Positions 1 through 64,000 of a stretch of 64,000 nt of DNA are shown piece after piece. The position numbers and the translations under genes were made by a program. This stretch comes from Luteimonas sp. 9C. Its GTDB lineage: Bacteria; Pseudomonadota; Gammaproteobacteria; Xanthomonadales; Xanthomonadaceae. Position 1 is the first letter of the stretch; each line of letters starts with the position of its first letter. Under the pieces are notes generated by a model. It made no database searches, was not told the origin of the DNA, and saw only the letters and a list, made by a program, of their open reading frames with translations. Location: the NCBI RefSeq assembly GCF_902506295.1, contig NZ_LR733312.1:1502095-1566094 (forward strand), given 5' to 3'.

Positions 1-654
1 CCACCTTCCCCGCCACAATCTCCCCCAACGCCCGCTCGAACACCTCCACCGGCTGCCCACCCGAAATCAGATGCTGCTGGTCGATGATCACCGCCGGCAC
101 GCTGTTGATGCCGCTGCGGATGAAGAACTGCTCTTCGGCGCGCACGGCGTCGGCGTACTCGTCCGACGCGAGGATCGCGGCGGCACGCTCAACGTCCAGC
201 CCCACGCTGCCCGCGATGCGCACCAGCGTCGCGTGGTCGCTGACGTTCTCGCCGTCACCGTGATACGCCTGCAGCAGCGCGCGCTTGAGGTCGCGTTGCC
301 GGCCTGCGATGCCGGCCCAGTGCAGCAGGCGATGGGCGTCGAAGGTATTCCAGGTGCGCAAGCGGTCGCCGAAGGCGAATCCGACGTCGGCACCGCGGCT
401 TTTGATGTTGGCGCGGGCGGCGGCCAGTTGTTCGGGCGACATGCCGTACTTGCGGGTCAGGTGCTCGGCGATGTCCTCGCCTTCGGGAACCATCTGCGGG
501 TTGAGTTCGAAGGGGCGCACGTGGAATTCGACGTCGACGTTCGCCGGCAGGCGCGCGAGTGCCTGCTCGAGTGCGGCCAGGCCGATGGCGCACCAGGGGC
601 AGACGATGTCGGAGACGAAATCGATGCGCAGCGGCACGCGGTCGATGGCAGCGT

Positions 655-658
<4 letters not shown>
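1..658 (-). CDS. DsbA-family (FrnE-like) oxidoreductase, 3' end beyond window
   Basis: The reading frame runs from an ATG at 658 to the window edge without a stop, giving about 219 residues, close to the usual 210-240 of this family, so only the extreme C terminus is missing. A thioredoxin-type CPWC active site lies at residues 20-23 (context [10 protein letters not shown]). The rest has the helical insertion and the late segment with the cis-proline ([18 protein letters not shown]) typical of FrnE/2-hydroxychromene-2-carboxylate isomerase-like proteins. No signal peptide is visible, so it is probably cytoplasmic. Its ATG overlaps the hutU stop codon (ATGA), so it is translated from the hutU message. 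Whether it helps histidine degradation or is simply co-transcribed cannot be told. Its exact substrate is unknown. Confidence 0.88.
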
Positions 659-2334
<1,676 letters not shown>

Positions 2335-2443
2335 GGCGGCGCATTCCTGCAATGACGATGCGGGGATTATCGCACCGCGCCGCACGGCAGCCTGACGCGC
2401 CGCGGCGTGAGCGGGACCGGTCCCGGCGGCTAAGCTGCCGCGC

Positions 2444-3208
2444 ATGAAACGTACCGCCTGCCTGCTCGCCCTCGTCCTGTCCGCCGCGCTCGGCGCATGC
2501 ACGTCCACATCAACGCCGCCGCAGGCGACGTCCGTTGCCGACGACGCGCCGGCGCGCGTGCTGGTGTTCACGCGCACGGCCGGCTTCCGCCACGATTCGA
2601 TCCCGGTGACGGTCGATACGCTGCGCGCGCTCGGCAGCGCGCATGGTCTGACGCTTGAGACCACCGAGGACCCGACCCGCTTCGACGATGCGACGCTCGC
2701 CGGCTATCGCGCCGTGGTCTTCGCCCACACCACGCGCGAGGTGCTGGACCCGGCGCAGCAGGCGGCGTTCGAGCGCTACGTCGCGGGTGGCGGTGGTTTC
2801 ATGGGCGTGCATGCCGCGGCCGACAGCGGCTACACCTGGCCGTGGTACGGCGATCTGGTCGGCGCGTGGTTCGCGCGGCATCCCGAAGGGCTGCAGTCGG
2901 TGCGCGTGGTGTTCGAAGACGGCGCCGGGCCGGATGGGCTGCAGGACTGGCACGTCACCGACGAGATCTACGACTACCGGCGCAATCCGCGCCCTTTTGT
3001 ACGCGTGATCGCGTCGATCGATCCGGCGTCGCATCCCGATGGCGGCATGGGCGACGACCATCCGATCGCCTGGTGCCACACGAACGCCGGTGGCCGCGCC
3101 TGGTACACGGGGCTGGGCCACGACGCGGCGCTGTATGCCGATCCGGTGTTCCGCGCGCAGCTGTTGCGCGGCCTGCTGTGGACGACCGGACGCAGCGACG
3201 CCTGCTGA
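2444..3208 (+). CDS. ThuA-domain lipoprotein
   Basis: The 254-residue protein opens with a lipoprotein signal ([21 protein letters not shown]; lipobox LGAC, Cys19), so the mature form is probably membrane-anchored. The body matches the ThuA/trehalose-utilisation fold, a class I amidotransferase-like domain: [16 protein letters not shown] at the start, a middle segment with [32 protein letters not shown], and a final [21 protein letters not shown]. ThuA domains often accompany sugar or glycoside turnover, but the biochemical role is not settled and no sugar genes adjoin it. It is divergent from hutU and stands alone, followed by a bidirectional terminator. Confidence 0.85.
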
Positions 3209-3234
3209 GTCCAAGCGGGCACCGCAGATACGAA

Positions 3235-3258
3235 AACGCCCGGCCGGAGCCGGGCGTT
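3235..3258. terminator. bidirectional hairpin terminator
   Basis: A perfect 10-base stem (AACGCCCGGC pairing 3249-3258) with a CGGA loop lies between the stops of two convergent genes (3208 on plus, 3281 on minus). On the minus strand the stem is followed by TTTTC, which fits Rho-independent termination of the small secreted-protein gene; on plus the tail is weak. Confidence 0.75.
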
Positions 3259-3280
3259 CTGCGTCGCGCGTGCGCGCATC

Positions 3281-3601
3281 TCAGTTGATCGAAGGATCCA
3301 GCCTGCGCAGCGCATCCTTGACGTCGGCCGAGCCGGTGCGGTCGATGTCCTCGCGCGTGTAGACGCGGCCACCCCCGGTGGTGCATTCCTGCTCGGCGCG
3401 CTTGGAGCGCGCGTTGCGGGCGGCCGTGATGCGCGAGCCGGTTTCGCGGATGCAGAAGCGGTCCGCGGCGCTGGCCCGCTGGCCTCGGTCGCGTACGGAT
3501 TCCTCTTCCTCTTCTTCCTGCTGCTGCGCGTGCGCGACCTGCGAGACCGCACCGAACGCGAGGCCGGCGAAGATCGCCGCCGTCCACCATGCATGCTTCA
3601 T
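3281..3601 (-). CDS. small secreted protein with a TonB-receptor plug-like tail
   Basis: I chose the ATG at 3601 because it gives a clean Sec signal peptide (MKHAWWTAAIFAGLAFGAV, cleavage near AHA-Q at about residue 25). The mature part of the 106-residue protein begins with a charged QQQEEEEEESVRDRGQ stretch and carries two cysteines (RFCIRE and EQECTTG) that could form a disulfide in the periplasm. The last 30 residues (RVYTREDIDRTGSADVKDAL) read like the first helix and strand of a TonB-receptor plug domain, where the pattern is typically T-x-E-x-I-x-x-S/T-G-A-x-x-x-x-D-x-L. There is no barrel. The function is not known. Confidence 0.7.
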   Translation of the reverse strand: MKHAWWTAAIFAGLAFGAVSQVAHAQQQEEEEEESVRDRGQRASAADRFCIRETGSRITAARNARSKRAEQECTTGGGRVYTREDIDRTGSADVKDALRRLDPSIN

Positions 3602-3762
3602 GTCGCACCTCCCGGTGCAGTTCGACAGTGCGCCCACGATACGCGCGATGCACCGCCGCGGGGTCTGCGGGTGATGAATGTTCAGCCGGCGTGCCCGTGC
3701 CGTTGTGCCGTGCTTCATGCGGCTGACTGCGAGGCGTCATGTGTCGCCAGTATCCTGTACGC

Positions 3763-5040
3763 ATGCCTCGAATGATCTATCCGCGCGCCTGCGCCCTGCT
3801 CCCGCTGTTGCTGTTGACCGCCTGCACCACGGTCGAAACCGCTGCTTCTTCCGACACCGTCCAGGCCTCTGCGCCGGTGGCCGATGCACGTCCGACCTTG
3901 CTGCTGGTGTCGCTGGACGGTCTGCGCCCCGACTATCTGGGTCGCGGCGAGACCCCGCACCTCGATGCGCTGGCACGCGGCGGCGTACAGGCCTGGATGC
4001 GGCCCTCGTATCCCTCGCTGACGTTCCCGAACCACTACACGCTGGTCACCGGCCTGCGCCCCGATCACCACGGCCTGATCCACAACTCGATGGTGGACGC
4101 GACGCTCGGCGATTTCCGCCTGTCGGACCGCGAAGCGGTAGGCAACGCCGCCTGGTACGGCGACGGCGAACCGCTGTGGGTGACGGCAGAAGACGCAGGC
4201 CTGCGCACGGCGACGCTGTCGTGGCCGGGCAGCGAAGCGCCTGTGCACGGCGTGCGTCCGACGCGCTGGTATCCCTTCGACGAGACCCGCCCGCTCGACA
4301 CGCGCGTGGACACGGTGCTCGGCTGGCTGTCCGAACCCGATGCCACGCGCCCCGCGTTCGCCACGCTGTATCTCGAACACACCGACTCGGCCGGCCATCA
4401 CTACGGTCCGGACTCGCCGCAACTGCATGCGGCGCTGCAGGCCGTGGATGCGGCGGTCGGGCGTCTGGTCGCGGGCCTGCGCACGCACGGGCTGCAGGAC
4501 CGGGTGAACCTAGTCGTCGTCTCCGACCACGGCATGGCCGAGGTGCCGCCGGGCCAGGCGATCGCGGTCGAGGACATGGTGACGCTGGAAGAAGCGCGCG
4601 TGACCTCGACCGGCCAGGTGATCGGCATCGTGCCCAACGCCGGCTTCGAGGCGCAGGTGGCCCGCAAGCTGCTGGGCGCGCACGCGCAATACGACTGCTG
4701 GCGCAAGGGTGAACTGCCGGCACGCTGGAAGTTCGGCACCCACCCGCGCGTGCCGCCGATCGTCTGCCAGATGCACCTGGGCTGGGACGCCGTGCCACGC
4801 GATGCGCTGGCCCGACGCCCCGCGCACGCCCGCGGCTCCCACGGCTACGACCCCGCCCTGCCGGAGATGCGCGCGGTGTTCATCGCGAACGGACCGGCGT
4901 TCCGCAGCGGCGTCACGCTGGAAGGCTTCGACAATGTCGATCTGTATCCGATGCTCGCGCGGCTGATCGGGGTGACGCCGGCCCGGAACGACGGCAATGC
5001 GGACACGCTGGTGCCGGCGTTGCGGGATGGGGTGCGGTAA
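3763..5040 (+). CDS. alkaline phosphatase superfamily lipoprotein (nucleotide pyrophosphatase/phosphodiesterase-like)
   Basis: This is a probable envelope phosphodiesterase of the NPP type. The start at 3763 (or 3772) gives a lipoprotein signal ending in LLLLTAC. The metal and nucleophile motifs are all present in family order: LVSLDGLRPDYL (first metal Asp), PSLTFPNHYTLVTG (Thr nucleophile and neighbouring Asn), YLEHTDSAGHHYGPDS (metal Asp/His), VVVSDHGM (metal Asp/His) and a late SHGYDP. The length, about 425 residues, is normal for bacterial NPPs, which hydrolyse nucleotide phosphodiester or pyrophosphate bonds; the natural substrate cannot be read from sequence. An upstream in-frame ATG at 3739 is less likely because it adds charged residues before the signal. 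No operon partners. Confidence 0.88.
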   Translation: MPRMIYPRACALLPLLLLTACTTVETAASSDTVQASAPVADARPTLLLVSLDGLRPDYLGRGETPHLDALARGGVQAWMRPSYPSLTFPNHYTLVTGLRPDHHGLIHNSMVDATLGDFRLSDREAVGNAAWYGDGEPLWVTAEDAGLRTATLSWPGSEAPVHGVRPTRWYPFDETRPLDTRVDTVLGWLSEPDATRPAFATLYLEHTDSAGHHYGPDSPQLHAALQAVDAAVGRLVAGLRTHGLQDRVNLVVVSDHGMAEVPPGQAIAVEDMVTLEEARVTSTGQVIGIVPNAGFEAQVARKLLGAHAQYDCWRKGELPARWKFGTHPRVPPIVCQMHLGWDAVPRDALARRPAHARGSHGYDPALPEMRAVFIANGPAFRSGVTLEGFDNVDLYPMLARLIGVTPARNDGNADTLVPALRDGVR

Positions 5041-5130
5041 GCGGGATTGAGTGCGCTGGTTCGGGTCGGTGAGGGTGCCGCTGCATGTCGGGCCGTGAGT
5101 GATCGGGGCTTCCGGGTTCGATGCGCGCGT

Positions 5131-5276
5131 CTGCCCTCACCCCAACCCCTCTCCCAGTGGGAGAGGGGCTCGGTTGGCTGCGGCGCTACGCATCCGCAGC
5201 TGCCCGTAGATCATTGATCCATCGCGGCGCGCTTAAAGCCCCTCTCCGCTTGGGAGAGGGATTGGGGTGAGGGCAG
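5131..5276. repeat. REP-like inverted repeat pair
   Basis: Two 39-base arms (5131-5169 and 5238-5276) are near-perfect reverse complements, starting CTGCCCTCACCCC and ending GGGGTGAGGGCAG. Each arm itself contains a small hairpin formed by CCCCTCTCCC and GGGAGAGGGG. The 68-base spacer is unrelated. This is the arrangement of a dispersed REP/BIME-like element and fills the 314-base gap between the phosphodiesterase and the glycosylase start. Transcribed, it would form a strong stem that could protect or terminate the upstream mRNA. Confidence 0.85.
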
Positions 5277-5354
5277 ACTCACGCGCCACACCCCACAGCA
5301 TCCATGTCCGAATCCGGCCAGTCACGACCCGCGCCCGGTGCTAGCCTGCAGCGC

Positions 5355-6896
5355 ATGTCCCCGCCCCTGCCCGCTTCCGACATCTGCGAACAGGCGCGCC
5401 TGAGTCGCGACGCGCGTTTCGACGGGCTGTTCTTCACCGCGGTGCGCACGACCGGCATCTACTGCCGGCCGGTGTGCCCGGCGCCCGCGCCGAAGGCCGT
5501 CAACGTCGTCTACTACCCGAACGCCGCCACAGCGGAAGTCGCAGGTTTTCGCCCCTGCCTGCGATGCCGGCCGGAGCTGTCGCCATCGGATGGCCACTGG
5601 CATCGCGGCGACGATCTCGTGGCGCGTGCATTGGCCTTGATCGACCAGGGCGCGTTGAACGAAGCGCCGCTGGCATCGCTCGCCGAGCGGCTGCACATCG
5701 GAGAACGCCAGCTGCGGCGGTTGTTCGTCGAGCGCCTGGGCGCGGCGCCGGTGGGGGTGCACGGCACGCGGCGTCTGCTGTTCGCCAAGCAGCTGCTGAC
5801 CGAGACCGCGCTGCCGATCACCGAGGTCGCGCTCGCCGCCGGTTTCAACAGCGTGCGGCGTTTCAATGCGGTGTTCCAGGATGCGTACCGCACGCCGCCG
5901 CGCGACCTGCGCAAGGCGCCGCCCGAATCCACCGGCGACGCACTGACACTGCGCCTCGCCTATCGCCCGCCTTACGACCTGCCGGCGATGCTGGATTTCC
6001 TGCGCGGGCGCGCGTTGCCGGGCATCGAGGTCGTCGACGAGGTCGCCTACACCCGCGTGATCGGCACTGCGGAAGCACCCGGCTGGCTGCGGGTGCGCGC
6101 GTGGCCTGGCAGGCGTGGCGAGCCCGCGCCGGATGCGCTGCGCCTGGAACTGCACGGGTGCGCGCCGTCGCACCTGCAGGACACCGTGCAGCGCGTGCGA
6201 CGGATGTTCGATCTCGACGCGGATCCACACGCGATTGCCGCGCATCTCGGCCACGACGCGCGACTGGCGCCCCTGCTGCGGGCGCGGCCGGGCCTGCGCC
6301 TGCCCAGCGGCTGGGACGGGTTCGAGATCGCGGTGCGCGCGGTCATCGGCCAGCAGGTCAGCGTCGCCGCCGCGCGCACCCTGACCGCGCGGCTCTCGCA
6401 ACGCTTCGGCGCGCCGCTGCCGGAGGCGTTCACCGCGCAGGGATTCGCGCATCTGTTTCCCACGCCGGAGGTGCTCGTCGATGCCGACTTCGACGGCCTC
6501 GGCCTGATCGGCAGTCGCATCGCGACGATCCGCGGCATCGCCGCCGCCGTGCTCGACGGCCGCGTGGATTTCGATCGCGCCCGCACGCTCGACGACTTCG
6601 TCGAACGCTGGGTCGCCCTGCCGGGCATCGGCCCGTGGACCGCGCAGTACATCGCGCTGCGCGCGCTCGGCCACCCCGACGCGTTTCCCGCCGAGGATCT
6701 GGTGCTGCAGAAGCTGCTGCCGACCGACGGCACGCGCATGACGGCGAACGCACTGCGCGCGCACGCGAAGGCCTGGCGCCCGTGGCGCGGCTACGCGGTC
6801 TTCCATCTGTGGCGCGACGCATCTGCAGCCACGCCGGCGCGCGCCGCCACACCGACGCGCACGCGCGCCCGTTCCACACGGAGTCCATCGCCATGA
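5355..6896 (+). CDS. alkA: Ada-type zinc domain / AraC HTH / AlkA DNA-3-methyladenine glycosylase fusion
   Basis: This fused alkylation-damage protein has three parts. Residues about 10-80 (counted from 5355) form an Ada-like methyl-phosphotriester zinc domain with four cysteines (GIYCRPVCPA and FRPCLRCRPE). Residues 85-190 are an AraC-type double helix-turn-helix (LAERLHIGERQLRRLF; PITEVALAAGFNSVRRFN). The rest is an AlkA glycosylase: N-terminal domain, then a helix-hairpin-helix at LPGIGPWTAQYIALRALG followed by the Asp of AEDL, which should be the catalytic residue. It would excise alkylated purines and may also sense damage and activate transcription. An in-frame ATG at 5304 exists; 5355 fits family starts better. 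The stop overlaps the ogt start (ATGA), so the two repair genes are coupled. Confidence 0.93.
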   Translation: MSPPLPASDICEQARLSRDARFDGLFFTAVRTTGIYCRPVCPAPAPKAVNVVYYPNAATAEVAGFRPCLRCRPELSPSDGHWHRGDDLVARALALIDQGALNEAPLASLAERLHIGERQLRRLFVERLGAAPVGVHGTRRLLFAKQLLTETALPITEVALAAGFNSVRRFNAVFQDAYRTPPRDLRKAPPESTGDALTLRLAYRPPYDLPAMLDFLRGRALPGIEVVDEVAYTRVIGTAEAPGWLRVRAWPGRRGEPAPDALRLELHGCAPSHLQDTVQRVRRMFDLDADPHAIAAHLGHDARLAPLLRARPGLRLPSGWDGFEIAVRAVIGQQVSVAAARTLTARLSQRFGAPLPEAFTAQGFAHLFPTPEVLVDADFDGLGLIGSRIATIRGIAAAVLDGRVDFDRARTLDDFVERWVALPGIGPWTAQYIALRALGHPDAFPAEDLVLQKLLPTDGTRMTANALRAHAKAWRPWRGYAVFHLWRDASAATPARAATPTRTRARSTRSPSP

Positions 6897-7408
6897 GCCC
6901 GACCACCGCCCACGTGTTGACCCGCACCATCGACAGCCCGGTCGGCCCGCTGTTTCTCGCCGCATCCGACGCCGGCCTGCACGCGGTGGAGTTCGCCGAG
7001 CACCGGCATCCGGTGCCCCGCGGTGATGATTGGCGCGAGGGCGCACATCCGGTGCTCGATGCCACCGCGCAGCAACTGGATGACTATTTCGCCGGCACGC
7101 GACGGGCTTTCGACCTGCCGTTCGCCGCCCGCGGCACGCCGTTCCAGCAGCAGGTGTGGTCAGCGCTGACGCGCATTCCCTACGGCGCGACCGCCAGCTA
7201 CGTCGAACTCGCGCGCATGGTGGACAAGCCCAGCGCGAGCCGCGCGGTCGGCGCCGCGAACGGCCGCAATCCGCTGTCGATCGTCGTGCCCTGCCACCGC
7301 GTCATCGGTGCCAGCGGCGCACTCACCGGCTTCGGGGGCGGCCTGCCGACCAAGGAATTCCTGCTGACGCTCGAAGGCGCCTGGCCGCGTGGTGCGCGCC
7401 TGCTGTAA
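6893..7408 (+). CDS. ogt: methylated-DNA--protein-cysteine S-methyltransferase
   Basis: Ogt directly reverses O6-methylguanine and O4-methylthymine by moving the alkyl group to its own cysteine. The 171-residue protein has the invariant active-site motif VVPCHRVIG with the acceptor Cys, the helix-turn-helix before it (GTPFQQQVWSALTRIPYGAT, arginine finger region GAANGRNPL) and the final GFGGGLPTKEFLL. It lacks an Ada N-terminal domain; that domain is instead fused to the upstream glycosylase, so the two genes together carry the same domains as a split Ada-AlkA pair. Its ATG overlaps the alkA stop. Confidence 0.96.
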   Translation: MSPTTAHVLTRTIDSPVGPLFLAASDAGLHAVEFAEHRHPVPRGDDWREGAHPVLDATAQQLDDYFAGTRRAFDLPFAARGTPFQQQVWSALTRIPYGATASYVELARMVDKPSASRAVGAANGRNPLSIVVPCHRVIGASGALTGFGGGLPTKEFLLTLEGAWPRGARLL

Positions 7409-7443
7409 CGCAGTCTGCCGGGATACACGCGCGGCATCCGCCT

Positions 7444-8211
7444 CTACATTCCGCGGAACCGGTGCACGAACGCGGCGCTGACCGGCAGCGACTCCCGATG
7501 TCCGCGCAGTTCGATGCGCGCCTTGCCCAGCTCGTCGCGGCGCACGCGGTCGATCGTCGAGACGCGCACCACGGTGCCGCGATGCACCTGCCAGAACACG
7601 TCCGGATCGAGCCCCGCCAGCAGGTCCTTCACCGGCGTGCGGATCAGCGCCTCGCCGTCCGCGGTGACCACACGCACGTATTTGTCCTGCGCCTGGAAGA
7701 ACAGCACCTCGTCGATGCCGATCATGCGCACGTGGTCACCGATGCTGGCACTGATCCAGCGGATCTGGCGCTCGCCGGCCGGGCGCAGCCGCGCTTCGAG
7801 ACCGTCGACCAGCGCTTGCAGGTCTTCCGCCACCGGCTGCGCGAGGCGTGCCTGCAGGCGCTCGATGGCAACGTGCAGCCGCGCTTCGGTCACCGGCTTG
7901 AGCAGGTAGTCGACGGCGCCCGCCTCGAACGCGCGGATCGCGTACTCGTCATAAGCCGTCGTGAACACCACCAGACCGCCACCGGCGATGACGGCACGCG
8001 CGACATCGAGTCCACCGACGCCGGGCATGCGGATGTCGAGGAACGCGACGCGCGGGCGGTGTTCGGCTGCGGCCTGCAGCGCCGTGATGCCATCCTCGCA
8101 GGCGGCGATGATCTCCAGCGCCGGCCATGCGGTTTCGAGCATGTCCAGCAGGGCCGCCCGCTGCGGTGCCTCATCCTCGGCGATCAATGCGGTGACCGGT
8201 GCAGCGCTCAT
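7444..8211 (-). CDS. LytTR-family response regulator
   Basis: The 255-residue protein has a receiver domain at residues 1-125, with the acidic pair Glu12-Asp13, the phospho-acceptor Asp59 (VAFLDIRMPG), Thr in VVFTTAYDEYA and Lys105 in DYLLKPV. A LytTR DNA-binding domain fills residues 150-250 (DHVRMIGIDEVLFFQAQDKY, then FWQVHRGTVVRVSTIDRV). It is the partner of the kinase just upstream: its ATG overlaps the kinase stop (ATGA). Xanthomonad relatives of this pair regulate exopolysaccharide, extracellular enzymes or adhesion, but the target here is unknown. Confidence 0.94.
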   Translation of the reverse strand: MSAAPVTALIAEDEAPQRAALLDMLETAWPALEIIAACEDGITALQAAAEHRPRVAFLDIRMPGVGGLDVARAVIAGGGLVVFTTAYDEYAIRAFEAGAVDYLLKPVTEARLHVAIERLQARLAQPVAEDLQALVDGLEARLRPAGERQIRWISASIGDHVRMIGIDEVLFFQAQDKYVRVVTADGEALIRTPVKDLLAGLDPDVFWQVHRGTVVRVSTIDRVRRDELGKARIELRGHRESLPVSAAFVHRFRGM

Positions 8212-9437
8212 GCGGACTCATCCAGCGGCGTGCGGATTTCGGCCTGGGCGCCACCGCCTGCCGCGCCGGTCAGGCGCAGTGACGCGCGCGGACCGAACCG
8301 TGTCGCCAGCTGATCGCGGACGTTCGCCAGCCCCATGCCGCCGCCGACACCCGGCTGCAGGCCGGCGCCATCGTCGCTCACGCGGACATGCAGCGACGCA
8401 TCGGCGCGCCATGCGCGGATCGCGATGTGGCCGGCGCCGGGTTTGGGCTCGATTCCGTGCTTGACCGCGTTCTCGACCAGCGTGATCAGCAGCAGTGGCG
8501 GATACGGCACCGCGCGCAGTCCGTCGTCGACTTCGACGGTGTACCGCAGCCGGTCTGCCGTACGCAGCCGCATCAGCTCGAGATAGTGCGTGCACAGATC
8601 CAGTTGTTCGCCGAGCGTGGAGCGCAGCGCCACTTCGCCGTCGCGCAGACGCGGAATTGTCGCGCGCAGGTAATCGACCAATGCGTCGAGCGTCGCCTCG
8701 GCGCGCGCCGCGTCCTGCCGTACCAGCGCGCGGACCGAGGCCAGCGTGTTGAACAGGAAGTGCGGCTCGACCTGCGCCTGCAATGCACCGAGCCGCAGAT
8801 CGGATTCGCGCTTGTGCGCCTGCATCGTCGCGAGTTCGATCCGGTGCCGGCTCTCGGCCAGGCGCCGTTGCTCGCTGAAGTAGGCGCGCAGCGCCGCGCC
8901 ACCGCCCACCAGACCGTAGATGCAGACGACGGTCAACACCTGGAGCGCGACCGCGCCGGAACGCGCGGCGCCGGACGCGTACTGCGCGCGGACTGCCTCG
9001 AGGTCATAAGGCGCCTTGCCCATCTCGGCCACCATGAACGCGTCGATCCGCGTACTCGCCCACCGGTCGGCGAAGTAGGACAACGCGATCCCGACGCACA
9101 GCGAAAGCACCACGAAGGTCCGTTCGCGCCGCAACGGCAGACGCAGATGCCGCACGCAGGTCGCCAGCAACGGACCGGCGGTCGTCATCAGCACGAACGC
9201 GGCGAACATGTAGGCCGACGCGGTCAATGCACCGACCGCAGTCACCGGGCCGATCAACGCACCCAGCAGTGTCAACAGCGAGAAACCCAAGATGACGCTG
9301 CAGAACAGCAGCGTGCGGCCGACGAGCCAGGGCGCGCTGAAGACCGGATAGCGGCGGTAGCGGGTCCACAGGAAACCGCCGCCGATCGCGACATCGTCGG
9401 GCAGCGGCTGGCGAAGCGGCACGGCGTCAATGCGCAT
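8208..9437 (-). CDS. LytS-type membrane sensor histidine kinase
   Basis: The kinase (409 residues from 9437) has four likely membrane helices in its first 190 residues, a short coiled segment (YFSEQRRLAESRHRIELATM), then the His_kinase domain with phospho-acceptor His in VEPHFLFNTLASVRAL (about residue 226) and an HATPase domain with N-box TLVENAVKHGIEP and G-boxes DDGAGLQPG and GGGMGLANVRDQL. I chose 9437 because GAGGG lies seven bases upstream; ATG 9443 and GTG 9455 are also in frame. There is no separate sensor domain beyond the membrane part and a short extracytoplasmic loop (about residues 122-160). It phosphorylates the adjacent LytTR regulator. Confidence 0.93.
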   Translation of the reverse strand: MRIDAVPLRQPLPDDVAIGGGFLWTRYRRYPVFSAPWLVGRTLLFCSVILGFSLLTLLGALIGPVTAVGALTASAYMFAAFVLMTTAGPLLATCVRHLRLPLRRERTFVVLSLCVGIALSYFADRWASTRIDAFMVAEMGKAPYDLEAVRAQYASGAARSGAVALQVLTVVCIYGLVGGGAALRAYFSEQRRLAESRHRIELATMQAHKRESDLRLGALQAQVEPHFLFNTLASVRALVRQDAARAEATLDALVDYLRATIPRLRDGEVALRSTLGEQLDLCTHYLELMRLRTADRLRYTVEVDDGLRAVPYPPLLLITLVENAVKHGIEPKPGAGHIAIRAWRADASLHVRVSDDGAGLQPGVGGGMGLANVRDQLATRFGPRASLRLTGAAGGGAQAEIRTPLDESA

Positions 9438-9447
9438 CGACATGCCC

Positions 9448-11091
9448 TCAGTCACGTTCGCCGCGCATGATCTGACCGCCCTGATGCAGCTCGAGCGATG
9501 TCACCGTGTCGTCCGCGTCGCGCTGGAAGTGCAGCTCGATGCCGAAGGCCGGCGCGGCGAAGCGGTCGGTGCCGGTGGCGTCGAGCGGAAGCGCGCCCTG
9601 TCCGGTCGCCTGCGCGCGGAGCCGGCCGTCGGCGCTGTCGACCCTGAGCACGAAGTCCGGCATCAGCGTGTAGTCGCCAGCGTAGTCGGCGAGCGGCACG
9701 TCGGTCGCCTGCGCTGCCGTTGGCCGGGTATCGGTCGCACGTGTCGCCGCCATCGCGCCGCCGCCCTGGTGCCAGACGAAGCTGTAGCTGCCATCCGCCG
9801 CGCGCTTCGGCGACAGCAGGGCGTCGAACTGCACCGGAAAGAAATCCCCTGCATCGTCGTAGCCCAGTTCGAAGATCGGCTGGCCGGCGGGATGGATCGT
9901 CAGCGCGTCGCCCCTGCGCGCCAACTCGACCTGCATGCCGGCGCCGAGCCGCCAGGTACCCACCAGTCCGTCGACGAGTGCCGACGGCGGTGTCGCCAGC
10001 TTGCGCGGCTTGCCGACCGGCACTGATGGATCGAGCAGATGCGCGCCCAGACTGCCGAGACCGCCGAGCGCGGTCAGCGCCGTGTCCGAGAGGATCACGA
10101 CCCCGCGCTCGTGCGCAGGATCGAACCCGACCAGCGACGAGAAGCCGCCGGTGCCGCCCTCGTGCATCAGCACCTCGCGACCGGCCAGCGGCGCGATCAT
10201 CCAGTGCATCGCCATCGGTGGCTGTTGCGACACCGGTTGCTGGGTGCGCTGCAACGCGGCGAGTACCGGCGCGGCCGTCGCGCCCTCCGCCTGGCCGAGC
10301 TGCGCCTGGACGTAGCGGACCATGTCGTCGAGCGTGGCACGCACGCCGCCGACGCCGGCCATGTCCCCGGGAATCGTCCAGGCCGGGGTCTCGTTGCCGT
10401 TGGGCAGGTGCCCCGCCGCCGCACGCACGCCATCGGGGCGCTGCGCGATATAGGCGTGGTCCATGCCGAGCGGCGCGAACAGCTGCGCATCGATCAGCGA
10501 CTCGAACGGCTGGCCGGCGCGCTGCGCGACGGCATACGACAGCAGCATCGACGCGAAATTGGAGTACTCGAACTGCGCACCCGGCGCGCGCGTCAGGGTG
10601 ACATCGGCCAGCGAGGCGAGCAGCGCCTCCGGCGTCAGCGCCGCATAGGGATCGGCGGGATCGGTAATCGGCATCCGCGTCGGCAATGCGGGCAGGCCGG
10701 ACGTGTGGGTGACCACGTGGCGCAGCAGGATCGGCTGGCCTTCGAATGTCGGCACCGCGGTCCCTGCAGGCAGCCAGGCCGACAGCGGGTCGTCGAGAGA
10801 CGCCTGGCCCTCGGTGATCAGCTGCGCAAGCAACGCGGCGGTCATCGTCTTGCTGACCGAGCCGATCTCGAATGCACTGTCGGCGCCGATACGCGGGTTG
10901 GCCGTGCCGTCGGCGCAGCGATACGTCCGCGCCACGGTGTCGCCATCGACGACGGCGACCGCGAGGCACGCGCCGGTGCGGTCTTCCATGAGCCGCTGAT
11001 CGACGATGCCAGCGAGTTCGCCATCGGTCATCGCGGATGCGCCGCTACTGACGGCGAGCATCGCGGCGAGGGTCAAAGCGTTGGGCCACAT
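9448..11091 (-). CDS. secreted class C beta-lactamase-like serine hydrolase
   Basis: The 547-residue protein starts at 11091 with GGAG nine bases upstream and has a signal peptide ending near SSGASA-MTDG (residue 20). The beta-lactamase/transpeptidase fold is shown by the SxxK nucleophile motif in EIGSVSKTMTAALLAQL (Ser78, Lys81) and the YxN motif in FEYSNFASMLLSYA. A second domain of about 180 residues after position 350 (the DUF3471-like C-terminal region) contains repeated GDYTLMPDF-like strands. Such proteins include D-aminopeptidases, esterases and AmpC relatives; length and tail favour an esterase or peptidase over a true AmpC. Its stop lies 10 bases upstream of the kinase start, so it may be co-transcribed with the two-component system. 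Confidence 0.88.
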   Translation of the reverse strand: MWPNALTLAAMLAVSSGASAMTDGELAGIVDQRLMEDRTGACLAVAVVDGDTVARTYRCADGTANPRIGADSAFEIGSVSKTMTAALLAQLITEGQASLDDPLSAWLPAGTAVPTFEGQPILLRHVVTHTSGLPALPTRMPITDPADPYAALTPEALLASLADVTLTRAPGAQFEYSNFASMLLSYAVAQRAGQPFESLIDAQLFAPLGMDHAYIAQRPDGVRAAAGHLPNGNETPAWTIPGDMAGVGGVRATLDDMVRYVQAQLGQAEGATAAPVLAALQRTQQPVSQQPPMAMHWMIAPLAGREVLMHEGGTGGFSSLVGFDPAHERGVVILSDTALTALGGLGSLGAHLLDPSVPVGKPRKLATPPSALVDGLVGTWRLGAGMQVELARRGDALTIHPAGQPIFELGYDDAGDFFPVQFDALLSPKRAADGSYSFVWHQGGGAMAATRATDTRPTAAQATDVPLADYAGDYTLMPDFVLRVDSADGRLRAQATGQGALPLDATGTDRFAAPAFGIELHFQRDADDTVTSLELHQGGQIMRGERD

Positions 11092-11239
11092 GCGGATCTC
11101 CTGTCCATGAGTAGGATCGTGATGCTGCAACGGCAACGCGACCTGTGCACGGGCGTGCGACGAACCACCCGATCCGGCGGATGAACGCCGCGCTGGCGCG
11201 CCGGCGGCGCGGCGAACCTGCCGTGTCGCGCCCATTCGA

Positions 11240-12487
11240 TCAGTCGGCCAGCACCGCCCGCATTGCGTGCGCGTAGCCGCGCGCGGCGTCTGCATGCAGT
11301 GCATGACGCCCCCCGGTAACGACCGTCCGCCCGGCCACGTGGACCTCGCGCGCCAGGGGCCGGTTGCCGGCGAACAGCCAGCGGTCGAGCACGTCGTCTT
11401 TCGTCGCGCCGGCGAGCAGCGGTGCATCGGCGTCGAGTACGACTGCATCGTCAGCTGCGTCGAAGCCGGTCGACGCCGCGGCACTGGCCTGCACGCCGGC
11501 GAACAGCGTCGCGCCGACGCTGGGCGTCGCGGCTGCGACCGCGATGTTGCGGCGCTGCGTGACGAGGCGCTGGCCGTATTCCAGCCAGCGCAGCTCCTCG
11601 ACCGGCGAGACCGAAATGTGCGAATCCGACCCGATGCCCCAGGCGCCGCCGGCATCGAGGTACTCGCGCAAGGGGAACAGGCCGTCGCCGAGATTGGCTT
11701 CCGTCGTCGGACACAGCGCGACGGTCGCGCCGCTGCGCGCGATGCCGGCGACTTCGGCCGCGTCGAGATGGGTCGCGTGCACCAGCGTCCAGCGCGCGTC
11801 GACCGGTGCGTTGTCGAGCAGCCACGCGACCGGGCGCCCACCACGCACCGCGAGACATTCGTCGACCTCGGGCACCTGCTCGGCGATGTGGATGTGGAGC
11901 CGTGCATCGTCCGGCAGGCCGTCCAGCACTGCGTGCATCGCATCGACCGGCACGGCGCGCAGGCTGTGCAGCGCGCAGCCGACGCGCAGCGTGTCGTCCC
12001 GGCGCGCGTGCAGATCGGCGAACAGCCGCAGGTAGCCGTCCACGTCGTGGCCGAAGCGGCGCTGGCGTTCGCCGAGCGGCCGCCCGTCGAACCCGCCGGT
12101 CATGTACAGCACCGGCAGCAGCGTCAGCCGGATGCCGGTGATGCGCGCGGCGTCGATCAGCGCATCGGCCATCGCGCTCGCGGGCGCGTAGGGCGCACCG
12201 TCCGGTGCGTGGTGGACGTAATGGAATTCGCAGACCGTCGTGTAGCCCGCTTCGAGCATCTCGACGTAGAGCTGCGTGGCGACCGCGCGCAGGGTGTCGG
12301 GATCGAAGCGACCGGCCATGCGGTACATGGTCTCGCGCCAGGTCCAGAACGAATCGGCCGGATCGGTCTGCACTTCGGCCAGGCCGGCCATCGCCCGCTG
12401 AAACGCATGCGAGTGCAGGTTCGCGATACCGGGCAGGCGCCAGCCTGCGGACGTGCGCTCGGCATGGATCGCGGGGACATCGTGCAT
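11240..12487 (-). CDS. hutF: formimidoylglutamate deiminase
   Basis: HutF removes ammonia from N-formimino-L-glutamate to give N-formyl-L-glutamate, the branch of histidine degradation that ends with the HutG deformylase. The 415-residue protein starts [13 protein letters not shown] at 12487, with AGGAG about nine bases upstream. It is an amidohydrolase: metal-binding HxH in [14 protein letters not shown], later His in LHIHIAEQ and the Asp in [20 protein letters not shown], a HutF signature. It is divergent from hutI with a small gene between them. No hutG is visible in this window. Confidence 0.95.
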
Positions 12488-12548
12488 CGGGCCGGCTCCT
12501 CGAAAACGTGTGCGGTAGGCTAGCTGGTCTTCCGCCCGGGAACATGCG

Positions 12549-12767
12549 ATGCGTCCAACTTCGATCGCCCTGCTGTGCGCACTGGTCGCCGTTACCGGCG
12601 GCCTGGTGGCGGTGTTCGCCGGCGTGTCCTCGAGCCGCAAACGGCAGTCCGATGCGTCGTCCGGCGGCGATGGCGTCCTGGTCGAGGCCGGGTCGAAACA
12701 CGGACGCCATGACGCCGGTGATTGGGGCTCGGACGGTGGCGGTGATGGAGGCGGCGGTGGCGATTGA
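12549..12767 (+). CDS. small membrane protein with Gly/Asp-rich tail
   Basis: A 72-residue frame begins [20 protein letters not shown], a single hydrophobic segment at residues 5-25, then a basic SSSRKRQSD patch and a tail rich in Gly, Asp and Ser ending [13 protein letters not shown]. Similar short proteins with one membrane helix and such tails are familiar to me from Xanthomonadaceae genomes but have no assigned function. It fills the gap between divergent hutF and hutI and its last codons overlap the hutI start. The Shine-Dalgarno site is weak. It could be a chance frame in GC-rich DNA, but the helix plus tail argues against that. Confidence 0.55.
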
Positions 12768-13977
12768 ATCCTGGGACGGCCTGCTGCTGGGCGCGACGCT
12801 CGCGACGCTGGCCGACGACGCGGGCTACGGCCTTACCGACGACGGTGCACTCGCCTGGCGCGATGGCGTGATCGTCTACGCCGGTCCGCGCACCGGACTG
12901 CCGGCCGACGCGGAAGCCAACGCCGATCTCGTCGTCGAAACCGATGGGCTGGTCACGCCCGGCTTGATCGACTGCCACACGCACGCGGTATTCGCGGGCA
13001 ACCGCGCCGCCGAATTCGAGCAGCGCCTGCAGGGCGCGAGTTACGAGGAGATCGCGCGTGCCGGTGGCGGCATCGTTTCGACGGTGCGCGCGGTGCGCGA
13101 GGCCGAGGAGGACACGTTGCTCGCGCAGTCGTTGCCGCGCGCGCGCGCACTGGTCGCCGATGGCGTGACGACGCTGGAGATCAAATCCGGCTACGGCCTC
13201 GACTTCGACAACGAGCGCAAGATGCTGCGCGTCGCGCGGCGTATCGGCTCGGTGCTGGGCATCACCGTGCGCACGACCTTTCTGGGCGCGCACGCGTTGC
13301 CGCCGGAGTTCGCGGGCCGCAGCGATGCCTACATCGACGCCGTCTGCGACTGGCTGCCGCGCCTGCACGCGGAAGGCCTGGTGGACGCCGTCGATGCGTT
13401 CGCCGAGCGCATCGCCTTCAGCGTGGACCAGACGCGCCGCGTGTTCGAGGTGGCCAACGCGCTCGGCCTGCCGGTGAAGCTGCACGCCGACCAGCTCAGC
13501 GATGGCGCAGGCGCCGCGCTGGTGGCGGAGTTCGGTGGCCTGTCGGCCGATCACGTCGAACACACCTCGCCCGCCGGCGTAGCCGCGATGGCCGCGGCCG
13601 GCACCGTCGCCGTACTGCTGCCGGGCGCATTCCACGTGCTGCGCGAAACCACACTGCCGCCGCTCGAGTCGTTCCGCAGCGCCGGCGTGCCGATGGCGGT
13701 CGCGACGGATTGCAATCCGGGCACGTCCCCGCTGCTGTCGCTGCGTCAGGCGATGCAGCTGTCGTGCACACATTTCCGCTTGACGCCGGAAGAGGCGCTG
13801 CGCGGCGCGACCGTGCACGCGGCGCGTGCGCTCGGCCTGGCCGATCGCGGACGTTTGGTGGTGGGCCAGCGCGCTGATTTCGCCTGCTGGCAGCTCGCGC
13901 AGCCGGCCGAGCTCGTCTACTGGCTCGGCGGTCCCCTGCTGGCGATGTCGTTCGCGGGCGGCAATCGTCTGGCCTGA
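12745..13977 (+). CDS. hutI: imidazolonepropionase
   Basis: HutI hydrolyses 4-imidazolone-5-propionate to N-formimino-L-glutamate, the third step of histidine degradation. The protein has about 410 residues and the metal ligands and signatures of the family: [70 protein letters not shown], and [12 protein letters not shown]. The start is uncertain. The ATG at 12745 fits family length; a GTG at 12757 has GGAGG just upstream and gives 406 residues. Either way it overlaps the end of the small gene before it. A good terminator follows. The frame remains open far upstream to 12205 without family similarity. Confidence 0.96.
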
Positions 13978-14000
13978 GCGCAGCGGACGCCCCGAAACGC

Positions 14001-14026
14001 GAAAGCCCCGCACAGGCGGGGCTTTC
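14001..14026. terminator. bidirectional hairpin terminator
   Basis: An 11-base perfect stem (GAAAGCCCCGC, loop ACAG, then GCGGGGCTTTC at 14016-14026) sits between the hutI stop and the convergent bTHX stop. The stem ends in CTTTC on both strands, so it can end transcripts from both genes. Confidence 0.88.
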
Positions 14027-14048
14027 GACGCGCGGCGGGGCCTGGAAC

Positions 14049-14231
14049 TCAGGCCTTCTTCGCGACGGCCTTCTTCGCCGGTGCCTTGGCAACGGTCTTG
14101 CTGCCGGCGGCCTTCTTCACGACCGGTGCGGTCGCGGTGCCGGTGGCCTTGACGAGGCCCTTCGAGCGGCTGTTGCCGTAGCTCGAGTTGTAACGCTTGC
14201 CCTTGAGGGTCTTGCGGTCGCCCTTACCCAT
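14049..14231 (-). CDS. 30S ribosomal protein bTHX
   Basis: The 60-residue basic protein begins MGKGDRKTLKGKRYNSSYGN, the hallmark of the THX (S31/bTHX) ribosomal protein, a small peptide that sits at the head of the 30S subunit. A consensus AGGAG lies nine bases before the ATG at 14231. The second half (residues 30-60) is a Lys/Ala-rich tail (VVKKAAGSKT and KAPAKKAVAKKA) resembling histone H1-like C termini. The original Thermus protein is about 26 residues, so this tail is an extension of the kind seen in several proteobacteria. Single gene, with terminator on its 3' side. Confidence 0.93.
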   Translation of the reverse strand: MGKGDRKTLKGKRYNSSYGNSRSKGLVKATGTATAPVVKKAAGSKTVAKAPAKKAVAKKA

Positions 14232-14337
14232 TACTGTGCTCCTGGAGTGCTGCGTGTTGAATTCGTCTGGCGCGATGTGCGCCGCCAGGGCGCACAGGAC
14301 CGCGGATTCTAGCACGCGGCCCGAAGTCGGAAGGCGC

Positions 14338-14733
14338 TCAGCGCCCCGCGCTGGCGTGGGTCAGGCGCAGGTTCAGCAGATGCGCGCCGGCCAGCAGCAG
14401 GCCGCCGATGCTCATCACCACGGCATGGGTCACGGTGTGATCGTGCAGATGGGTGAACGAGCCGGCCCAGACCAGCGCGAGACCGGGCACCAGCAGGGCC
14501 CAGGCGCGGAACGCGCGATGGCGGCGCCAGCCCAGGGTCAGCGTGGTCGCGCCCAACAGGGTGGCGAACACGACGAAGGCCTGGTCGATGTCGACCCAGC
14601 CGCCGATGTTCAGCCCGAACGCCGGCAGCAGCGCCAGCGCAACCGGCAACAGCGCGCAGTGGACCGCGCACAGGAACGACGCGGCGAAACCGACGCGGTC
14701 TGCGCGTTGCAGGGTGGAATCGTGTGCAGCCAT
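14338..14733 (-). CDS. MerC-family membrane protein
   Basis: The 131-residue protein has four hydrophobic helices and the MerC metal-binding Cys pair in helix one (FLCAVHCALLP; Cys22 and Cys26), plus a His-rich loop HLHDHTVTH between helices three and four. Classical MerC imports mercuric ions; MerC-like genes are also found under Zur control beside zinc receptors. Here it is divergent from a His-rich TonB receptor and shares its AT-rich promoter, so a role in zinc movement or handling across the inner membrane is the better inference. No other mer genes are present. Confidence 0.85.
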   Translation of the reverse strand: MAAHDSTLQRADRVGFAASFLCAVHCALLPVALALLPAFGLNIGGWVDIDQAFVVFATLLGATTLTLGWRRHRAFRAWALLVPGLALVWAGSFTHLHDHTVTHAVVMSIGGLLLAGAHLLNLRLTHASAGR

Positions 14734-14758
14734 GTCTTTTGGGGGGTGCGGGGATTTG

Positions 14759-14776
14759 CGTAACATTATAACATTC
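14759..14776. promoter_or_regulatory. candidate Zur operator in divergent promoter
   Basis: In an otherwise GC-rich region the intergenic DNA holds TAACATTATAACATT at 14761-14775. It contains TATAACAT, the half-site of proteobacterial Zur boxes, at 14767-14774, and a second imperfect TAACAT copy seven bases before. It lies 33 bases before the receptor ATG and 28 before the MerC-like ATG, where a repressor would block both. Symmetry is imperfect, so the call rests partly on context (nearby zur gene). Confidence 0.6.
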
Positions 14777-14807
14777 CCTCTTCGCCCACCAGTGTACTGC
14801 ATCCGCA

Positions 14808-17027
14808 ATGACCAGAAGCTGCCGTTCCGCCCCCGCCCCGACCCGTCTCGCCATCGCCGTCGCCCTGCTGCTGCCGACCGCCGCGTTCGCCCAGTCGACC
14901 AGCCAGACCCATGCGCATCCGACCACGCTCGACCGCGTCCAGGTCACCGCGACGCCGCTCGGTGGCGACGCCGAGGATCTCGCGCACCCGGTGGAGGTGC
15001 TGTATGGCGACGCGCTGGAAGACCGCAAGGCCGGCACGCTCGGCGACACCGTGTCGTCATTGCCGGGCGTGCAGAGCGGGTTCTTCGGCACCGGTGTCGG
15101 CCGCCCGATCATCCGCGGCCAAGAAGGCCCCCGCGTGCAGGTGCTCTCGGGCGGCATCGGCAGCATGGACGCCTCCACGGTCAGCGCCGACCACGCGGTC
15201 AGCATCGAGCCCTTCCTCGCCGACCAGATCGAGGTGCTCAAGGGTCCGGCCAACCTGCTCTACGGCAGTGGCGCAATCGGTGGCGCGGTCAACGTGGTCG
15301 ACGGCCGCATCGCGCGCGAAGTGCCGGACCGCCCGATCAGCGGTCGCGCGGAACTGCGCGCCGGCAGCGGCAACGACGAGCGCAGCGGCATGTTCCGCCT
15401 CGACGGCGTCAGCGGCGAGAACCTGGTGCTGCACGTCGATGGCGTGATCCGCAATACCGGCGACTTCGACATTCCCGGCTTCGCCCTGGCGCCCGAAGAC
15501 CATGACCACAACCCTGACCACGACCACGACGAAGCACATGCGGACGAAGAGAACGCCTTCGGCGTGCTGCCCAACAGTTCGATCCGCACCCGCGCCGGCG
15601 CCGTCGGCGCCACATACTTCGGCGAACGCGGCCATCTCGGTGTCGCGCTGAGCACCTACCGCACCAACTACGGCCTGCCCGACGGCGCGCATTCGCACGA
15701 GGAAGAAGAAGGCGGCCACGATCACGATCACGATGACGACCATGACCACGATCACGACCATGCCGAAGACGCGCATGAGCACGGCTCGGTCCGCATCGAT
15801 CTGGTGCAGAACCGGCTCGACCTGAAAGGCGGCATCTACGATCCGCTGCCGTTCCTCAGCGCGTTGAACGTGCGTGCGGCCTACAACGACTACGAGCACG
15901 TCGAACTCGAAGGCGACGAGATCGGCACCCGGTTCACCAACAAGGGCACCGAGGCCCGCATCGAGGCGGTGCAGAACCCCTTCAACGGCTGGAACGGCGC
16001 GTTCGGCCTGCAGATCGGCCACGTCGATTTCAGTGCGGTCGGCGAAGAGGCCTTCGTGCCGCCGAGCGTGACCGACACCCTCGGCCTGTTCGTCGTGCAG
16101 GAGAAGGAATTCGGACCGGTGAAGCTCGAGTTCGGCGGCCGCCACGAGCGCGTCGAGATCGATCCGGCGGACGGTGAGTCGCGCAAGTTTGACGCCAGCA
16201 GCCTGTCCGGGGCGGCGATCTGGCACCTGACGGACGTGTTCGACCTGCGCTTCGGTGCCGACATTTCCGGCCGCGCGCCGACGAACGAGGAACTGTTCGC
16301 CGCCGGTCCGCACATCGCGACGCGCTCGATCGAAATCGGCGACGCGGACCTCGACACCGAACGCGGCCAGCGTCTGGAAGTCGGCGTGCACGCGCACACC
16401 GACCGCGTCGAGTTCAAGGCGGCCGTCTACCAGACCCAGTTCAAGCGCTTCACCTACCTCGCCGACACCGGCGTGGTCGAGGACGATCTGCCCGTGCGGC
16501 TGTGGACGCAGGGCGATGCGACGTTCCGCGGCGCGGAGGCCGAGGCGAAGTTCCATCTGGTCGAATCGGATGCCGGTGATTTCGATCTGCGCGTGTTCGG
16601 CGATGTCGTGCGCGCGGAACTCGACGGCAGCGGCACCCGCACGGTGCAGTTCGCGGTGCCGCACGGCGACCATGCGCACAACTACGAAACCGAGATCGCG
16701 CTGGGCGGCAATCTGCCGCGTATCGCGCCCTCACGCATCGGCGCGGACCTCAACTGGAGCCTTGGTGGCTGGCGCGCCAACATCGGCGCGGTGCGCTACC
16801 AGAAGCAGGACCGCGTGGCGGCGCTCGAAGCACCGAGCCCGGGCTACACGCTGGTCAATGCCGGTGTCGCCTGGCGCGTCGGTGAAGCCGACGGCACCCA
16901 GTGGGAGCTGTTCCTCGACGGTCGCAACCTGACCGACCAGGAAGCCCGCCCGCACACCTCGCTGCTGCGCGATTTCGCGCCGCTGCCCGGCCGCACCGTC
17001 GCCGGCGGCATTCGCGTCTATTTCTGA
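14808..17027 (+). CDS. TonB-dependent receptor, ZnuD-like, His-rich (probable zinc uptake)
   Basis: This outer-membrane receptor of 739 residues has a signal peptide (cleavage near TAAFAQ, residue 29), a plug domain at about 45-170 (VQVTATPLGGDAEDL, IIRGQEGPRVQVL, IEVLKGPANLLYGSGAIGGA) and a 22-strand-type barrel ending in an aromatic YF at the C terminus. Two extracellular-loop segments, residues 230-246 and 294-326, are packed with His/Asp/Glu (DHDHNPDHDHDEAHADEE; HDHDHDDDHDHDHDHAEDAH). That is the signature of ZnuD-type zinc receptors and distinguishes it from siderophore receptors. Its promoter holds a Zur-like site, and zur lies just downstream on the other strand. Alternatives are nickel or copper uptake. 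Confidence 0.9.
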   Translation: MTRSCRSAPAPTRLAIAVALLLPTAAFAQSTSQTHAHPTTLDRVQVTATPLGGDAEDLAHPVEVLYGDALEDRKAGTLGDTVSSLPGVQSGFFGTGVGRPIIRGQEGPRVQVLSGGIGSMDASTVSADHAVSIEPFLADQIEVLKGPANLLYGSGAIGGAVNVVDGRIAREVPDRPISGRAELRAGSGNDERSGMFRLDGVSGENLVLHVDGVIRNTGDFDIPGFALAPEDHDHNPDHDHDEAHADEENAFGVLPNSSIRTRAGAVGATYFGERGHLGVALSTYRTNYGLPDGAHSHEEEEGGHDHDHDDDHDHDHDHAEDAHEHGSVRIDLVQNRLDLKGGIYDPLPFLSALNVRAAYNDYEHVELEGDEIGTRFTNKGTEARIEAVQNPFNGWNGAFGLQIGHVDFSAVGEEAFVPPSVTDTLGLFVVQEKEFGPVKLEFGGRHERVEIDPADGESRKFDASSLSGAAIWHLTDVFDLRFGADISGRAPTNEELFAAGPHIATRSIEIGDADLDTERGQRLEVGVHAHTDRVEFKAAVYQTQFKRFTYLADTGVVEDDLPVRLWTQGDATFRGAEAEAKFHLVESDAGDFDLRVFGDVVRAELDGSGTRTVQFAVPHGDHAHNYETEIALGGNLPRIAPSRIGADLNWSLGGWRANIGAVRYQKQDRVAALEAPSPGYTLVNAGVAWRVGEADGTQWELFLDGRNLTDQEARPHTSLLRDFAPLPGRTVAGGIRVYF

Positions 17028-17094
17028 TGCGTCTCCCCGCCGGCACGCACTGACCGGTCCCCGCTCTCTCCAGTGACGCCTGCGTCACCGCCCC

Positions 17095-17125
17095 GCCCCG
17101 GTTTCCGGTGCGGGGCTTTTTTTTT
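17095..17125 (+). terminator. Rho-independent terminator
   Basis: GCCCCG (17095-17100) pairs with CGGGGC (17111-17116), with an inner loop containing CCGG, followed by nine T residues at 17117-17125. It ends the receptor transcript. Confidence 0.88.
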
Positions 17126-17268
17126 ACGCGGCTGGATAGTCGGCCACGGTCGCGCCGGGTCAGCCGATCACAACCCTTGAACGCCTGGGATGAAGCGGAT
17201 GCGTCTGCGGAGCCGGTGACCGATGCTCCCGACGCGCGATCGAAGCGTCGACGGCGCCGGAAATCCGC

Positions 17269-17769
17269 TCAGTCGGCCGGAGCGTCCGCGCACTGCGCGC
17301 ACAGGCCGTGCACTTCCAGCGTCTGCGCCTGCGGCACGAACCCCAGTGCACGGGCGCGTTCGTCGAGCGAGGCGACGACCGCCTCGTCCTCCAGCTCCAC
17401 GGCGCTGTGGCAGCGATCGCAGATCAGGAACGGCACCGAATGCTGCGCCGTACTCGGATGGTGGCAGGCCACGAATGCGTTGACCGACTGCAGCTTGTGG
17501 ATGAAACCGTTGGCCAGCAGGAAATCCAGCGCGCGATACACCGTCGGCGGCGCCGCAGCGCCGGGTCCGTCGCCCTCGCGCACCTGGTCGAGCAGGTCAT
17601 AGGCCTTCAGCGGCCGGCCTGCCTGTGCAATCAACCCGAGCACATGCGCGCGGATCGGCGTGAGCCGCAGGCCGCGCTCGCTGCAGGCGTGCTCCACCGC
17701 ACGGATGAAGCCCGCGGCATCGTCGACGTGGTGGTGTGGATCCGTGCAGGTGTGGTCGTGCTTGGCCAT
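17269..17769 (-). CDS. zur: zinc uptake regulator, Fur family
   Basis: The 166-residue protein is a Fur-family repressor. The start at 17769 gives an N terminus rich in His (MAKHDHTCTDPHHHVDD), followed by the winged helix (LRLTPIRAHVLGLIAQAGRP and PPTVYRALDFLLANGFIHKL) and the metal domain with structural-zinc cysteines CDRC (117, 120) and CAQC (157, 160), plus the regulatory FVACHHP. The A/P-rich linker before PPTVYRAL and the His-rich N terminus are typical of Zur rather than Fur. It is convergent with the putative zinc receptor, 240 bases away. With zinc bound it would repress that receptor and the MerC-like gene. Confidence 0.9.
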   Translation of the reverse strand: MAKHDHTCTDPHHHVDDAAGFIRAVEHACSERGLRLTPIRAHVLGLIAQAGRPLKAYDLLDQVREGDGPGAAAPPTVYRALDFLLANGFIHKLQSVNAFVACHHPSTAQHSVPFLICDRCHSAVELEDEAVVASLDERARALGFVPQAQTLEVHGLCAQCADAPAD

Positions 17770-17946
17770 GCGCCCATGATGGGTGCGAGGGCGCACCGAC
17801 TCAAGCGTGGCCGTGTTTTCACGCGAGGTTCGGCGTGGTCGCTTCAAGCCGGTGTCCGACTCGCGATGCGATTGGTCTTTAGACCCGCCAGGGATCCGTA
17901 CGCTCACTGACCGCTGCTGCTCGACGACGACACACAGCATTTGCTA

Positions 17947-18430
17947 ACCCGGAGGGCGCCGCACATGGATGTGCGGCGTTTTCCGACTGAGGCAGGATGC
18001 CGAGTCGGAAAATCCCGGTGCACTACAAGCCGCGGGCTTCGGACGTGTCGGGGAGACGTTTTTCTTTGGTTCCGTTTCTTTTGGCGTCAACCAAAAGAAA
18101 TGAACTCGGCCGCGTCAGCGGACGAAAGCGTTTGATCTACGCCCGCGCGTGTTGGCGATTCGCCTTCGGCGAGAAGCGAAGTCCAGAGCTTCCACTCGCC
18201 TTGCGGCGAGCGGGTTCATTTCTTTTGCTGGTCCAACGCACGCAGTGCGAACGGCGAAGCCGGCCCCGAAGGGGCGAGCATCGAAGATGCGAGTCAAAGA
18301 AACGGAACCAAAGAAAACGGCCTCCCCGACTCGTCCACAGCCCGCGGCGTCACGCGTACCAGGATTTTCCGAATCGGCATCCTGCCTCGATCGGAAAACG
18401 CCGCCCATCCATGGTCGGCGCCCTACGGGT
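17947..18430. repeat. 484-base composite inverted repeat with nested hairpins
   Basis: Two arms of about 130 bases face each other: 17947-18081 and 18296-18430. They are roughly 85-90% identical as reverse complements, sharing GGGCGCCG, ATGGATG, GCGGCGTTTTCCGA, GAGGCAGGATGCCGA and TTCTTTGGTTCCGTTTCTTT. The centre holds short perfect hairpins: TTTCTTTTGG/CCAAAAGAAA (18075-18100), TCGCC-TTC-GGCGA (18160-18172), CTCGCC-TTGC-GGCGAG (18195-18210), GCCCC-GAA-GGGGC (18263-18275) and GCATC-GAA-GATGC (18278-18290). Apart from 177 bases upstream of zur and 76 bases before the gltX stop, both featureless, it fills the largest gene-free stretch (17770-18506). Reading frames through it look like chance. 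I recognise similar hairpin-rich intergenic elements as a habit of Lysobacter-like genomes. Confidence 0.88.
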
Positions 18431-18506
18431 CTCTAAGCAGCGCCGCAACTTCAAGTCTCTTGAAAAGCAGAGCAACGCGCGAAACAAAATCCAGAACAAC
18501 GCAGCC

Positions 18507-19919
18507 TCAGCCCGCATCCCCTTCCGGAATCATCCCGATCGCCACATCGATCTGCGCCAGCGCATTCTCGCGCCCGGCCAGATACACCGTATGCCCGATA
18601 TCCGGACTCACCTGGGTGCCGGTGATCGCGACCCGCAGCGGCTGCGCCACCTTGCCCATGCCCAGACCCAGGATCTCGACGGTCTCGCGGAACGCCGCAT
18701 CGATCGCCTCGACGTTCCACTCCGGCAGCGCGGCGAAACGCGCGCGGACATCGGCCAGCGGCGCGCGGGCTTCGGCCTTCAGGTGCTTGGCGACCGCCTT
18801 CTCGTCGTACGCCGTGATCGGGCGGTACCAGACCGCCGCACGCTCGGACATTTCCTTGAGCGTCTGCACGCGGTCGCGCAGCGCGACCACGACATCGGCC
18901 GGCGCGGGGCCTGCCGACAGGTCGTAACCGTCGCTGCGCAGATGCCATTCCAGATGCGCGGCGACCGCGGCCGGGTCGTCGGACTTCAGATACTGCTGGT
19001 TGAGCCAGCCGAGCTTGGCCATGTCGAGACGCGCGGCCTTGGCGTTGACGTCTTTGAGGTCGAACAGCTGCTGCATCTCGGTGATCGAGAAGATCTCCTG
19101 GTCGCCGTGCGACCAGCCCAACCGCACCAAGTAGTTCAGCAGCGCGTGCGGCAGGTAGCCGGCGTCGCGGTACTGCATGACGTCCGCCGCGCCGGTGCGC
19201 TTGGACAGCTTGGCGCCCTGCTCGTCGAGGATCATCGGCAGGTGCGAGAATGCGGGCACTTCCGCGCCGAGCGCGCGGTAGATGTTGATCTGCCGCGGCG
19301 TGTTGTTGACGTGGTCGTCGCCGCGCACGACGTCGGTGATGCCCATGTCCAGATCGTCGACGACGACGGCGAAGTTGTAGGTCGCGTAGCCGTCGGGGCG
19401 GAAGATCACCAGGTCGTCGAGTTCGCTGTTGGCGATCTCGATGCGGCCCTTGACCTTGTCCTCCCAGACCACGCTGCCGTCGAGCGGATTCTTCAGGCGG
19501 ATCACGCGGTTCGGATCGTCACGCTTCGGTTCGTTGCGCTCGCGATACGCGCCGTTGTAGCGCGGCTTTTCGCCCGCGGCCATCGCCGCTTCGCGCATCG
19601 CATCGAGCTCCGCCTTCGACTCGTAGGCGTAATAGGCCTTGCCGTCGGCGACCAGTTGCTCGGCGACTTCGGCGTAGCGGTCCAGTCGATGCGTCTGGTA
19701 GATCGGGCCTTCGTCGTAACCCAGGCCCAGCCACTCCATCGCTTCGAGGATCGCGTCGATCGCGGCCTGGGTGCTGCGTTCGCGGTCGGTGTCCTCGATG
19801 CGCAGCACGAACTCGCCGCCGCGCCTGCGCGCCTCCAGCCAGCAGTACAGCGCCGTGCGCGCGCCGCCGATGTGCAGGTAGCCGGTGGGACTGGGGGCGA
19901 ATCGGGTGCGGCAGGACAT
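18507..19919 (-). CDS. gltX: glutamyl-tRNA synthetase
   Basis: GltX charges tRNA-Glu. The 470-residue protein starts [20 protein letters not shown] at 19919, containing the class I HIGH motif in the form HIGG, and carries the KLSKR form of the KMSKS motif ([15 protein letters not shown]). The conserved catalytic-core segments [10 protein letters not shown] and [22 protein letters not shown] are present, and the C-terminal anticodon-binding region is helical as usual. Length is normal. Frames extending upstream to 19976 lack support. It is divergent from lpxH; the 80 bases between hold both promoters. Confidence 0.98.
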
Positions 19920-19999
19920 GCGCGGAACTCGGCGTGGGGACAGCGCGCATTCTAACCGGCGCGCCCAGCCGGCCACGGCGGCCGGATTACAATGGCGCC

Positions 20000-20746
20000 A
20001 TGACGACGCTTTTCATCTCCGACCTGCATCTGGATCCGGCGCGTCCGGAGATCACCGCGCTGTTCCTGGACTTCCTTGAGGGTGAAGCGCGCAGCGCGGA
20101 TGCGCTCTACGTCCTCGGCGATCTGTTCGAATCCTGGGTCGGTGACGACGATCCGTCCGACGCCGGTGCCCAGGTCGCCGGACGCCTGGCCGCGCTGTCG
20201 GAGACGGGTGTGCCGGTGGCCTTCATGCACGGCAACCGGGATTTCCTGGTCGGCCATGACTACGCGCGGCGCGCCGGCATGCGCCTGTTGCCCGATCCCG
20301 CGGTGATCGATCTCTACGGCCGGCCCGTGCTGCTGACCCACGGCGACCTGCTGTGCACCGGCGACGTCCAGTACCAGGCGGTGCGCGCGCAGGTGCGTGA
20401 TCCGGCCTGGCAGTCGCACATGCTGGCGCAGCCGCTCGCCGCACGCGTGGCATTCGCGCAGCAGGCACGCGACGCCAGCCAGGCGCGGGCCGCCAGCCTG
20501 CGTGGCGACGGCACGATGGAAACCGTCACCGACGTGGCGCCGGACACGGTCGAGGACTGGTTCGGGCGCTACGGCGTCGACACGATGATCCACGGGCATA
20601 CGCATCGCCCCGCGATCCACGACCTGCAGGTCGCCGGCCGCGATTGCAGGCGCATCGTGCTCGGCGACTGGTTCGAACAGGGTTCGGTGCTGCGTGCATC
20701 CGCGGACGGGCGACTGGCGCTGTCGGCGCTGCCCACCGCGATCTGA
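20000..20746 (+). CDS. lpxH: UDP-2,3-diacylglucosamine diphosphatase
   Basis: LpxH hydrolyses UDP-2,3-diacylglucosamine to lipid X on the cytoplasmic face of the inner membrane, an early lipid A step. The 248-residue calcineurin-like phosphoesterase shows all metal motifs: FISDLHLD at the start, [41 protein letters not shown] and [19 protein letters not shown] -10-like hexamer lies at 19988-19993, only six bases before the ATG, so either the leader is very short or another promoter is used. Single gene, divergent from gltX. Confidence 0.96.
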
Positions 20747-20849
20747 TCGCGGCTCGATCGGAGGTGCGTCTCCGCCAGGAGCGCGTTTGCGCGCGATGCC
20801 TCTCCCTGCGCCTGATCGCGTGCAAGCGTGCGCCTGCCTGCATGCAGCG

Positions 20850-21680
20850 CTAGCGTTCGGCGAGGGCCTGCAGCGCGGCCAGCTCTTCGTCGCTGAATCC
20901 CGCCGCGGCGCGGGCGTCGAGATTGAACGGGCCGTGCAGCACGGCGCGCGCGTACGCCGACAGCAGGTCGCGGAACGTCGGTTCGGGCTGCACGCCGCGG
21001 CGCTCGCAGAACCAGCGGAACCAGCGGCTGCCGGCGGCGACGTGCGCGACTTCCTCGCGGAGAATCACCTCCAGCACGGCGACGGTCTCGTGGTCGCCGA
21101 GCCCACGCAGCTTGACGATCATCCCCGGCGTCACGTCCAGGCCGCGTGCCTCCAGCACACGCGGCACCAGCGCCATGCGCGCCATGCCGTCGTGCGCGGT
21201 CTTCTCGCACATTTCCCACAATCCGTTGTGCGCGTCGAAATCGCCGTAGTCGAACCCGAGTGCGCGCAAACGGTCGCGCAGCATGACGAAATGCCGCGCC
21301 TCGTCATCGGCCACCGACACCCAGTCGGCGTAGTAATCGGCAGGCAGTTCGCGGAAGCGGTAGACCGCGTCCCAGCCCAGATCGATGGCATTGAGCTCGA
21401 TGTGCGCGATGGCGTGGATGAACGCCGCGCGGCCTTCGTCGCTGCCGAAGCCGCGCCGCGGCAGTTCGCGCGGATGCACGAGTTTCGGGCGTTCGGGGCG
21501 GCCCGGCATGCCGATCGGCCCGGGCGCAGGCGCGTTCGTATCGAGCGGCAGCGCGCCCTCGCGGAACCGGCGCGCGTAGGCTGCGGTCAGCGCGATCTTG
21601 TCATCGGGATCGCGCGCATCGAGACAGTGGCGCGCGGCCGCGAACAGATCCGCCGCGTCCGCGACCACCACCGCGCTCAC
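20850..21680 (-). CDS. DUF455 ferritin-like domain protein
   Basis: The 276-residue protein belongs to the DUF455 family of ferritin-like four-helix proteins. Metal-ligand style Glu/His pairs are seen in [33 protein letters not shown] and [17 protein letters not shown], as expected of a diiron centre. MiaE-like hydroxylases share the fold, but no reaction is established for this family. The start is a GTG at 21680 that overlaps the purF stop (GTGA), so expression is coupled to purF. The reading frame stays open further upstream inside purF, but that part has no family similarity. Confidence 0.88.
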
Positions 21681-23143
21681 GCGCGGCGCTTCTTCTTCGC
21701 GTCGTCGCTGCGCAGCTGCTGCAGACGCTCGAAATAGCCGCCTTCGATGCCGGTGACGTACTCGCCGCTGAAGCAGGAGCTGTCGAACCGGCGCTCGGGG
21801 AATTTCGGACCGGCGACGGCGGTTTCGAGATCGGCGAGATCCTGGTAGATCAGCCAGTCGCAGCCGAGGAAGGCTTCGATCTCTTTTTCGGTGCGGTTGT
21901 GCGCGACCAGTTCGTCGACCGACGGCATGTCGATGCCGTAGATGTTGGGATGCCGGACCGGCGGCGCGGCCGAGGCGAGATACACCTTCTTGGCGCCCGC
22001 GTCGCGCGCCATCTGCACGATCTGCTTGGACGTGGTGCCGCGCACGATCGAGTCGTCGACCAGCAGCACCACGCGGTTGCGGAATTCCAGCGGAATCGGA
22101 TTGAGCTTGCGCTTGACCGACTTCGCGCGCTCGCCCTGCCCCGGCATGATGAAGGTGCGCCCGACGTAGCGGTTCTTGATGAAACCCTCGCGGTACTTCA
22201 CGCCCAGCACGTTGGAAATTTCCAGCGCCGCATCGCGCGAGGTGTCCGGAATCGGAATCACCGTGTCGATGTCGTGGTCGGGGCGCAGGCGCAGGATCTT
22301 CTCGCCCAGCGTGACGCCCATGCGCATGCGCGCCTTGTGCACCGAGATGTTCTCGATCATCGAGTCCGGACGCGCGAAATACACGTATTCGAAGATGCAC
22401 GGCGCATGCGGCTGCCGGGGCGCGCATTCGCGGTGGTGCAGCTCGCCGCGTGCGGTGATGACGATGCCCTCACCCGGCTCCACGTCGCGCAGATGCTCGA
22501 ACCCGAGGATGTCGAGCGCGACCGATTCCGACGCCACCGCGTACTCGGTGCCCTCGCTGGTTTCGCGCTTGCCCAGCACCAGCGGACGGATGCCGTGCGG
22601 ATCGCGGAACGCGACCAGGCCCAGACCCAGCACCGTCGCGACCACCGCGTATCCGCCCTTGGCGCGGCGGTTCACGCCTTCGACCGCGCGGAACGCGGCC
22701 TCGGGCGTCAGCGCCTTCTCGCGGTCGAGCTCGTGCGCGAACACGTTGAGCAGCACTTCCGAATCCGACTCGGTGTTGACGTTGCGGCGGTCGGTTTCGA
22801 ACACCTGCTGGCGCAGCTGGTCGGTGTTGACCAGGTTGCCGTTGTGGGCGAGCGCGATGCCGTAGGGCGAGTTGACGTAGAACGGCTGCGCTTCGTCATG
22901 GCCCTCGCTGCCGGCGGTGGGATAGCGGCAGTGGGCGATGCCCACGCGCCCCTGCAGCAGATCCATCGCCCTGGTGTCGAACACGTCGCGCACCAGGCCG
23001 TTGCCCTTGTGCACGCGCATCACCGTGCCGTTGGAGACGGCGATGCCGGCCGCGTCCTGCCCGCGGTGCTGCAGCACAGTCAGGCCGTCGTACAACGCGG
23101 CTGCGACTTCAGAGGTTCCGACAATCCCGACGATCCCGCACAT
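21677..23143 (-). CDS. purF: amidophosphoribosyltransferase
   Basis: PurF transfers the amide nitrogen of glutamine to PRPP, the first committed step of purine synthesis. The 488-residue protein begins [20 protein letters not shown], with Cys2 as the N-terminal nucleophile of the glutaminase domain after Met removal. Other motifs are [11 protein letters not shown], the NLVNTDQLR segment, and the PRPP loop [20 protein letters not shown] in the synthase domain. No propeptide precedes Cys2, as in E. coli-type enzymes. Upstream is a SPOR-domain gene; cvpA, which usually separates the two, is absent. Confidence 0.98.
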
Positions 23144-23217
23144 GTTCGATTTCCAGTTCGGCTTGGGGCGCGCGGACGCGCCGGTATGAAGTGTGGGGCG
23201 ATGCGTCCCGGCGGGGC

Positions 23218-24240
23218 TCAGGGATGCGAGCGGACCAGACCGTCGACGCCCACCGCGCTGCGGACGCGCGTCTTGAGCTGATCGGCGTCGCCGCGCGACG
23301 CGACCGGGCCGGCCTTGACCCGGGTCAGGCGCCCCTTGTCGGTCTCGACCGAATCGGTGAACGCGGTGATGCCGGCGCCGCGCAGACGATCGCGCATCGC
23401 GTTGGCATCGGCGGCGTTGCTGAAGGCGCCCACCTGGACCACGAAGCCGGTGCCCGACGTCGGCGCAGCTGCGGCCGGCGGCGGCGTTGCGGGCGCTGCG
23501 GCGGGGGGTGTCTGTGCAGGCGGCGTGCGCGCAACTGGTCGCGCCGCGGGCGCGTCCTGCGGCAGTGGCTCGGTCGTCGGCGTCGCGGGCGCAGGCGCGG
23601 GGGTCGGGCGCGAGGCTACCGGCGTGGCCGGCGCCGGCGTGTCCGGACGCGCCACGTCGGGCCGGGTGCCCGCATCGAGCGTGACCACGCGCGGGGTCAC
23701 GTCGTCGCGGACCTGCGCGGCGCGCACGCGGACGATCTCGGCGTCGGCGCGATTGGCATACGGCCCGAGACGTACACGCTGTGCCGGCTTGCCGTTGAGC
23801 GTGAAGCCTTCGCGGTAGCCGGTCAGGCCGGACTGGGACAGCTGGCGCAGGATCGCATCGGCATCGGCCTCGTTGGCGAACGCGGCGTAATGCACGGCGT
23901 ACCCGCCGCCGGCCGCGGTGACGGGCAAGGCGGTGTCCTGGTCGGCCGTATCGACGGTCGGCAGCGCGCTGCCATCCGGCCGGGTGGCCGCCGGCGCCGC
24001 GGGCGCCGCTTCGGACACCGGCGCGCCTGCGAGCGCACCGCCCGCGCGCGCCGGTGGCGGCGCGATCAACGGCAGGTCGACGGTCTTGTAGTCGCCCGCC
24101 GGCGCATCGGGCACGTCCAGCGACATGTCCGGCAGGCCGCTCGCGGGCGCAGGGCCCTTGATCAGCATCGGCAGGAAAATGACCGCGAGCGCGATCAGCA
24201 CGGCGGCGCCGATCAGGCGTTGTTTCAATGCAGGCGACAT
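23218..24240 (-). CDS. membrane protein with two SPOR domains
   Basis: The 340-residue protein (start [20 protein letters not shown] at 24240) has an N-terminal membrane anchor at residues 7-27, then a periplasmic part. It carries two SPOR peptidoglycan-binding domains: residues about 113-185 ([20 protein letters not shown]) and 264-338 ([20 protein letters not shown]), separated by a Pro/Ala-rich linker of some 70 residues. SPOR domains bind glycan strands stripped of stem peptides at division sites; DedD is the usual relative but has one SPOR domain. Position between folC and purF matches the dedD place in many gammaproteobacteria. Confidence 0.9.
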
Positions 24241-24294
24241 GCGGAATCCGGACACGGGGCCGCGCAAATTATACGCGCCGTCCCGCCCTGCTTC

Positions 24295-25569
24295 TTAACG
24301 CCTGCCCTGCAGCGCCTGCAGGGCCGCCGCCGCGGCGTGGAACGTGCCGAACACCAGGATGCGGTCGCCGGACGCGGCATCGGCCCGCGCCGCAGCCAGT
24401 GCCGCATCGACATCGGCGTGCTCGGCGATCCCGCCGGCCAGCGTGGCAGGCAGGCGTGCGCGCAGCGTGGCGGCATCCTGGCCGCGGGCGCCGGCGGCGG
24501 TAGATCCCGCCAGATGCCAATGGGCGATCGAAGGCGCCAGCGCGCCCGCCACACCGGCTGCGTCCTTGTCCGCGAGCGCGGCGTAGACCGCCACCGTGCG
24601 GCCCGCGGCCGGCGACGCGACCAGCCACTCGGCCAGCGCCTGCGCCGCTTGCGGGTTGTGGGCCACGTCGACGACGATCTCCACCCCCCCGCGCTCGAAG
24701 CGCTGCAGGCGCCCGGCCACGGTCGCGCCGGCAATCCCAGCCGCGAGCGCGGCGTCTCCAGTGTCACGGTCCAGCGCGCGGATCGCCGCGATCGCGACCG
24801 CCGCGTTGCGCAGCTGCACGGGCGCCGACAATGCCGGCATCGGCAGCGCCACCTCGAAGCCGACCTCGCGCCAGATCCAGGTACCCGGGTCCGTGGGCGC
24901 GTAGAGGAAATCGCTGCCCCCGCGGATCGCCACCGCGCCGATGCGGTAGGCGTGCTGCAGCACGCTCGCCGGCGGGTCGGTGTCGCCGAGCACCAGCGGC
25001 TTCCACGCGCGGGCGATGCCGGCTTTCTCACGTCCGATGGTCTCGACGTCGTCGCCGAGCCAGTCCTGGTGATCGAGACCCACCGTGGTGATCACCGCGA
25101 CGTCGGGATCGACGATGTTGACCGCATCGAGCCGACCGCCGAGGCCGACCTCGAGCACTGCGAGATCCAGGTCCGCACGCGCGAACAGCCACAGCGCCGC
25201 CAGCGTGCCGGTCTCGAAATAGGTCAGCGGCGTGTCGCCACGCGCCGCCTCGACCGCCTCGAACGCCTCCACCAGCGCGGCGTCCTCGACATCGTGTCCA
25301 TCGATGCGCACGCGCTCGTTGTAGGCCAGCAGATGCGGCGAGGTGTACGCACCGACGCGCCAGCCGGCCGAACGCGCGATGGCTTCGACGAAGGCGACGG
25401 TCGATCCCTTGCCGTTGGTGCCGGCGATCGTGATCACCTGCGTCGCGGGACGGCCACAGTCCATGCGCGCGTAGACCGCGCCGACGCGGTCGAGACCCAT
25501 CTCGATTTCGGTCGGGTGGCGCGCCTCGATCGCCGACAGCCAGTCGGCCAGCGAACGACGGTTGCTCAT
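24295..25569 (-). CDS. folC: dihydrofolate synthase/folylpolyglutamate synthase
   Basis: FolC adds glutamate to dihydropteroate and then to folates. The 424-residue Mur-ligase-type protein starts MSNRRSLADWLSAIEARHPT at 25569. It has the P-loop VITIAGTNGKGSTVAFVEAI, the YTSPHLLAYNERVRI segment, VLEVGLGGRLDAVNIVDPDV, TTVGLDHQDWLG and, in the C domain, VVDVAHNPQAAQAL. The ATG overlaps the stop of the histidine phosphatase gene upstream (ATGA), and the SPOR gene follows 54 bases later, so these form one operon. Confidence 0.97.
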   Translation of the reverse strand: MSNRRSLADWLSAIEARHPTEIEMGLDRVGAVYARMDCGRPATQVITIAGTNGKGSTVAFVEAIARSAGWRVGAYTSPHLLAYNERVRIDGHDVEDAALVEAFEAVEAARGDTPLTYFETGTLAALWLFARADLDLAVLEVGLGGRLDAVNIVDPDVAVITTVGLDHQDWLGDDVETIGREKAGIARAWKPLVLGDTDPPASVLQHAYRIGAVAIRGGSDFLYAPTDPGTWIWREVGFEVALPMPALSAPVQLRNAAVAIAAIRALDRDTGDAALAAGIAGATVAGRLQRFERGGVEIVVDVAHNPQAAQALAEWLVASPAAGRTVAVYAALADKDAAGVAGALAPSIAHWHLAGSTAAGARGQDAATLRARLPATLAGGIAEHADVDAALAAARADAASGDRILVFGTFHAAAAALQALQGRR

Positions 25570-26210
25570 AGCGCCCGGTGGACCGCCTCGCCGAAGAACG
25601 CGGTGTGGTGCGCGCAGTCGTTGAGTCGCACGACGTCGAGGTTGTCGACGTCCGGACCTTCGAGCAGATTCAAGGTGGTCGGCGCCTGGCGGAAGGTCCA
25701 CAGGCGCGAGAGCGGAATGCCGAGCACGCGACACAGGATCACGCGGTTGACGGCGTCGTGGGCGACGATCAGCGCGGTGTCGTCCGCACCGAGACCGTCG
25801 ACGGCGCGTGCGAACGCGGGCCAGGCGCGGTCGAACACCTGCTGCAGCGATTCACCGCCGGGCATCTGCACGGTATCGGGCGCGTCGCGCCATGCGGTCA
25901 GGCGCTCGGGATCGTGCGCGCGGATCTCGCTCGCCAGCAGCCCTTCCCAGGTGCCGTGGGCGATTTCGGCCAGTCCGGGATCGGTCGCCAGCGTGGCGGC
26001 GCGTGTCTCGCCGAGCGCCAGGCGCGCGGTGCGGTCGGCGCGCGCGAGCGGCGATGCGACCGCGCGATCGATGCGCACATCGGCCAGGCGCGCGCCGAGC
26101 AGCGTGGCCTGACGCTCCCCGACCTCCGACAGCGGAATGTCTTCCTGCCCCTGGTAACGGCCTTCGGCATTCCACGGCGTTTCGCCGTGGCGGGCGAGCA
26201 GGATTCTCAT
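25566..26210 (-). CDS. histidine phosphatase family protein
   Basis: The 214-residue protein shows the phosphoglycerate-mutase-like fold with the catalytic RHG motif at the N terminus (MRILLARHGETPWNAEGRY), the arginine of ASPLARADRTARL, the Glu of LAEIAHGTWEGL, and the second catalytic His in ALIVAHDAVNRVIL. Relatives include CobC alpha-ribazole phosphatase and general sugar phosphatases, and the substrate is unknown. It is first in the folC-SPOR gene run and its stop overlaps the folC start. Confidence 0.92.
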   Translation of the reverse strand: MRILLARHGETPWNAEGRYQGQEDIPLSEVGERQATLLGARLADVRIDRAVASPLARADRTARLALGETRAATLATDPGLAEIAHGTWEGLLASEIRAHDPERLTAWRDAPDTVQMPGGESLQQVFDRAWPAFARAVDGLGADDTALIVAHDAVNRVILCRVLGIPLSRLWTFRQAPTTLNLLEGPDVDNLDVVRLNDCAHHTAFFGEAVHRAL

Positions 26211-26298
26211 CGCGCGGTTCCTCGAATGGGGGGCGTCCGGCGATGCCGGCGCGACAGTTTACGGGAGGGGCATCCTCGAAGCGTCCGGGAATGCCGAC

Positions 26299-26484
26299 CG
26301 TAGGATGGGTAGAGCGCAGCGAAACCCGTCATTGCTCTGTGCCGGCTCGTGAAAAAGATTGGTGATGCCGCTGATGTCGCACGGGCACATGTCAGCATCG
26401 ATCAGCCCGGTGATGCCGCGACGCGGATCTCGCGGATTCTCGGGATGGCAGCGATGGGCTTCGCTGCGCTCTACCCATCCTACG
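26299..26484. repeat. inverted repeat pair around a 122-base spacer
   Basis: The 32-base arm at 26299-26330 (CGTAGGATGGGTAGAGCGCA...) reappears in reverse complement at 26453-26484 with two mismatches. I know this motif as a dispersed intergenic repeat of gammaproteobacteria. It takes up most of the 322-base gap between the phosphatase start and the S46 peptidase stop, and the spacer holds no visible gene. Transcribed, the arms would pair into a long hairpin. Confidence 0.8.
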
Positions 26485-26532
26485 AACGCATCGCGCGCGC
26501 CGGGGCACATGGCCCGGGCGCGCGAACAATCA

Positions 26533-28701
26533 TCAGCGTGCGGACGCGCCCATTTCCTGCAGCAGGCGCGGCGCGGGCTCGACTTCCTGCATGACCCAGC
26601 GGATGTAGCGCTGGTCGACCGAGATCGTGCGGGTCATGGCCGGATCGAAGACCCAGTTCGACACCACCGCTTCCCAGGTCATGTCGAACAGCAGGCCGGT
26701 CAGGCGACCGTCCGCATCGAGCACCGGCGAGCCGGAGTTGCCGCCGGTGACGTCGAGATCGGACAGGAAGTTGACCGGCACGCTGCGCAGGCGACGATCG
26801 GCCAGGCCGCCATCGCGATCGGCGGCGATCGCGTTGAGTTGCGCCTTGGGCGCGTCGAACGGCTCGGCGCCGGTGGCCTTGGGCGGGATCTCGTCCAGAC
26901 GCGTGAACGGGGTCTGCTGCGCGCCGGCGAGGTTGGTGTACCCCATCACGTTGCCGAACGTGAGGCGCAGCGAGGAATTCGCGTCGGGGTACACCGCCTC
27001 CTTGCGGCTGGCGCGGTAATCGGCCACGGCCTGCAGATAGGTCGGGCGCAGCTGCAGCAGATCGCCGGCACGGGCCTTCGAGGCGAGTTCGATCTGCAGC
27101 AGTTCCGGCGTCACCGCTGCGGCATACATCAGCGCCGGATCGCGGCTGCGCAGGAATGCGTGGCGATCGGCGGCGAACCACTTCAGGCGCTCGTCGCTGT
27201 TGGCGAGCACGCTGCGCTGCAGACGATCCAGTGCGCGATCGATCGCCGCCGCATCGTTGCCGCCCAGCCAGGTGTCGATCGCCGCGATGCGCTGCTCGGG
27301 CGGCAGCTGGATGTACTGCATCAGCGCATAGCGCGTGAGCTCACGGTCCATTTCCGCCACGAAGCGACGGTCCATCTGCTTCAGGCCGCCCTCGATCGCC
27401 GGCAGATCACGCTGCTGGTAGCCCTGCTCGCGCATCGCGTCGGGCTTTTCCTTTTCCATCGACAGGCGGTAGAGGCGGTTCGCGGTCGACAGCAGGCCGC
27501 TGTTGTCGAGCAGCGACAGCACCAGATCGCGTTCGCGCGTGGCCCTGGCCTGTGCATCGAGCGCCACGATCTTCGCGTGCGCGTCGAGCGCGGCTGCGCC
27601 GTCGTCGCCGCGGCTGCGCAGCCACTCGAGCACTGCGGCTTCCTCGGCCTGCTTGCGCGCCAGCGCGCCGACGCGCTCGAAGCCCTGCAACTGGCCTTCG
27701 TAGTTCTTCAGCGTGTTCTGCCAGCCGCGCACGGCGCTGGCGTAGCGCACGTCGATCTCGGGGTCCGCCTTGCCGCGCGCCTCGACCAGATCGATCAGCG
27801 CGCGGTAATGGCGGCCGATCTGCGGGTAGCGCCAGGCGACGGTTTCGGAGAATTCGTCAGCGAAGGCGTAACGGCTGGTGCGGCCGGGATAGCCGGCGAC
27901 CATGACGAAATCCTTCTCGCGCAAGGGCTTGTCGGCCAGGCGCAGGAAGCGCTGCGGCGTATAGGGAATGTTGTCCTCGGCGTAGTCGGCCGGGCGGCCG
28001 TCACGGCCGACGTAGGCGCGGTAGAAGGCGAAATCGCCGGTGTGGCGCGGCCACATCCAGTTGTCGACATCGCCGCCGAAGCTGCCGATGCCGCCCGCCG
28101 GCGCATAGACCAGGCGCACGTCGCGGATTTCGAGGTTGCGGAACAGCCGGTAGCTGTTGCCGCCGAGGAAGCTGTACAGGCGGCAGCGGTACGCGGCATC
28201 GGCCTCGCAGCGCGCGACGAGGGTCTTCTCGATCGTATCGAGCGCGGTGGTCCGGCCCAGACCGTCGGGCGCGGCGTCGATCGCGGCGCGGACTTCGGCA
28301 GTCACGTCCTGGATGCTGTCGAGCGCGTAGATGCGCGCATTCGGCCCGGCGGAAATTTCGTCACCGAGCGCCGCGGCGTTGAAGCCGTCGCGCATCAGGT
28401 TGTTCTCGGGCGTCGAATTCAGCTGGATCGCACCATAGGCGCAATGATGGTTGGTCAGCACCAGGCCCTGCGGCGAAACGAAGCTCGCGGTGCAGCCACC
28501 CAGCGACACGACGGCGCCCAGCGGATCGCCGGTCAGATCCGCCAACCGGTTCGGATCGAGCTTCAGACCGGCCTTGCGCAGTGCCGGCGCGATGTCCGGC
28601 AACTGCTGCGGCACCCACATGCCCTCGCCCGCCATCGCCGCCGGCGCGCTGCAACTGAAGAAGACGCCCAGCAGCGTCGCGGCCAGTAACGGATGGCGCA
28701 T
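26533..28701 (-). CDS. S46-family dipeptidyl-peptidase
   Basis: The 722-residue protein has a signal peptide (cleavage near PAAMAGEG, about residue 24) and is probably periplasmic. The chymotrypsin-like triad is in family order: His in LVLTNHHCAYGAIQ, Asp in FGGDVDNWMWPRHTGDF, and Ser in DVTGGNSGSPVLDADGR. Length and order match DPP7/DPP11-type enzymes, which release dipeptides from extracellular or periplasmic peptides. The specificity-determining position near the C terminus (LLFDMTWEAVVSNWVFDP) would decide between DPP7-like and DPP11-like, and I cannot assign it from sequence alone. Single gene. Confidence 0.95.
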   Translation of the reverse strand: MRHPLLAATLLGVFFSCSAPAAMAGEGMWVPQQLPDIAPALRKAGLKLDPNRLADLTGDPLGAVVSLGGCTASFVSPQGLVLTNHHCAYGAIQLNSTPENNLMRDGFNAAALGDEISAGPNARIYALDSIQDVTAEVRAAIDAAPDGLGRTTALDTIEKTLVARCEADAAYRCRLYSFLGGNSYRLFRNLEIRDVRLVYAPAGGIGSFGGDVDNWMWPRHTGDFAFYRAYVGRDGRPADYAEDNIPYTPQRFLRLADKPLREKDFVMVAGYPGRTSRYAFADEFSETVAWRYPQIGRHYRALIDLVEARGKADPEIDVRYASAVRGWQNTLKNYEGQLQGFERVGALARKQAEEAAVLEWLRSRGDDGAAALDAHAKIVALDAQARATRERDLVLSLLDNSGLLSTANRLYRLSMEKEKPDAMREQGYQQRDLPAIEGGLKQMDRRFVAEMDRELTRYALMQYIQLPPEQRIAAIDTWLGGNDAAAIDRALDRLQRSVLANSDERLKWFAADRHAFLRSRDPALMYAAAVTPELLQIELASKARAGDLLQLRPTYLQAVADYRASRKEAVYPDANSSLRLTFGNVMGYTNLAGAQQTPFTRLDEIPPKATGAEPFDAPKAQLNAIAADRDGGLADRRLRSVPVNFLSDLDVTGGNSGSPVLDADGRLTGLLFDMTWEAVVSNWVFDPAMTRTISVDQRYIRWVMQEVEPAPRLLQEMGASAR

Positions 28702-28816
28702 GGTGGTCCTGTGGATCGTGACGGGGGGCCAAGTCTAGCCAACCCGCCGGCCCGGCGCAGGCCAACGGCGGCTGGCCGAGGTGCGGGTGCAGCACGGCCG
28801 CAGCAGGCGCGCCCCG

Positions 28817-28822
28817 TATAAT
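28817..28822 (+). promoter_or_regulatory. -10 element for tdh
   Basis: A perfect TATAAT hexamer sits 35 bases before the tdh ATG in GC-rich surroundings. No consensus -35 is seen at the right spacing. Confidence 0.6.
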
Positions 28823-28857
28823 CGCGGGCTCTTTCCGCCACCGGCAGACACGACACA

Positions 28858-29892
28858 ATGGCCCAGACAATGAAGGCGCTGGTCAAGCGCGACGCGACCA
28901 AGGGCATCTGGATGGCGGAGGTGCCGGTGCCGGCGCCGGGCCCGAACGACGTGCTGATCCGCGTCGAGAAGGCCGCGATCTGCGGCACCGACCTGCACAT
29001 CTACCTGTGGGACGAGTGGAGCCAGCGCACGATCACGCCGGGCCTGGTCATCGGCCACGAGTTCGTCGGCCGCATCGTCGAGCTGGGCTCGGCGGTCACC
29101 GGTTACACCGTCGGACAGCGGGTCTCGGCCGAAGGCCACCTGGTCTGCGGCCACTGCCGCAACTGCCGCGCCGGCAAGCCGCACCTGTGTCCGAACACCG
29201 TGGGCATCGGCGTCACCCGCAACGGCGCGTTCGCCGAATACGTGGTGATGCCGGCGACCAACCTGTGGCCGATCCCCGACCAGATTCCAAGCGAGCTGGC
29301 CGCGTTCTTCGATCCCTACGGCAATGCCGCGCATTGCGCGCTGGAGTTCGACGTGGTCGGCGAAGACGTGCTGATCACCGGCGCCGGCCCGATCGGCGTG
29401 ATGGCCGCGGGCATCTGCAAGCACATCGGCGCGCGCAACGTGGTGGTGACCGACGTCAACGATTTCCGCCTCAAGCTCGCCGCCGACATGGGCGCCACGC
29501 GCGTGGTCAACGTGTCGAACACCTCGCTCAAGGACGTCATGAAGGACCTGCACATGGAGGGCTTCGACGTGGGCCTGGAAATGAGCGGCAACCCGCATGC
29601 GTTCAACGACATGCTCGACTGCATGTACCACGGCGGCAAGGTCGCGCTGCTGGGCATCCTGCCCAAGGGCGCCGGCATCGACTGGGACCGCATCATCTTC
29701 AAGGGCCTCACCGTCCAGGGCATCTACGGCCGGAAGATGTACGAGACCTGGTACAAGATGACCCAGCTCGTGCTGTCGGGCTTCCCGCTTGGCAAGGTGC
29801 TCAGCCACCAGCTGCCGGCAGACGAATTCCAGAAGGGCTTCGACCTGATGGAATCGGGCAAGTCGGGCAAGGTGGTGCTCGACTGGCGTTGA
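28858..29892 (+). CDS. tdh: L-threonine 3-dehydrogenase
   Basis: Tdh oxidises L-threonine with NAD+ to 2-amino-3-ketobutyrate. The 344-residue medium-chain dehydrogenase has the catalytic zinc Cys in [19 protein letters not shown] and its His in VIGHEFVG, the structural-zinc cysteines in [17 protein letters not shown], and the Rossmann motif [18 protein letters not shown]. The [12 protein letters not shown] segment distinguishes Tdh from other alcohol dehydrogenases. The next pathway enzyme, Kbl, lies 1.1 kb downstream; an unrelated peptidase gene intervenes. Confidence 0.98.
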
Positions 29893-29930
29893 TGCCGGCC
29901 GCTTACGTCCGATTCGCACCAAGGAAGGTC

Positions 29931-30926
29931 ATGCGCATTTCCAGTCTGATCCCTGTCGTCGGCCTGCTGCTCACGGGGGTCGTTGCCGCAAGCGGTCCCC
30001 GGTGCCCGGTGGTGGAAGCACCTCCTGCCGCGTCCTGCTTTGCCAGTCCGTACGGGCTCGCGTATGCCGATACGGCCGAAGAAGCCGAGGTCGCCTCGCG
30101 CGCCATCGGCGAGGCGGCGCAGCGATACGCGAGCTACTTTGAACGCGCCCCGGTGGGCATGCTGCTCCTGAGCACCCAGGTCGATGCCACCCAGGCCACC
30201 GCTTTTGCGAAATCGAACGATCTGGCGTTCGCCCTGGTCTGGGTGCCGGCCAAGGCGATGCGCACGATGACCGAGCGCGCGATGCGCCAGGCAGGCGTGG
30301 ACCGCAGTCGTATACGCGAGGCCTTGGCCCGCGCCGATGCGCAGGAGGCAATCACGCTTCGGCACGAGGCTGGGCACGCCATGTACGAGGCGATGTTCTG
30401 GCCCGACGCCGTGCGCACGCTCGAGGAGCGCTACGGCACCCCCGCGCCCGACTGGCTGGACGAGGCTGTGGCGATCTCGATGGAAACACCGGAGTCACAG
30501 GCACGCCACCTCGCGGCATTCATCGGGGTGGCGAAGCAGCGTCGGCGTGAGATTCCGGGGTTTGCCGATTTTCTCGCCGCCGAGCATCCGGTGCGCTCTG
30601 CTGCGCTCGCGAGCGCCCTGTCCCGAGGCCCCAGGTCGGACTCGGGCGTGCAGATGATGGTGACATCGAGCGGTGGGTTCGCAGGACTGGAGACGTTCTA
30701 CGGGCAGTCCCTGCTGACAGGGCTTTTTCTGGCCGAGATGAGTGGAGATCCGAAGATCCTGGCGCCGATCAGCAGCGCCGTTGCCGAAGGGCTGGACTTC
30801 AGTGCGTGGCTGGCGCGCGATGGCACGCGTTACAACCTGCCGGAGACCGTGGAAGCGCTCGAGCCGCGTTGGAATGAATGGCTGCAACAACAGGTGCTGC
30901 GCGCGGGTCGCAACAGCGCGCGATAG
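29931..30926 (+). CDS. putative secreted zinc metallopeptidase (HEAGH)
   Basis: The 331-residue protein begins at 29931 with AAGGAAGG upstream and an N-terminal signal-like hydrophobic segment ([20 protein letters not shown]). It contains [12 protein letters not shown], a zincin HExxH motif, followed about 27 residues later by [10 protein letters not shown], whose Glu could be the third zinc ligand as in the gluzin MA clan. The rest matches no family I recognise. It lies between tdh and kbl, but a new -10 element precedes kbl, so it need not share their function. Base composition is a little lower in GC than its neighbours, suggesting later arrival. Substrate unknown. Confidence 0.75.
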
Positions 30927-30936
30927 GGCGACCCCG

Positions 30937-30942
30937 TAGAAT
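30937..30942 (+). promoter_or_regulatory. -10-like element for kbl
   Basis: TAGAAT lies 32 bases before the kbl ATG, just after the peptidase stop. It matches five of six -10 bases and suggests kbl can be transcribed independently of the peptidase gene. Confidence 0.45.
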
Positions 30943-30973
30943 TCGAGCTCCGTTTCCTCCAGGCGTCTTCCTC

Positions 30974-32167
30974 ATGTCCAACACCCAGCGCTACGCCGAC
31001 ACCCTCGACGAGATCCGCGACGCGGGACTGTTCAAGGCCGAGCGCGTGATCACCGGCCCGCAGTCGGCCGAAATCACGCTGGAAGACGGCCGCACGGTGC
31101 TGAACTTCTGCGCCAACAATTACCTCGGTCTGGCCGACCACCCGGACATCATCGCCGCCGCGAAGGACGCGCTCGACACGCACGGCTTCGGCATGGCCTC
31201 TGTGCGCTTCATCTGCGGCACGCAGGATCTGCACAAGCAGCTCGAGAAGACGATCGCCGACTTCTTCGGCAAGCAGGACACGATCCTCTACGCCGCGTGT
31301 TTCGATGCGAATGGCGGCCTCTACGAGCCGCTGCTCGGCGAGGAGGACGCGGTCATTTCCGACGCGCTGAACCACGCCTCGATCATCGACGGCATCCGCC
31401 TGTGCAAGGCCAAGCGCTACCGCTACGCGAACTGCGACATGGCGGATCTGGAAAAGCAGCTGCAGCAGGCACGCGCCGACGGCGCTCGCACGATCCTGAT
31501 CTCGACCGACGGCGTGTTCTCGATGGACGGCTTCATCGCGCCGCTCGACGAGATCACCGCACTGGCGCAGAAGTACGACGCCCTGGTACACATCGACGAA
31601 TGCCATGCGACCGGCTTCCTCGGCGAGACCGGCCGCGGCTCGGCCGAAGTGAAGGGCGTGCTGGAGAAGATCGACATCGTCACCGGCACGCTCGGCAAGG
31701 CGATGGGCGGCGCGCTCGGTGGTTTCACGACGGCGAAGCGCGAGGTCATCGAACTGCTGCGCCAGCGTTCACGCCCGTATCTGTTCTCGAACTCGCTGCC
31801 GCCGCACGTGGTCGCGGCCGGCATCAAGGCCTTCGAGATGCTCGACGCCGCCGGCGACCTGCGCACGCAGCTGGTGGAGAACACGCGCTACTTCCGCGAG
31901 AAGATGACGGCCGCCGGTTTCGACGTGCGCCCTGGCGTGCATCCGATCAGCCCGGTGATGCTCTACGACGCCAAGCTCGCGCAGCGCTTCGCGCAGCGGC
32001 TGCTCGAGGAAGGCATCTACGCGATCGGCTTCTTCTTCCCGGTCGTCGCCAAGGAGCAGGCGCGGATCCGCACCCAGATCAGCGCCGCGCACACACGCGA
32101 CCACCTGGACCGCGCGATCGATGCGTTCACCCGCATCGGGCATGAGCTGGGCGTACTGAAGGCCTGA
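30974..32167 (+). CDS. kbl: glycine C-acetyltransferase (2-amino-3-ketobutyrate CoA ligase)
   Basis: Kbl, a PLP enzyme, splits 2-amino-3-ketobutyrate with CoA into glycine and acetyl-CoA, finishing the threonine pathway begun by Tdh. The 397-residue protein starts [20 protein letters not shown] and has the alpha-oxoamine synthase motifs [45 protein letters not shown] and the PLP Lys in [16 protein letters not shown]. Length is normal. An HNH endonuclease gene follows only three bases after its stop. Confidence 0.98.
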
Positions 32168-32170
32168 GCC

Positions 32171-32566
32171 ATGCGCGCCGCGCTGCGACGGCGCCTGCTG
32201 CTCGCGGCGCAGACCGATGCCCTCGCCGTTCTCGACGACGGCATCTGGTCGACGCGTTGCCTGCATTGCCGCAGCGCGCTGCAGGTCCGCGAGGACGGCG
32301 AGCCGCTCGGCCTCGTCACGCTCGAACATGTGGTGCCGCAGGCCTGGTTCGGTCGACGCGCGGCGTCGGCGTTGACCGCGCAGGTCGGCGATGACGCGGA
32401 CGATCCGCGCAACCTGGCGCTCGCCTGCGCTCGCTGCAATCACGCCAAGGGCAAAGGGCACGACGCGCGCGGCCCGGGCGACGTCCGCGCACACGAAGTC
32501 GTCGAAGCCCTGCTCGCCACGCGGCTCAGCCGGTGGCGGGATCCGACGGATGCGCCAGCGCGTTGA
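32171..32566 (+). CDS. HNH endonuclease domain protein
   Basis: The 131-residue protein has the HNH pattern VTLEHVVPQAWFG, DDPRNLALACARCNHAKG, and two Cys pairs (CLHC and CARC) that should bind a structural zinc. Stand-alone small HNH proteins act as nicking or restriction-type nucleases or are of unknown role. It begins three bases after the kbl stop and so is probably on the same mRNA, and its last 41 bases overlap the end of the convergent pseudouridine synthase gene. No phage, toxin or restriction partner is seen nearby, so a housekeeping DNA-processing role is as likely as defence. Confidence 0.8.
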   Translation: MRAALRRRLLLAAQTDALAVLDDGIWSTRCLHCRSALQVREDGEPLGLVTLEHVVPQAWFGRRAASALTAQVGDDADDPRNLALACARCNHAKGKGHDARGPGDVRAHEVVEALLATRLSRWRDPTDAPAR

Positions 32567-33296
32567 TTTCGCCGGCCGCCAAGGGACGCCACGCGCCCTT
32601 GGCCAGATCGCCCAGCGCCAGTTCGCCGATTGCGACGCGCACCAGTCGCAGCACACCCAGATCATGCGCAGCGAGCAGTCGGCGGATCTGCCGGTTGCGG
32701 CCCTCATCGAGCACGATTTCCAGCCAGGCGTTGCGCTCACCCTGACGCAGCAAGCGCGCGGACCCGGCCTGCAGACGCTCACCCGCGTCGTCAACGCCGA
32801 GCACCAGCGCTTCAAGCAAGGCGTCGTCGGGCAGGCCATCGACCTGCACGTGATAGGTCTTCCGCGGCCCCTGTTCCGGATCGGTGACACGAGCGGCCCA
32901 TGCGGGATCACTGGTGAACAACAGCAGGCCTTCGCTGGCCTTGTCGAGCCGGCCGACCGGCGCGATCCAGCCCAGATCTGCGCCATCGAAACAACGATAG
33001 ACCGTGTCGCGGCCGTGCTCGTCGCGCGCCGTGGTGACCAGGCCGCGCGGCTTGTTGAGTACGAGGTACTGATGCGCGGTTGCGCGCGCCGCATCGCCAT
33101 CGAGCACGATGTTCGACGCGTCCAATGCCACCGGAAATTCCGGATCGCGCACGATCTTGCCGGCAACCCGCACGCGTCCGTCGCGTACACGCCGCTCGGC
33201 TTCGCTGCGCGAACACAGGCCGCGCTTCGACAGTACGCGCGCGAGGCCATACCGCGGTGGACGCACGACGGGCTTCAAGACACAGCACCTCGACAT
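32526..33296 (-). CDS. pseudouridine synthase, RsuA/RluB/E/F family
   Basis: The 256-residue protein has an N-terminal S4 RNA-binding domain (YGLARVLSKRGLCSRSEAER, with RVRVAGKIVRD) and the RsuA-type catalytic domain: VLNKPRGLVTTARD, catalytic Asp in APVGRLDKASEGLLLFT and RNRQIRRLLAAHDLGVLRL. It would isomerise a specific uridine in rRNA. Whether the site is that of RluF, RluB or RluE cannot be decided from sequence alone; overall length is closest to the shorter members. Convergent with the HNH gene, sharing its last 41 bases. Confidence 0.9.
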   Translation of the reverse strand: MSRCCVLKPVVRPPRYGLARVLSKRGLCSRSEAERRVRDGRVRVAGKIVRDPEFPVALDASNIVLDGDAARATAHQYLVLNKPRGLVTTARDEHGRDTVYRCFDGADLGWIAPVGRLDKASEGLLLFTSDPAWAARVTDPEQGPRKTYHVQVDGLPDDALLEALVLGVDDAGERLQAGSARLLRQGERNAWLEIVLDEGRNRQIRRLLAAHDLGVLRLVRVAIGELALGDLAKGAWRPLAAGEINALAHPSDPATG

Positions 33297-33300
33297 GCGA

Positions 33301-33322
33301 ACGGCCCGCTTGCGCGGGCCGT
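33301..33322 (-). terminator. hairpin terminator candidate
   Basis: ACGGCCCGC (33301-33309) pairs with GCGGGCCGT (33314-33322) around a TTGC loop, downstream of the secreted-protein gene stop at 33355 on the minus strand. There is no clear T tract, so it may be Rho-assisted or only an mRNA stabiliser. Confidence 0.45.
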
Positions 33323-33354
33323 CGTCATGCCGTCGATGCAGAGACGCGCAGCAC

Positions 33355-33855
33355 TCATTCTACGGGCGGAGTCTCGCCGGGCGGTGCGGTTTCCGCAGCG
33401 GCCGGTGCAGCCGGCGCGTTCGGATCAGCGCGACGGCTGCCGACCGTGTAGCCGTTGGCCTTGATCCACGCATCGAAATCGTCGGCGGTCATGCGTTTGC
33501 CGCCCTGGGTCATGTTGAAGCGGTAGGGCGTGTTGTCGAACTCGGTCTGCTTGACGTAGGCAGCCGGATCGTTGGCGCTCACCGCGCCCGCAGCCGGCGC
33601 GGCCAACGCGACGTTCTGGCATTTCTCGATCTCGAGACGCAGCACGACCTGCTCGGCGGACTGCGCTTCGTCGTAGGCGCGCGCGAGTACGGCGCTGGTG
33701 CCCAGACGATACGTCGGCGCCGCGAGTTCCGGAGACACGGGCTCGAGCACGGTGGCCTGCAAGGGGCGCGCGGTACGCGTATCGAGGGTGCTGCAATCAG
33801 CGGCATGGCCAGCAAGCGGAATGGCCAGCAGAGGCAACAGGAACAAAGCACGCAT
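33355..33855 (-). CDS. hypothetical secreted protein
   Basis: The ATG at 33855 gives a signal peptide (MRALFLLPLLAIPLAGHAAD; cleavage after AHAA). The 166-residue protein has two mature cysteines (ADCSTLD; IEKCQNVAL) that may pair, a central segment with PTYRLGTSAVLARAYDEAQS, and a Pro/Ala/Glu-rich C terminus ending GETPPVE. No family is recognised. It stands alone between the pseudouridine synthase and ompA. A longer in-frame start at 33912 lacks signal character. Confidence 0.65.
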   Translation of the reverse strand: MRALFLLPLLAIPLAGHAADCSTLDTRTARPLQATVLEPVSPELAAPTYRLGTSAVLARAYDEAQSAEQVVLRLEIEKCQNVALAAPAAGAVSANDPAAYVKQTEFDNTPYRFNMTQGGKRMTADDFDAWIKANGYTVGSRRADPNAPAAPAAAETAPPGETPPVE

Positions 33856-34042
33856 GCGCAGAACACCCCCAGGTCGAATTGGCCTGAAGTGTAGGTGGCA
33901 AGTACACGCCACACAAGGAAAAACTGAGCTTCCGCGTATTCACGATACTGCCGACCGAAAGACTGCCAGTCGCCATCGAAGGGAGACAATTCCTCGACGC
34001 GGACATGGCGCCTTCGATCAGATCACGGTTACCCCCACAAGC

Positions 34043-34071
34043 AGAAAGCCCGGCACGAGGCCGGGCTTTCT
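34043..34071 (-). terminator. terminator of ompA
   Basis: A 12-base perfect stem (AGAAAGCCCGGC pairing 34060-34071) with an ACGAG loop lies 21 bases after the ompA stop at 34092. On the minus strand the right side ends in GCTTTCT and a T-rich tail follows. Confidence 0.85.
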
Positions 34072-34091
34072 GGTGTCACAACCGGACGTTC

Positions 34092-35165
34092 TTAGTTCTG
34101 AACGTTCAGCTCGGTGCGGCGGTTGCGCGCACGGCCTTCCGGGTTGTCCGAACCATCGGCGTTGGTGTTCGGCGCGATCGGACGGCTCTCGCCGTAACCG
34201 GTCGGACCCACCAGACGGTCAGCCATGATGCCGTTGCTGGCGAGGTGGTCATAGACCGCCTTGGCGCGACGCTCGGACAGACGCTGGTTGTAGGCGTCGG
34301 TGCCGACCGAGTCGGTGTGACCGGCGACTTCAACGCGCAGCTCCGGGTAACGCTTCAGGATCTCGACGGCTTCGTTGAGGATGGCCACCGCGTCAGGACG
34401 CAGCGTCGCACGGTCGAAGTCGAAGTTGACGCCGTTCAGATCGATGGTGATCGGAGCCGGAGCCGGGGCCGGAGCCGGAGCCGGAGCCGGCGGCGGCGGC
34501 GGAGCCGGCGGAGCCGGGGGAGCCGGCGGCGGGCCGAGCGGGATCACGACGCCGACCGACGCCATCACGTCGCCGAAGTAGCTCTCTTCGGAGTTGTGCG
34601 GGTAGCCTTCCCAATCGCGCGAACCGTTCGCGGCGATGCTGTTGTCGTCGAAATCAGCGCGGTAGGCGATTTCGGCGCGCACTGCAACGCGCTTGTCGAA
34701 CGTGGTCTGCAGACCTGCACCGACCTTCGCAGCGAAGTTGCCTTCCTCGCGCTGGCCCGGCGAATTCGTGCTCGGGAACGCATCGAACTCTTCTTCCGAA
34801 CGCTGGTAGCCGACGCCGGCCAGCAGGTACGGGTTCCAACCACGGCCTTCAGAGATGAAGTGGTAGCGGAAGTCGACCGAGATGCCGTACTGGCTCCAGT
34901 TCAGGTCGTTGTTGGCGCCTTCGACCGAGCTGTCGAAGCCCGGGTTCTGGTAGTTCAGCTCACCGTCGACCGACCAGTTGGGGCTGATGAACTTACCCAT
35001 GCCCAGCGTGACGAACGGGGTGTCGTCCGTGCGGCGATCATTTGCCTGGAAGTTGAAGCCGGCCGAGCTGGTGAGGTACCAGCGGTCGTCGAACTCCTGG
35101 GCGCTGGCGTGACCCGCCAGACCAAGACCGCCGAGCAGCGCGGCGCAGAGGAGTTTCTTGTTCAT
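34092..35165 (-). CDS. OmpA-family outer membrane protein
   Basis: The 357-residue protein has a signal peptide (cleavage at SAQEF, after residue 22), an OmpA-like beta-barrel (RWYLTSSAGFNFQAND, VTLGMGKFISPNWSVDGEL, NPYLLAGVGYQRSE), a Pro/Ala linker, and a C-terminal OmpA peptidoglycan-binding domain at about residues 245-355 (NFDFDRATLRPDA; AGHTDSVGTDAYNQRLSERR; GYGESRPIAPNTNADGSDNP). The Asp and Arg of TDSVGTD and RARNRR that contact diaminopimelate are conserved. It anchors the outer membrane to peptidoglycan. A strong AAGGAG site precedes the ATG. The linker is encoded by a repeated GGAGCC tract. Confidence 0.97.
   Translation of the reverse strand: MNKKLLCAALLGGLGLAGHASAQEFDDRWYLTSSAGFNFQANDRRTDDTPFVTLGMGKFISPNWSVDGELNYQNPGFDSSVEGANNDLNWSQYGISVDFRYHFISEGRGWNPYLLAGVGYQRSEEEFDAFPSTNSPGQREEGNFAAKVGAGLQTTFDKRVAVRAEIAYRADFDDNSIAANGSRDWEGYPHNSEESYFGDVMASVGVVIPLGPPPAPPAPPAPPPPPAPAPAPAPAPAPITIDLNGVNFDFDRATLRPDAVAILNEAVEILKRYPELRVEVAGHTDSVGTDAYNQRLSERRAKAVYDHLASNGIMADRLVGPTGYGESRPIAPNTNADGSDNPEGRARNRRTELNVQN
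34453..34533. repeat. GGAGCC-type hexamer tract in the ompA linker
   Basis: On the plus strand GGAGCC and close variants (GGGGCC, GGCGGC) recur about a dozen times, encoding the Pro/Ala linker APAPAPAPAPAP and APPAPPAPP. Hexamer steps stay in frame, so slippage would change linker length rather than switch expression. Confidence 0.85.
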
Positions 35166-35467
35166 GTTTTTTCAGCTCCTTAAAAAGGGGGAATGCGTCG
35201 TGGCATCGGGTTGAGGCGTTAAACGCACACGCCTTGCACATAGCCTAAAGTCAGCAGCGTGAAGACGTTGTTAACACTAACATAACGGTTGAGAGCGTCC
35301 TAGATGCCACGAGCAGGTATTCATCCAGCCTTTGGTTTGGTCAGGAACCTCAACGGGGCGGGATTGTCGTGAAGAGGATGTGCGCGTGGCGTCAAGATCA
35401 TCACATGTGCGCAACGCCCGATCCGTGCGCCGTCTGCCTGGGTTTTCCCGCTGCCACACGCGCGCCG
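35166..35467 (-). promoter_or_regulatory. ompA upstream region
   Basis: This 302-base gap between the ompA start and the LysR stop is AT-richer than its surroundings, notably 35262-35292 (on plus AAGACGTTGTTAACACTAAC). On the minus strand TTCACG and TAGGCT, near 35265 and 35243, are at roughly promoter spacing, and CCCTTTTTAAGGAGCTG immediately precedes the ATG. It likely holds the strong ompA promoter and a long leader. No gene is credible within it. Confidence 0.5.
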
Positions 35468-36394
35468 TCAGATCCGCCGCTCACCTGCGCGCCACTCCGG
35501 CATCGAGTCGAACTCGGCCTGGAGAAATGCCACGAATGCGCGCGTCCGCGGCGGTACGAAACTGCGGTCGGGCATGACGGCGTGGATCCCGGTGACGGGC
35601 GGTGCATGCGCGGGCAGCACGCGTACGAGGCGGCCTGCATGCAGATCGTCGGCGACGTGCCATAGCGCGTGCATGGCGATGCCGGTGTCGGCAAGTGCGG
35701 CATCGCGCAGCACCTCTCCCAGGTTGCTTTCGAGCGGCCCCGCGACCGTCACCGTGGTTTCGGCGCCCGCCGCGTCGAGCAGCTGCCAGTGATCCTGCCG
35801 CCCCCGGCTGCCGACGAGCACGAGGCAATCGTGCGTGCGCAGATCAGCAGGTACCGCCGGCGCACCACGCCTCGCCAGATACGCAGGCGATGCCACGAGC
35901 ACGCGCGGATTGGCCGCGATCTGTCGTCCGACGAGCTGGGAGTCGTCGAGATCGCCGATCCGGATCGCGAGGTCGAACCCGTCCCGGACGATATCGACCT
36001 GCTGGTCGCTCATGTGCACGCTGAGCTGCAGGCCCGGGTGCGCGGCGAGAAAGCGCGGCAAACGCGGCGAGACGTGCTGGCGACCGAACGACGCCGACAT
36101 CGTCACCCGGAGCGTGCCACCCACTGCCTGCCCCCCGCTCTCGCGCAGGCTGCCGGCGAGACCATCGAGCGCTTCCACCAGCGCGCGTCCCTCCCCCGCC
36201 AGCCGCAGGCCCTCGGGCGTGGGATGCAGACGCCGCGTCGTTCGGTGCAGCAGGCGCACGCCCAGCGCGTCCTCGAGCCGCTTCAGTCGCTGGCTGGCCA
36301 GCGCGGGCGAAAGGTCGAGGCTGCGCGCGGCGGCGCTGATCGAGCCGGTGTCGAGCACGCGCAGGAACAGGGCGATGTCGCCGATCCGGTCCAT
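35468..36394 (-). CDS. LysR-family transcriptional regulator
   Basis: The 308-residue protein has the LysR N-terminal helix-turn-helix (ALFLRVLDTGSISAAARSLD, then LSPALASQRLKRLEDALGVR and LLHRTTRRLHPTPEG) and the substrate-binding domain (GGTLRVTMSASFGRQHVSPR; DFDLAIRIGDL-like segment at GFDLAIRIGDLDDSQ). It reads away from a zinc-type oxidoreductase gene with 105 bases between them, the normal layout for a LysR regulator and its target. The inducer is unknown; the oxidoreductase's substrate is the first guess. Confidence 0.95.
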   Translation of the reverse strand: MDRIGDIALFLRVLDTGSISAAARSLDLSPALASQRLKRLEDALGVRLLHRTTRRLHPTPEGLRLAGEGRALVEALDGLAGSLRESGGQAVGGTLRVTMSASFGRQHVSPRLPRFLAAHPGLQLSVHMSDQQVDIVRDGFDLAIRIGDLDDSQLVGRQIAANPRVLVASPAYLARRGAPAVPADLRTHDCLVLVGSRGRQDHWQLLDAAGAETTVTVAGPLESNLGEVLRDAALADTGIAMHALWHVADDLHAGRLVRVLPAHAPPVTGIHAVMPDRSFVPPRTRAFVAFLQAEFDSMPEWRAGERRI

Positions 36395-36499
36395 CGATTC
36401 GAAAGAATCCCTTGAAGGTGATTGGCGATCCTATCGCTATCGACCGCAACCCGACGGGCCGACAATACGCAGGTCGCCCCAGAGTCCCAAGGACCCGCC

Positions 36500-37519
36500 A
36501 TGAAAGCCGTTGCCCTGACCCGCTACCTGCCGATCGACGACCCGCAGTCGCTGCAGGATGTCGAACTCGACCTGCCGGAACCCGGCCCGCACGACCTGCG
36601 CGTGCGCATCAAGGCGGTGTCGGTGAATCCGGTCGACACCAAGGTGCGCGCACCGAAGCCGCAGACCGAAGCGAATCCGAAAGTCCTCGGCTACGACGCG
36701 GCCGGCGTGATCGATGCCATCGGCAGCGACGTCACCGGATTCGCGGTCGGCGACGCCGTCTATTACGCGGGCGACATCACCCGCCCCGGCAGCAATGCCG
36801 AGTTCCAGCTCGTCGACGCCCGCATCGCTGCGAAGAAGCCGAACTCGCTCGACTTCGCCCAGGCCGCTGCACTGCCGTTGACCGCGATCACCGCGTGGGA
36901 ACTGCTGTTCCAGCGGATGCCGTTCGACATCGACGGCGGCGGCGCCGGCAAGACGCTGCTGGTCATCGCCGGCGCCGGCGGTGTCGGATCGATCGCCATC
37001 CAGCTCGCGAAACTGGCCGGCTTCATCGTGATCGCGACCGCCTCGCGCATGGAAACCATCGCGTGGTGCCGGATCATGGGCGCCGATCACGTGATCGACC
37101 ACCGGCAGGACCTGGCGCCCCAGCTGCAGGCACTCGGTTTCGAGACCGTCGATGCCGCGCTCAACCTCGCCGACACCGACCGCTACTGGGATGTGCTGGG
37201 CGAGCTGCTGGCGCCGCAGGGCCATGTCGGCCTGATCGTCGAACCCGCTGGCGCGCTGAAGATCGGCGATCCCTACAAGGCCAAGTGCATCGGCATCCAC
37301 TGGGAACTGATGTTCACCCGCTCGCGCTTCCGCACCCCCGACATGGACGAACAGGGCAAGATCCTCGCGCGCGTGGCCGAGCTGGTCGACACCGGCACAT
37401 TGCGCGGCACGCTGGCGGACATGCTCTCGCCGATCGACGCGGAAACCCTGCGCGAAGCGCATCGCCGTCTGGAGTCCGGCAGCACGATCGGCAAGCTGGT
37501 GGTCGCCGGCTGGGCGTGA
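36500..37519 (+). CDS. zinc-type alcohol dehydrogenase-like / quinone oxidoreductase-family protein
   Basis: The 339-residue medium-chain dehydrogenase starts MKAVALTRYLPIDDPQSLQD at 36500, with AAGGA upstream. It has the NADPH-binding segment LLVIAGAGGVGSIAIQLAKLAG and the GROES-like first domain (VRIKAVSVNPVDTKVRAP). Zinc-ligand cysteines of true alcohol dehydrogenases are missing, which fits the zinc-free quinone oxidoreductase branch (QorA/ZADH). Such enzymes reduce quinones or activated alkenes with NADPH. It is divergent from the LysR gene that may control it and convergent with the condensin operon. Confidence 0.92.
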   Translation: MKAVALTRYLPIDDPQSLQDVELDLPEPGPHDLRVRIKAVSVNPVDTKVRAPKPQTEANPKVLGYDAAGVIDAIGSDVTGFAVGDAVYYAGDITRPGSNAEFQLVDARIAAKKPNSLDFAQAAALPLTAITAWELLFQRMPFDIDGGGAGKTLLVIAGAGGVGSIAIQLAKLAGFIVIATASRMETIAWCRIMGADHVIDHRQDLAPQLQALGFETVDAALNLADTDRYWDVLGELLAPQGHVGLIVEPAGALKIGDPYKAKCIGIHWELMFTRSRFRTPDMDEQGKILARVAELVDTGTLRGTLADMLSPIDAETLREAHRRLESGSTIGKLVVAGWA

Positions 37520-37553
37520 GCCACAGCCTGGTGCAATGAAGCGGCATCGCCAA

Positions 37554-37576
37554 GTCCGACCGGACAAGGGTCGGAC
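37554..37576. terminator. weak hairpin between convergent genes
   Basis: GTCCGACC (37554-37561) pairs with GGTCGGAC (37569-37576) around a seven-base loop in the 68-base gap between the oxidoreductase and SMC-gene stops. No T tract follows on either strand. Confidence 0.4.
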
Positions 37577-37587
37577 GTGGTCGCTGA

Positions 37588-40390
37588 TCACGCCGCGGCG
37601 TGCACTGCCTCCGTGCGGTCGCGCTTGAGCACTGCGACCGGCTCCGCCCAATCGCTGCCCGCGCGCCGTTTGCTGGTGGCGAGCACCAGATCCGACGGCT
37701 CGAATACGTTGAGGTTGTGGGTGATCGGCGTGGTCAGGATGTACTGCGCATCCGTGCTGCGCAGGAAGCGACCGACCTTCTCGATATTGGCCACGTCGAG
37801 ATGCGCGAATGGTTCGTCGATGAACACGAAGCCGCCCGGCTGGTCTTCGTCGCGCAGCAATGCGACCAGCAGCAGCAGCGACTTCATGACCTGCTGACCA
37901 CCCGACGCCTCGCCGTCGTCGAGGCCGATCCAGCCCTTGCGGTCGAAATCGAAACGCACGGTGAGACCGGCCTGGGCCAGCGCCACGTCCTCGTTCGCGA
38001 GTTCCGGCATGCCGACATCGACACCGATGCCGGCGAGTTCGCCAAGTGCGGTGAGGTTCTTGCGATAGCGGCGCACGGTCGCGCGCAGCACGTTGATGTA
38101 GGCACCACGCGCGTCCTCGGTGAGCCGGCGCGCGCGATGCAGGTGCGCCTCGCGCTTGGCGATCGCCGCTTCGAGTGCGTCGTGGTCGGCAGCGAACTTG
38201 TCGCGCATCGCCACGCAGGCAGCGTCCTCGACGAAACTGCCCCGCGCGAGCCGCTCGTCGATGCGTTCGAGTTCGCGTCGTACCGCACCGGCACTCTCGT
38301 AGGCATCGCGCGCCGCGCGCAGGGCTTCGCGCGTGCGCCATGCGACCGGCATGCGCGCGCGGCGCTTGCGGAACTCGACCAGACGCTGCACCAGCGCCAC
38401 GCGCTCCTGCGCGATCTGGCTGCCGCGGTCGCGCAGTTCCTGCGCCAGCGTGCGCAGTTCGCCCGCGCGCGTGGCGGCGGCAATGCTGCCGTCCTTGTCG
38501 AGTCGTTCGCAGGCATCGAGCGCCGCACGCGCATCGGTCAGCGCGTCGGCGGCGTCCTGCGCGGCCTGCGCCAGCGCCGGCAGGCGCGATTGCGCATCGG
38601 CGAACTCGGCCGCGCGCGTCACCAGTTCCTGGCCGGCATCGAGACCGAGCAGGCGCGACTGCGCCGCATCGACCTCGCGGCCCAGTGCGGTCAGCGCGTC
38701 TTCGCGCGCCTGCGCGCGTTCCTGCAAGGCGATGGCTTCTGCATGCAGCGACGCGAGCCGCGCCTCGCGCGCGCCGGTGCCGAAGTGCTGCTGGCCGCCG
38801 CCGATGTGACGACCGCCGCGGTGCTCGCGCAGATACCCCTGCGCGGTGATCCAGTCCTGCCCCTTGGGCAGGCGCTGGCCGGCCTCGACATCGGCGACGC
38901 GCTGCACGCGGTCGAGCTGGCGCGGCAACCACGCGGGCGGATCGGCATTGAAACGCACCACCTCGAGCAGCGAGCCGCGTGTCGCGGGACCGGCAGGCGC
39001 GCGCTCGGCGACGACGAAGTGCCGGTACTGCAGGCGCTCGCCGAGCTGCCAGGCCTGGCGCGCGTCCTGCGCCGCGTCGAGCACCAGCAGATGCCGGTAC
39101 GGGGCGAGCACGGCCTCGAGCGCGACCGCCCACTGCGGATCGGCGATCTCGACCAGTTCGGTGAGCACCGCATGGCCGATGTCGGCGCGATCGAGCGCGG
39201 CGCGGAACTCGCGTTCGAAGGGCTCGACGACACGCCCGCCGCTACGCAGCGCGGCGACCTGCGCGGCGATCTCGCCACCGCGCGCGCGATCGCGCTCGGC
39301 CTCCAGGCGCAGCTCCGCCTGGCGACGCCGACCCTGTTCGACCTCGCGGCTGAGCGCATCGACATCGGCGCCGCCGCGTTCGGCCTGCAGACGCGCGAGT
39401 TCGTCGTGGCGACGCACCAGCTGCTCGGCATCACGTGCCTGGTCGCGCGCCCCGGTGAAACCCGCTTCCGCGGTCCTCAGTGCAGCGCGCGCATCGGCGA
39501 TCGCCTGTTGCAGGCCGTCGCGCGCGTCGATCGACGCCGCCTCTTCGGCCTGCAACGCATCGTGCGCCTGGCGGCGCTCGCGCAGGCCACGACGCAAACC
39601 GGTCAAGCGCGGCTTCGCGCCGTCGATGGTCGCGCGCAGGTCGGCCAGTTCGACTTTCGGCGCGATTTCCGCTTCCAGAATCTGCCGCTGGTTGCGCAGC
39701 GCCATGCCGTCCTCGTAGGACCGCACATCGGCGCGCGACGATTCGAGCCGCATGTGCAGCTCGGCCAGACCCTGCTGCAGTTCGGCGATTTCCTTGTCGA
39801 TGTCGAACTGTTCGGCGCGGGCGCGCTGGTAGTCGTCCATCACCGCCTTGTCCTCGAACACGTCGAAGACGAGTTGCAGCAGTTCGCGCGGCGACAACTG
39901 GCACAGCTTGTCGGTGGCGCCCTGCTCCAGCGTCAACACGCGGCAGATCGCACGACTCAGGCCAGCGCCGGCGAGACGCACGCGGTAGTCGCGCACGCCC
40001 AGCCATTCGCCACCGGCATCGAGCGCTTCCACCGGCACGTCGCCGGCGACGATCTGGTAGTCGCGCGTCCAGTCGCCGCCACGCTTGCGCACGCGGCAGG
40101 CGATCGTCACCTGCTCGTCCATGCACGGGAAGAACGCACGGCGGCCGCGACGGTCGACCGGATTGCTGACCACCGCGCGCAGCCACGCGAACGGTTTGCC
40201 GTTGTGGCGCAGATAGGTCTTGTAGTCGCGCGCCATGTCGCGGTCGTCGATCGCCAGCAGCGTGCGCAGCGCATCGAGCAGCGTCGTCTTGCCCGAGCCG
40301 TTCGGGCCGACGACGGTGATGATCGAGGCATCCAGCGGCAGGGCGTAGCGCTGCCAGTAATCCCAGTGCACGACTTCGAGACTGCGGAAC

Positions 40391-40398
<8 letters not shown>
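37588..40398 (-). CDS. SMC-like condensin ATPase (MksB/JetC-like)
   Basis: The 936-residue protein has ABC-type SMC architecture. Walker A is at residues 31-38 (VVGPNGSGKTTLLDALRTLL); a coiled arm covers about 190-380; a hinge-like globular segment is at about 385-540 (YRHLLVLDAAQDARQAWQLG); a second coil runs from 545 to 790; the signature motif ASGGQQVMKSLLLLVALL is at about 831-848 and Walker B FVFIDEPFAHLDVANIEKV at 857-875. Arm length is short compared with MukB or bacterial Smc and fits MksB. Its start overlaps the KITE gene stop by 8 bases, and the kleisin is third upstream, so it forms one complex. Motor role in chromosome organisation or plasmid exclusion is inferred from the family. 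Confidence 0.88.
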
Positions 40399-44739
<4,341 letters not shown>

Positions 44740-44751
44740 AGAAACCTCGGC

Positions 44752-44824
44752 CCTGTTCAGGTTCCAGATCGGGCGGCCCGGGCGGGATGCGGGTCGCCCT
44801 GCGACCGCGCTAAACCTGAATAGG
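44752..44824. repeat. long hairpin before the cell-wall hydrolase
   Basis: CCTGTTCAGGTT (44752-44763) and AACCTGAATAGG (44813-44824) are reverse complements at 11 of 12 positions, enclosing a GC-rich 49-base loop (with further GGGCGGCCCGGGC-type pairing). It lies in the 372-base gene-free gap between fadH and the hydrolase start at 45112. The rest of the gap shows no other structure I can name. Confidence 0.6.
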
Positions 44825-45111
44825 TGTCGTCGAACGCCCCGACCAGCCACATGCAGGGCGGCGGCGCCAGTGCCCCGCATTCACGTTTGATTCGAAAAAC
44901 CACGGCTACCGTGCCGTCTCTTCGTTCCGCCCGCTTCGGTGGAACACCGGCCCGACCCGCCTTCTGCGGACTTCGGTGCCCGGGCGATCAAGCGCACCAC
45001 AGAGTCCGCCGCCCTCCCCAATACGCCATGCCGGTTTCCGCAGTCGTCTGCGTGTCTTTCGAAAGGAGGACGACGACGTGCGGCCCGGCGCAACGCAGCA
45101 AGGAGTCGTTG

Positions 45112-45591
45112 ATGAAACTTGAATGGGTGATGTGGCTGGCCTCCGTGCTGCCGCCCCCCGCCGCCGATTCGCTCTGTCTGAGCACGACGGTGTACCTGGA
45201 AGCCCGCGACCAGTCCGTCCGCGGGCAGGAAGCCGTCGCCGAGGTGGCCCTGCGCCGCCAGGAGAGCGGGCTGTGGGGCGAGTCGATGTGCGAGGTGGTC
45301 ACCGCGCGCAAGCAGTTCGCGCCGACGATCCTGTCGCCGAACACCAAGCTCGCCAATACCAATGCCTGGACCCGTGCGGTCAGCGTGGCGCTGGAGTCGG
45401 AGCGCAACTGGTCGCTGCCGCCCGCGCAACGCCGTCAGGTCGTGCCCGGCGCGAGCCACTTCATGGCCCATGCGATCGCGGCGCCGTCCTGGCGCACCGC
45501 GCACCAGGTGGCGACGATCGGCGACCACACCTTCCTGCGCGTGCAGTCCCTGCGCCCGGCGCGTCCGACGACCGGCAGCGAGCGCGGCTGA
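45112..45591 (+). CDS. SleB-like cell wall hydrolase
   Basis: I placed the start at 45112 because AAGGAG lies nine bases upstream; longer frames (to 44824) lack support. The 159-residue protein has a weak N-terminal hydrophobic segment (MKLEWVMWLASVLP) and then the Hydrolase_2 (SleB) domain: LCLSTTVYLEARDQSVRGQE AVAEV containing the catalytic Glu, CEVVTARKQFAPTIL, and GASHFMAHAIAAPSWRTAHQ near the C terminus. Such domains cleave peptidoglycan as lytic transglycosylases or amidases. In Gram-negatives they turn over cell wall; the hairpin-rich leader upstream may regulate it. Confidence 0.82.
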   Translation: MKLEWVMWLASVLPPPAADSLCLSTTVYLEARDQSVRGQEAVAEVALRRQESGLWGESMCEVVTARKQFAPTILSPNTKLANTNAWTRAVSVALESERNWSLPPAQRRQVVPGASHFMAHAIAAPSWRTAHQVATIGDHTFLRVQSLRPARPTTGSERG

Positions 45592-45666
45592 GTCGCGCCG
45601 CTTCGCCGGCTTCCCCGCCCGCGACGCCCGGCGCATGATGACGGCCCGTTCGCCATCAGGACCGTC

Positions 45667-46281
45667 ATGCGCATTCTCTACACCAAACCCGGCGCCTGCT
45701 CGCTGGCCGACCACATCGTGCTGCAGTGGATCGGCGCGCCGTTCGAAGCGCGCGTCGTCGACGCGACGCAGATGAAGGAAGCCGACTTCCTCGCGCTCAA
45801 TCCTGCCGGCGCGGTGCCGGTGCTGGTCGAAGGCGACTGGGTGCTCACCCAGAACGCCGCGATCCTGGGGTATCTGGCCGACAGCCATTCCGACGCGAAG
45901 CTCGGCGGTGACGGCTCGCTGCAGGGCCGCGCCGAGGTCAACCGCTGGCTGGCGTTGCTCAACGCCGATCTGCACCCGGCCTTCCACCCGCTGTTCGGCA
46001 GCACCAAATATCTGGAAGACGCGGACGCCGTCGATCGCACGCGCAGGCATGCGATGCAGAAGATCCGCGGCTATTACGAGCGCCTCGACGCACAGCTGGA
46101 CGGTCGCGACTACCTCGTCGGCACGCGTTCGATCGCCGATCCGTATCTGTTCGTGACCCTGCAGTGGGCCAAGCGCCTGAAGCTCGATCTGGGCGGGCTG
46201 GATAATCTGCACGCATTCGACGCACGCATGCTCGCCGACGATGGCGTCCGCAAGGCGATGACGGCCGAAGGCCTGATCTGA
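45667..46281 (+). CDS. glutathione S-transferase family protein
   Basis: The 204-residue protein has the GST layout: a thioredoxin-like N-domain (MRILYTKPGACSLADHIVLQ, then LNPAGAVPVLVEGDWVLTQN with the cis-Pro and TQNAAILGYLAD) and a helical C-domain (NRWLALLNADLHPAFHPLFG; RSIADPYLFVTLQWAKRL). The early Cys/Ser of GACSLA is typical of beta-class bacterial GSTs. It likely conjugates or reduces small electrophiles with glutathione. Single gene; no obvious pathway partner. Confidence 0.92.
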   Translation: MRILYTKPGACSLADHIVLQWIGAPFEARVVDATQMKEADFLALNPAGAVPVLVEGDWVLTQNAAILGYLADSHSDAKLGGDGSLQGRAEVNRWLALLNADLHPAFHPLFGSTKYLEDADAVDRTRRHAMQKIRGYYERLDAQLDGRDYLVGTRSIADPYLFVTLQWAKRLKLDLGGLDNLHAFDARMLADDGVRKAMTAEGLI

Positions 46282-46591
46282 GGACCGCCCCGCGTTGCGG
46301 CGGTGGCATGGCGCGTGGCTTCGTCCCCGCGCCGCAGTCCAGCCACCGGCGCGCCGCCGAGACCGCACGGTTGCGTGCGCGGGTCAAGCGCAACTTCGCG
46401 GGCCGGCCCGCTCGATGGTGAAATAATCACCAGCCCGAATCGGGGCGCTGCCGATGCGGCGTCGCCCCGCTTATCCACAGACTTGCCAGCGTTTCATCCA
46501 CACCGTCTGTGGACGACGCGACGCCCTGCCGCGCCAGGCGTCCTGCGTCAAGCCATCGCGCGGCGCAGGGATGCGCCTCGCGCTGGGGACT
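46282..46591. other. gene-free region with DnaA-box-like cluster
   Basis: A 310-base gap between the convergent GST and prpF stops. The first 185 bases are GC-rich with nothing recognisable. At 46471-46516 three DnaA-box-like 9-mers occur in 46 bases: TTATCCACA (perfect, 46471-46479), TCATCCACA (one mismatch, 46494-46502) and, on the other strand, TGTGGACGA (two mismatches, 46508-46516). No terminator is obvious for either gene. Confidence 0.55.
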
Positions 46592-47782
46592 TCACTCGAA
46601 CACGTCGGCCGGCACGCGCACCGCGCCGTCCATCAGCACGCGCGCCGAGCGCGACATGATCGCCCTGGCGACGGTCCATTGCCCGTCGGTCTGCACCGCT
46701 TCCGCGCCGACGCGCAAGGTGCCCGACGGATGTCCGAAGCGCACCGACGTGCGGGCGCCGCCGCCCGCCGCCAGGTTCACCAGCGTGCCGGGAATCGCGG
46801 CGGCCGTGCCGATCGCAACCGCCGCCGTGCCCATCATCGCGTGGTGCAGCTTGCCCATCGACAGCGCGCGGACCAGCAGATCGATGTCGCCGGCCGCGAT
46901 CGCCTTGCCACTCGACACCACGTGATCGCGCGGTGGCGCGACGAACGCGACTTTGGGCGTGTGCTGGCGCTTCGACGCCTCGGAGACATCACTGATCAGC
47001 CCCATGCGCACCGCGCCGTGCGCGCGGATCGTCTCGAACATCGCCAGCGCTTTCGCGTCGCCGTTGATCGCGTCCTGCAGCTCGGCGCCGGTATAACCGA
47101 TCGACGCGGCCTCGATGAAGATCGTTGGAATGCCCGCGTTGATCAGCGTCGCGCGCAGCGTGCCGACACCCGGCACGTCGAGATCGTCGACGAGCTGGCC
47201 GGTGGGAAACATCGCGCCGCCGCCCTCGCCTTCGTCTGCGGGATCGACGAATTCCAGCACGATCTCCGCCGCCGGGAACGTGACGCCGTCGAGTTCGAAA
47301 TCGCCGGTCTCCTGCACCTGCCCGTCCGCGACCGGCACGTGCACGATGATGGTCTTGCCGATGTTCGCCTGCCAAACGCGCACCGCGACGGTGCCGTCGC
47401 GCGGAATCCGCGAGGCATCGATGAAGCCGTTGGCGATCGCGAACGGGCCGACCGCGGTGCTGAGGTTGCCGCAGTTGCCGCTCCAGTCGACGAACGCGCT
47501 GTTGATCGACACCTGGCCGTAGAGATAGTCGACGTCGTGATCCGGCACCGACGCCGGCCCGATGATCACGCACTTGCTCGTCGACGACGTCGCGCCGCCC
47601 ATGCCGTCGGTGTGCTTGGCGTAGGGATCGGGCGAGCCGATCACGCGCATCAGCAGCGCATCGCGCGCGGGGCTGGGCACCTGCGCGGCGGCAGGCAGGT
47701 CTTCGAGGCGGAAGAACACGCCTTTGGAGGTGCCACCGCGCATGTAGGTGGCGGGGATGCGGAGCTGGGGAGCAAATGCCAT
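46592..47782 (-). CDS. prpF: 2-methylaconitate isomerase PrpF
   Basis: PrpF is the AcnD-associated isomerase that converts the trans to the cis 2-methylaconitate so the next hydration can proceed. The 396-residue protein starts MAFAPQLRIPATYMRGGTSK at 47782 and has diaminopimelate-epimerase-like signatures: MRGGTSKGVFF, SSTSKCVIIGP, WSGNCGNLSTAVGPFA and GKLHHAMMGTAAVAIG. It is the last gene of the prp operon. Loss of prpF would make AcnD-dependent propionate degradation stall. An RNA-ligase-like gene separates it from acnD. Confidence 0.95.
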   Translation of the reverse strand: MAFAPQLRIPATYMRGGTSKGVFFRLEDLPAAAQVPSPARDALLMRVIGSPDPYAKHTDGMGGATSSTSKCVIIGPASVPDHDVDYLYGQVSINSAFVDWSGNCGNLSTAVGPFAIANGFIDASRIPRDGTVAVRVWQANIGKTIIVHVPVADGQVQETGDFELDGVTFPAAEIVLEFVDPADEGEGGGAMFPTGQLVDDLDVPGVGTLRATLINAGIPTIFIEAASIGYTGAELQDAINGDAKALAMFETIRAHGAVRMGLISDVSEASKRQHTPKVAFVAPPRDHVVSSGKAIAAGDIDLLVRALSMGKLHHAMMGTAAVAIGTAAAIPGTLVNLAAGGGARTSVRFGHPSGTLRVGAEAVQTDGQWTVARAIMSRSARVLMDGAVRVPADVFE

Positions 47783-47811
47783 GAAGAATTCCGGCTTGAA
47801 TGGCGGGTGGG

Positions 47812-48393
47812 TTACTGGAAGAGTTCTTCCTGCGCGACTGGCGGGTCCAGCTCGCGCAGCAATGGCCAGCGGCCAATTACCTCGTAACGGTAAGGATCTC
47901 CGCCGCCGACGATGAGGTACAGCTCGCTGAGAGCCCACGGAATGGGAGGCTCGATCGTGATGTTCGCGAAGGACCTCTTGGCTTCGTAGCTCAAGGTGAT
48001 GTGCGGTGTCACGCCGGTCGCGATCTCTGCAAAATCAGCTTCGACAAGCGCCGCTCTCACCGCATCGCGCAGCATCTTGAATGCCTTGGGCACGCCAAAC
48101 GCGCGCAGCGTGCAGTGCTGACGATCACTCTTGAGATCCGGCCCTTCGATTCGGTTGAACTGCAACGTGCACGCGTGCGCCGAGATGCTCGCGCCGACAC
48201 GTTGCAGTCGTTCGCATTGCTCCGCCGTTGGATTGAAGACCCTCTCCGACAGCGACTGGTGCCAGTTCTCAGGCGAGAACATGTCACCACCCAACGCCTT
48301 CTCAAGGCCGAGTTCGATCAGACGCTGAAGCGTTGTTGCGACCCAATGCTCGGAAGGCATGACCGCAAAGAACGCGCGTGGTGGCGAAGACAT
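47812..48393 (-). CDS. 2H phosphoesterase / RNA 2',3'-cyclic phosphodiesterase-like protein
   Basis: The 193-residue protein starts MSSPPRAFFAVMPSEHWVAT and looks like a LigT/2'-5' RNA ligase-type 2H phosphoesterase. A candidate first HxS/T motif is in ENWHQSLS (about residue 45), and the second is in TGVTPHITLSYEAK; an extra HCTLRAF lies between. These enzymes open 2',3'-cyclic phosphates of RNA or similar. It sits between acnD (10 bases) and prpF (29 bases) on the same strand, inside the prp operon, where I know of no pathway need for it. Base composition is visibly lower in GC than the flanking genes, suggesting insertion. Confidence 0.7.
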   Translation of the reverse strand: MSSPPRAFFAVMPSEHWVATTLQRLIELGLEKALGGDMFSPENWHQSLSERVFNPTAEQCERLQRVGASISAHACTLQFNRIEGPDLKSDRQHCTLRAFGVPKAFKMLRDAVRAALVEADFAEIATGVTPHITLSYEAKRSFANITIEPPIPWALSELYLIVGGGDPYRYEVIGRWPLLRELDPPVAQEELFQ

Positions 48394-48403
48394 TACGCTT
48401 ACC

Positions 48404-51001
48404 TCAGACCGCCTTCGAAGACTCCAGAAAATCCTGCGCAAACCGCTGCAGCACCCCACCCGCCTCGTAGATCGACACTTCTTCCGCGGTATCGAGTCGG
48501 CAGATCACCGGCACCGACGCCTGCGTGCCGTCCTGACGATGGATCACCAGGGTCAGCATCGCGCGCGGGGTACGGTCGCCGGTGACGTCGAAGGTTTCGG
48601 TGCCGTCGATGCCGAGCGTCAGCCGGGTCACGCCGGGCTGGAATTCCAGCGGCAGCACGCCCATGCCGATCAGGTTGGTGCGGTGGATGCGTTCGAAGCC
48701 TTCGGCGACGATCGCCTCCACGCCCGCCAGACGCACGCCCTTGGCCGCCCAGTCGCGCGAGCTGCCCTGGCCGTAGTCGGCGCCGGCGATGATCACCAGC
48801 GGCTGCTTGCGCTCCATGTAGGTCTCGATCGCTTCCCACATGCGCACGACCTGCCCATCGGGCTCGATGCGCGACAGCGAGCCTTGCCGCACGGTGCCGT
48901 CGACGATCGCCATCTCGTTGACGAGTTTCGGGTTGGCGAACGTGGCGCGCTGCGCGGTCAGATGGTCGCCGCGATGGGTGGCGTAGGAATTGAAGTCCTC
49001 CTCCGGCACGCCCATCTTGGCGAGGTACTCGCCGGCCGCGCTGTCGGCCATGATCGCGTTCGACGGCGACAGGTGATCGGTGGTGATGTTGTCGCCGAGC
49101 ACCGCGAGCGGCCGCATGCCGGTCAGCGTGCGCGCGCCGGCCAGCGCACCCTCCCAGTACGGCGGACGGCGGATGTAGGTGCTCATCTCGCGCCAGTCGT
49201 ACAGCGGCGCGACGCGCTCGCCGGTGTCGACGTGCAGCTTGAACATCGGCCCGTAGACGGCGCGGAACTGTTCCGGCTTGACGCTGGCCTTGACCACCGC
49301 ATCGATCTCTTCATCCGACGGCCAGAGATCCTTGAGCGTGACCGCGTTGCCGTCGTGGTCGATGCCGAGCACGTCCTTCTCGATGTCGAAGCGCACGGTG
49401 CCGGCGATCGCATACGCGATGACCAGCGGCGGCGACGCGAGGAAGGCCTGCTTGGCGTAGGGATGGATGCGGCCGTCGAAGTTGCGGTTGCCGCTGAGCA
49501 CGGCGGTCGCATACAGATCGCGGTCGATGATCTCCTGCTGGATCGCGGGATCCAGCGCGCCGCTCATGCCGTTGCAGGTGGTGCAGGCGAACGCGACGAT
49601 GCCGAAGCCCAGCTGCTCGAGATCCGGCAGCAGGCCGCTTTCCTCCAGATACAGCTGCACGGCCTTGGAGCCCGGCGCGAGCGAGCTCTTGACCCAGGGC
49701 TTGCGCGTGAGGCCGCGCGCGTTCGCGTTGCGCGCCAGCAGCGCGGCGGCAATGACGTTGCGCGGGTTCGAGGTGTTCGTGCAGCTGGTGATCGCGGCGA
49801 TGATCACCGCGCCGTCGGGCATGGTGCCGTCGGTCGGCATGTCCCACGCGCCGGCGATGCCGCTGGCGGCGAGATCGCGGGTCGCCACGCGCTTGTGCGG
49901 ATTCGACGGCCCGGCCATGTTGCGCACCACGCTCGACAGGTCGAAATGCAGCGTGCGTACGTACTGGGCACTGGCCAGCGAATCGGCCCACAGGCCCGCG
50001 GCCTTCGCATAGGTCTCGACCAGCGCGACCTGGGTGTCCTCGCGCCCGGTCAGGCGCAGGTAGTCGAGCGTGTTGTCATCGATGAAGAACATCGCGGCGG
50101 TCGCGCCGTACTCGGGCGCCATGTTGGAGATCGTCGCGCGATCGCCGACCGACAGCGCGGCCGCGCCCGGCCCGCGGAATTCCAGATATGCGCCGACGAC
50201 CTTCGAAATGCGCAGGAATTCGGTCAGCGCCAGCACGACGTCGGTCGCGGTGATGCCCGGTCCGGGACGGCCTGCGAGTTCGACACCGACGATCTCCGGC
50301 GTGCGCATCCACGAGGCGCGGCCGAGCATGACGTTCTCGGCTTCGAGGCCGCCCACGCCGATCGCGATCACGCCCAGCGCATCGACGTGCGGCGTGTGGC
50401 TGTCGGTGCCGACGCAGGTATCCGGGAACGCGACGCCGTCCTGGACGTAGACCACCGGCGACATCTTCTCCAGGTTGATCTGGTGCATGATCCCGTTGCC
50501 CGGCGGAATCACCTCGACGTTGTGGAACGCGAGCTTGGTCCAGTCGATGAAGTGGAAACGGTCGGCATTGCGGCGATCCTCGATCTCGCGGTTGCGGATG
50601 AACGCATCCGGGTCGTAACCGCCGCATTCCACTGCCAGTGAGTGGTCGACGATCAGCTGTACCGGCACGACCGGATTGACCTTCGCGGGATCACCGCCCT
50701 GGTCGGCGATCGCATCGCGCAGACCGGCGAGGTCGACGAGCGCGGTCTGGCCGAGGATGTCGTGGCAGACCACGCGCGCCGGATACCACGGGAAGTCGAT
50801 GTCCTGCCGCAGCTCGATCAGCTGGCGCAGCGCGTCGTCGAGCTGCGCCGGTTCGCAGCGCCGCACCAGGTTTTCGGCGTGCACGCGCGCGGTGTAGGAC
50901 ATGCGGTCATACGCGCCGGGCGCGAGCGCGTCGACGGCGGCGCGCGCGTCGAACCAGTCGAGCTGGGTGCCGGGAAGGGGTTTGCGGTGCTGGCTGTTCA
51001 T
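48404..51001 (-). CDS. acnD: Fe/S-dependent 2-methylisocitrate dehydratase AcnD
   Basis: AcnD dehydrates 2-methylcitrate in the methylcitrate cycle; PrpF then isomerises its product. The 865-residue aconitase-fold protein starts MNSQHRKPLPGTQLDWFDAR and has the 4Fe-4S cysteines: a single Cys in AAITSCTNTSNPRNV and the pair in FACTTCNGMSGAL. Other aconitase landmarks are GTDSHTPHVDALGVIAIGVG, and GADYGQGSSRDWAAKGVRLA with the RTNLIGMGVLPLEF swivel-domain segment. The gene replaces the PrpD-type dehydratase. It lies second to last before prpF, following prpC. Confidence 0.96.
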   Translation of the reverse strand: MNSQHRKPLPGTQLDWFDARAAVDALAPGAYDRMSYTARVHAENLVRRCEPAQLDDALRQLIELRQDIDFPWYPARVVCHDILGQTALVDLAGLRDAIADQGGDPAKVNPVVPVQLIVDHSLAVECGGYDPDAFIRNREIEDRRNADRFHFIDWTKLAFHNVEVIPPGNGIMHQINLEKMSPVVYVQDGVAFPDTCVGTDSHTPHVDALGVIAIGVGGLEAENVMLGRASWMRTPEIVGVELAGRPGPGITATDVVLALTEFLRISKVVGAYLEFRGPGAAALSVGDRATISNMAPEYGATAAMFFIDDNTLDYLRLTGREDTQVALVETYAKAAGLWADSLASAQYVRTLHFDLSSVVRNMAGPSNPHKRVATRDLAASGIAGAWDMPTDGTMPDGAVIIAAITSCTNTSNPRNVIAAALLARNANARGLTRKPWVKSSLAPGSKAVQLYLEESGLLPDLEQLGFGIVAFACTTCNGMSGALDPAIQQEIIDRDLYATAVLSGNRNFDGRIHPYAKQAFLASPPLVIAYAIAGTVRFDIEKDVLGIDHDGNAVTLKDLWPSDEEIDAVVKASVKPEQFRAVYGPMFKLHVDTGERVAPLYDWREMSTYIRRPPYWEGALAGARTLTGMRPLAVLGDNITTDHLSPSNAIMADSAAGEYLAKMGVPEEDFNSYATHRGDHLTAQRATFANPKLVNEMAIVDGTVRQGSLSRIEPDGQVVRMWEAIETYMERKQPLVIIAGADYGQGSSRDWAAKGVRLAGVEAIVAEGFERIHRTNLIGMGVLPLEFQPGVTRLTLGIDGTETFDVTGDRTPRAMLTLVIHRQDGTQASVPVICRLDTAEEVSIYEAGGVLQRFAQDFLESSKAV

Positions 51002-51038
51002 GGCTGGCTTCAACGATCCGGAAGGAGCAGAAACGCGT

Positions 51039-51060
51039 GGTCCCCGCGCGTGCGGGGACC
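51039..51060 (-). promoter_or_regulatory. intercistronic hairpin between prpC and acnD
   Basis: GGTCCCCGC (51039-51047) pairs perfectly with GCGGGGACC (51052-51060) around GCGT, in the 73-base gap after the prpC stop at 51075. There is no following T tract, so it may be a partial terminator or a 3'-end stabiliser of the prpBC message rather than a full stop. Confidence 0.55.
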
Positions 51061-51074
51061 TGTGCAGGACGGGA

Positions 51075-52235
51075 TTACGTGCGCTCGGCGATCGGGACGA
51101 ACGCCTGGTCCTCGGGACCGGTGTACTGCGCGCTCGGGCGGATGATCTTGCCGTCGATGCGCTGCTCGATGACGTGCGCGCTCCAGCCGGCGGTGCGCGC
51201 GATCACGAAGAGCGGCGTGAACATCGCCGTCGGCACGCCCATCATGTGGTAGCTCACCGCGCTGAACCAGTCGAGGTTCGGGAACATCTTCTTGATGTCC
51301 CACATCACCGTTTCCAGGCGCTCGGCGATGTCGTACATCTTGCGGCTGCCCACTTCGTCCGACAGTTCCTTGGCGACCTGCTTGATGACCTCGTTGCGCG
51401 GATCGCTGACGGTGTAGACCGGGTGGCCGAAGCCGATGATCACTTCCTTCTTCTCCACGCGCGCCTTGATGTCGGCTTCCGCTTCGTCGGGCGTGTCGTA
51501 GCGCTTCTGCACTTCGAACGCGACTTCGTTCGCGCCGCCGTGCTTGGGGCCGCGCAGCGCACCGATGCCGCCGGTGATCGCGCTGTGCATGTCGCTGCCG
51601 GTGCCGGCGATGACGCGGCAGGCGAAGGTCGAGGCGTTGAACTCGTGCTCCGCGTACAGGATCAGCGAGGTGTGCATCGCCTTGACCCAGGACTCGCGCG
51701 GCTCGTGCCCGTGCAGCAGATGCAGGAAGTGCCCGCCGATCGAATCGTCGTCGGTCTCGACGTCGATCGCGCGGCCGTTGTGGCTCCAGTGGTACCAGTA
51801 CAGCAGCATCGAACCAAGGCAGGCCATCAGCTTGTCGGCGATGTCGCGCGCGCCCGGATGGTTGTGGTCGTCCTTCTCCGGCGCAACGCAGCCGAGCACC
51901 GACACGCCGGTGCGCATGACGTCCATCGGGTGCGCCGATGGCGGCAGCTCTTCCAGCGCGGCCTTGACCGCCGCCGGAATGCCGCGCAGGGACTTGAGCT
52001 TGGCCTTGTAGCCGCGCAGTTCCGCTTCGGTCGGCAGCTTGCCGTGGACCAGCAGATAGGCGATCTCCTCGAATTCGCTGGTGCGCGCGAGATCGAGGAT
52101 GTCGTAGCCGCGGTAGTGCAGATCGTTGCCGCTGCGGCCGACGGTACACAGCGCGGTGTTGCCGGCGGCCGTGCCGCTCAGCGCGACGGACTTCTTCGGC
52201 TTGAAGCCGGGGGCGGTGGTGGCGGTGTCGCTCAT
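51075..52235 (-). CDS. prpC: 2-methylcitrate synthase
   Basis: PrpC condenses propionyl-CoA with oxaloacetate to 2-methylcitrate. The 386-residue protein starts [20 protein letters not shown] at 52235. Citrate-synthase catalytic residues are visible: His in [17 protein letters not shown], His in [15 protein letters not shown] and Asp in [20 protein letters not shown]. The [20 protein letters not shown] segment and overall sequence place it with methylcitrate rather than Krebs citrate synthases, and operon context agrees. It follows prpB by 52 bases. Confidence 0.97.
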
Positions 52236-52287
52236 CTGTAATCTCCGTTGGATGCCCGCAGGCACGGATGGAAAGATCGGGAGTCGC

Positions 52288-53175
52288 TTACTTCTTGTTG
52301 GATGCGAACAGCGCGTCGAGGCGCTGCTCGAAGGCGTGGTAGCCGATACGCTCGTAGAGTTCCTCGCGGGTCTGCATCGTCTCGACGACGGCCTGCTGCG
52401 ATCCATCACGGCGCACCGCGGTGTACACCGCTTCGGCGGCCTTGTTCGCGGCGCGGAATGCGGACAGCGGGAACAGCTGGATCGCGACGCCCGCAGACGC
52501 CAGTTCGTCGCGGGTGAACAGCGGCGTGGCACCGAACTCGGTGATGTTGGCCAGCACCGGCACCTTCACCGCATCGACGAAGCGGCGATAGGTGTCGAGG
52601 TCGTAGGCGGCCTCGGCGAAGATGCCGTCGGCGCCGGCTTCGACGCAGGCGATGGCGCGTTCGATCGCGGCGTCCACGCCATCGACCTGGATCGCATCGG
52701 TGCGCGCGATCAGGAAGAAGTCGGGATCGGTCTTCGCATCGGCCGCTGCCTTGACCCGGTCGACCATCTCGCCCTGCGACACGATCTCCTTGCCCGGGCG
52801 ATGGCCGCAGCGCTTGGCGCCGACCTGGTCTTCGATGTGGCACGCCGCGGCGCCCGCCTTGATCAGCGACTTCACCGTGCGCTCGATGTTGAACGCGCTC
52901 GCGCCGAAGCCGGTGTCGATGTCGACCAGCAGCGGCAGGTCGCAGACGTCGGTGATGCGGCGCACGTCGATCAGCACGTCCTCGAGCGTGTTGATGCCCA
53001 GGTCCGGCAACCCCAGCGAGCCCGCCGCCACGCCGCCGCCCGAAAGATAGATCGCCTGGAAGCCGGCGCGCTGCGCCAGCAGCGCGTGGTTGGCGTTGAT
53101 CGCGCCGATCACCTGCAGCGGCGATTCGGCGGCCAGGGCGGCGCGGAACCGTGCGCCTGCGGAAACGGTGGACAT
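52288..53175 (-). CDS. prpB: 2-methylisocitrate lyase
   Basis: PrpB splits 2-methylisocitrate into pyruvate and succinate, the last step of the methylcitrate cycle. The 295-residue protein starts [20 protein letters not shown] at 53175 and has the isocitrate-lyase superfamily motifs [20 protein letters not shown] (metal Asp), [20 protein letters not shown] with the catalytic-loop Cys in KRCGH, and [17 protein letters not shown]. It is the first gene of the prp operon, divergent from the HTH-citrate-synthase gene, and its promoter contains the TTGATC palindrome. Confidence 0.97.
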
Positions 53176-53236
53176 GGGGTCGACTCCGGGACTGCGGTGT
53201 ACCGCGATGCCGTGCAATCTGGCACCATCCGACTGG

Positions 53237-53264
53237 TTGATCAATCTTGATCGAATCAATCAAT
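53237..53264. promoter_or_regulatory. palindromic operator candidate in prpB promoter region
   Basis: In a locally AT-rich stretch TTGATCAA (53237-53244) is followed by TTGATCGAATCAA (53247-53259) and a further TCAATCAA, so TTGAT half-sites face ATCAA half-sites several times in 28 bases. It lies between the divergent starts of prpB and the HTH-citrate-synthase gene, the natural place for the operator of the latter. Confidence 0.6.
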
Positions 53265-53279
53265 ACATCGGAATTCACT

Positions 53280-54497
53280 GTGAATGCGAACGATGGCGAC
53301 CTGATGTCCGCGGCGCAGGCCTGCGCCGCACTCGGCATCAGCACCGCGACGCTCTACGCCTATGTCAGCCGCGGCCTGCTGGCGTCACGCCCCGGCACCG
53401 ACCATCGCAGCCGCATGTACCTGCGCCAGGACGTCGAGCGCCTGACCCAGCGCAAGCGTGCGGGCCGCGGCGCGGCGCGTGGCGCGGCGCAGAGTCTCGA
53501 TCGTGGCCTGCCGGTGCTGGAGACCCGGATCTCGCTGATCCGGCCCGACAGCCCCTACTACCGCGGGCGGTCCGCGGTCGCGATGGTGCGCAGCGGCGCC
53601 ACGCTCGAGGACACCGCGCGGCTGCTGTGGGACTGCGGTGATGTCGATCCGTTCGACAACGAGGCCGGCGACTGGCCCGCGCGCGTCACCGCGATCGCGC
53701 GCGATGCCGGCTTGCCGCCGATCGAACGCGCGATGGCCGCGATCCCGCTGCTCGCACCGGACCTGCGGCATTCGCTGAGCGCCGCGCCCGCAGCCAAGCG
53801 CGGCGTCGCGGCGACGCTGCTGCGCCAGAACGCGGCGCTGCTGGTCGCAGGCTCACCGGACGCGCGTCCGGTGCACAGCCTGCTCGCCGATGCCTGGCGC
53901 CCGGGCGATGCGGCCTTTGCCGAGCTCGTACGCGCGGCACTGGTGCTGTGCGCCGACCACGAGCTCAACGTGTCGGCGTTCGCCGCGCGCGTGGTCGCGT
54001 CCACCGGCGCGCATCTGCACGCGACGGTCTGCGCGGGACTCGCGGCGCTGTCCGGGCCGCGCCACGGCGGCGCCACTGCGCGTGCGCATGCGCTGATCCG
54101 CGAGGCCTGCGACGCGCCCTCGCCCGCGCAATTCGTCGCCGAGCGCTGGCAACGCGGCGACGACCTGCCCGGCTTCCATCATGTGCTGTATCCCGACGGC
54201 GATCCGCGCGCCGCCGAAGTGCTGGCGATGCTGCGTGCGCGTCATGCCGGCGACACACGCATGCAACAGGTCGAGGCGGTGCTCCATTCCGCCGCCGAGA
54301 CCAGCGGCCGTCAGCCCAATATCGACGGCATGCTCGCGGCGATCTGCTTCGTGCACGGCCTGCCGGCAACGCCGGCGCTGTGCATGTTCGCCGCCGGCCG
54401 GCTCGCCGGCTGGCTGGCACATGCGCTGGAGCAGCAGGAACTCGGCACGCTGATCCGGCCGCGCGCGCAGTACACGGGCGTCGCGCCGGCGGAATGA
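53280..54497 (+). CDS. MerR-like HTH fused to citrate-synthase fold (candidate prp regulator)
   Basis: The 405-residue protein starts with a helix-turn-helix (ACAALGISTATLYAYVSRGL followed by the wing SRPGTDHRSRMYLRQDVERL), then a citrate synthase domain from about residue 95 to the end. Citrate-synthase residues are mostly kept: His in ALSGPRHGGATARAHALIRE, His in LPGFHHVLYPDGDPRAAEV, Asp in NIDGMLAAICFVHGLPATPA, and the final AGRLAGWLAHALEQQELG. Start is uncertain: GTG 53280 has GGA upstream, ATG 53304 gives MSAAQACAALG, and TTG 53247 overlaps the operator. It is divergent from prpB and convergent with prpE (stops 4 bases apart), consistent with a transcription factor sensing a methylcitrate-cycle metabolite. 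Catalytic activity is not excluded. Confidence 0.85.
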   Translation: MNANDGDLMSAAQACAALGISTATLYAYVSRGLLASRPGTDHRSRMYLRQDVERLTQRKRAGRGAARGAAQSLDRGLPVLETRISLIRPDSPYYRGRSAVAMVRSGATLEDTARLLWDCGDVDPFDNEAGDWPARVTAIARDAGLPPIERAMAAIPLLAPDLRHSLSAAPAAKRGVAATLLRQNAALLVAGSPDARPVHSLLADAWRPGDAAFAELVRAALVLCADHELNVSAFAARVVASTGAHLHATVCAGLAALSGPRHGGATARAHALIREACDAPSPAQFVAERWQRGDDLPGFHHVLYPDGDPRAAEVLAMLRARHAGDTRMQQVEAVLHSAAETSGRQPNIDGMLAAICFVHGLPATPALCMFAAGRLAGWLAHALEQQELGTLIRPRAQYTGVAPAE

Positions 54498-54501
54498 CGG
54501 C

Positions 54502-56403
54502 TCAGCCCGCGTCCGCGCCCCGCGCCAGGACGCGGCGTACTTCTTCCAGCGCATTCGGATCGTCGAGCGTCGACAGATCCCCCGGATCGCGCGCTTCCGC
54601 CAACGCCTGCAGCGAGCGCCGCAGCAGCTTGCCCGAACGCGTCTTCGGCAAGGCGTTGACCACGTAGACCCGCGCCGGTCGCGCGACGGCGCCGAGCTGA
54701 TCCGCGACGGTGCGCATCATCTCGCCCGCGGTCGCGTGCTGCGCGTCCGCATCCACCGATGCCTGCTTGAGTGTCACGAACACGATCGGCACCTGGCCCT
54801 TCAGTTCGTCGGCGACGCCGATCACCGCGGCCTCGGCGACGGCCGGATGGCTGGACACCGATTCCTCGATCTCGCGTGTGCCGAGTCGATGGCCGGCGAC
54901 GTTGATGACATCGTCGGTGCGGCCGAGGATGAAGGTGTAGCCGTCCTCATCCTGGATCGCCCAGTCCAGTGAGCTGTAGAGCAACTCCTTGAAGTGCGAG
55001 AAGTAGCTCGACAGAAAACGCGCGTCGTCGTTCCACACGGTGGTCATGCAGCCGGGCGGCAGCGGCGGCTGGATCACCAGCACACCCTTGGCGCCGGGTG
55101 GCACCCGCTCGCCGGTGGCTTCATCGATCACGCGCAGGTCGTAGCCCGGCGTGGGCAGGCCGGGCGAGCCGAACTTGACGGGTTTCATTTCGACGCCCGG
55201 CATCAACGCCAGCACCGGCCAGCCGGTTTCGGTCTGCCAGTAGTTGTCGACGATGGTCGTGCCGCCGAGGCCGGTGCTGATCCAGCTCGCGGTGGGTTCG
55301 TCGAGCGGTTCGCCGGCCAGGAACAGGTAGTCGAGTTTCGACAGGTCGTACTGGGTCAGGAATTTCGCGTCCTGTTTCTTCAGTACGCGGATCGCCGTCG
55401 GCGACGAGAACATCGTACGCACGCCGTAGTCGGCGCAGATCTTCCACCAGATGCCGCCATCGGGACTGGTCGGCAGACCTTCGTAGAGAATGACCGTCGC
55501 GCCGGCGATCAGCGGGCCGTAGACGTTGTAGGAATGCCCGACCGCCCAGCCCACGTCGGACGTGGTGAACATCACCTGCCCCGGGCGGATGTCGTAGATC
55601 GACCACATCGAAAGCGCCATCGCGACCGCATAGCCGCCGACATCGCGCTGCACGCCCTTTGGCTTGCCGGTGGTACCGGAGGTGTAGAGCAGATAGCTGG
55701 GTTCGTTGGACTCCAGCCATTCCACCGGCACATCGGTGCCGGCGTGCTGCGCGCGGAGGGTCGCGTAATCGACGTCGCGCCGTTCGACGCGCGCATAGCC
55801 GGGGTCGAGTCCGCGGTCAATGATCAGCACGTGCGGCGGCGGGGCCTGCGCCTCCGCACACGCGGCATCGACCAGCGGCTTGTATGGAATCGTTTTGCCG
55901 CCGCGGCTGCCGGCATCGGCGGCGATCAGCAGTTTCGGCGTGGCGTCGTCGATGCGCAGCGCCAGGTTGTGCGCGGCAAATCCGCCGAAGACCACCGAGT
56001 GCACCGCGCCGATGCGCGCGCAGGCCAGCATCGCGAACACGGCCTCGGCCATGTTCGGCATGTAGATGACCACGCGGTCGCCACGCTCGACGCCGAGCGC
56101 TTTCAGCACGGCCGCGAAATCGTTGACCTCCCGATACAGCTGCGCGTAGCTGATCTCGCGCGTCTCGTTGGTTTCCGTGGAGATCGCGACGAGTGCGAGC
56201 TGGTCGCCGCGCGCATCGAGGTGCCGGTCGACGGCGTTGTAGCAGAGGTTGGTCTCGCCGCCGGCAAACCACTTGCGGAACGGCGGATTCGAGTAATCGA
56301 GGATCCGATCCGGCGCCTTGTGCCAGTGGATCGCCTGCGCCTGCTCGCCCCAGAACCCCTCGGGATCTTCGATGGAGCGGCGGTGGAAGTCCTCGTAGCC
56401 CAT
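54502..56403 (-). CDS. prpE: propionate--CoA ligase
   Basis: PrpE activates propionate to propionyl-CoA through an acyl-adenylate. The 633-residue protein starts MGYEDFHRRSIEDPEGFWGE at 56403. It has the AMP-binding signature SYLLYTSGTTGKPKGVQRDV, VDNYWQTETGWPVLA, the hinge GRTDDVINVAGHRLGTREIE and the catalytic Lys in LPKTRSGKLLRRSL. Relation to acetyl-CoA synthetase is close, but the PKGVQRDVGG context and the adjacent prp genes support propionate. It lies downstream and on the opposite strand of the regulator gene, so is a separate transcript from prpBC-acnD-prpF. Confidence 0.93.
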   Translation of the reverse strand: MGYEDFHRRSIEDPEGFWGEQAQAIHWHKAPDRILDYSNPPFRKWFAGGETNLCYNAVDRHLDARGDQLALVAISTETNETREISYAQLYREVNDFAAVLKALGVERGDRVVIYMPNMAEAVFAMLACARIGAVHSVVFGGFAAHNLALRIDDATPKLLIAADAGSRGGKTIPYKPLVDAACAEAQAPPPHVLIIDRGLDPGYARVERRDVDYATLRAQHAGTDVPVEWLESNEPSYLLYTSGTTGKPKGVQRDVGGYAVAMALSMWSIYDIRPGQVMFTTSDVGWAVGHSYNVYGPLIAGATVILYEGLPTSPDGGIWWKICADYGVRTMFSSPTAIRVLKKQDAKFLTQYDLSKLDYLFLAGEPLDEPTASWISTGLGGTTIVDNYWQTETGWPVLALMPGVEMKPVKFGSPGLPTPGYDLRVIDEATGERVPPGAKGVLVIQPPLPPGCMTTVWNDDARFLSSYFSHFKELLYSSLDWAIQDEDGYTFILGRTDDVINVAGHRLGTREIEESVSSHPAVAEAAVIGVADELKGQVPIVFVTLKQASVDADAQHATAGEMMRTVADQLGAVARPARVYVVNALPKTRSGKLLRRSLQALAEARDPGDLSTLDDPNALEEVRRVLARGADAG

Positions 56404-56537
56404 GTCGACACTCCCGGCCTGACGGAGCGTTCGAGCATACCGCGCGGCGCGCATGCTGCCCTGTCGACCTTGGTCGGAGTAGGTGTCGCCTCGCCAGCGT
56501 CGCCTACAATCGCAAGATCCTGATCGCCGAACACGTC

Positions 56538-57980
56538 ATGAGCGCCATGTACCGACCCAGCGTAAGCACCTTTTCACCCCGCCAGCTAGTGGCTGTCGTC
56601 GTCATTGCGATACTGATCAAAGCAGTCTGGCTGATCGCGGATTCCACCCTGCGGGTCTACATGGGAGACTCGATGGTGTATTTGCAATCTGCAGCCTTGC
56701 TGACCGGAGCCGGTGGCCGCTCTTTCCTGTACGGATGGGTGCTGCACTTCGTCGCGCTGCCGTTCGGCCCTCCCGTGTCGATCATCGCGGTCCAAGCGGT
56801 CTGGTCGATCCTGACCTGCGTGGTTCTCTATGTGTTTCTGCGCTCTGTACTTGGCTTGCGGTACTGGATGGCCGCCGTGCCTGCGTGGCTGCTTGCCACT
56901 GAGCCCGCACAGGTCTTTATGGAACGGATGGTCATGGCGGAGACGCTGGGCCTGCTCGCATTCGTGACAACGGTGCTCGTGTTTGCTCGTTACTTGGCCA
57001 CGGGGGGACTCGGCTGGTACCTGCTGGCTTGTCTCGGCGGTCTTGCTGCCACTGCCTTCCGAACAAGTTTTCTACCGGTCGCGATCGGTCTCGCAGTCGT
57101 GATGCCCGTGCTCTATTTGTGGATTTCCGCGAACAGCTCGCGTCTATCGGGCAGGCAGAGGATCGGGCATGTATTTGTCGCTGCAGCTTTGTTGATTAGT
57201 ACACACACGGCCTATGTCCACGCATATGGTCGGGCAACGCATTATCCACCGGGTTATTTGGCTTATACCGGCATGATGCGCATCGGACTCGTGGCACCGC
57301 TAATTCGCCCTGAACACTTCGAGGGGACGGGCGTGTCCGGGGAAGTCCTGAAGGAAGTGAAACGCCCACTGCAGGATCACTGGCAGCGAGGGCATCACAT
57401 CTGGGAGGCGGATGGTCTGTGGCCGGCGTTGCAGAAACATAGCGATAACGCAGAGGCAGTCGCCCGAACCATCACTCGGCGCGCAATGCTCGATGATCCC
57501 TTGGGTCTTCTTGAAATGAATCTCGACACGATGGGAGGTTACTTCGATGACGACAGGGTGTACTGGCGGATGCTCGACGACAAGGGCGTGATCGCGCCCG
57601 CGGCGCACGATATCGAGCTGATCAAGACCTGGACCGGCTGGGATCCCACCGGCATCGACAAACGTGAGACGCCCGCGCGTCGTTTCTTCGCGGCCTCGAC
57701 GCCATGGCTCACGTTCTGCCTGTTTGCGCTTGCGCCGCTGAGCCTGCTGACTGCGGCTGTCGGCTGGCGGCGTCCCCAGCGCGTGTTCTACCTGTTGCTC
57801 GCACTCGCGTCGATCGGGCTGGTCACGAACCACGTCCTGTTCGCGCACATCGTGTCGTTCCGTTATCTGCACCCGTTCTCGTGGTTCGTATTCGCGAACC
57901 TCGCCGTGCTCAGCAGTCTGCTGATGCCCGACCGCCCGACAATGAAGGGCCAGGAATCTGCAGATACGCCAACCGCTTGA
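56538..57980 (+). CDS. polytopic membrane protein, glycosyltransferase-like
   Basis: The 480-residue protein has about ten hydrophobic helices (VVVIAILIKAVWLIADSTLR, VLHFVALPFGPPVSIIAVQA, LLAFVTTVLVFARYLATGGL, GHVFVAAALLISTHTA) with a long central loop (residues about 265-385) that includes HWQRGHHIWEADG and the two ends returning to helices. Topology recalls GT39/GT83-type glycosyltransferases and O-antigen polymerase-like proteins, with an early Asp motif RVYMGDSMVYLQ, but I cannot assign a family. GC content is clearly below that of the flanking genes. It overlaps the end of the GT2 gene by 71 bases on the opposite strand. Confidence 0.7.
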   Translation: MSAMYRPSVSTFSPRQLVAVVVIAILIKAVWLIADSTLRVYMGDSMVYLQSAALLTGAGGRSFLYGWVLHFVALPFGPPVSIIAVQAVWSILTCVVLYVFLRSVLGLRYWMAAVPAWLLATEPAQVFMERMVMAETLGLLAFVTTVLVFARYLATGGLGWYLLACLGGLAATAFRTSFLPVAIGLAVVMPVLYLWISANSSRLSGRQRIGHVFVAAALLISTHTAYVHAYGRATHYPPGYLAYTGMMRIGLVAPLIRPEHFEGTGVSGEVLKEVKRPLQDHWQRGHHIWEADGLWPALQKHSDNAEAVARTITRRAMLDDPLGLLEMNLDTMGGYFDDDRVYWRMLDDKGVIAPAAHDIELIKTWTGWDPTGIDKRETPARRFFAASTPWLTFCLFALAPLSLLTAAVGWRRPQRVFYLLLALASIGLVTNHVLFAHIVSFRYLHPFSWFVFANLAVLSSLLMPDRPTMKGQESADTPTA

Positions 57981-58875
57981 GTTCCAGACGCGCGCGCGCA
58001 ACCGAATCTAGAACAATGCCGATGACCGTCGACAAGGCAGAGATCACCAGCAGCGCCGCCACGAGGACCGCGGTCGGCAGTCGCGGGACCAACCCTGTCT
58101 CGAGGTAGGTCAGCAGCAACGGGCCTGCCAGGGCCAGAGCTGCCAGAAGCAGACCGCCACCGATTGCGCCGTAGAACGGGATGGGACGTTGCGTCGCGAA
58201 CAGCGTCAACATCGTGCGGAGAATGCGGAACCCGTCACGCCAGGTGTTGAGCTTGCTGGTCGAACCAACCGGACGCTCCTTGTAGGGCGTCGGAACTTCC
58301 AGCACCTGCATCTGCAGTTCAAGCGCGTGAACCGTCAGCTCGGTCTCCGTCTCGAATCCCGCGGCATGGGCGGGAAAGCTTTTGACGAACCGGCGGGAAA
58401 AAGCCCGGTACCCGGAGAGAATGTCGCGGCAGGGACGTCCGAAAAGTCTCGACAGAAATCCCGTCAGCATGCGGTTGCCGAGGACATGTCCAGCCCGGTA
58501 GGCCGCATCGCCGGTGGCCTCGCGCAGGGCTACCACCATGTCGTGCCCTGCATGCACGCCGTCGATCAGTCTGGCTGCATCGGCGGCGGAGTACGTGTCG
58601 TCGCCATCGACCAGCACATAGATGTCCGCCTCGACGTCGGCGAACATCCTGCGTACCACATTGCCCTTGCCCCGAAGCGTCACGGAGCGGGTCAGCGCAC
58701 CGGCTTGCTCCGCGAGCGCGCGCGTGTCATCCGAGGATCCGTTATCGAACACATGGACGCGCGCGCCCGGAATCGCCGCAGTGAAATCGGCAACCACCTT
58801 CTCAACCGTCGATGCCTCGTTGTAACAAGGCACGAGTACGGCGATCCTTGGCGCCGTTCCGCTGCGGGATTCCAA
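57910..58875 (-). CDS. family 2 glycosyltransferase (dolichyl-phosphate mannose synthase-like) with membrane helices
   Basis: The 321-residue protein begins MESRSGTAPRIAVLVPCYNE, with GT2 motifs HVFDNGSSDDTRALAEQA, the DxD-type ADIYVLVDGDDTYSA, and FGRPCRDILSGYRAFSRRF, followed by two membrane helices at the C terminus (GAIGGGLLLAALALAGPLLL; LVAALLVISALSTVIGIV). Enzymes of this type load sugars from nucleotide donors onto polyprenyl phosphate. It could supply a lipid-linked sugar to the neighbouring membrane protein, with which it is convergent. mdh follows 13 bases upstream on the same strand, an unusual partner. Confidence 0.85.
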   Translation of the reverse strand: MESRSGTAPRIAVLVPCYNEASTVEKVVADFTAAIPGARVHVFDNGSSDDTRALAEQAGALTRSVTLRGKGNVVRRMFADVEADIYVLVDGDDTYSAADAARLIDGVHAGHDMVVALREATGDAAYRAGHVLGNRMLTGFLSRLFGRPCRDILSGYRAFSRRFVKSFPAHAAGFETETELTVHALELQMQVLEVPTPYKERPVGSTSKLNTWRDGFRILRTMLTLFATQRPIPFYGAIGGGLLLAALALAGPLLLTYLETGLVPRLPTAVLVAALLVISALSTVIGIVLDSVARARLELKRLAYLQIPGPSLSGGRASADC

Positions 58876-58887
58876 GAGACGCGCCGA

Positions 58888-59874
58888 TCAGCCGAGCAGA
58901 TGCGCGACGCCGCTGCGCTCTTCCTCGAGCTCGGCCAGGGTCTTGTCGATGGCCTTCTGGCTGAAGTCGTCGACTTCGATGCCCTTGACCAGCGTGTACT
59001 CGCCGTTCTGCGTGGTCACCGCGAAGCCGAAGATCACGCCTTCGGGAATGCCGTAGCTGCCGTCGGACGGCACGCCCATCGTCACCCACTTGCCGTTGCT
59101 GCCCAGCACCCAGTCGTGGATGTGGTCGATCGCGGCGTTGGCGGCCGAGGCGGCCGAGGACAGGCCACGGGCTTCGATGATCGCCGCGCCGCGCTTGCCG
59201 ACCTGCGGGATGAAGGTGTTGGCGTTCCAGTCCGCGTCGTTGACCTTGTCCTTGAGGTTGACGCCCTTCGCGGTCGCGAAGCGGTAGTCCGGGTACATGG
59301 TCGGGCTGTGGTTGCCCCACACGATCAGGCCCTCGATGTCGCCCACGGCCACGTCGGCCTTGGTCGCCAGCTGGCTCAGCGCGCGGTTGTGGTCGAGGCG
59401 CAGCATCGCGGTGAAGTTGCGCGGGTTGAGATCCGGCGCCGATTTCATGGCGATGTAGGCATTGGTGTTGGCCGGATTGCCGACCACCAGCACCTTGACG
59501 TCACGCGAGGCGACCTTGTTCAGCGCTGCGCCCTGCGCGGTGAAGATCTTGGCGTTCTCGAGCAGCAGATCCTTGCGCTCCATGCCCGGGCCGCGCGGAC
59601 GCGCGCCGACCAGCAGGGCGATGTCGGCGTCCTTGAACGCCACTTCCGGATCGTCGGTGCCGACGACATCGGCCAGCAGCGGGAACGCGCAATCCTCGAG
59701 CTCCATGATCACGCCCTTCAGCGCGGCCTGTGCCTTGTCGATCGGCAGTTCGAGCAGCTGCAGGATCACCGGCTGGTCCTTGCCCAGCATCTCGCCGGAG
59801 GCGATCCGGAACAGCAGCGCATAGCCGATCTGGCCGGCAGCGCCGGTCACGGCAACACGGACGGGCTTCTTCAT
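58888..59874 (-). CDS. mdh: malate dehydrogenase
   Basis: Mdh interconverts malate and oxaloacetate with NAD. The 328-residue protein starts [20 protein letters not shown] at 59874. The [20 protein letters not shown] nucleotide motif, the [20 protein letters not shown] segment, and the active-site region [20 protein letters not shown] with His in [15 protein letters not shown] mark it as a MDH of the type with GxxGxxG N terminus. It supplies the oxaloacetate that PrpC uses, although it is 5.7 kb from prpC and not in the operon. A TTG at 59880 is in frame but unlikely. Confidence 0.98.
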
Positions 59875-59942
59875 CGTCAATCCTCTCGTTCGTTCAAACG
59901 GTCACGTGGGTGGGGAGCATCCGGTCGGCGGAAGCCGGCCGG

Positions 59943-61142
59943 TCAGGTCAGCTCCGCGAAGAATTCGCGGATGCGGGCCAGCCCGGGCGCGAGCTGCGCT
60001 TCGGGACAGGTGTAGCTGATGCGCAGGGCGCGCGGCTCGCCGAACGCCGAACCCGGCACACAGGCCACGCCCTTGGTTTCGAGCAGCGCGTTGCACAGGT
60101 CGACGTCGCTTTCGATGCGCAGGTCGCCGTGCGACTTGCCGAACGCGACGCTGATGTCGGGAAACACATAGAACGCGCCGGCCGGCTTCGGACAGACCAC
60201 GCCCGGAATCTCCACCAGCGCCGCCATCACCACATCGCGGCGCGCCTGGAACTCGGCGCACTTGGCCGTCGGCACGTCCTGCGGGCCGGAAAGCGCGGCG
60301 ACCGCGGCGGCGGTCACGACTTCCGGCACGTTGGTGATGTGGTTGGAGTTCATCGTCGCGAAGGCCTTTGCGACGGTTTCGGGACCCGCCAGCAGGCCGA
60401 CGCGCCAGCCCGGCATGCCGTAGGTCTTGGACAGCGAGTCGACGAAGATCGTGCGCTCGCGCAGTTCGGGCCGCGCCTGCACCACGTTGTGGTAGCCGAT
60501 GCCGTCGAAGACCATCCGGTTGTAGATGTCGTCGGTGATGATCCACGTGTCGGGATGGCGCACCAGCACGTCGGCCAGCGCGGCGATCTCGTCGCGCGTG
60601 TAGACCATGCCGGTCGGGTTCGACGGATTGTTGAACAGGAAGACCTTGGGCTTACGTGCCAGCGCGGCATCGAGCTGCGCCGGGGTGAGCTTGTAGTCCT
60701 GCTCGGGCGGGCACGGCAGCAGCTGGATGTCGGCGCCGACGATCTCGGCGATGTCCAGATACGTCGTCCAGTACGGCGTGGCGAAAGCGAAGCCGTCGCC
60801 TTCGTCGAGCAGCACTTCGGCCAGCGTGTAGAGGATGTGCTTGGCGCCGATGCCGCTGGCGCAGTGCGCGCGGGTGTAGCCCGGCAGGCCGATGCGATCG
60901 AGATGGCCGATGAAGGCGTCGAGCAGCGCGTCGCTGCCGCGGTTGCTGCCGTACTGGCCGCTGTCGTGGTCGAGCGCCTCGCGCGCCGCCGCGTAGACGT
61001 GCGGGCCGGGCAGGAAGTTCGGCACCCCGATCGAGAAGCTGATGATGTCCCGGCCTTCGGCCTTCAGGCGCTTGGCCTGTTCGGCGACCTGCATGATGGC
61101 GCTGGGCTTGGCGCGACCGGTACGCGCGGCGAGCTGGGGCAT
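59943..61142 (-). CDS. PLP-dependent aminotransferase, class I
   Basis: The 399-residue protein starts MPQLAARTGRAKPSAIMQVA at 61142. Fold-type I landmarks are ISFSIGVPNFLPGPHVYAAA, FLFNNPSNPTGMVYTRDEIA, and the PLP lysine in IFVDSLSKTYGMPGWRVGLL. The aspartate aminotransferase subgroup is the best fit by length and by VKP-like FLF-NPSNP context, but other 2-oxoacid aminotransferases, such as those making alanine or methionine, are possible. Mdh lies 68 bases downstream on the same strand, so a malate-aspartate link is attractive but unproven. Confidence 0.9.
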   Translation of the reverse strand: MPQLAARTGRAKPSAIMQVAEQAKRLKAEGRDIISFSIGVPNFLPGPHVYAAAREALDHDSGQYGSNRGSDALLDAFIGHLDRIGLPGYTRAHCASGIGAKHILYTLAEVLLDEGDGFAFATPYWTTYLDIAEIVGADIQLLPCPPEQDYKLTPAQLDAALARKPKVFLFNNPSNPTGMVYTRDEIAALADVLVRHPDTWIITDDIYNRMVFDGIGYHNVVQARPELRERTIFVDSLSKTYGMPGWRVGLLAGPETVAKAFATMNSNHITNVPEVVTAAAVAALSGPQDVPTAKCAEFQARRDVVMAALVEIPGVVCPKPAGAFYVFPDISVAFGKSHGDLRIESDVDLCNALLETKGVACVPGSAFGEPRALRISYTCPEAQLAPGLARIREFFAELT

Positions 61143-61257
61143 CGGTAATTCTCTTCGAGAAGCGTCGGGACTGCGGCGGAAACGCTGATTTTCGGCGGCA
61201 GATGGTACCACGCAGCCCTCTGGCGACTGCCGCCGCAGGGGTCACGCGGAGCCGGAT

Positions 61258-62040
61258 TCAGAGGTAATCGAGCACGTCGCCGAGGTCGTAGTTGTCGTCG
61301 AAATAGGTCTGCCACTGCGCGTAGGCGTCGCGCAGACATTCGGGCGTCGTGCAGGCATCGAGCTGCTTCACCACGGCGGCTGCGGTGCGGTCGCCATCGG
61401 GGTAGCGCGCCGACAGTTCGACCAGCTGCGTCCGCAGGCTTCGATCGAGCTCGCCGAACTCGCTCTCGCTGCAGGCCAGCGTCGCCCGCAGGCTGTCCGC
61501 CGGGGCGTCGCCACCGCAGGCCACGGCCTCCGGCAGCACGTCGGCCTGGCGGATCGCCAGCACGAGTTCCTGGTGATCACGCTCGGTCAACCGGCGCACG
61601 AAGCCCAGCGTTTCGACCTGGCCCTGCGCCCAGGTGACGCGCAGGCGAAAGCCCTCACCGGACGCCGCGTCCTGCACCTTGCGCAGGGTCACCGTCTCGT
61701 CGGGCCCGTTCTCGCGGGTGACGCGGTAGGCCAGCGTCTGGTTGGCGACATCGACATCCTCGACCCCGCCTGCAAGCCGGACGCCGTCGCGCAGGATCCG
61801 CAGGCCGTCCGCGTCCTGCCATTGAATCGCGTAGATCGTTTCGGCATCGTCGCTCTGCGAGCGGTCGGTGCTCCAGATGCCGTCGAGGCTGCGTTCGAGA
61901 TCCTGCGCCTGCGACGCATCCGCAAGATCAGGACCCACGCGGTCGACGTTGGAATCGGGCCCAGCGGGCCCGCAACCGGATAGCACGCCGACGCCCACCG
62001 CCAACACCAGACCGCACCACCGCGTGCCGTTCGAGGCCAT
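61258..62040 (-). CDS. hypothetical lipoprotein with LprI-like C terminus
   Basis: The 260-residue protein has a lipoprotein signal (MASNGTRWCGLVLAVGVGVL, then SGCGP; lipobox LSGC). A first domain of about 110 residues begins DLERSLDGIWSTDRSQSDDA and is rich in beta-pattern, ending near LGFVRRL. The last 80 residues hold paired cysteines in ACSESEFGELDRSLRTQLVE and DACTTPECLRDAYAQWQTY, a spacing reminiscent of the LprI lysozyme-inhibitor fold. That link is a guess. GGGGA precedes the ATG. No recognised function. Confidence 0.7.
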   Translation of the reverse strand: MASNGTRWCGLVLAVGVGVLSGCGPAGPDSNVDRVGPDLADASQAQDLERSLDGIWSTDRSQSDDAETIYAIQWQDADGLRILRDGVRLAGGVEDVDVANQTLAYRVTRENGPDETVTLRKVQDAASGEGFRLRVTWAQGQVETLGFVRRLTERDHQELVLAIRQADVLPEAVACGGDAPADSLRATLACSESEFGELDRSLRTQLVELSARYPDGDRTAAAVVKQLDACTTPECLRDAYAQWQTYFDDNYDLGDVLDYL

Positions 62041-62060
62041 TCCATTCCCCTAAAGAAAAC

Positions 62061-62081
62061 AGGCCGGCGAATGGCCGGCCT
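62061..62081 (-). terminator. Rho-independent terminator of ppiB
   Basis: AGGCCGGC (62061-62068) pairs with GCCGGCCT (62074-62081) around GAATG. On the minus strand the stem is followed by TGTTTTCTTTA, a T-rich tail, 12 bases after the ppiB stop. Confidence 0.85.
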
Positions 62082-62092
62082 GTCGGTGTCGC

Positions 62093-62587
<495 letters not shown>

Positions 62588-62705
62588 GAGGAATCCTGGT
62601 TGGAGGGAGAATCATCGGCGTACCGACGAACCCGCGACATGCGGCCCCGGATGACCGGTTTCAAGCGGCCGCCGGGCCGGTCCGCCATGCGGCAGCGCAA
62701 CACGC

Positions 62706-62711
62706 TATAAT
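62706..62711 (+). promoter_or_regulatory. -10 element for typA
   Basis: A perfect TATAAT lies 61 bases before the typA ATG. No good -35 was found at the usual distance. Confidence 0.6.
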
Positions 62712-62771
62712 GCGGGGCTCTTTCACTGACTCTTGTGCGCCCCGGTCTTCGACTCTGGCGCAGCCTTGCCC

Positions 62772-64000
62772 ATGTCCATCGAACGCCTGCGCAATATCGC
62801 CATCGTCGCCCACGTCGACCATGGCAAGACCACCCTCGTCGACTGCCTGCTGAAGCAGTCGGGCACGCTCTCCGAGCGCACCGTGCTCGCCGAGCGCGTG
62901 ATGGACAGCAACGACCAGGAAAAGGAACGTGGCATCACGATCCTCGCCAAGAACACGGCGATCACCTGGAACGGCAACCGCATCAACATCGTCGATACCC
63001 CGGGCCACGCCGACTTCGGCGGTGAGGTCGAGCGCGTGCTGTCGATGGTGGACACCGTGCTGATCCTCGTCGACGCGATGGACGGCCCGATGCCGCAGAC
63101 GCGCTTCGTGACCCAGAAGGCGTTCGCGATGGGCTTCAAGCCGATCGTGGTGGTCAACAAGATCGACCGCCCGGGCGCGCGTCCGGACTGGGTGATCGAC
63201 CAGGTGTTCGACCTGTTCGACAAGCTCGGCGCGACCAACGAGCAGCTCGACTTCCCGATCGTCTACGCCTCGGCGCTGCACGGGTACGCGAGCCTCGACG
63301 ACGCTGCGCGTTCGGGCGACATGACCCCGCTGTACGAAGCGATCATGCAGCACGCCCCGATGCCGGAAGTCGACCCGGACGGCGCCTTCCAGATGCGCAT
63401 CAGCCAGCTCGACTACAACAACTTCGTCGGCGTGATCGGCATCGGCCGCATCCAGCGCGGCACCCTGAAGAAGAACATGCCGGTCTCGGTCATCAGCCGC
63501 GAAGGCAAGAAGCGCCAGGGCAAGGTGATGCAGGTGCTGGGCTTCCTGGGCCTGGAACGCATCGAGCAGGACACCGCCGAGGCCGGCGACATCGTCGCGA
63601 TCTCCGGCATCCAGGACCTGACCATTTCCGACACGGTCTGCGCGCTGGATACCCCGGAAGCGCTGCCGGCACTGACCGTCGACGAGCCCACGATCTCGAT
63701 GACCTTCCAGGTCAACAACTCGCCGTTCGCAGGCAACAAGGATCTGTCGGGTGGCAAGTTCCTGACCAGCCGCCAGCTGAAGGACCGCCTCGAGCGCGAG
63801 ACCGTGCACAACGTGGCGCTGAAGGTCGAGCAGCTGGAGGACGCGGACAAGTTCCTGGTCTCGGGCCGCGGCGAACTGCACCTGTCGGTGCTGATCGAGA
63901 ACATGCGCCGCGAGGGTTTCGAACTCGCCGTGTCGCGCCCGGAAGTGATCATCAAGGAAATCGACGGCCAGATGATGGAGCCGATCGAACAGCTGGTGGT
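62772..64000 (+). CDS. typA: GTP-binding ribosome-associated protein TypA/BipA, 3' end beyond window
   Basis: The first 409 codons encode the start of TypA/BipA, a translational GTPase related to EF-G that binds ribosomes and aids 50S assembly and stress adaptation. GTPase motifs are visible: [19 protein letters not shown] (G1), [14 protein letters not shown] (G2), [20 protein letters not shown] (G3) and [15 protein letters not shown] (G4). The domain II segment [20 protein letters not shown] follows. TypA has about 600 residues, so roughly the last 200 are outside the window. A TATAAT lies upstream. Confidence 0.98.

Follow-up and report, generated by a model that had tools for sequence, protein, structure and literature searches.

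A helix-turn-helix–citrate synthase fusion protein as the probable local regulator of the methylcitrate operon in Luteimonas sp. 9C, with a conserved operator

In Luteimonas sp. 9C, a gene divergent from the methylcitrate (prp) operon encodes a protein in which a helix-turn-helix (HTH) head is joined to a citrate synthase (CS) domain, and sequence comparison strongly supports a link between this HTH-CS protein and a palindromic site lying between the two gene starts. The fusion, the operator, their co-occurrence, the promoter-like overlap and the conservation of residues were all obtained by computation. The protein is quite probably an autoregulating local repressor of the prp genes, with the CS domain acting as a sensor of oxaloacetate or (methyl)citrate. 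It also seems fairly likely to represent an undescribed and widespread transcription factor family of the Pseudomonadota, with a whole CS with intact active site as sensor and a single operator, TCAATnTTGAT-N7-ATCAA. The family would have moved once (in Xanthomonadales) from a CS or CoA-transferase gene to the methylcitrate operon, where it stands beside prpB in different genomes from PrpR, even within one genus. The window, which is the whole stretch of DNA analysed (64,000 nucleotides; NZ_LR733312.1, positions 1,502,095 to 1,566,094), carries the following features, the prp genes being assigned by NCBIfam equivalog models above their cut-offs.

46592..47770, minus strand: prpF, 2-methylaconitate isomerase (TIGR02334 above cut-off; 5' limit approximate)
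48404..51013, minus strand: acnD, 2-methylisocitrate dehydratase (TIGR02333 above cut-off; 5' limit approximate)
51075..52205, minus strand: prpC, 2-methylcitrate synthase (NF009006 above cut-off; 5' limit approximate)
52288..53175, minus strand: prpB, 2-methylisocitrate lyase, the divergent target (TIGR02317 and NF008455 above cut-off)
53216..53244, minus strand: putative prpB promoter (alignment of 81 intergenic regions)
53237..53263, no strand: predicted operator, TTGATCAATCTTGAT-N7-ATCAA (sole site in the genome at ≤3 mismatches; conserved with the gene)
53280..54497, plus strand: HTH-CS regulator gene (Pfam HTH_17 and Citrate_synt; start compared over homologues)
54502..56403, minus strand: prpE, propionate-CoA ligase (TIGR02316 above cut-off; 5' limit approximate)

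The preliminary description of this DNA had proposed a MerR-like HTH joined to a CS domain, encoded divergently from prpB, and both points are borne out. One open reading frame (ORF) carries HTH_17 (Pfam, E 1.6e-7, residues 19-70 of the reading from TTG), MerR_1 in the same head (E 3e-5) and Citrate_synt (PF00285, E 3.1e-57, residues 86-406). A purely mechanical reading starts the ORF at TTG 53247, within the operator; GTG 53280, which lies 16 nt past the operator at a position common to close Luteimonas relatives, is the likely start. Membership of the CS superfamily follows from the PF00285 match, the fold matches in the PDB and eight active-site residues. An AlphaFold model (47 input sequences, mean pLDDT 77.8, with stretch 62-94 of 405 at low confidence) gave 165 PDB matches in Foldseek at E≤0.001, and the 50 of these that were listed, with TM 0.52-0.62 by query length, are all citrate or methylcitrate synthases. 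The protein scores under the cut-off in all 22 NCBIfam citrate/methylcitrate synthase families listed (best scores: NF009005, 142.5 bits vs a cut-off of 332; TIGR01800, 133.9 vs 421.3), and a Pfam search gave no match to PrpR_N (PF06506) in it. HTH-CS proteins share an almost unchanged recognition stretch, TLYAYVSRG, in the HTH.

The term MerR-like holds for the HTH, but not beyond it. The head qualifies as a MerR-type winged HTH by its MerR_1 score (24.5 bits vs a cut-off of 21.6), and PF00376 MerR gives 21.1 bits, under its 28.2 cut-off. Only about 15 residues separate the end of HTH_17 (residue 70) from the beginning of Citrate_synt (86), too short a linker for the coiled coil of MerR proteins, and the helices of 13 and 10 residues that the model places there fall within the low-confidence stretch 62-94. 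The effector part is instead a whole CS. MerR operators lie between -35 and -10 elements separated by a 19-20 bp spacer, whereas here the spacer is 17 bases and the palindrome extends upstream of the -35, outside any lengthened spacer. Assignment of HTH-CS to the MerR family was rejected on the coiled coil and the operator position.

The palindrome array between the two starts, first described as TTGATC/ATCAA, is present at 53237-53263, where it reads TTGATCAATCTTGATCGAATCAATCAA; its core is corrected to TTGAT-N7-ATCAA, at 53247-53263. With up to 3 mismatches allowed, the operator was found nowhere else in the 3.35-Mb genome, and a near-identical pattern (spacer of 6, not 7; ≤3 mismatches) had 0 matches in 100 shuffles of the window. 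The prpE gene, convergent with the regulator gene, thus lacks a separate operator. A role across a wider regulon was rejected on the single operator in this genome and on the phylum search, in which 48 of 49 genomes with a match have one match only. The best 80 of 229 homologous loci (record titles: Luteimonas, Lysobacter, Pseudoxanthomonas, Stenotrophomonas, Xanthomonas and unclassified bins) all have prpB divergent from an adjoining HTH-CS gene. Together with the window, 78/81 have the exact motif TCAATnTTGAT-N7-ATCAA; of the other three, L005 has the core palindrome, and L048 and L080 have neither exact form, close variants being visible in the sequence. In 105/114 homologues having a site, 1-16 nt separate the operator from the first candidate start codon that follows it.

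Ungapped alignment of the 81 intergenic regions revealed a second conserved block, CAATsTGkCACC, at a fixed distance from the operator. Read on the prpB strand, the two blocks give TTGATC-N17-CAGATT, so the putative -35 (TTGATC, 53244-53239) falls inside the operator, followed by a 17-base spacer and a -10 CAGATT (53221-53216) with TG upstream. This spacing fits 76/81 regions by pattern, 5 being without a pattern match. The site accompanies the gene and lies across the putative divergent promoter, as would suit an autoregulated local transcription factor. A sigma-54 prpB promoter in the window, suggested by a TGGCAC word, was rejected by eye because its -12 element is unfit.

Gene and operator were compared across genomes, with ≤12 candidates scored per genome in the family search and ≤4 in the phylum search, so that some absences may be misses. 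Among 149 Lysobacteraceae genomes, the exact operator is found in 31 and the gene (E≤1e-60) in 31, and the two sets are identical; for independent genomes the chance of this would be 1/C(149,31), or about 1e-32, though these genomes are not independent. In 29/31 carriers the operator precedes the start of the gene match by 15-47 nt on the same strand; the distance is 234 nt in G739, and operator and gene are on different contigs in G755. Presence varies within at least three genera (codes g1, g3 and g461), and the motif tracks the gene in the genomes listed. Over 398 Pseudomonadota genomes, 40 have gene and exact operator, 8 the gene only, 9 the operator only and 341 neither (Fisher p 4e-38, a value that, like the family figure, overstates the evidence because genomes of one family are not independent). 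Where both occur (the 40 genomes), an operator precedes the gene by 11-68 nt in the same orientation. A reversed control pattern matched 3 phylum genomes. An HTH-CS match was sought in 3.9-5 kb around each of the 9 operator-only places, and none was found there. Among the 8 genomes with the gene alone, the core palindrome survives in three (L139, L145, L151); the core is absent in the other five (L130, L134, L152, L154, L155), and in 4/5 of these a catalytic residue is lost. The gene is found in 4/274 sampled genomes of the class (E≤1e-40), so its distribution is patchy. One genome (G583, L153; C3:429995 and 432910) has a second HTH-CS copy 2.9 kb downstream of the nearest exact operator, perhaps acting on an operon from a distance.

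Outside Xanthomonadales the same site accompanies HTH-CS at other genes, as seen in 37 of the 43 non-Xanthomonadales places from the phylum search. The divergent neighbor is a stand-alone CS in 25/37 (Pfam run on two), with 28-35% identity to PrpC over the matched stretch, and the operator at these loci is exact in 23, core only in 1 and absent in 1. In 3/37 it is a family III CoA-transferase (L120, L125, L126), with an exact operator in 3/3; an Azospirillum locus (L203) likewise faces a CoA-transferase with the same operator, and HTH-CS possibly controls a CoA-ester pathway at these loci. The neighbor is other or unclear in 9/37 (ORF calls only; operator exact in 2, core in 2, none in 5). Two relatives, Agrobacterium fabrum C58 ATU_RS25370 and Azospirillum B510 AZL_RS28705, are full-length HTH + CS proteins like that of the window (43-46% identity), with the same operator just before the matched region. 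Unlike the window protein, they face a citrate/methylcitrate synthase gene in A. fabrum and a CoA transferase gene in Azospirillum, not prp, and they carry an enzyme-type product name only (NCBI 'citrate synthase family protein'). In A. fabrum C58 the RefSeq start is upstream of the operator, which places the site within the reading frame. As the same operator precedes HTH-CS at CS or CoA-transferase loci, the site follows the HTH-CS protein and not prp. In a quick tree (20 of the 86 Xanthomonadales proteins, with a long-branch warning and support by SH-aLRT alone), all HTH-CS fall together, apart from the enzymes (SH-aLRT 98), and those linked to prp form one group (100). In one genome (G415; L118/L170), HTH-CS and operator face acnD-prpF, and prpBC are found elsewhere without an operator.

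The window's prp locus was said to have no PrpR-type or GntR-type regulator; the former holds genome-wide (no PF06506 match), and the latter for the 17 ORFs checked (7 + 10, 6 of those ten without any Pfam match). PrpR_N occurs in 16/149 Lysobacteraceae genomes, and none of these has HTH-CS or the operator. Two types of prpB are seen in Lysobacteraceae (76-95% vs 62-67% identity to the window prpB), the close type being the best match in 29/31 HTH-CS genomes. The chance of no overlap between PrpR and HTH-CS is 0.018 over the 148 genomes with prpB and 1.4e-4 over the 76 with the close type; over the 148 the exclusion is modest, and lineage may account for it. PrpR_N matches adjoin prpB divergently in three genomes (G356, G561, G652; L166-L168) of the genus coded g3, to which G165, a genome with HTH-CS, also belongs; a sigma-54-like box at their prpB was noted by eye only. 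PrpR is also divergent from an adjoining prpB in G657, and an extra ORF lies between prpB and prpR in G676. As neither regulator is found in 31/76 close-type genomes, the prp operon can do without either. The core operator is absent within 400 nt upstream of prpB in 15/15 fetched loci lacking HTH-CS, and so in the neither-regulator subset (L185-L197, 13 loci). Two of these belong to the window's genus (L185, L186; G723, G794); their prp locus has no HTH-CS and no operator, prpE immediately precedes prpB in the same orientation, and no divergent regulator was seen. PrpR thus resembles HTH-CS in standing divergent from prpB at the same place (G356, G561, G652, G657). It is an unrelated sigma-54-type protein, however, HTH-CS being without PrpR_N and the prpB promoter here looking sigma-70 type. 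According to PMC12153269, PrpR of X. citri binds the prpB promoter and represses prp with no response to 2-methylcitrate, and Salmonella PrpR, as cited there, activates prp when loaded with 2-methylcitrate.

Alignment of the CS domain with the window's PrpC and the genome's GltA confirmed the two active-site His and the Asp that had been noted, and all eight residues checked are present: H238, N242, H274, H320, R329, D375, R401 and R421 (active-site positions in pig numbering, with columns set by the window's PrpC). All eight are found in 86/86 Xanthomonadales HTH-CS proteins (the window, the 80 loci, L116-L118, L172 and L173, the last two repeating L043 and L053) and in 29/37 others; 3 of the 37 differ at N242 only, and in 5 at least one of H274, H320 and D375 is gone. 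H238, R329, R401 and R421, presumably oxaloacetate/citrate contacts, are kept in 123/123. Lys or Arg at positions -7/-6 before the catalytic acid, in a loop assumed to touch the CoA phosphates, is found in 36/36 enzymes (25 stand-alone CS, 10 PrpC, 1 GltA) vs 1/123 HTH-CS, which mostly have Ser/Thr-Gly; the window protein has an Arg one residue further on. Selection would thus seem to have kept DNA binding and acid binding, and acyl-CoA binding to have been altered.

Regulation of the adjacent prp operon by the fusion, as originally suggested, is supported by the identical gene and operator sets in the family, by the same operator beside most relatives at other target genes, and by the lack of both gene and operator in family genomes with PrpR. 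We infer a dimer, DNA binding, repression and a ligand. The CS domain would dimerize like citrate synthases and set two HTH heads on TTGAT-N7-ATCAA, with a second HTH-CS copy perhaps on the adjoining TTGATCAA. Since the operator covers the putative prpB -35 and, in most relatives, ends 1-16 nt before the regulator's first candidate start codon, bound protein would block both and so silence prpBC-acnD-prpF and the regulator gene alike. HTH-CS would sense a substrate or product of methylcitrate synthase, the signal being a tri- or dicarboxylate, and would leave the operator while propionate is degraded. Because the acid-contact residues are kept and the basic residues before the catalytic acid are gone, sensing of 2-methylcitrate or oxaloacetate is proposed, these being more likely ligands than propionyl-CoA.

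The operator geometry would suit an activator touching the -35, which counts against repression. HTH-CS on the same operator would then contact RNA polymerase at the prpB -35 with 2-methylcitrate and repress only itself, a reading that we regard as possible but doubtful. MerR-type heads are frequently activators, the operator overlaps the putative -35, and PrpR adjoins prpB in relatives without HTH-CS; however, the -35 hexamer is inside the operator and not downstream of it, the 17-base spacer is normal and needs no remodelling, and even PrpR is reported as a prp repressor in X. citri (PMC12153269). The intact catalytic triad, which exceeds a sensor's needs and is accompanied by the full catalytic set in all Xanthomonadales members, likewise counts against a repressor and would fit a catalytically active (methyl)citrate synthase with a second role in controlling the neighbor operon, its DNA binding being set by its catalytic state. 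Such a trigger enzyme is unlikely, given that prpC is already in the same operon, that 122/123 HTH-CS lack the basic residues preceding the catalytic acid and that, among the five distant members that lost H274, H320 and/or D375, L132 keeps the operator.

That the protein is simply an isoenzyme whose HTH is vestigial, and that the palindrome serves a different prp regulator, is very improbable: the NCBI name in plasmid relatives is only 'citrate synthase family protein', but the operator accompanies HTH-CS before non-prp genes and is absent from the examined prp loci without it. Also weighing against the preferred autoregulating repressor are the exact operator missing in 8/48 phylum gene carriers, the 234-nt gap in G739, the distant second copy in G583, the A. 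fabrum RefSeq start that places the site in frame, the modest PrpR/HTH-CS exclusion over the 148 prpB genomes and the 31 close-type genomes with neither regulator.

No description of an HTH-citrate synthase regulator was found in an open-access library; a comparative analysis of proteobacterial propionate regulons from 2012 may already list the operator motif. Among enzyme-derived regulators, MocR/GabR (GntR head, aminotransferase fold) and ROK/NagC likewise join a DNA-binding head to an enzyme-fold sensor, with a different head and a different enzyme fold. A Streptomyces citrate synthase-like protein (PMC9739823) is not relevant here. If the proposal is correct, a function would be given to a protein family whose present product name is that of an enzyme alone; metabolic models that count HTH-CS as citrate synthase may be misled by this name. 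HTH-CS would also provide a clear-cut, testable instance of a sensor derived from a central-metabolism enzyme that has retained its catalytic residues, and an example of unrelated regulators (PrpR and HTH-CS) exchanged on one operon. The operator/HTH-CS pair could serve as a biosensor of 2-methylcitrate or oxaloacetate.

Mycobacterium tuberculosis CitA and bacterial PrpC structures are among the best fold and sequence matches to the CS domain; unlike HTH-CS, they are enzymes without an HTH. PrpC, GltA and stand-alone CS also differ from it in keeping the basic residues at -7/-6, a comparison that does not include CitA. In the stand-alone CS that face HTH-CS (L119-L150, e.g. L123:6533-7657), Glu replaces the catalytic Asp in 25/25, unlike in HTH-CS, which mostly keeps the Asp.
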